Below are positions 1-21,847 of a DNA stretch of 21,847 bases, piece after piece (position 1 is the first letter of the stretch; every line of letters starts with the position of its first letter). The position numbers were made by a program, and so were the translations under genes. The notes under the pieces were generated by a model that worked only from the letters and a program-made list of their open reading frames with translations, was not told the DNA's origin and ran no database searches. The stretch spans positions 1 through 21,847 of the IMG/VR virus record IMGVR_UViG_3300025030_000447; one strand, given 5' to 3'. Source of the stretch: a virus.

Positions 1-1
1 T

Positions 2-865
2 AACGAACATGGGTACAAATCACTACTCAAGAACATTGAAGGCGCATATGCGCTGATCTGGTACAATGCAGAAGAGAAGATGCTCTACTTCACTCGTAAT
101 GCAGAGCGCCCTTTGTATATGGTAGAGATAACGGACAAGATTTATCTGGCATCCGAGAACAAGATGTTAGACTGGATTCTTGATCGCAATGATATTGGTA
201 AATATACCATTCAGAATGTTCCTACTGACAAGGTGTTCAAGTTTAATCTGGATACTCGCAAACTTGAGGCTGAGTCAAAACCAAAAAAAGAGAGCACTCC
301 CAACCAGAAGCACAAGTACCAAAGCACTTCGGGAGTGTCTCACCAGCAATTGGGCTTTGGGCATCTTGCATTAGTACACTCTTCGGGCAGGGTGGATACA
401 CCAAGCATTGAGACCTATTCATCAGGTGAGAAAGTTTCATGGCGTTTGCTTGATTGGGAAGAGAATGGGAAATCCTATAAACTTGTGGGTGAAACTACAG
501 ACTCATGCCGGACTCCTGTTAATACCTTTCTTGATATGAATGTGTGGAAATCTCCTGCTGTTGATGCTATCTTGGATGCTGAGTTTCTTACAGGTGTTAT
601 CACTAGTATCTCATCTAAGCGAGGAGAGGTGCAGTTGTGGATTAAGGATGTATCTATTGAAGAGAAGTGGCACACACTTAACCACAAGCTAGTGACACCA
701 AGTCAAATTGAAATGGCAGGCGGTTGCTGCTATTCATGTGGCACTTTGATCAAAACAAAGGATGACACAAAAGGTGCAGTGATGAACCAAAACAGTAAGG
801 GTGATATTACATACATTACCTGCGAATTTTGCAATGAAGCAATGCCTACTTATTATGGGGGCTAA
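2..865 (+). CDS. Class II glutamine amidotransferase-like protein, 5' end outside window
   Basis: The frame is open from the left edge, so the start is missing; 287 residues are visible. The first part reads like the Ntn-hydrolase glutaminase fold of GlmS/asparagine synthetase relatives: EGAYALIWYN at visible residues 13-22, then TRNAERPLY and the ASENKMLDWIL segment (RN-x-x-RPL and ASE are family hallmarks). Such domains free ammonia from glutamine for a partner ligase; the N-terminal catalytic Cys would lie just outside the window. The C-terminal half is not recognised and ends in a zinc-ribbon-like pair of CxxC motifs (near 725-739 and 821-832). The stop directly abuts the ATG of an ATP-grasp gene, which suggests that the ammonia is used by that enzyme. 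Fold assignment is fairly sure; substrate is unknown. Confidence 0.75.
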   Translation, partial: NEHGYKSLLKNIEGAYALIWYNAEEKMLYFTRNAERPLYMVEITDKIYLASENKMLDWILDRNDIGKYTIQNVPTDKVFKFNLDTRKLEAESKPKKESTPNQKHKYQSTSGVSHQQLGFGHLALVHSSGRVDTPSIETYSSGEKVSWRLLDWEENGKSYKLVGETTDSCRTPVNTFLDMNVWKSPAVDAILDAEFLTGVITSISSKRGEVQLWIKDVSIEEKWHTLNHKLVTPSQIEMAGGCCYSCGTLIKTKDDTKGAVMNQNSKGDITYITCEFCNEAMPTYYGG

Positions 866-1633
866 ATGAAACCAAAGCGCATTATCCTAATCGGATATAA
901 GATTGGCAGTCGGTCATTGAAGAATCTCCAATCTAATCTCAAAGAAGATCAGCAAGATCGTCGAGTGCTGCGAGTTCGCAAAGACTCTGTGCGATACAAA
1001 CGCCGTCCTAGTGACAGGATTGTGGCATGGGGGCCGACGGCTCCCTGCCCACACACTGATGCACAGCAGGAAATTGCCAAGAAGATTGCTAGTGACAAAC
1101 TGCTCTCCTTCCAGAAATTTAAGGAAGCTGGTGTATCTATTCCTGAATGGACTACTGACAAGGCTGTGGCAATTGCTTGGGGTAAGGATTACCTAGCGCG
1201 TACGCTTCTTCGTAGTCACAGTGGTAAAGGTATTGTAATGGTAGCAGTCGGGGAACAGCCTCCATATGCGAAACTGTATGTCCAGTACAAGAAAAAGAAA
1301 CACGAATTCCGTGTCCACGTTTTCCAATCTAAGGTTATTGATGTTACTCAGAAAAAGAGGCGTGCAGGTTTCGAGAATCGAAACAACCAAATCCGCAACC
1401 ATCAAAACGGATGGGTATATTGCCGAGAAGGTATCCAAGAACCGGAAGGACTTCAACAGTTGGCTCTTGCTGCTTGTGCTGCTATTGGTCTTCAGTCTGG
1501 TGCTGTAGATATCATCTGGAATGAGCTAGAGAACAAGTGCTACGTGCTAGAGGTCAACACTGCTCCCGGCATTGAGGGCACAACCTGTCAGAATTACACT
1601 AACGAAATTATTGCGAGTATTACAAATGGCTAA
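866..1633 (+). CDS. ATP-grasp domain ligase
   Basis: A 255-residue protein with the ATP-grasp layout: a basic N-terminal part, a glycine-rich ATP loop (RSHSGKG, residues 116-122), a beta-strand segment EFRVHVF (147-153), and the metal/phosphate-binding end GAVDIIW (212-218) followed by VLEVNTAPG (227-235), where Asp, Glu and Asn are the expected Mg-ATP ligands. ATP-grasp enzymes activate a carboxylate as acyl-phosphate and join it to an amine or thiol. The start ATG follows the amidotransferase stop without a gap, and the 3' end overlaps the next gene by 8 bp, so the three are probably co-translated. Known phage amidoligase cassettes pair ATP-grasp and class II amidotransferase genes; what this one modifies cannot be told from sequence. 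Confidence 0.8.
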   Translation: MKPKRIILIGYKIGSRSLKNLQSNLKEDQQDRRVLRVRKDSVRYKRRPSDRIVAWGPTAPCPHTDAQQEIAKKIASDKLLSFQKFKEAGVSIPEWTTDKAVAIAWGKDYLARTLLRSHSGKGIVMVAVGEQPPYAKLYVQYKKKKHEFRVHVFQSKVIDVTQKKRRAGFENRNNQIRNHQNGWVYCREGIQEPEGLQQLALAACAAIGLQSGAVDIIWNELENKCYVLEVNTAPGIEGTTCQNYTNEIIASITNG

Positions 1634-2417
1634 ACTAACTGTCTACACTGACAACAACACTCTTCGTGAAAGCTTTCAAGCAAACGAAATCAAGTTTGCC
1701 TTTGTCAATCCAGTAGGGGAAGATTTCCAAGCAGTACATCCCTTTGTCAAGTGTCGTGAATATTTCAATGAACTATTGATGAAGAATTATCATCCAGAAA
1801 AGTTTCATTTTGTGACTACCTATGGGTTTGCATACAGACATGACAAGTTCCCATTGGATTTGAGTGCCACGCGGATTGCACTCTCGTTCCCAACGGAGGA
1901 ACAGAAGGCAACTTTCATTAAGAGCCTACCGTTCATTCATAAGGTAGAAGATGCCAACAGTGTAGATCACACTGAAGTGGTAGATATTGATGCACGGACG
2001 GTCATTGTTCTCGCCAGCAAATTCTGGATTCAGAAAGCACTACTCACCAATATTTACACATTGCTCCTGAAGTTGGCTGGTCTTGGTGCTGGACAGGTTG
2101 CTTGGACAGATATTGAACAGATTCGCCATAAGCAGCAAATGCCCTCAGAAGTTTATTATGTGCAACAACTCACCCCTAAAAACTTCAACAATGTTCTAGC
2201 AAATTGCACAGTAATCGCCGATCTGCCTACCAAGTACATTGATGGCACTGACCAGATTCGCGGTTGTGGCGCTGTTCATGCTTACTCAGGGTTGCTCACA
2301 CTGTGGAATTGTCTATCTAGTACTGTGTATGATGATGTTATCGATAAACTGGCACAAATCCTTAAGCCAATTTTGCAAGGTGAAACTAAGCACAACTTTC
2401 TGGAGGTGACAGCTTGA
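1626..2417 (+). CDS. Unrecognised protein, third gene of the amidotransferase/ATP-grasp cassette
   Basis: A 263-residue soluble protein of unknown family. I take the ATG at 1626, which overlaps the ATP-grasp stop (ATGGCTAA); a farther upstream TTG at 1572 would sit deep in the previous gene. There is no signal peptide or membrane segment. Visible features are mixed alpha/beta composition, a hydrophobic helix-rich middle (about residues 135-160, TVIVLASKFWIQ to LLLKLAGLGAG) and a Cys/Gly turn (RGCGAVHAYSGLL) near residue 220. None of these matches a family I can name. The position immediately after an ammonia donor and an ATP-grasp ligase suggests a role as substrate-binding partner, acceptor protein or second enzyme, but that is inference from context only. 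Confidence 0.7.
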   Translation: MAKLTVYTDNNTLRESFQANEIKFAFVNPVGEDFQAVHPFVKCREYFNELLMKNYHPEKFHFVTTYGFAYRHDKFPLDLSATRIALSFPTEEQKATFIKSLPFIHKVEDANSVDHTEVVDIDARTVIVLASKFWIQKALLTNIYTLLLKLAGLGAGQVAWTDIEQIRHKQQMPSEVYYVQQLTPKNFNNVLANCTVIADLPTKYIDGTDQIRGCGAVHAYSGLLTLWNCLSSTVYDDVIDKLAQILKPILQGETKHNFLEVTA

Positions 2418-2590
2418 GCGGCCGTTGTCGTGCTTGTGATGATATCATGGAAGAGTGGGAAATGAAGGCAATTGACCCACTGACAGGCACATATACAGAG
2501 TTGTGTAGTGTCTGTATCACTGACGATTTCCCAGAGGACTATTCTGAGATTTCCTTTGATGAGGATCTTTCCATGGGAGATATTCAATGA
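2414..2590 (+). CDS. Small C4 zinc-ribbon protein
   Basis: A 58-residue protein starting at TTG 2414 (overlap TTGA with the preceding stop), supported by a strong Shine-Dalgarno GGAGGTGA at 2402-2409. It has two CxxC pairs, CRAC near the N-terminus (residues 5-8) and CSVC about 25 residues later, the spacing of a small zinc ribbon, followed by a very acidic tail (about residues 38-56). Small zinc-ribbon proteins of this kind are frequent in the early/replication arms of podoviruses, usually without a tested function; binding to nucleic acid or to a protein partner is a guess. Confidence 0.65.
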   Translation: MSGRCRACDDIMEEWEMKAIDPLTGTYTELCSVCITDDFPEDYSEISFDEDLSMGDIQ

Positions 2591-2621
2591 CCACACCCGA
2601 CATAGAGAAGGAGAAACGGGG

Positions 2622-2951
2622 ATGAGCGATTTAATCGAACGCTTCTATAACGGAGAAGAGGCCAAAACACTTATCACAGAGGCTGATGCACAGTTGCTGC
2701 AAGCAGCAGCGGAGATTGCCGAACTGAAGGAAAAGGTTAAGTGGGCAATGGCAGATAGGAACGTGGCAACACAGGCGTTCAAAGTCAAAGATGAGCAGTT
2801 CGAGATTGCTTGCGACGAAGTTGCCAAGCTGCAAGCCTGCGCGGAGGAGCTGGCCGAGGCTTTGGAAATATGGATGTGCTCTCTACCGTCAAAAGTTACC
2901 GAACAGGACAGGCAAGCCTTCGCACACTGGAAAGAACTGGAAAATTCATGA
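2622..2951 (+). CDS. Coiled-coil protein of unknown function
   Basis: A 109-residue protein. The ATG at 2622 is preceded by AAGGAG at 2608-2613; the frame is open farther upstream, but those codons overlap the previous gene and lack such a site. Residues from about 14 to 85 are rich in Ala, Glu, Lys and Leu with heptad-like spacing (ADAQLLQAAAEIAELKEKV and VAKLQACAEELAEALE), predicting a long coiled coil. The short tail (KVTEQDRQAFAHWKELENS) is helical and charged. The stop overlaps the next ATG as ATGA. Similar short coiled-coil proteins occur as uncharacterised accessory genes in many phages. Confidence 0.65.
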   Translation: MSDLIERFYNGEEAKTLITEADAQLLQAAAEIAELKEKVKWAMADRNVATQAFKVKDEQFEIACDEVAKLQACAEELAEALEIWMCSLPSKVTEQDRQAFAHWKELENS

Positions 2952-3133
2952 ACAACTGGCAACAAGTCGTCCGAAACTGGACTCGCCCTAGCATACAACT
3001 ACCACGAATAATCACTAAGACAGTGAAGACAATGTTCACTCCTATAACATATCCTCTGGGAATTGTCAAGGAGTATTGGGAAACTTGGCATTCAGTATAT
3101 CAACCAAAAGGTAAAGAGGATGTTGACAAATGA
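2948..3133 (+). CDS. Small basic protein of unknown function
   Basis: A 61-residue protein starting at the ATG of an ATGA overlap with the coiled-coil gene. It is rich in Trp, Arg, Lys and Pro (WQQVVRNWTRP near the start; YWETWHSVYQPKGK near the end) and has a central Ile/Thr/Met-rich segment too short and polar to be a clear membrane helix. The 3' end overlaps the primase start by 14 bp. No family is recognised. The reading frame is preferred to its alternatives because of tight coupling on both sides. Confidence 0.5.
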   Translation: MNNWQQVVRNWTRPSIQLPRIITKTVKTMFTPITYPLGIVKEYWETWHSVYQPKGKEDVDK

Positions 3134-3842
3134 GTCACATGTTGTACGAAAAGAACGTTGTCCAGAATGTGCGAGGATAGGCAATGACAGGTCTGGAGAT
3201 AATCTTGCTGTGTATTCTGACGGGCATTGCTTTTGTTTCAAGTGTGGTCATAGCACGGGCCGTAAAAAGGTTGGAGAACAAGTTCGACGAAGTGCATCAG
3301 AAATTGTCCTACCTTCAGACGTTGTTGCGGAGCTACCATTTGAAGCAAGAGCATGGCTTGGACAGTATTCCTTGGCACGATTAGACATTCAACAAAACAA
3401 CATTATGTGGTCAGAGCAATGGTCGCGTATTGTGTTCCCATACTTCGATGATACGGGTCTGATTGCATGGCAAGGAAGATATGTTGGCAATGACAAGACC
3501 AAGGCGAAGTGGTTCTCTCAAGGTAAGATCCACGAAATCATCCATCCTATCAAGGTACGAAATCGAGAAGCTGTGTTGGTGGAAGACATTGTGTCAGCAA
3601 TTAAGGTTAGCAAAATCAAAGGAAGCATTCCTATTTTCGGAAGTTCGATTTCATCCAAGCAGCTTCTGAGGCTTAAAACTGTTGTGGATAAGGTATGGGT
3701 ATATCTAGATCCTGATGTGCGAACCAAGAGCGTTTCTATAGCATCCTTGGCCCGTTTGTTAGGGCTGGAAGCCTATGTTATCTTCTCTGACAAAGATCCC
3801 AAGGAACATACCCATGAAGAAATACAGGAATATTTGAAATGA
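3120..3842 (+). CDS. DNA primase, T7 gp4-like zinc ribbon plus Toprim
   Basis: A 240-residue primase without a helicase domain. An N-terminal zinc ribbon has CPEC at residues 14-17 and CFKC at 39-42, with the T7 gp4-like stretch YSDGHCFCF between them; this part reads the DNA recognition trinucleotide in T7. The Toprim catalytic core follows: E145 in VLVEDIVSA and D197/D199 in YLDPDV match the Glu and DxD metal ligands. It makes RNA primers for the lagging strand at the fork. In T7 primase and helicase are one protein; here the helicase is a separate gene about 200 bp downstream. The start is uncertain: GAGG directly abuts ATG 3120, and TTG 3123 is an in-frame alternative. Confidence 0.88.
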   Translation: MLTNESHVVRKERCPECARIGNDRSGDNLAVYSDGHCFCFKCGHSTGRKKVGEQVRRSASEIVLPSDVVAELPFEARAWLGQYSLARLDIQQNNIMWSEQWSRIVFPYFDDTGLIAWQGRYVGNDKTKAKWFSQGKIHEIIHPIKVRNREAVLVEDIVSAIKVSKIKGSIPIFGSSISSKQLLRLKTVVDKVWVYLDPDVRTKSVSIASLARLLGLEAYVIFSDKDPKEHTHEEIQEYLK

Positions 3843-4006
3843 ACTTATATGAAGCACCACCAAAGACATGGGTCAAGGTAGAACAGAACAAAGAGGTACT
3901 ATTCTTTGATCATCTTGATGGTATGTACAGCTACTGTAAAGACAAGAACGGCAATGTTGTCCATCTAGCTGCATGGACAGAAGTAGAGATTGTAGATACC
4001 CCTTGA
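3839..4006 (+). CDS. Small acidic protein of unknown function
   Basis: A 55-residue protein whose ATG overlaps the primase stop (ATGA). The sequence alternates hydrophobic and polar residues in short strands (WVKVEQ, VLFFDHLDG, MYSYCKDKNG, VVHLAAWTEVEIV), suggesting a small beta-barrel or SH3-like fold. It ends just inside a promoter: its TGA stop lies within the -35 hexamer TTGACA. The gene is sandwiched between primase and helicase, so a link to replication is possible, but no family is recognised. Confidence 0.6.
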   Translation: MNLYEAPPKTWVKVEQNKEVLFFDHLDGMYSYCKDKNGNVVHLAAWTEVEIVDTP

Positions 4007-4031
4007 CAAGTTAGGAAAACTGTGCTAAACT
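4003..4031 (+). promoter_or_regulatory. Sigma70-type promoter candidate before the helicase
   Basis: A perfect -35 hexamer TTGACA (4003-4008) is followed by a 17-bp spacer, an extended -10 TG dinucleotide (TGC immediately upstream), and TAAACT (4026-4031; 4 of 6 matches to TATAAT). Transcription would start near 4038, only a few bases ahead of the Shine-Dalgarno AAAGGAG at 4045-4051. It is the best promoter-like site noticed in the plus-strand arm and would let host RNA polymerase transcribe the helicase-polymerase block separately from the genes upstream. Confidence 0.65.
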
Positions 4032-4058
4032 AATATATATAAATAAAGGAGTATTATA

Positions 4059-5294
4059 ATAATAGAACTAATACATATTATTAACTATATATTAGTTAAT
4101 AGTAATTATAATAAATATATAACTACTATAAATAAATATATAGACAAAGAATCTAAAGAAGTTGTATTTCTTTATACTTGTCTTAAAGAACTTCATGAGT
4201 CTTACAACAAGAACTTGTCTCTAGACGAATTCAGTCTTTATGTTCTGTCTAAGTGTTCTGACAAGGATCGTGATACCCTAGAAGCCTTGCTAATGGGTCT
4301 ACAAGAGGCTACAGTCGACGAACGGCTCATAGGTGACGTGTTGGTATCACTGAGGAACAAGAAGCTCGCCTATGACCTTGCATTGGTTTCTCTTGATGTA
4401 AGCGAAGGACGGTCATCAGTCGAGAAGATCTTTTCTACGATGGACCAGTTCGAACAGTCCACAGAAGTTGAAGAAGTTGAATTTGTATCTGGAGATTTAA
4501 ATGAACTCTACAACGAATCTGTCAAGTCCGTTGGACTTAGATGGAGACTTAACACTCTTAACCGAATGCTTGGCTCTCTTAGAAAAGGAGACTTCGGATT
4601 CATTTTTGCCCGGCCTGAAACTGGCAAGACTACATTCCTTGCGTCGGAAGTTACATTCTTTGCAGAACAGCTTACAGCAGAAAGTGGTCCTATCCTCTGG
4701 TTCAACAACGAAGAACAAGGAAACAAAGTCATGCTGCGATGTATCCAAGCAAGCCTTGGACTCTCAGCAGTTGACTTGTTCGCAAACCTCAATGCAAATC
4801 AATCTGCCTTTGATAGTCGAGGTGGGCAGTTCATTAAAATCTTCGATTCCGCCAGCATACATCGAAGACAGGTTGAATCACTTTGCAAGGAGCTTAACCC
4901 ATCCCTTGTTATTTTTGACACGATTGACAAAATCAAAGGATTCGATAATGAGCGTGAAGACCTACGACTGGGGTCAATTTATATTTGGGGCAGAGAGATT
5001 GCAAAACAGTATTGCCCAGTTATTGCCGTATGCCAAGCTGATGCTTCAGGAGAAGGAAAGCGGTGGCTAACTATGGAGAATGTAGCCAATGCAAAAACTA
5101 GTAAACAAGCAGAGGCGGACTTCATCCTTGGCATAGGAAAGACGCATGATACAGCCTTGGAATATGTGCGCCACTTTCACTTGTCTAAGAACAAGCTGGC
5201 TGGTGATAGTGACACTGACCCAACTATGCGTCATGGCAAGGCTGACGTTTTGATTGAACCTTTGATTGCCCGTTATAAGGACGTGGAATTTTGA
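4059..5294 (+). CDS. Replicative DNA helicase, DnaB/T7 gp4B type (SF4)
   Basis: Hexameric helicase that unwinds the fork. The nucleotide-binding motif is ARPETGKTTF (Walker A Lys about residue 190 from this start); ILWFNNEEQ, the Walker B strand LVIFDTIDKI and the H4-like segment VIAVCQADASGEG follow in the SF4 order. The first ordinary start codon, TTG 4215, has no Shine-Dalgarno and would remove about 50 residues. The frame is open back to 4047 with plausible N-terminal sequence (KYIDKESKEVVFLYTCLKELHE), and AAAGGAG at 4045-4051 precedes ATT ATA ATA ATA. I therefore place the start at ATA 4059 (7-nt spacing), tentatively; no ATG, GTG, TTG or CTG exists in frame upstream of 4215. The 3' end overlaps the next gene as TTGA. 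Confidence 0.85.
   Translation: MIELIHIINYILVNSNYNKYITTINKYIDKESKEVVFLYTCLKELHESYNKNLSLDEFSLYVLSKCSDKDRDTLEALLMGLQEATVDERLIGDVLVSLRNKKLAYDLALVSLDVSEGRSSVEKIFSTMDQFEQSTEVEEVEFVSGDLNELYNESVKSVGLRWRLNTLNRMLGSLRKGDFGFIFARPETGKTTFLASEVTFFAEQLTAESGPILWFNNEEQGNKVMLRCIQASLGLSAVDLFANLNANQSAFDSRGGQFIKIFDSASIHRRQVESLCKELNPSLVIFDTIDKIKGFDNEREDLRLGSIYIWGREIAKQYCPVIAVCQADASGEGKRWLTMENVANAKTSKQAEADFILGIGKTHDTALEYVRHFHLSKNKLAGDSDTDPTMRHGKADVLIEPLIARYKDVEF
4079..4101. repeat. Perfect inverted repeat in an A+T-rich tract
   Basis: TATTAACTA (4079-4087) and TAGTTAATA (4093-4101) form perfect 9-bp arms around a 5-base loop TATAT. It sits in a tract (4031-4140) where 99 of 110 bases are A or T. It could be an operator, an easily melted element near a replication origin, or an mRNA hairpin in the start region of the helicase gene. 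The same bases also remain open in the helicase frame, so it is not simply non-coding. Confidence 0.5.
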
Positions 5295-5524
5295 CAGAAG
5301 AAATAATTAAACATCCAAAGAAAGCTAAACCATTTAGCCGGAAGCATATGATGAATGTAGCCAAGATCGTGCGAAATTCACCAATGGCGACTACTAGTCG
5401 TACTGGTCTAGCTAGGAACTTGGCAAACTATTTTGAAGGGGTTGATCCCTTCTTTGATCGCAAGACATTCATACAACTAACACTAGGGATCATTGAGTCT
5501 GATCCCCGCACTGAAAATCGCTAA
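5291..5524 (+). CDS. Small basic protein of unknown function
   Basis: A 77-residue protein starting at TTG 5291 inside the helicase stop, with AAGGA at 5278-5282 as ribosome binding site. The N-terminal half is strongly basic (KHPKKAKPFSRKH, KIVRNSP), and the C-terminal half has a predicted helix (FDRKTFIQLTLGIIES). The composition suggests nucleic-acid binding, and the gene's coupling to the helicase suggests a replication role, but I recognise no family. Confidence 0.6.
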   Translation: MTEEIIKHPKKAKPFSRKHMMNVAKIVRNSPMATTSRTGLARNLANYFEGVDPFFDRKTFIQLTLGIIESDPRTENR

Positions 5525-5535
5525 GGAGAAGTAAA

Positions 5536-5694
5536 ATGGAAACTTTTGATATCACTGTCACAATTACTGTTCAAGCTGAAGATGAAAAGCATGCTGAGAA
5601 GTTAGTCTCTGTTAGTCTGCACCGAGATTTTATGAATTGGGAATTTACTGAGTTCGTTCCTAACGAAGATCTGCGTAGCTCATGTTGCTGCTAA
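5536..5694 (+). CDS. Small protein with Cys-Cys-Cys C-terminus
   Basis: A 52-residue protein; ATG 5536 follows AAGGAG at 5523-5528. It begins with alternating beta-strand residues (FDITVTITVQAED) and then a helix (EKHAEKLVSVSLHRDF), like many small phage proteins of a ferredoxin-like half-fold. It ends in three consecutive cysteines, which is unusual and could reflect metal binding or disulfide chemistry. Function unknown. Confidence 0.6.
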   Translation: METFDITVTITVQAEDEKHAEKLVSVSLHRDFMNWEFTEFVPNEDLRSSCCC

Positions 5695-5703
5695 AGGTGT
5701 GTG

Positions 5704-6207
5704 ATGACCATTGAATTTAAAGCATGGCCGAAAATTCCACGACTTTCTAATGAGAAGTATTTTATTACTGAAAAGATTGATGGTACAAATGCTGCTGTTA
5801 TCATTACAGAAGATGGGGAAATTGGAGCACAGAGTCGTAACAAATTAATTACTCCAGAAGATGACAACTATGGGTTTGCCAAGTGGGTACAAGCTAACAA
5901 AGAAGCACTACTAACAATGGGACCTGGACATCATTATGGAGAATGGTGGGGTCTTGGCATTCAACGTGGCTATGGACAAGATAAGAAACGATTTAGCTTG
6001 TTCAATACAGCACGATGGAACAAAGACAATCCAAATACACCAACCTGCTGTGATGTAGTACCTAGTCTTCCTAGTAACATTGAGGAAGCCTTATCAGTAC
6101 TAAAAACACAGGGTTCTCAAGCTGCTCCTGGATTTATGCAGATTGAGGGTATTGTTGTGTATTGTTATCAAACAAAATCCTATTATAAAGTGATTGTGGA
6201 CAAATGA
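5704..6207 (+). CDS. RNA ligase, minimal nucleotidyltransferase domain (Rnl2-like)
   Basis: A 167-residue protein consisting of little more than the adenylyltransferase core of ATP-dependent RNA/DNA ligases. Motif I is EKIDGTN with Lys24 as the expected AMP-accepting residue; motif III GEWWG is at 79-83, KRFSLFN follows as IIIa, motif IV EGIVVY is at 148-153 and motif V is YKVIVDK (Lys162/167) at the very end. It lacks the C-terminal domain of T4 Rnl2 (334 residues). It should seal nicked or broken RNA after self-adenylation, or at least transfer AMP. ATG 5704 has better spacing to AAAGG (5693-5697) than the overlapping GTG at 5701. The stop directly abuts the polymerase start. Confidence 0.75.
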   Translation: MTIEFKAWPKIPRLSNEKYFITEKIDGTNAAVIITEDGEIGAQSRNKLITPEDDNYGFAKWVQANKEALLTMGPGHHYGEWWGLGIQRGYGQDKKRFSLFNTARWNKDNPNTPTCCDVVPSLPSNIEEALSVLKTQGSQAAPGFMQIEGIVVYCYQTKSYYKVIVDK

Positions 6208-7350
6208 ATGGCAATAGTAGTATTCGACTTCGAGGGGGGCACGAGGAACAAGTGCAATGTGCACGATCCGCAAACCTATGTGTGTCTTTTGTGCCTAAAG
6301 ATCATTTCAGGAAACTCCGTGAAGTCATTGAGTTTCAAAAAGCCATGGGACGTTGGCCGTATAAATGAGATACTTACTTCTGCTGAACTTCTTGTTGGCT
6401 TTAATATCAAGTTTGATCTGTCTTGGGCTAGGCGTGAGTTTGGGTTTATCCCTACTTTCGGGACTCGTATTTATGATTGTCAGTATGCCGAGTTTCTATT
6501 TAGTTCACAAACATGGAGGTTCCCAGACTTGCGAACTTCCTGTGAAAGGCATGGACTTGGAGAAAAGTATGACTACATTGCGGAAAATTATTGGAACAAA
6601 GGCATAGATACTTGCGATATTCCTGAAGATGAATTAGAGGAATATTGTATTCAAGACGTAGAAATTACACATCAACTCTACGAAACTCAGATGAAGATGT
6701 TCTCTAATGAGTTTAGTGGAATGTATAAGCTGTTCCGTTTGCACATGCTTGACCTGCCTGTGCTGCTAGACATGGAATGGAATGGTCTTAAGTATAACAA
6801 AGAGAAATCCTTAAAGATTGCAGAAGAGAACGCTGCAAAGATTCAGGATATCGAAGTTAAACTAAACAATATGGTCGATTTTGAGATTAAATGGAATTCA
6901 AACAATGAAAAATCAGCTATCCTTTATGGTGGATTTGTCAGCCGCACTATTCAAGTTCCAATCGGACACTTTAAAACTGGTGCTAGAGCAGGCCAAGTCA
7001 AGTACAAAAATGTGGACTCAATCACCGAATTTCCCCAACTGGTCAAACCTCTTCAAGACTGGGGCGGGGAAGTAAATACATCGGTAGCTGAGGATGTTCT
7101 GCGATCTTTGAAACCTAACAAGTATGCAAAGAAAGTGATTGACCTAATCCTTGAACGAGCAAAGATGGAAAAACTCAACGGGACATATCTCTTGGGCCTA
7201 CCTAAGAAGCTTGATCAGATGGGTTGGGGTGATATACTACATCCAAGCTACAACAACTGCGTGGCGGTGACAGGACGGGTTGCTAGTAGTAACCCCAATG
7301 GTCAGAATATTCCCGCAGTAGGCAAGCAACTATGTGAGAGTAGGTTCTAA
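6208..7350 (+). CDS. Family A DNA polymerase, N-terminal part (3'-5' exonuclease and thumb)
   Basis: A 380-residue protein holding the proofreading half of a T7-like polymerase. Exo I is FDFEG (D7, E9), Exo II is GFNIKFD (N66, D70), Exo III is YCIQD (Y146, D150): all four acidic residues are present. It continues through the thumb into the start of the palm, with TGR at 355-357 and NPNGQNIP at 362-369, and then stops eleven residues later. Motifs A, B and C are in the next gene, which begins at the A of this gene's TAA (TAATG). The two products should together form one polymerase; alternatively a one-base indel has split a single gene. ATG directly follows the RNA ligase stop. Confidence 0.88.
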   Translation: MAIVVFDFEGGTRNKCNVHDPQTYVCLLCLKIISGNSVKSLSFKKPWDVGRINEILTSAELLVGFNIKFDLSWARREFGFIPTFGTRIYDCQYAEFLFSSQTWRFPDLRTSCERHGLGEKYDYIAENYWNKGIDTCDIPEDELEEYCIQDVEITHQLYETQMKMFSNEFSGMYKLFRLHMLDLPVLLDMEWNGLKYNKEKSLKIAEENAAKIQDIEVKLNNMVDFEIKWNSNNEKSAILYGGFVSRTIQVPIGHFKTGARAGQVKYKNVDSITEFPQLVKPLQDWGGEVNTSVAEDVLRSLKPNKYAKKVIDLILERAKMEKLNGTYLLGLPKKLDQMGWGDILHPSYNNCVAVTGRVASSNPNGQNIPAVGKQLCESRF

Positions 7351-8069
7351 TGCCAATCGTGAACACAGACGCCAAGGCTCTGGAATGGGCAACATATCTC
7401 CACCTAAGTCAAGACAAGACCGGGATTGAAGAGTGGTGTGCAATGATCGAAAATCCCAAGCTGAATGACATTCACACTGCGAATCAGCAAAGATTCAACT
7501 TACCATCACGACTGATATCGAAGGTATTTTTGTTCAGGTGGATTTATCGCGGACCTGCCTTTGCATATTGTCATGACCCGGACTTCATGCCAGTGTCGAA
7601 GTCACAAAAGTTCTGGCAGGATGTGATTGACCAGTACTATACCAAGTATAAAGGATTGTACGCCACTCACATGAAGTATTTGCAAGAAGTCAATATGACT
7701 GGACAATTGACCTCACCACTTGGTCGTAACTATAAGTTCAATAAGAATCGTAAAGGAGAATTCTCTGAGTATGAAATTACCAACTACCCTAATCAAGGGC
7801 TTGGAGCGGATATTTGTGCTGTTGCTAGGGTTAGTCTTGCTGCCCGTTTTTCTAAGTATAAGTTGCGTAGCTTACTTATTAGCACTATTCATGATAGTCT
7901 TACATCAGACTCACCCCCAGACGAGGTGGAGACAGTTAAAGAACTTATGGTAGGGGTATTCAAGGATCTTCCGCGCAATATCGAGAAAGCCTATGGAATT
8001 CGTTGGGATCTACCCATGCTCGGCGAGGTTAGTGTAGGTCCGAATATGAAAGATCTTGTGGAGGTATAA
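7350..8069 (+). CDS. Family A DNA polymerase, C-terminal part (polymerase motifs A, B, C)
   Basis: A 239-residue protein carrying the synthesis centre. Motif A is VNTDAKALEW (Asp7); the O-helix motif B is R54-x3-K58-x3-F62-x3-Y66 in RLISKVFLFRWIYRG, with Phe at the position that in E. coli Pol I is F762; a second part of the palm reads GLGADIC; motif C is IHDSL (His181-Asp182-Ser183), where T7 and Pol I have HDE. It starts abruptly two codons before the motif A strand, so it cannot fold without the product of the gene upstream. ATG 7350 overlaps that gene's stop by one base; AGG at 7342-7344 is a weak ribosome site, fitting termination-reinitiation. No upstream start is possible because TAG at 7341 closes the frame. 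Confidence 0.88.
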   Translation: MPIVNTDAKALEWATYLHLSQDKTGIEEWCAMIENPKLNDIHTANQQRFNLPSRLISKVFLFRWIYRGPAFAYCHDPDFMPVSKSQKFWQDVIDQYYTKYKGLYATHMKYLQEVNMTGQLTSPLGRNYKFNKNRKGEFSEYEITNYPNQGLGADICAVARVSLAARFSKYKLRSLLISTIHDSLTSDSPPDEVETVKELMVGVFKDLPRNIEKAYGIRWDLPMLGEVSVGPNMKDLVEV

Positions 8070-8070
8070 T

Positions 8071-8628
8071 TTGAGTAAGATAACACCAGAACAAACAGAA
8101 GAAATTCTTCAGTTACTTTCAGGTCTTTCTACTTATAAACAAATTGCAGATCAATTTGGATTATCGAGGGAACGTGTACGACAGATTGCAAAATCTCAGG
8201 GGTTACATGGGTTAGCAATGAAAAAACGGCGAAACCTACGCAATCATAATTTAACAACTCGACTTAAAGAAATCTACGGTCAGTTTTATGAAAATGGGAT
8301 TGTGGATAAAGGAGATTTCCTAGATATTTGTAAACATAAGTTTACAAATAAAAAGAGTGTTGCAAAAAATCGAGATGCTCAAAGCTGGACAATTCAATTC
8401 TGTGATGTTAAGTGGAATACACATTGTCCCATTCTTGGAATGGAATTAAACTACTATGCAGAAAGTCGCCAAGAAAATTCACCTTCTTTTGATCGTATAG
8501 ACAACACAAAAGGATATGTTCCTGGGAATGTTCAGATTATCTCTTGGAGGGCAAATAGAATCAAGAATAATGGCACCAGTGATGAGCACTTTCAGATTGC
8601 CAAATATCTAAAAAGTATTGGGAATTAA
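8071..8628 (+). CDS. HNH-type endonuclease with N-terminal helix-turn-helix
   Basis: A 185-residue putative homing endonuclease. I choose TTG 8071 because GGAGGT at 8060-8065 gives 5-nt spacing; the frame extends slightly upstream into the polymerase gene. The N-terminus is a sigma-region-4-like helix-turn-helix (TYKQIADQFGLSRERVRQIA, about residues 21-40), a likely DNA-recognition module. The C-terminal part has H-x-CPILG, SFDRIDNTKGYVPGNVQIISWRAN-type sequence, the pattern of phage HNH nucleases in which D-R-I-D-x-x-x-G-Y-x-x-G-N-V forms the ββα-metal core. It lies between polymerase and SSB genes without interrupting either, so it appears freestanding. Confidence 0.75.
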   Translation: MSKITPEQTEEILQLLSGLSTYKQIADQFGLSRERVRQIAKSQGLHGLAMKKRRNLRNHNLTTRLKEIYGQFYENGIVDKGDFLDICKHKFTNKKSVAKNRDAQSWTIQFCDVKWNTHCPILGMELNYYAESRQENSPSFDRIDNTKGYVPGNVQIISWRANRIKNNGTSDEHFQIAKYLKSIGN

Positions 8629-8693
8629 GATAGTAAGTCAAGTAGAAGTATGAGATACTAATAGAGTAGTATAACAATTTATAAGGATAATAA

Positions 8694-9242
8694 ATGCAAA
8701 TTCAAATTCAATTCATCAATGCTGACGTGGAAGACAAGGGCAAGTACAAAATGGCGGAGATTACCTACAAGGATATTTCCAAGGGTCAGACATCTTCTAA
8801 GAAACTTATGTCCTTCACCAATCCACTTGTCTATAAGACAATGGTCGATGCCAAGAAAGGCGAAGTTTACAACATTGAATTGATCAAGAATGATAAAGGT
8901 TATTGGGACTGGACCAGTGCCTCCATTGCCAACGGTGTAGATACCTCCAGCAAGGGGTCTCCTGAGCCCTCCAAGGCTCCGACAGGCTTCACCTCACCTA
9001 AGAGTACCTACGAGACTCCAGAGGAGCGTGCAAAGCGTCAGGTGCTGATTGTACGCCAGTCGTCCCTGAGCAATGCTATTGACTATCTAAATGCAACTGG
9101 GGCTATTAAGAAAGCTTCAGCTAATGATGTGACAATCTGCGCACAGGAGTTCTACGATTGGGTCTTTGAACAGGATAGTAAGATCATTCCACTAGCCGAT
9201 CTTCCTACAACGGAAGAAGGCGACGGCGATATTCCGTACTAA
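8694..9242 (+). CDS. Single-stranded DNA-binding protein
   Basis: A 182-residue protein with a beta-rich N-terminal half fitting an OB fold (QIQIQFINADVED, KYKMAEITYKD, GEVYNIELIKND) with aromatic residues available for base stacking (YWDWTSASI), a polar linker (about 82-105), a helical segment, and an acidic tail ending EEGDGDIPY. The DDIPF-like acidic tip is the partner-docking tail of bacterial and T7-like SSBs. ATG 8694 is preceded by AAGGAT. The 65 bp before it (8629-8693) contain no gene; they hold several AGTA-type repeats and weak -10-like sequences (GATACT, TATAAC), so a promoter for SSB is possible but not convincing. Confidence 0.75.
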   Translation: MQIQIQFINADVEDKGKYKMAEITYKDISKGQTSSKKLMSFTNPLVYKTMVDAKKGEVYNIELIKNDKGYWDWTSASIANGVDTSSKGSPEPSKAPTGFTSPKSTYETPEERAKRQVLIVRQSSLSNAIDYLNATGAIKKASANDVTICAQEFYDWVFEQDSKIIPLADLPTTEEGDGDIPY

Positions 9243-9421
9243 TGTTAAAGCTATACGATTTCTCATGTAAGGAATGTTCACACACGTTCGAGAAATTGGC
9301 ACAGACTACACAGGGGGTGGAATGCCCTTTGTGCGGTTCTTTGCAGACTGAACGTGTACATTCGCCTACAAGCTTTAAGGTAACTGGACAAGGAACATTT
9401 GACAAACGAATGAAAGTATGA
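9242..9421 (+). CDS. Small FmdB-like zinc-ribbon protein
   Basis: A 59-residue protein that starts at the last base of the SSB stop (TAATG) and ends in an ATGA overlap with the exonuclease. It has C-x2-C (CKEC, residues 9-12) and C-x2-C (CPLC, residues 28-31) after a LYDFSCKEC start, the layout of FmdB-type zinc-ribbon proteins (Y-x-F-x-C-x-x-C-G-x-x-F-E). Its SPTSFKVTGQGTF-like tail is also common in that family. Likely a small metal-binding regulatory or scaffold protein; its position between SSB and exonuclease is suggestive, but its role is unknown. Confidence 0.7.
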   Translation: MLKLYDFSCKECSHTFEKLAQTTQGVECPLCGSLQTERVHSPTSFKVTGQGTFDKRMKV

Positions 9422-10182
9422 TAGCACTTATAGATGCGGACATCGTCTGTTACCGCGCCGCTGCAAGTTGTGAGAAACAGAAAGTTCTACAAGAGCCAGA
9501 AGAAGTGGCCATTTTGCGGGTAGAAAACCTAATGCGAGAGATTATTCAAGCCACTAAGGCCGAGTCATATCGCTGTTTTCTATCTCCAAAGAAGAACTTC
9601 CGTTATGATGTGTATCCTGATTACAAGGCAAACCGCAAAGATATAGTAGATCCTGTGCATCGACAAGCATGTAAGGATTATCTGCTCCAAGAGTGGAATG
9701 CTGAAATCTTCGACGGATGTGAGGCTGACGACGCCTTGGCATGGAGTCAGTGTGATGGGTCGGTCATTTGCTCAATCGACAAGGATTTAAAGCAAGTTGA
9801 GGGAAGACATTACAACTTTGTCAAGCAAGAATGGGACACAATAACAAAAATAAAGGGGTTACATAACTTCTATGCACAAACAATTATTGGAGATCCTTCC
9901 GATCATCTTACTGGTATTTCTGGTATTGGTCCTGTAAAGGCCGGTCGTTATCTAGAAGGTTGTTACGAAGAACAAGAAATGTTTGATACTGTTTATGACT
10001 TGTATCAAGATAAACATCAACTAGCGGTTAACCTCATGTGTATGTGGTTAATGCGAACACAAGGAGAAACATGGCTTCACAGAACGAGTGGGCTTACCTT
10101 AAACGAGTCTTTTACGGAGCTGCTGAAAGGTGTAGAAACCCAAATCACATCTCGTATAAATATTATGGCGAACGTGGAGTAG
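9418..10182 (+). CDS. 5'-3' exonuclease (FEN/T5 D15 family)
   Basis: A 254-residue flap-endonuclease-like nuclease that removes RNA primers and degrades DNA from 5' ends. Metal-binding acids are visible in order: D6 and D8 (LIDADIV), E102-D104-D105 (CEADDALAW), D121 and D123 (SIDKDL), and the helix-three-turn-helix with GDPSDHLTGISGIGP (158-172), which grips the DNA backbone. DVYPDYKANR forms the helical arch region. ATG 9418 overlaps the preceding stop (ATGA). The last 37 codons (from 10071) overlap the downstream HNH gene in another frame; they look less family-like (HRTSGLTLNESF), so the tail may be an extension created when the HNH gene inserted. Confidence 0.85.
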   Translation: MIALIDADIVCYRAAASCEKQKVLQEPEEVAILRVENLMREIIQATKAESYRCFLSPKKNFRYDVYPDYKANRKDIVDPVHRQACKDYLLQEWNAEIFDGCEADDALAWSQCDGSVICSIDKDLKQVEGRHYNFVKQEWDTITKIKGLHNFYAQTIIGDPSDHLTGISGIGPVKAGRYLEGCYEEQEMFDTVYDLYQDKHQLAVNLMCMWLMRTQGETWLHRTSGLTLNESFTELLKGVETQITSRINIMANVE

Positions 10183-10520
10183 AATTTAAGTTTAATTCTT
10201 TTAAAGAGTTTTGTGATTGTGTTGGACATAGGCCAGAAGGCCATACACTAGATCGTATAAATAACGATGGTCACTATGAGGTGGGTAATGTTAGATGGAC
10301 CACACCAAAACAACAAGTAAAGAATCAACGTAAACTTGCCAAAAGTTCTTCTGGATACTTTGGAGTATCTATTCGAAAACCTACAAAGACCCATCCATAC
10401 CTTAGATATGTAGTTAGAATTACAGAGAACTCACACAGACACTATCTATATGTAGGGAAAGATTTAGAGAAAGCAGTCTCAAGTTTAAAGGAATATTATG
10501 AAAACCAAGAAGCCAATTGA
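10071..10520 (+). CDS. HNH endonuclease with AP2-like DNA-binding domain
   Basis: A 149-residue homing-type endonuclease. ATG 10071 follows AAGGAG at 10061-10066. The N-terminal half contains AERCRNPNHISYKYYGERGV (about residues 18-37) and GHTLDRINNDGHYEVGNVRWTTPKQQ, the HNH core of phage/plastid AP2-HNH enzymes (H-x-L-D-R-I-x-x-x-G-x-Y-x-x-G-N-x-R-W). The C-terminus (SGYFGVSIRKP, RYVVRI, YVGKDLEKAVSSLKEYYE) resembles an AP2 DNA-binding domain. It overlaps the exonuclease by 112 bp at its start and the next gene by 23 bp at its end, carrying that gene's Shine-Dalgarno (AAAGGA, 10487-10492). Confidence 0.8.
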   Translation: MASQNEWAYLKRVFYGAAERCRNPNHISYKYYGERGVEFKFNSFKEFCDCVGHRPEGHTLDRINNDGHYEVGNVRWTTPKQQVKNQRKLAKSSSGYFGVSIRKPTKTHPYLRYVVRITENSHRHYLYVGKDLEKAVSSLKEYYENQEAN

Positions 10521-10701
10521 TTGGACACAACCAGTACGAACTCGTGGAGGAAGTAGTGTAAAGATCTATGAGATTTTCTACGAGGATTATCTTAATGGTT
10601 GCTATTATGATGAAGATAGTGATGTTTATTGGCCTTGCCAATGGACGTTTGACGGCAAATATGCAGACAAACCTTCTAGTCTGGACCTTGTGAATGCCTG
10701 A
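10498..10701 (+). CDS. Small acidic protein of unknown function
   Basis: A 67-residue protein; ATG 10498 follows AAAGGA with 5-nt spacing and overlaps the HNH gene end. The sequence is rich in Tyr, Trp and acidic residues (IDWTQPVRTRGG, EIFYEDYLNGCYYDEDSD, WPCQWTFDGKY), a beta-rich composition seen in many small uncharacterised phage proteins. It overlaps the start of endonuclease I by 8 bp. No family that I can name. Confidence 0.6.
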   Translation: MKTKKPIDWTQPVRTRGGSSVKIYEIFYEDYLNGCYYDEDSDVYWPCQWTFDGKYADKPSSLDLVNA

Positions 10702-11080
10702 GAAGAAACGGCGTAGCAAGCTTGAGATGAACTTCGAGCAGATTCTTAAAGAAGGTAAAGCTGAATATGATTATGAAGTAACAAAGATTAATTATATCGT
10801 ACCAGAATCCAAACACGTTTATACAGTGGATTGGACATTGCCGAAGAAGATTCTGCTGGAAACCAAAGGCTATCTTAGTGATAGTCAAGAGCGTAATAAG
10901 TATCTACTAATCAAACAACAATATCCAGACATTGATCTGCGGTTTATCTTTGCCAATAACTCGAAGCTATGTGGTGGTATGAAAACCACACATGCACAAT
11001 GGGCTGAGAAAAACGGCTTCCTCTATTGTTCTATTAAGGATGTGGATATTATCAATCAATGGATACAGGAGAGTAAGTGA
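10694..11080 (+). CDS. Endonuclease I, Holliday junction resolvase (T7 gp3-like)
   Basis: A 128-residue protein close in size to T7 gp3 (149). It has the PD-(D/E)xK centre in the right order: an N-terminal helix with Glu (FEQILKEG, E15/E20), YTVDW (D46), and LLETKG (E56, K58), then the KYLLIKQQYPDIDLRFIFANN strand-helix that matches T7's HLLIREQHPELDIRIVF. It cleaves branched DNA, resolving recombination intermediates before packaging, and in T7 also helps break down host DNA. It couples to its neighbours by short overlaps (8 bp upstream, GTGA downstream). Confidence 0.85.
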   Translation: MPEKKRRSKLEMNFEQILKEGKAEYDYEVTKINYIVPESKHVYTVDWTLPKKILLETKGYLSDSQERNKYLLIKQQYPDIDLRFIFANNSKLCGGMKTTHAQWAEKNGFLYCSIKDVDIINQWIQESK

Positions 11081-11640
11081 AGACATTTCTTATTAGCGAC
11101 ACACACTTTGGTCATGCTAATATTCTGACGTTTAAACGCCAAGATGGGAGTCCTTTACGAGACTTCCCAAATATCTATGTACATGATGAATATCTAATTG
11201 ATCAGTGGAATTCAATAGTAAAACCCGAAGATAAAGTATATCATTTAGGAGATGTTGGCTTTAAGAATTTCACTACACTTGGAAGTATTCTGGGTAGATT
11301 GAATGGGACTAAGGTACTTATCCGAGGTAATCACGACAACTTTAAACTGTCTCAATATCAACAATATTTTAAAGATGTACGAGCCAGTCATACACTAGAC
11401 AAGTTTGTTCTTACACATATTCCTATTCATCCAGCAAGCGTCGAACGATGGGCTGCAAATATTCACGGACATCTGCATGCAAATCTAATCCAAGAACAAA
11501 TCCCGGGGCTTGGACTACAAGACGATTCTAGGTATATTAATGTGTCTGTAGAACAGATTGGATACAAACCAATTGACTTTGAAGAAATTAGGAGCAATTA
11601 CTATAATAACCCATCTCATAGTGCCCGATACCCAGTGTAA
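11077..11640 (+). CDS. Calcineurin-like metallophosphoesterase
   Basis: A 187-residue soluble phosphoesterase with all blocks of the dimetal site: DTH (D8, H10), GDVG (D59), GNHD (N85, H86), HIP (H114), and HGHLH (H130, H132). This size and pattern fit the small phage/YfcE-like branch, whose members hydrolyse phosphodiesters or phosphomonoesters, including nucleotide 2',3'-cyclic ends. GTG 11077 lies in a GTGA overlap with endonuclease I and has GGAG upstream at 11068-11071. A second phosphoesterase gene follows in overlap. The substrate is unknown; RNA or DNA end-healing with the RNA ligase is a possibility only. Confidence 0.85.
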   Translation: MKTFLISDTHFGHANILTFKRQDGSPLRDFPNIYVHDEYLIDQWNSIVKPEDKVYHLGDVGFKNFTTLGSILGRLNGTKVLIRGNHDNFKLSQYQQYFKDVRASHTLDKFVLTHIPIHPASVERWAANIHGHLHANLIQEQIPGLGLQDDSRYINVSVEQIGYKPIDFEEIRSNYYNNPSHSARYPV

Positions 11641-12370
11641 GGACGGACAGGATTTTGCGTATCTAGAACGAATTGGCAGGTATATTGTCGAAGTCAAGCC
11701 TGCGGTGGTCGTCCACCTTGGCGACTTTGCCGACATGCCTAGTCTGTCTAGCTACGACGTTGGTAAGAAAAGCTTTGAAGGTCGGCGATATACTAAAGAC
11801 ATTGAGGCTGCTAGGAAGGCAATGGATTGTCTTCTTGGTCCTTTAAAGCTATTTAACCAACAAGCAAAAGAACAGAAGAAGAAACAGTACAATCCACGAA
11901 AGGTAATGCTGCTAGGCAACCATGAGAACCGTATTGCTAGGGCTGTCAATGATGATCCGAAATTGGAAGGACTCATTAGTCATAAAGATCTCCCCTACGA
12001 AGATTGGGAAGTTCATAATTTCCTCAAGCCTGTCTTTATCGACGGTATCGCTTATAGTCATTATTTTCCAACAGGCGTCATGGGCAGAGCAGCTACTACT
12101 GCATCTGCTATGGTTAGCAAATTACATATGTCTTGTATTGCTGGACATCAACAAGGAAAGCAAGTCGCCTACGGCAAGCGACCAGATGGTTCGACTATCA
12201 CATGCATCATTGCTGGTTCATGCTATGAGCATGATGAAGATTATCTAGGACCTCAGGGTAACAACCATTTTCGCGGAATCCTGATGGCTTATGATGTTAA
12301 CGAAGGTTGCTTTGACGAGCACTTCGTGTCACTAAAATATTTAAAGGAAAAATATAGTGCAGAGTCCTGA
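11603..12370 (+). CDS. Second calcineurin-like metallophosphoesterase
   Basis: About 255 residues with metallophosphoesterase blocks: VPDTQ (first Asp; Gln where many have His), HLGDFADMPSL, LLGNHENR and IAGHQQGK. It is not a duplicate of the preceding gene: the spacing, the long Lys-rich helix (QQAKEQKKKQ) and the GDFADMPSLSSYD block place it in another branch common in phages. Relatives, as I remember them, start a few residues before the first strand. Here that point (ITHLIVPD) has no ordinary start: in-frame candidates are TTG 11558, 11573 and 11579 without Shine-Dalgarno, or ATA 11603/11606 with AGGAG at 11590-11594. I choose ATA 11603 tentatively. The gene overlaps the preceding one by 38 bp. 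Confidence 0.8.
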   Translation: MITHLIVPDTQCKDGQDFAYLERIGRYIVEVKPAVVVHLGDFADMPSLSSYDVGKKSFEGRRYTKDIEAARKAMDCLLGPLKLFNQQAKEQKKKQYNPRKVMLLGNHENRIARAVNDDPKLEGLISHKDLPYEDWEVHNFLKPVFIDGIAYSHYFPTGVMGRAATTASAMVSKLHMSCIAGHQQGKQVAYGKRPDGSTITCIIAGSCYEHDEDYLGPQGNNHFRGILMAYDVNEGCFDEHFVSLKYLKEKYSAES

Positions 12371-12602
12371 CCACTACGAAGATACTAAGATGATGGATCT
12401 TCTAATTGAAAAAGAAGTTTGTGGTGCTGAATTTAATATTATTAAATACACATATCGCTGGAAGAAGAAAGATGGTCTTAAAGATCTATATAAAGCTCGT
12501 GACTATCTTAATGCTCTTATCGCTTGGGCAGAACTTAAACAAGTGGGAGATCTTGGAACCGGACTGTCACCAAGTATTCTCAAAGTACAGCAGAAAGGCT
12601 GA
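12357..12602 (+). CDS. DUF3310 family protein
   Basis: An 81-residue protein matching the small phage family DUF3310: an initial SPDHYED, then a helix with a Cys-Gly pair (VCGAEFNIIKYTYRW) and KKKDGLKDLYKARDYLNALI, where the family has an HY start, the aIKYl-R block and DL-KA-x-YL. The family is sometimes annotated as nucleotide kinase, on weak grounds. GTG 12357 has AAAGGA at 12343-12348, and the gene overlaps the phosphoesterase stop by 14 bp. It sits directly ahead of MazG and ThyX, in the nucleotide-metabolism block. Confidence 0.75.
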   Translation: MQSPDHYEDTKMMDLLIEKEVCGAEFNIIKYTYRWKKKDGLKDLYKARDYLNALIAWAELKQVGDLGTGLSPSILKVQQKG

Positions 12603-12608
12603 GACTAT

Positions 12609-12935
12609 ATGCAAGCTAACGCATATCAAGAATGGACTGTTTCCACTGCAATTTACAAAGGGGCTGGCACAGGTAACGACCAAGAGCTTACTTACCTAGC
12701 ACTGGGTTTGAATGGCGAATCTGGTGAGGTTGCAGATAAGATTAAGAAGTATCTACGTGATGGTAAACTTGACATTGGTGGAATTATCTATGAGCTAGGC
12801 GACTGCCTATGGTACATTGCACGACTGGCCGATGCTCTTGGATATGATTTTGAAGATCTGCTAACTATCAATCATGCCAAGTTGGAGGATCGCAAACTTC
12901 GTGCGGTTTTGACTGGGAGTGGTGACGAAAGATGA
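12609..12935 (+). CDS. MazG-like nucleotide pyrophosphohydrolase
   Basis: A 108-residue all-alpha NTP-PPase. The metal-binding motif is complete: E37-x2-E40 in GLNGESGEVADKIKKYLRDG and E62-x2-D65 in IIYELGDCLWYIARL, i.e. ExxE-(21)-ExxD. These enzymes hydrolyse (d)NTPs to NMP and pyrophosphate and in phages may adjust nucleotide pools or lower (p)ppGpp. The gene follows DUF3310 by 6 bp and joins ThyX through an ATGA overlap, fitting a pool-control module. Confidence 0.88.
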   Translation: MQANAYQEWTVSTAIYKGAGTGNDQELTYLALGLNGESGEVADKIKKYLRDGKLDIGGIIYELGDCLWYIARLADALGYDFEDLLTINHAKLEDRKLRAVLTGSGDER

Positions 12936-13498
12936 AAATTGAACTATTACATATTACTCCGAATGCACTTGAACTGATTGGTTCCTATGCAGGAATTTGT
13001 TATCATAGTAAAAATGAACCTGCTGCAAATAGAAAGCGTGCTGTACATTGTAAAGACAGTGGGCATTTGTCTACATTAAGGCATGCAATTGCCACTTTCC
13101 ACGTATCAGGAATAAGCCGTGTATGTTCTCATCAGTTTGTTCGCTCGAAATTTTTAGACTTTCTTCAACGCAGTCAGCGGTACTGCTCTGAGCTAGACAC
13201 AGATTTTGTTTTGCCTATGGATAAAGAGTGGGAACTTGCTTTTAAGATTCACAATCAACAGTGCTTGGACCTTTATACTAAATTAATCCGTGAAGGTGTT
13301 CGCAAAGAGGATGCGAGGTTCGTGCTTCCTGAAGCTACTCATACTGAACTGATTGTCACAGGCAACTTACAAGCTTGGCTTGACTTCATTAAGCTGCGTA
13401 GTAATCCTGCTGCACAGTACGAAATCCGCGAAGTAGCTAAACAAATTAACAATATCCTTGCCAAAGAGTGCAACGACTTGTTTGATTGGATACCTTAA
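12932..13498 (+). CDS. thyX: Flavin-dependent thymidylate synthase ThyX
   Basis: A 188-residue ThyX, which makes dTMP from dUMP using FAD and methylenetetrahydrofolate. The fold signature is clear: SGHLSTLRHAIATFHVSGISRVCSHQ-type N-terminal half, then SQRY (81-84) and the C-terminal THTELIVTGNLQAWLDFIKLR block with AAQYEIREVA, which carry flavin and substrate residues. Unusually, the signature R-H-R-x7-S is R71-S72-K73-x7-S81: His and second Arg are Ser and Lys. Such departures may still be active, as the fold elements on both sides are intact. It is coupled to MazG (ATGA) and to the next small gene (TAATG). Confidence 0.88.
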   Translation: MKIELLHITPNALELIGSYAGICYHSKNEPAANRKRAVHCKDSGHLSTLRHAIATFHVSGISRVCSHQFVRSKFLDFLQRSQRYCSELDTDFVLPMDKEWELAFKIHNQQCLDLYTKLIREGVRKEDARFVLPEATHTELIVTGNLQAWLDFIKLRSNPAAQYEIREVAKQINNILAKECNDLFDWIP

Positions 13499-13650
13499 TG
13501 AGAATGGCAAAGCTATGGACAATCTCAAAAGAGGACTATCTACGTTTACATAAATCTGGTATGTTTTGGGAGTTGTTCCCAGATGCTGTAGGTAGATATG
13601 AGGAAGATATGAAATTGGCAGAAGACGATTATAAGAAAGTAACTAAATGA
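13498..13650 (+). CDS. Small protein of unknown function
   Basis: A 50-residue protein starting at the last base of the ThyX stop (TAATG) and ending in an ATGA overlap with the holin-like gene. It is helical and charged with aromatic residues (LWTISKEDYLRLHKSGMFWELFPDAVGRYEED is the core, in two helices). No membrane segment and no recognised family. The tight coupling on both sides supports it being real. Confidence 0.6.
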   Translation: MRMAKLWTISKEDYLRLHKSGMFWELFPDAVGRYEEDMKLAEDDYKKVTK

Positions 13651-14024
13651 GTATTCTATTAACTACACTGCTCTCTGCACTTATTCCCGTGGGTGTGGAG
13701 GGCATTAAACAGGGTATTACTGCTTGGACAGGTGGGGTTAAACCTACCTCCGTAGCAGAGCAGTTGCAACTTGACGAACAAGACATTCGACGTATGGAGA
13801 CTGTCGCCAAACTCGACAATCCTGGTGGAACGCCTAGCCAGTGGGTCGTCGATCTACGGGCGAGTTCTCGTTACATTGGGGCCTTTGTTATTATCCTTGG
13901 TGGGATCGGCATTGCCTTTACTGAAGGCATTGATCCCACTGTCAAGCTGGTTTGTCTGGAAGGTGCCAACATTGCATTTGGGTTCCTGTTTGGACAGCGT
14001 ATTGTAACTAACTTTAAGAAATAA
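13647..14024 (+). CDS. Holin-like membrane protein (3TM type)
   Basis: A 125-residue protein with three hydrophobic segments: residues about 3-20 (ILLTTLLSALIPVGVEGI), 74-93 (RYIGAFVIILGGIGIAF) and 100-117 (LVCLEGANIAFGFLFG), with a charged cytoplasmic-like loop between the first two and a lysine-rich C-terminus (NFKK). Size and layout fit the GTA-type 3-TM holins, which open the inner membrane so that endolysin can reach the wall. The endolysin (17657-18070) has no signal peptide and so needs one. It is unusual that the candidate holin lies with nucleotide-metabolism genes on the other strand. Another membrane role cannot be ruled out. Confidence 0.6.
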   Translation: MSILLTTLLSALIPVGVEGIKQGITAWTGGVKPTSVAEQLQLDEQDIRRMETVAKLDNPGGTPSQWVVDLRASSRYIGAFVIILGGIGIAFTEGIDPTVKLVCLEGANIAFGFLFGQRIVTNFKK

Positions 14025-14025
14025 C

Positions 14026-14199
14026 ATGACGTTTGACGATCTTAAGGAAACCCTCAAGCATGAGGATGAAGTGACTCTCATTGAACTACTGGATCTTTCT
14101 TCGGAGGAGCTGGTAGAAATTCTTGAGAGTTTCATTGAAGACAAACAGGACAAGCTACGCAACTATTATGAAGCTGATGACGAAGAGTTGGACAGGTAA
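14026..14199 (+). CDS. Small acidic protein of unknown function
   Basis: A 57-residue, very acidic helical protein (MTFDDLKETLKHEDE, LIELLDLSSEELVEILESFIED, YYEADDEELDR). It starts one base after the holin-like gene's stop and ends at TAA 14197-14199. The segment LDLSSEELVEILESFI is reminiscent of small helical adaptor domains in phage early proteins, but no family is assigned. A short basic open frame (14177-14344) overlaps its end. Confidence 0.6.
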   Translation: MTFDDLKETLKHEDEVTLIELLDLSSEELVEILESFIEDKQDKLRNYYEADDEELDR

Positions 14200-14344
14200 A
14201 AAAGCCGAGACAAGTCCTGCAAAAAAAGAGCAACTATCAAAAGAAAAACTACAACAAGCTGTTCTACATATGCTTGAAGATCGAGAATGGGAAAATGAAC
14301 GAACAGAGTACTCCATGTATCGAATGGACAAAGGCAAGGGATAA
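14177..14344 (+). CDS. Small basic protein, 3' end overlapped by an HNH gene
   Basis: A possible 55-residue protein starting at ATG 14177, rich in Lys in the first half (TGKKAETSPAKKEQLSKEK) and then helical (LQQAVLHMLEDREWE). No clear Shine-Dalgarno precedes it. The last 17 codons overlap the HNH gene in a different frame, so the natural C-terminus may have been replaced when the HNH gene inserted. It is the best use of the 95 bp between 14199 and 14295. Confidence 0.45.
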   Translation: MTKSWTGKKAETSPAKKEQLSKEKLQQAVLHMLEDREWENERTEYSMYRMDKGKG

Positions 14345-14702
14345 AGCTGGATATGGAGTTAGTTGGATGGGTGGGAAGTTTATTCGAGCACATCGAAAAG
14401 CCTATCTTCTCCATAAGGGAGATATTCCCAAGGGGCAGGTTGTTCGGCATACATGTGACAATCGAGGTTGTGTAAATCCTACTCACCTGCTTCTTGGAAC
14501 AAACGCTGATAATTCTAAAGACATGTTAGATCGCCATCGACAAGCAAAAGGTAGTAATGTTGGAACTTCCAAACTAACTGAAGAACTTGTCACAATGATT
14601 CGTAGTATGTCTGGAAGTTCTTCCCTACTATCAGAATTCTTTAATTGCAGTCGTACAACCATTAAAGACATTAAAAATAATAAACTTTGGAGACATGTGT
14701 GA
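14295..14702 (+). CDS. HNH endonuclease with C-terminal helix-turn-helix
   Basis: About 135 residues. The HNH core is CIEWTKARDKAGYG, RAHRKAY, VVRHTCDNRGCVNPTHLLLGT: the C-x-W start, H-x-C-x-N-x-x-C-V-N-P-x-H-L block and following N-x-x-D-M-x-x-R-x-R-x-x-x-G are typical of phage HNH_3 homing endonucleases. The tail (SKLTEELVTMIRSMSG, LLSEFFNCSRTTIKDI, LWRHV) is a NUMOD/HTH-like DNA-recognition module. I prefer ATG 14295; an upstream TTG 14274 is possible. Its last codons overlap the RNR start (GTGA) and contain the RNR Shine-Dalgarno (TTTGGAG, 14687-14691). It lies next to the intron-bearing RNR gene but outside the intron. Confidence 0.8.
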   Translation: MNEQSTPCIEWTKARDKAGYGVSWMGGKFIRAHRKAYLLHKGDIPKGQVVRHTCDNRGCVNPTHLLLGTNADNSKDMLDRHRQAKGSNVGTSKLTEELVTMIRSMSGSSSLLSEFFNCSRTTIKDIKNNKLWRHV

Positions 14703-15473
14703 TTGTAAATAGATTTAAGAATTCCTTTAGTGAAAACGTATTTAACTTAAAGTACCGACAGGGCCCCTCAGATAGCTGGGATGCACTTTGTGAGAGGTTA
14801 GTTGAAGATGTTGCTGGAACTCGGTGGGGAACTGAGCGAGCTTTAATGTCTCAAGAGGATCGAGATCAATTAGTTCAGTATATGAAGGAAATGAAATTTT
14901 TGGCTGGAGGCAGGTATTTATACTATGCTGGTCGGGCTAATCATTACTATAATAATTGTTTCCTACTGCGCGCTGAGGAAGATACCCGCGAGGAATGGGC
15001 GAACATTGCCCAAAGGGCAACCTCATGTCTGATGACCGGCGGCGGCATAGGTGTGGATTATTCTATCTTACGGGCTTCTGGAAAACCCATCTCTCGTACA
15101 GGAGGCGTCTCTAGTGGCCCACTGTCCCTTATGAATATGGTTAATGAAATCGGAAGAAATGTGATGCAAGGAGGCTCAAGGCGATCCGCAATTTACGCCT
15201 CATTGAACTGGCTTCACGAAGACATCCCAAACTTCTTGACAGCGAAGAACTGGTCTCAACAGATCAAGGATCTGAAGAATGCAGACTTCAACTTTCCAGC
15301 TAGTCTGGACATGACCAACATCTCTGTCAACTACGATGACAAGTGGCTTTATAATGCAGACCGAGCAAACTTGCATACGTTTGTAGAGAATTGTCGTCAG
15401 GCGATGATGACCGGAGAACCCGGATTTAGCTTCAATTTTGGAGATAAGCAGAATGAAACCCTTCGTAATGCAT
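14699..15473 (+). CDS. Ribonucleotide reductase, B12-dependent class II type, exon 1
   Basis: The first 775 nt of an RNR gene that is continued at 16279-17144. GTG 14699 follows TTTGGAG by 7 nt and gives the N-terminus (M)IVNRFKNSFSEN. Visible signatures are FLAGGRYLYYAGR (68-80), NNCFLL with C87 as the first redox cysteine, RATSCLMTGGGIGVDY and NEIGRNVMQGGSRRSA. The exon ends in the first base of codon 259: AAT GCA T. Joined to GT ACG GAA in exon 2, it restores N-A-C-T-E, the N-x-C-x-E active-site triad with C259 as the thiyl-radical residue. RNR turns ribonucleotides into deoxyribonucleotides. No NrdB gene is adjacent, in line with class II. Without splicing the frame ends at a stop at 15494-15496. 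Confidence 0.88.
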
Positions 15474-16278
15474 CAACAAGTAGGTGCCTTCACTAAGTAA
15501 TTAGTGTCGAACAACTAATCTAAAAACAGGGAATCTCCGTTAGGACAATCCTGTGCCAATTCAGTATTGAAAGGTGCAACGACTATGAGTATTAATGAAA
15601 AACAACTTAGCAAACTTCTATATTACTTTAGTAGTTTTGATGGTGGTGTTTATCCATCCGGAAAAGAATGTCGCTATGTAATGAATATGCGGGAAGACAA
15701 CCTAGATTACATTTCTTGGGTTGAGTCTGTTATTAATGAATTCACTTCTACTAACAAACACAACATCATCCAACGTGGGAATCGCTCCCCACTTGTATGT
15801 TTAACTTCTAAAATCCATCCCAAGTTCTCAGCTATTCGAGAACGGTTATACACACCAGATGGTAAAAAGATTCTTGATCCACATCAATTAACTCTTCTAG
15901 ATGCAGAAGCTTTAGCCATTATATTTATGGCTGATGGTGGAACATCAGTGGACCAGAGATGGAACAAGTATCCTGAAATTAAACTGCATACAAAAGGTTA
16001 TAGTTACTTTGATAATTTGGCACTAAGTAAAGCAATTTATGAAAAGACTGGTATTCGTACAACAGTAAATAGACATAATCAATATTACTTCTTACGAGTT
16101 AAATCAGCAGACATTGAGTTGTTTATTGCTACAGTTCTACCTTTTGTTCTTCCAAGTTTTTCATACAAACTCGAACGATTAGCCCCAGTAATGGGTGGTG
16201 ATATAGTCTGTGCTGTAGAGCAATCTACAGAGGTTAGCAGAAATGACTAACCCCTACATTAGTAGAGTAACAATTCAG
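15474..16278 (+). ncRNA. Group I self-splicing intron in the RNR gene
   Basis: An 805-nt intron. The 5' exon ends in T and the intron ends in G, as group I rules require. Visible helices: P1, 5' exon GCAT with GTGC at 15484-15487 (terminal U-G pair); P2, CACTAA-GTAA-TTAGTG at 15491-15506, a perfect hairpin with a GNRA loop; P4, ACAGG 15526-15530 with CCTGT 15550-15554; P5, TCC-GTTA-GGA at 15536-15545; P7, GACTAT 15581-15586 with ATAGTC 16203-16208, inside the conserved AACGACTA and GATATAGTC elements; P9, CTGTAGA-GCAA-TCTACAG at 16213-16230, another GNRA hairpin; P9.1, GGTTAG 16232-16237 with CTAACC 16247-16252. The endonuclease ORF sits between the two P7 strands. Excision restores the RNR frame exactly. 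Confidence 0.9.
15585..16250 (+). CDS. LAGLIDADG homing endonuclease encoded in the intron
   Basis: A 221-residue protein in the intron. ATG 15585 follows AAAGGTG (15570-15576) and lies inside the 5' P7 strand. The second LAGLIDADG-like motif is plain: LDAEALAIIFMADGGTS at about residues 100-116, with the catalytic Asp in the MADGG end. The first is degenerate, KLLYYFSSFDGGVYP at about 10-24. The rest (YFDNLALSKAIYEKTGI, YYFLRVKSADIELFI, PSFSYKL) fits the intron-encoded LAGLIDADG type, which cuts intronless RNR alleles to spread the intron and may help folding. The coding end runs through P7 3', P9 and into P9.1, so protein and ribozyme share sequence. Confidence 0.85.
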   Translation: MSINEKQLSKLLYYFSSFDGGVYPSGKECRYVMNMREDNLDYISWVESVINEFTSTNKHNIIQRGNRSPLVCLTSKIHPKFSAIRERLYTPDGKKILDPHQLTLLDAEALAIIFMADGGTSVDQRWNKYPEIKLHTKGYSYFDNLALSKAIYEKTGIRTTVNRHNQYYFLRVKSADIELFIATVLPFVLPSFSYKLERLAPVMGGDIVCAVEQSTEVSRND

Positions 16279-17144
16279 GTACGGAAGTTACAAGTGAAGA
16301 TGATTCTGACGTATGTAATCTTGGCTCAATCAATATCAGCAATATTACTAGTCTGGAAGAGTTCCAGCACGTTGTTGAGCTTGGATCTAAGTTTCTGGTG
16401 TGTGGAACCCTCCGCGCGGACCTGCCGTATGAAAAAGTTTATAAAGTACGGGAAAAGAATCGGCGATTGGGACTGGGCCTCATGGGGATACATGCATGGC
16501 TCCTCCAACGAGGACAAGGCTACGAAGTAACACCCGAACTTCACGAATGGTTAAAGGTATATAAAGATGAATCAGAACGAGCAGCAAACGAGCATTGTGA
16601 GCGTTTGTATATCTCGAAACCGGTTGCTTACCGAGCTATTGCACCAACGGGAAGTATTGGAATTTTATCAGGAACGACGACTGGTATTGAGCCGCTGTTC
16701 GCAGTTGCCTATAAACGACGTTATCTCACAGATGGAACCAAATGGAAGTATGAATATGTCGTTGATACCACAGCAGATCAACTCATCAAAGAGTTCGGAC
16801 TCGACCCCAGCAAAATCGAAACAGCCTACGGACTAAGTCATGACTATGAAAAACGACTCAAGTTCCAAGCAGATATTCAAGATTATGTTGACATGTCAAT
16901 CTCCAGTACCATTAACCTCCCTTCATGGGGGTCTAAAGGTAATGCAGAGCAAGACGTTGGGCGATTTGCTGAAACACTTAGCAAGTATGCACCACGACTA
17001 CGTGGATTTACGTGTTATCCAGACGGAAGTCGAGGAGGTCAACCTCTAACAGAAGTTCCATATGAAGAAGCAATCAAGCATAAAGGAATTGTCTATGAAG
17101 AGAATATTGATCGTGCTTGCGTTTCCGGCGTCTGCGGAATATAA
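16279..17144 (+). CDS. Ribonucleotide reductase, class II type, exon 2
   Basis: The last 866 nt of the RNR gene; with exon 1 they give 547 codons, a 546-residue protein. It begins with the last two bases of the catalytic Cys codon, followed by TEVTSEDDSDVCNLGSIN, where C271 is the second redox cysteine partnering C87. RRLGLGLMGIHAW, the APTGSIGILSGTTTGIEP phosphate-binding loop, and NLPSWGS continue the ten-stranded barrel. The end has C539-x4-C544 (DRACVSGVCGI), the shuttle cysteines that re-reduce the active site as in Lactobacillus RTPR. At 546 residues it is shorter than the 739 of RTPR. ORFs beginning at internal ATGs (for example 16398) are only parts of this exon. Confidence 0.88.
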
Positions 17145-17167
17145 TAATAACAATAAGAAAGATAACA

Positions 17168-17317
17168 TTGAACACAGAATTCAAACAACTCCTATTGGAG
17201 ACACTACAAGAAGTAAAGCAACATCCTGATGGAGAGAAGGGAGTTGCCTTTGTAACTGATTTTGACGAAGAACCTGAGTGGGAAGTTGCTCTAGTTTTTC
17301 GACCAAAGCCACACTAA
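17168..17317 (+). CDS. Small protein of unknown function, last plus-strand gene
   Basis: About 49 residues from TTG 17168, which is the most sensible start; the open frame also runs back into the end of the RNR gene. The upstream AAGAAAG is only a weak ribosome site. The sequence is helical then beta (NTEFKQLLLETLQEVKQ, GVAFVTDFDEEPEWEVALVFRPKPH), and the acidic DFDEEPEWEV stretch is distinctive. No family is recognised. It ends 65 bp before the terminator hairpin. Confidence 0.5.
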   Translation: MNTEFKQLLLETLQEVKQHPDGEKGVAFVTDFDEEPEWEVALVFRPKPH

Positions 17318-17319
17318 CG

Positions 17320-17329
17320 AAAGGAGGTG
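17320..17329 (+). promoter_or_regulatory. Strong Shine-Dalgarno without a recognisable gene
   Basis: AAAGGAGGTG is a ten-base match to the anti-Shine-Dalgarno, the strongest in the arm, but no credible gene follows. An overlapping GTG at 17327-17329 would give only a tiny peptide, and ATG 17359, which opens 21 codons into the terminator, is too far. It may be a remnant of a lost gene. Confidence 0.45.
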
Positions 17330-17382
17330 TATTTTCTTCTAACCAGCATCGTCCGCGCATGACGTTAAATGAGCAAAAAGAA

Positions 17383-17412
17383 AAAGCCCCAATCCGCGAG
17401 GAAAGGGGCTTT
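17383..17412. terminator. Bidirectional intrinsic terminator between convergent arms
   Basis: AAAGCCCC (17383-17390) and GGGGCTTT (17405-17412) form a perfect 8-bp stem around a 14-nt loop. On the plus strand TTTATTTA follows; on the minus strand the stem continues into TTTTTCTTTTTG, a stronger U-tract. It lies between the last plus-strand gene (ends 17317) and the first minus-strand gene (ends 17415), so it can stop transcription from both sides. The 97 bases from 17318 to 17414 hold otherwise only the orphan Shine-Dalgarno. Confidence 0.88.
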
Positions 17413-17414
17413 AT

Positions 17415-17660
17415 TTACATCTGATATTTCTTGTTACGCATTTCTAGTAGTTGTTGCATAGTGCGACTATTCTGATCCCACATGTTACTAGGACCAGCAT
17501 GTTGGCGTTGGGTATTGACTTGTCCCATCTGTTGCATCAACTGAGGAAGGCTGTAGCTGTCAGTCCATACCTTTCCCTGTTCAGGATCATATTGACGTTC
17601 TACCTTTCTATTCTGAAAGAAGTATTCCTGTAACTGCTTTAATATATCTTCTTCATTCAT
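17415..17660 (-). CDS. Small Gln/Asn-rich protein of unknown function, last late gene
   Basis: An 81-residue protein beginning at ATG 17660 and overlapping the endolysin stop (ATGA). It is polar and rich in Gln, Met and Asn (DILKQLQEYFFQNRK, SLPQLMQQMGQVNTQRQ, NSRTMQQLLEMRNKK). It has no signal peptide, lipobox or membrane segment, so it does not look like a spanin despite its position after the endolysin. It may be a minor virion protein. Its stop lies directly at the terminator stem. Confidence 0.6.
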   Translation of the reverse strand: MNEEDILKQLQEYFFQNRKVERQYDPEQGKVWTDSYSLPQLMQQMGQVNTQRQHAGPSNMWDQNSRTMQQLLEMRNKKYQM

Positions 17661-18070
17661 GATAGAAATAGTTTCTTCTCAGCGGCGCGTCTTGCAATGA
17701 GACCATTAAGCTTTTTCCCACCGCTAAACACCCACTTATCAAATTCCTCAGCAGCACCCTTGTAGTCGCCTTGATTGAGTTTCTTTCTTAGGGTTGACCC
17801 CATGAGCTTACCTTGACCAAGATTGAACACGAAGCTCGTCAGAGCACCTAGCTGGTTCTCATTCAAGGGAACAGAAATTAGGAAGTTGACAGCAACTTCA
17901 GCTTCCTGATAGTCATGGTCCAGTAAAACCTCTGCCTCAGCGACAGAGATCTTACGGTCCAATTTTACTCCATACGTATGTCCATATCCAATGGTAGGAA
18001 CTCCGGCAGGACATAGATAAGACTCTAAGCGCAAACCTTCGAATTTCCTGATTAGTTCTTTACCGTCCAT
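17657..18070 (-). CDS. Endolysin, GH24 lysozyme (muramidase)
   Basis: A 137-residue T4-lysozyme-like enzyme cleaving the MurNAc-GlcNAc bond of peptidoglycan. The catalytic site is E11, C20 and T26 in KFEGLRLESYLCPAGVPTIGYGHT-type sequence: E-x8-C-x5-T instead of T4's E-x8-D-x5-T, a variant common in phage endolysins. FVFNLGQGKLMGSTL, GDYKGAAEEFDKWVFSGGK and GLIARRAAEKKLF match the C-terminal lobe. The N-terminus has no signal peptide or SAR-type helix, so release needs a holin. The ATG at 18070 lies within the end of the large virion gene (11-bp overlap), with AGGA just upstream; a longer TTG-started version (18094) is less likely. Confidence 0.9.
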   Translation of the reverse strand: MDGKELIRKFEGLRLESYLCPAGVPTIGYGHTYGVKLDRKISVAEAEVLLDHDYQEAEVAVNFLISVPLNENQLGALTSFVFNLGQGKLMGSTLRKKLNQGDYKGAAEEFDKWVFSGGKKLNGLIARRAAEKKLFLS

Positions 18071-21000
18071 ACTTTTCCTGCCTTTCTCTTGCACGATTAA
18101 TAATACCAGACAAGTCCTTGATGTTATCTACATCACTGAGTTTAGCACCCTTGACACGAACAAGCTTACGCAAGGCTTCTGCTGGTAAGCCATAGCTTTC
18201 AGCAGTAGACTCAATACGTTTCTGTACTTGGTCTTCGTCAATGTGCCAATCTACAATCAAAGACTTAATCTGTTGAGCTACAGGAGAGTCATTAAGAAGT
18301 TCTTCTCCACGTTTACCACTCTTGATGGAGGCTACAAGAATCTTCTCTAGTTTGATTAACTGTTCCTTCTGACTAGCACCGAGGTTCTTCTGTGTCTTGA
18401 AATAATTACCTGTGTCAGCCTGAGCCATTGTTTCAGCAAGACCTCTCACACCAAATCCATGTTTGGAGATTTGCTGTTCTTTATCAGTGCGCTGATACAT
18501 AGGAAGACCGGCACGTTCCGCACTAGGATCATAGACAATATTATCTTTGTTATGAAACCTGTTACGAATGCTCTGAGTGAGAAACTTAGGACTAACACCT
18601 TCAATAATAGTACCACGATCTTTCTGAGACAATTCAGAATTCAATAGCAGAGGTGCTTTTACAGCGGCCTTGGTTAGTTGAAGCGACGCCATTGTCTTTG
18701 GGAACATATTGTCAATGAAGGTACGATCTGGATCAATTACCTTAGTTGTAAATGAACCATACAAACCAAGATCAGTAGAAGCAGATAGAGGACCAACACT
18801 GACGGCTTCAGGAGTATTCTCCATTAGCCACTGACGCAAACTGAACTTCTGCAACTCAGGTGAATCTGCCTTAGTGCCACGAGCACCTATCTTAAGACCA
18901 TCCAACAACCAGTCTGCCAAGTCGGCACCAATGAACCCAACAGCACCTCCAAGAGAGAAGGTAATGGCTAGGTATGTGAGCAATGGTCCTGCCTGCTTAC
19001 CACCACTCTCAGCAGCAAGTTTGCCATACCGAGCAAGCTGTGTGTAGTAGTTAATCATGAAGGTATGCAATCCACGAGCCTCTTGTCCAACAAGACCCAT
19101 ATTAGCAAGTCCCATAGCACCAGCTTCAGGATTATAATTCACCATAGTATCCATCTGCTCTCTTCCAAGTTTGATAGCATCTTCAATCTTGTACCCATCT
19201 TTCACTGCCTGCCTCACAAATGAGCTAAACGCCCATGTGCGAGTCGGACCTTCAAATAGATTCATTGGAGCGTCCAAGAAACCTTCAGCGGCAGCATTCC
19301 CCCAAGACTTCCAAAAACCACCTTCTTTAGAAACACCTGTATCAGATAGAGACATACGTGCAACGTCAAGATCACGAATGGCTTGATGAATAGCTTGAGT
19401 AGTAGGTGAGAAATCACCATCGACTTTCTGCATCAAGTCACGAGACAACTTTTCAAATTTACCTTGTGTGACAGTATTCGCCAACTGGAACATACCATCC
19501 ATAGAACCTTGTGCTAGTGACGTGGCTACGTGAACATAGTCACCACCATACTGCTTACGCATCTCAATCATTCGTGGAATGGTAGCTTGTCCAACCTGCA
19601 AGACTGACTGGACAGCTTGTGTTCCCTTAAGAGCAAGTAGGTATGGCAGAGTCACACGACTAAAGAAGTGTTGTGTGGTAGTAGTACCACGACGAACTGC
19701 TCCAATATTCTTAGGAGAAATATCCTCCAGATAGTCCATAAACTTGGTGATTGCTGAGGTGTCGATATTCTTACCCAGAGCATGGTCAACAAACTTCTGT
19801 CCTAGTGAGAGAGCACCACCAACATGAATCTTACCATCTTGCTGTGCCTTAAGAACAGGTTCCATCTGCTGGCGAATTTCCTGTGCAGCAATCCACTGAT
19901 AGCCTGCGTCAAACTTAGTACGAACAGTGTCAATAGAGTCTGCATAGTTTCGTGCTTCAGTCATCCAGGGCTTGTTACCTTGGAAACCTTGCACACCTGC
20001 GCGGAACTTCTGACGATTCTGTTCACCAAGGTGACGTTCTTGCAAACCTTGAACACGTTCCTTGAATGCTTGTAGTGCTTCTGCAACTGCTGGATCAGTG
20101 TTATTGGTTAGTTCAAGTAGATGGTCAAACATACTAGACCTGCCACGGGCATCAGACTTAACGAACTTAATCTCAGATGCTTTGGTAGTATCTACATTTG
20201 GGATGTTTTCCTGAATCCATGTCAATGCCTTTTTGGCATCTCCAATTGTCTTTTCAGACACAAAGAAACCTAACCTAGAACCACCACCCTCTGTCTTCAC
20301 ATAGACATAGGCGCGGTATGGCCCAGACCAATAATGGACCATGTGGTTGTCAATATTGGTAATTGGTTTCTTTCCATCCTTAGCCAGCACTTCATTCATC
20401 TTAGCAAGTAGCTGCTCATCCCCCCTATTCAAAGCTTCATGAATCTTCTTCACAGCAGGACTGAAAGTTTCAGGTAGAACTTCACCAGAACCTTCGTTCT
20501 TAAAGCGCCACTGGAAGTAGGAACGCATCTCAGCTTCGCCACCCTTATGGAACATAACCTGCTTACGGATCATTGGAATGATTCCAGTACCAGTGTCATC
20601 TAGGATTTTGCGTGCTTGAATACGACCATTCTCAACAGCCTTGTTAGTCAAGTTATATACCCAAGTAACAGCAGGATGATTCAACAGATCGCGCTGAAGT
20701 CGGCCAGAGGAACCAAACTGTTCCTTGAGCAATCCACGATTGGTAATATCTGGAACAGTAGAGAGAACTTCAACAGCTTTCTCAGGAGTCCAAACTTCAC
20801 CTGTGTATTTAGGATCAAGACCAGCCAAGTCCTTAGCAATCTTAGACTGCGTAGTTGCCATTTTCTGATTAGTAATTGCATTACCAGACTGCTTCTGCTT
20901 CTCTTCCCAGAGTTTAGTTAGTTCAGCTTCAGTAACATTAGGTACTTCCTTACGCAGATTCTCAGCGAACTTTTCGTAAGGATCTTTACCGAAAAAACCA

Positions 21001-21847
21001 ATTGAACCTTTTTGACCTTTGCCAAACTTAGACTGACCTAAGACAGACACATTACCAAGAACTGCGTTAATCTCTTTTAGAGTTTGGCGATCATATTTAG
21101 AACGTGGATTTAGTGTCTTTTTATATTCTTCAATTCCTTGAATGTACTCTTTAAATGCCTGCTCAATTTGAGGTGTGTTTCTAACTGTGTGGCTAAGATT
21201 TGAACCCGCTATGGATCTACCTTGATCTTCTGACAGTCTATGTCCTAATGGATGTTTGGCTGTTGGATCTCCATAGGTAAATGTTTGTACATCTTTCCAA
21301 AGACTATTAGCTTCTCTATAGGCATCTTCCATCTTCATAACAAGCTCATAAGGAATTCGCTCATGAGCAAGAGTTTCTTGTAGCTTTTGAACTTTATCAT
21401 ACAGAGGACGAACAGTCTTCATCCAGCCTAATGAATCTAAGGCTGCTTTTGAATGTTCAACATTTCGACTAGCTTCTAGATCTTTGATGATTTGTTTTGT
21501 TTGAGCTTCCTCTTCTCGGATAAGTTGACGCTCACGCTCTTTTCCAAAAGAGAAATCTATTGATCCACGTTGACTGCCTCCAACCCGAGTTTGACCCCAA
21601 GGCTTTTCTACTTCAACTGAACGCTGACTAGGTTCAACAACAGGTTCTTCTTTAATTAAAGTGTCCTGCGCAGCTTTCTGTTGATATGCTAGTTCTTCTT
21701 CCTGCTTGCGCAGATAGTCCCTTGAACCGGGAACACCTTCTTCACCCGCTTTAGCGTTGTTCAGAACGTCATTACGAAGCTCAGTTGCTTGATTCTCGTA
21801 GCTGAATAGATCACCCTGCCTGACAGTCTCCTGAGCCTCTAGAGAGG
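18060..21847 (-). CDS. Very large internal virion / DNA-ejection type protein, N-terminus outside window
   Basis: The frame is open from the right edge to TAA at 18060-18062, giving at least 1261 residues; the first ATG inside (21422) is only an internal Met, because the 141 codons upstream are also open and protein-like (QGDLFSYENQ, KPWGQTRVGGSQRGSIDFSFG). There are long Gln/Lys/Glu-rich helical stretches and a conspicuous hydrophobic stretch (LLTYLAITFSLGGAVGFIGADLADWLL) at about 18900-18990. Size, composition and place among late genes fit the inner-core/ejection proteins of podoviruses (T7 gp16 type) or large polyvalent proteins injected with the DNA; no enzyme motif was found. GSIDFSFG resembles sequences of polyvalent-protein linkers. 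Function is inferred. Confidence 0.65.
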   Translation of the reverse strand, partial: SLEAQETVRQGDLFSYENQATELRNDVLNNAKAGEEGVPGSRDYLRKQEEELAYQQKAAQDTLIKEEPVVEPSQRSVEVEKPWGQTRVGGSQRGSIDFSFGKERERQLIREEEAQTKQIIKDLEASRNVEHSKAALDSLGWMKTVRPLYDKVQKLQETLAHERIPYELVMKMEDAYREANSLWKDVQTFTYGDPTAKHPLGHRLSEDQGRSIAGSNLSHTVRNTPQIEQAFKEYIQGIEEYKKTLNPRSKYDRQTLKEINAVLGNVSVLGQSKFGKGQKGSIGFFGKDPYEKFAENLRKEVPNVTEAELTKLWEEKQKQSGNAITNQKMATTQSKIAKDLAGLDPKYTGEVWTPEKAVEVLSTVPDITNRGLLKEQFGSSGRLQRDLLNHPAVTWVYNLTNKAVENGRIQARKILDDTGTGIIPMIRKQVMFHKGGEAEMRSYFQWRFKNEGSGEVLPETFSPAVKKIHEALNRGDEQLLAKMNEVLAKDGKKPITNIDNHMVHYWSGPYRAYVYVKTEGGGSRLGFFVSEKTIGDAKKALTWIQENIPNVDTTKASEIKFVKSDARGRSSMFDHLLELTNNTDPAVAEALQAFKERVQGLQERHLGEQNRQKFRAGVQGFQGNKPWMTEARNYADSIDTVRTKFDAGYQWIAAQEIRQQMEPVLKAQQDGKIHVGGALSLGQKFVDHALGKNIDTSAITKFMDYLEDISPKNIGAVRRGTTTTQHFFSRVTLPYLLALKGTQAVQSVLQVGQATIPRMIEMRKQYGGDYVHVATSLAQGSMDGMFQLANTVTQGKFEKLSRDLMQKVDGDFSPTTQAIHQAIRDLDVARMSLSDTGVSKEGGFWKSWGNAAAEGFLDAPMNLFEGPTRTWAFSSFVRQAVKDGYKIEDAIKLGREQMDTMVNYNPEAGAMGLANMGLVGQEARGLHTFMINYYTQLARYGKLAAESGGKQAGPLLTYLAITFSLGGAVGFIGADLADWLLDGLKIGARGTKADSPELQKFSLRQWLMENTPEAVSVGPLSASTDLGLYGSFTTKVIDPDRTFIDNMFPKTMASLQLTKAAVKAPLLLNSELSQKDRGTIIEGVSPKFLTQSIRNRFHNKDNIVYDPSAERAGLPMYQRTDKEQQISKHGFGVRGLAETMAQADTGNYFKTQKNLGASQKEQLIKLEKILVASIKSGKRGEELLNDSPVAQQIKSLIVDWHIDEDQVQKRIESTAESYGLPAEALRKLVRVKGAKLSDVDNIKDLSGIINRARERQEKYGR

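Follow-up and report, generated by a model that had tools for sequence, protein, structure and literature searches.

The virus DNA analysed here (the window; all 21,847 nucleotides of IMG/VR record IMGVR_UViG_3300025030_000447) encodes a helicase, a family A DNA polymerase, an exonuclease, the thymidylate synthase ThyX, a ribonucleotide reductase (RNR) and an endolysin, and this phage RNR gene is interrupted within the codon of the catalytic cysteine, which raises the question of what kind of element occupies this codon and how it came to be there. The RNR is encoded by two exons on the plus strand, as are all features of the interrupted gene described below: a 5' exon (14699-15473), which runs from a GTG start to base 1 of codon 259, and a 3' exon (16279-17144), which runs from bases 2 and 3 of this codon to the stop. 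Both match PF02867 (E 3e-21 and 1e-25, respectively); the 5' exon also matched phage RNR families and can be aligned with Thermotoga NrdJ, and the 3' exon is 76-93% identical to 80 viral homologues. The intervening 805 nt (15474-16278) lie between bases 1 and 2 of the Cys259 codon (T|GT), with the 5' exon ending in ...CGT-AAT-GCA-T (15473), the 3' exon starting with GT-ACG-GAA, and a G as the last intron base (16278), which is also found in relatives with clean 3' junctions. An earlier sequence-only reading had proposed that the 5' exon ends in T and the intron in G, and that excision of this segment joins T and GT to TGT and restores the motif N-x-C-x-E. This description proved accurate, as the joined exons form one reading frame (...LRNACTEVTSEDD...) with N257-A-C259-T-E261 and as an alignment of intronless homologues, suggested by that reading as a check, found 77 of 77 scored IMG/VR sequences contiguous at the junction, all of them keeping the motif as LRNACTEVT.

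The joined-exon protein has its best solved relatives in the B12-dependent NrdJ of Thermotoga (E 4e-32), with Cys259 aligning on Cys322 of the NPCGE motif, and it carries both the N-x-C-x-E catalytic motif and the barrel domain (PF02867) that mark class II RNRs. Judged from its sequence, it is a class II (B12-dependent) enzyme. The cysteine of N-x-C-x-E, here Cys259, is well established as the thiyl-radical cysteine of this enzyme family. The sequence-only reading had further argued that the host gene cannot escape such an insertion by mutation, which is correct for the amino acid, since this is fixed, but not for the codons: at the 77 empty sites the cysteine is encoded by TGT in 54 and by TGC in 23, the preceding codon can be any GCN, in every homologue the intron has a guide sequence that fits the host codon, and relatives with no intron are frequent. 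A dependence of the dNTP supply on splicing, which had also been suggested, is plausible.

With regard to the nature of the inserted element, the 805 nt can be folded into a group I ribozyme. The last four bases of the 5' exon (GCAU, 15470-15473) form P1 with the internal guide sequence GUGC (15484-15487), with a U.G pair at the splice site, followed by the P2 hairpin (CACUAA-GUAA-UUAGUG, 15491-15506), the 5' strand of P3 together with P4, P5 and the P6 extension (15515-15571) and the 5' strand of P7 (GACUAU, 15581-15586). The 3' strand of P3, P8, the 3' strand of P7, P9 and P9.1 follow at 16177-16252; apart from the invariant P7, this part and the segment from P3 to the P6 extension are supported by both Rfam and covariation. 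The P9.2 hairpin (CUAC-AUUA-GUAG, 16254-16265) was recognized by eye in the window and in relatives, and P10, which by eye has at most 3 bp, was omitted from the analysis. All helices that had been read from the sequence alone, P1, P2 with its GUAA loop, P4, P7, P9 with its GCAA loop and P9.1, are thus present, in addition to P3, P5, the P6 extension, P8 and P9.2, and the core helices P3, P4, P6, P7 and P8 occur in the canonical order of group I introns. A covariance-model search, the other computational check that had been suggested, gave a divided outcome. The Rfam model RF00028 finds both ribozyme halves (33.1 bits, E 2e-6, and 20.9 bits, E 0.009), but both stay below the gathering score of 50, and a search at this threshold gave nothing in the window, because the two P7 strands are separated by an open reading frame that fills the interval between P7 and the 3' strand of P3; two close relatives, L103 (58.6 bits) and L109 (51.8 bits), pass the gathering score over their full length.

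Covariation provides further evidence for this fold. In the RNA parts of eight homologous introns (ORF omitted), ten helices with 52 pairs were counted (P1, P2, P3, P4, P5, the P6 extension, P7, P8, P9 and P9.1, with P9.2 outside the count). Standard pairs occurred in 99.5% of the cells compared to a shuffled mean of 79%, compensatory changes were found in 31 of the 52 pairs compared to 16 after shuffling, two-sided changes in 84 cells compared to 23, and the covariation score was 0.63 compared to 0.19. The observed pairing and covariation were attained by no shuffle, and sliding one strand by 1-3 bases reduced the pairing to below 42%. All six pairs of P2 show two-sided changes among the eight introns, while P7 is invariant (GACUAU/AUAGUC) and therefore adds no covariation support. 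In P1, the U.G pair at the splice site is present in all eight introns and two other pairs change on both sides, with the combinations GCA-U/GUGC in the window, GCU-U/GAGC in L043, GCG-U/GCGC in L062, L063, L082 and L084, and CCG-U/GCGG in L087 and L091. The guide sequence accordingly covaries with the host codon preceding the cysteine or, in L091, with a codon preceding phenylalanine. The earlier claim that a group I intron interrupts the codon of the catalytic cysteine is well supported by the covariation, the intronless homologues, the Rfam matches of relatives and the Thermotoga NrdJ alignment, and we interpret 15474-16278 as such an intron, which would be removed by splicing.

The ORF within the intron (15585-16250) encodes a protein of 221 amino acids with two LAGLIDADG motifs (LAGLIDADG_2, PF03161, E 3e-20). 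Neither this protein nor the spread of the intron lineage over RNR families was part of the sequence-only reading. Profile searches matched I-WcaI and I-SceI, and an AlphaFold model (pLDDT 89, pTM 0.84) found the same two enzymes as its best Foldseek matches (TM 0.74 and 0.71, respectively), which share fold and profile class with the window enzyme but only 17-20% identity over the structural alignment. In 21 sequences the acidic motif residue D117 is invariant and D19 nearly so. The model thus predicts a monomeric I-SceI-like LAGLIDADG endonuclease, which would be expected to cleave DNA. Its gene is interlocked with the ribozyme: the start codon (15585) lies inside the 5' strand of P7, and the last ~24 codons, from 16177 on, also encode the 3' strands of P3 and P7, P8, P9 and part of P9.1. 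Since the 16 C-terminal residues encoded by the ribozyme core (206-221) are predicted by AlphaFold to be disordered, and since the endonuclease ORF ends early in the region of overlap in L084 and L085 (same contigs as L107 and L119), the analysis suggests that the C-terminal tail owes its form to the RNA and not to the function of the protein.

Among close relatives of this RNR the intron is distributed patchily. Relatives with 90-93% identical 3' exons are intronless, and the more distant L043, L062, L063 and L082 carry an intron of 797-823 nt at the same base. A footprint of co-conversion was sought in the window exons and none was found, the exon DNA resembling that of intronless relatives up to the junction. 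Within this RNR type, the codon GCG before the cysteine was enriched in non-redundant carriers (four of six compared to three of 77; Fisher p 0.0003, a rough value as the sequences are related). The window endonuclease groups in a clade whose other members combine GCG with the guide GCGC, and the window has GCA and GUGC, so that its guide has most likely changed to fit its host codon. The patchiness would also be expected if a formerly active intron were now decaying, possibly still able to splice but no longer to home, and the endonucleases of L107, L119 and L123, which are shortened at the C-terminus in introns that lack P9.1 and P9.2, point in the same direction. For the window itself we consider such decay rather unlikely, as its ORF is intact, the encoded protein keeps the two acidic residues of the motifs and has a confidently predicted fold, and all core helices pair.

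To widen the view, viral contigs were scanned for a pattern that was made from the intron core only and contained no exon letters, and 32 contigs were returned. In 24 of them both junctions lie at T|GY of the catalytic cysteine codon of N-x-C-x-E, in several RNR families with the motifs NACTE, NPCAE, NPCSE, NPCGE, NPCVE and NPCCE; the family labels rest on motif and alignment, and most of the loci are metagenomic contigs. L100, with a 3' exon call of 14 residues, and L112, with no clean 3' end, match at the 5' junction only and stand outside the 24. In L097 the intron directly follows the cysteine codon, L099, L120 and L105 carry it at other positions of RNR genes, and L121 carries it in nrdB. 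The locus in L116 is not an RNR gene; there, a relative of this intron core and endonuclease (4064-4840) lies between structural-looking ORFs with no similarity to RNR. Several of the 32 are near-copies, leaving 20 non-redundant introns with both junctions called (the window and the L100 call included). Because the junction search among the scanned contigs demanded P1 pairing and an Asn codon, the P1 match in these contigs is not independent evidence, in contrast to the count in the eight introns. A corresponding scan of genome contigs gave one relative, on a contig labelled as an archaeal MAG that ends before the 3' junction.

The RNRs that share this insertion site are highly diverged; across the parts that can be aligned, the window enzyme has only 22-30% identity with the NPC types. 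Since the core pattern was built from the same intron family, the shared site partly reflects common descent and not independent insertion, and an ancestral insertion inherited vertically and followed by losses, with no horizontal transfer, would explain why most related introns occupy one site. Such an origin is very unlikely, however, in view of the pair L103 and L109, whose endonucleases are 87.8% identical and whose introns agree in 665 of 816 nt, although their RNRs are only 27.5% identical and the flanking 60 bases align at 24 of 57 and 29 of 60 positions (42-48%), so that the exons are dissimilar right up to the insertion point. The guides of these two introns differ exactly as the host codons do (CCG-U/GCGG and CCU-U/GAGG). 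An endonuclease tree likewise mixes RNR families and requires at least 14 changes of host label, all labels taken together, in a topology that has weak support for several branches and joins two long ones. The simplest reading of these sequence comparisons would be that the intron has been transferred horizontally more than once while keeping to a single codon, and because close relatives occupy the same codon in very different RNRs, the intron lineage appears to follow the RNR catalytic cysteine codon from gene to gene.

The kind of element is already known (PMC3653736, PMC2814812). Group I introns near conserved residues of an RNR large-subunit gene were described in nrdE of Staphylococcus phage Twort (PMC3653736), but these lie off the catalytic cysteine codon (SNLCCE is inside the middle exon), are associated with an HNH endonuclease and interrupt a class I RNR. 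Similarly, the T4 nrdB and nrdD introns encode endonucleases (I-TevIII and I-TevII; PMC3653736), but, compared from the literature rather than by sequence, they occupy other genes and involve other endonuclease families. The same catalytic cysteine is targeted by the bnrdE intein of SPbeta (Bacillus phage SPBc2), also a mobile self-splicing element. This intein immediately precedes the Cys of S-N-L-C-S-E, so that its end lies one base upstream from where the window gene is interrupted, but it splices at the protein level, while SPbeta's own bnrdE group I intron is at a different site. Homologues of the window intron occur in Pseudomonas phages. An insertion in the RNR large-subunit gene of SPA01 has a homologous core and a LAGLIDADG ORF with 37-47% identity and is likewise found at the catalytic cysteine (S-N-L-C-Q-E), but directly after the Cys codon (TGT|CAA in our reading), as in L097, and with a much longer P2 region. 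The nrdB insertion of HHBS10_2 and FBPa8 also has a core and a LAGLIDADG ORF homologous to those of the window, but lies in the small-subunit gene between a conserved His and Tyr (HAP-T|TC-Y in our reading); for group I introns in RNR small-subunit genes, the endonucleases have been reported to be primarily HNH and GIY-YIG enzymes (PMC8772380). The records of such cultured phages annotate the pieces as separate ORFs, and phage Aeh1 is a known case of an RNR gene that is split with no splicing involved (PMC3653736), but a gene broken by a free-standing homing endonuclease gene of the mobE type is hardly credible here, being contradicted by a complete ribozyme with strongly covarying helices that include the exon-guide P1, by an exon joining that restores an invariant motif at single-base precision, and by the catalytic cysteine, which separate translation would leave on neither fragment.

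We are highly confident that the element is a mobile group I intron with an I-SceI-like LAGLIDADG endonuclease, located at the RNR catalytic cysteine codon and belonging to a lineage that moves between RNR families. Site, fold, covariation, endonuclease fold, patchy distribution and cross-family presence were computed, and from these we infer that splicing, DNA cleavage and homing take place and that translation and folding compete. Splicing of the RNR transcript would begin with the guide GUGC pairing to the GCAU that closes the 5' exon; the core of the ribozyme (P3-P8/P4-P6, with the guanosine site in P7) would cut after the U, and the exons would then be joined at the terminal G of the intron, restoring UGU (Cys259). 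Ribosomes running from the exon into the intron would be halted by a UAA at 15494, which in the exon frame lies shortly inside the intron. Since the endonuclease start codon is in P7 and its last codons form P3', P8, P7' and P9, translating the ORF and forming the ribozyme would make rival demands on one RNA. RNR alleles with an empty site are presumably cleaved by the endonuclease around the codon of the catalytic cysteine, whereupon repair would copy the intron in, and the wider lineage seems to have kept to T|GY of N-x-C-x-E while crossing highly divergent RNR families, with a guide that fits the local codon.

Other mobile or split elements were observed in the same genes and in the window. 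In L078 (2569-3446), an RNR of this type has an apparent intein in front of a different conserved Cys (YNN|C, ~residue 87), and L082 (4078-4933; same contig as L128) has a second intron at ~residue 390 of the same RNR gene, with an HNH-like ORF and an Rfam score of 52.5 bits (L128, 8457-8722). In the 3' exon of L110 an apparent intein starts at the next conserved Cys (ANYETC), ~ten codons past the catalytic-cysteine intron, which places two kinds of element close together in one gene. In the window, a free-standing HNH endonuclease ORF (14274-14702) adjoins the intron-bearing RNR, its stop overlapping the RNR start (GTGTGA). Two further HNH or endonuclease VII-like ORFs lie directly after the polymerase (8056-8628) and across the end of the exonuclease gene 9418-10182 (10038-10520). 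The family A DNA polymerase itself consists of two overlapping ORFs (6208-7350 and 7350-8069; TAATG) split just before motif A, and because the same split is present in four of four relatives (L129-L132) it is not a sequencing error. A minus-strand ORF of 1261 amino acids (18060-21845) is open at the window end, and its part 18060-21419 (1119 amino acids) had no match in PHROGs.

Group I introns and inteins are known to favor conserved sites, with the same host-escape argument as that of the sequence-only reading (PMC2814812, PMC3984707), and for mobile introns this preference is a published statistical trend (PMC2814812). The lineage described here, for which no description was found in the openly licensed literature searched, offers a natural series for testing this trend, as it combines one intron family and one catalytic codon with several RNR families, empty sites, host codons with covarying guides and, in L103 and L109, a recent cross-family pair. 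It would allow direct tests of how introns pass from one gene to another of low similarity, and of whether host range is limited by the guide or by the endonuclease. An intron endonuclease can harm a co-infecting phage (PMC11620839). RNR genes with such introns may be missed in annotation, and in SPA01 and FBPa8 the endonuclease and pieces of the interrupted gene are labelled as hypothetical proteins. A serious possibility, which we put forward tentatively, is that the lineage has specialized on the thiyl-radical cysteine codon, moves among RNR families whose flanking DNA has almost nothing in common except AAY-NNN-TGY-NNN-GAR, and re-tunes its guide to the host codon after arrival. If true, such codon-following would point to a transfer that needs only microhomology, as in ectopic homing or reverse splicing, rather than to classical allelic homing.
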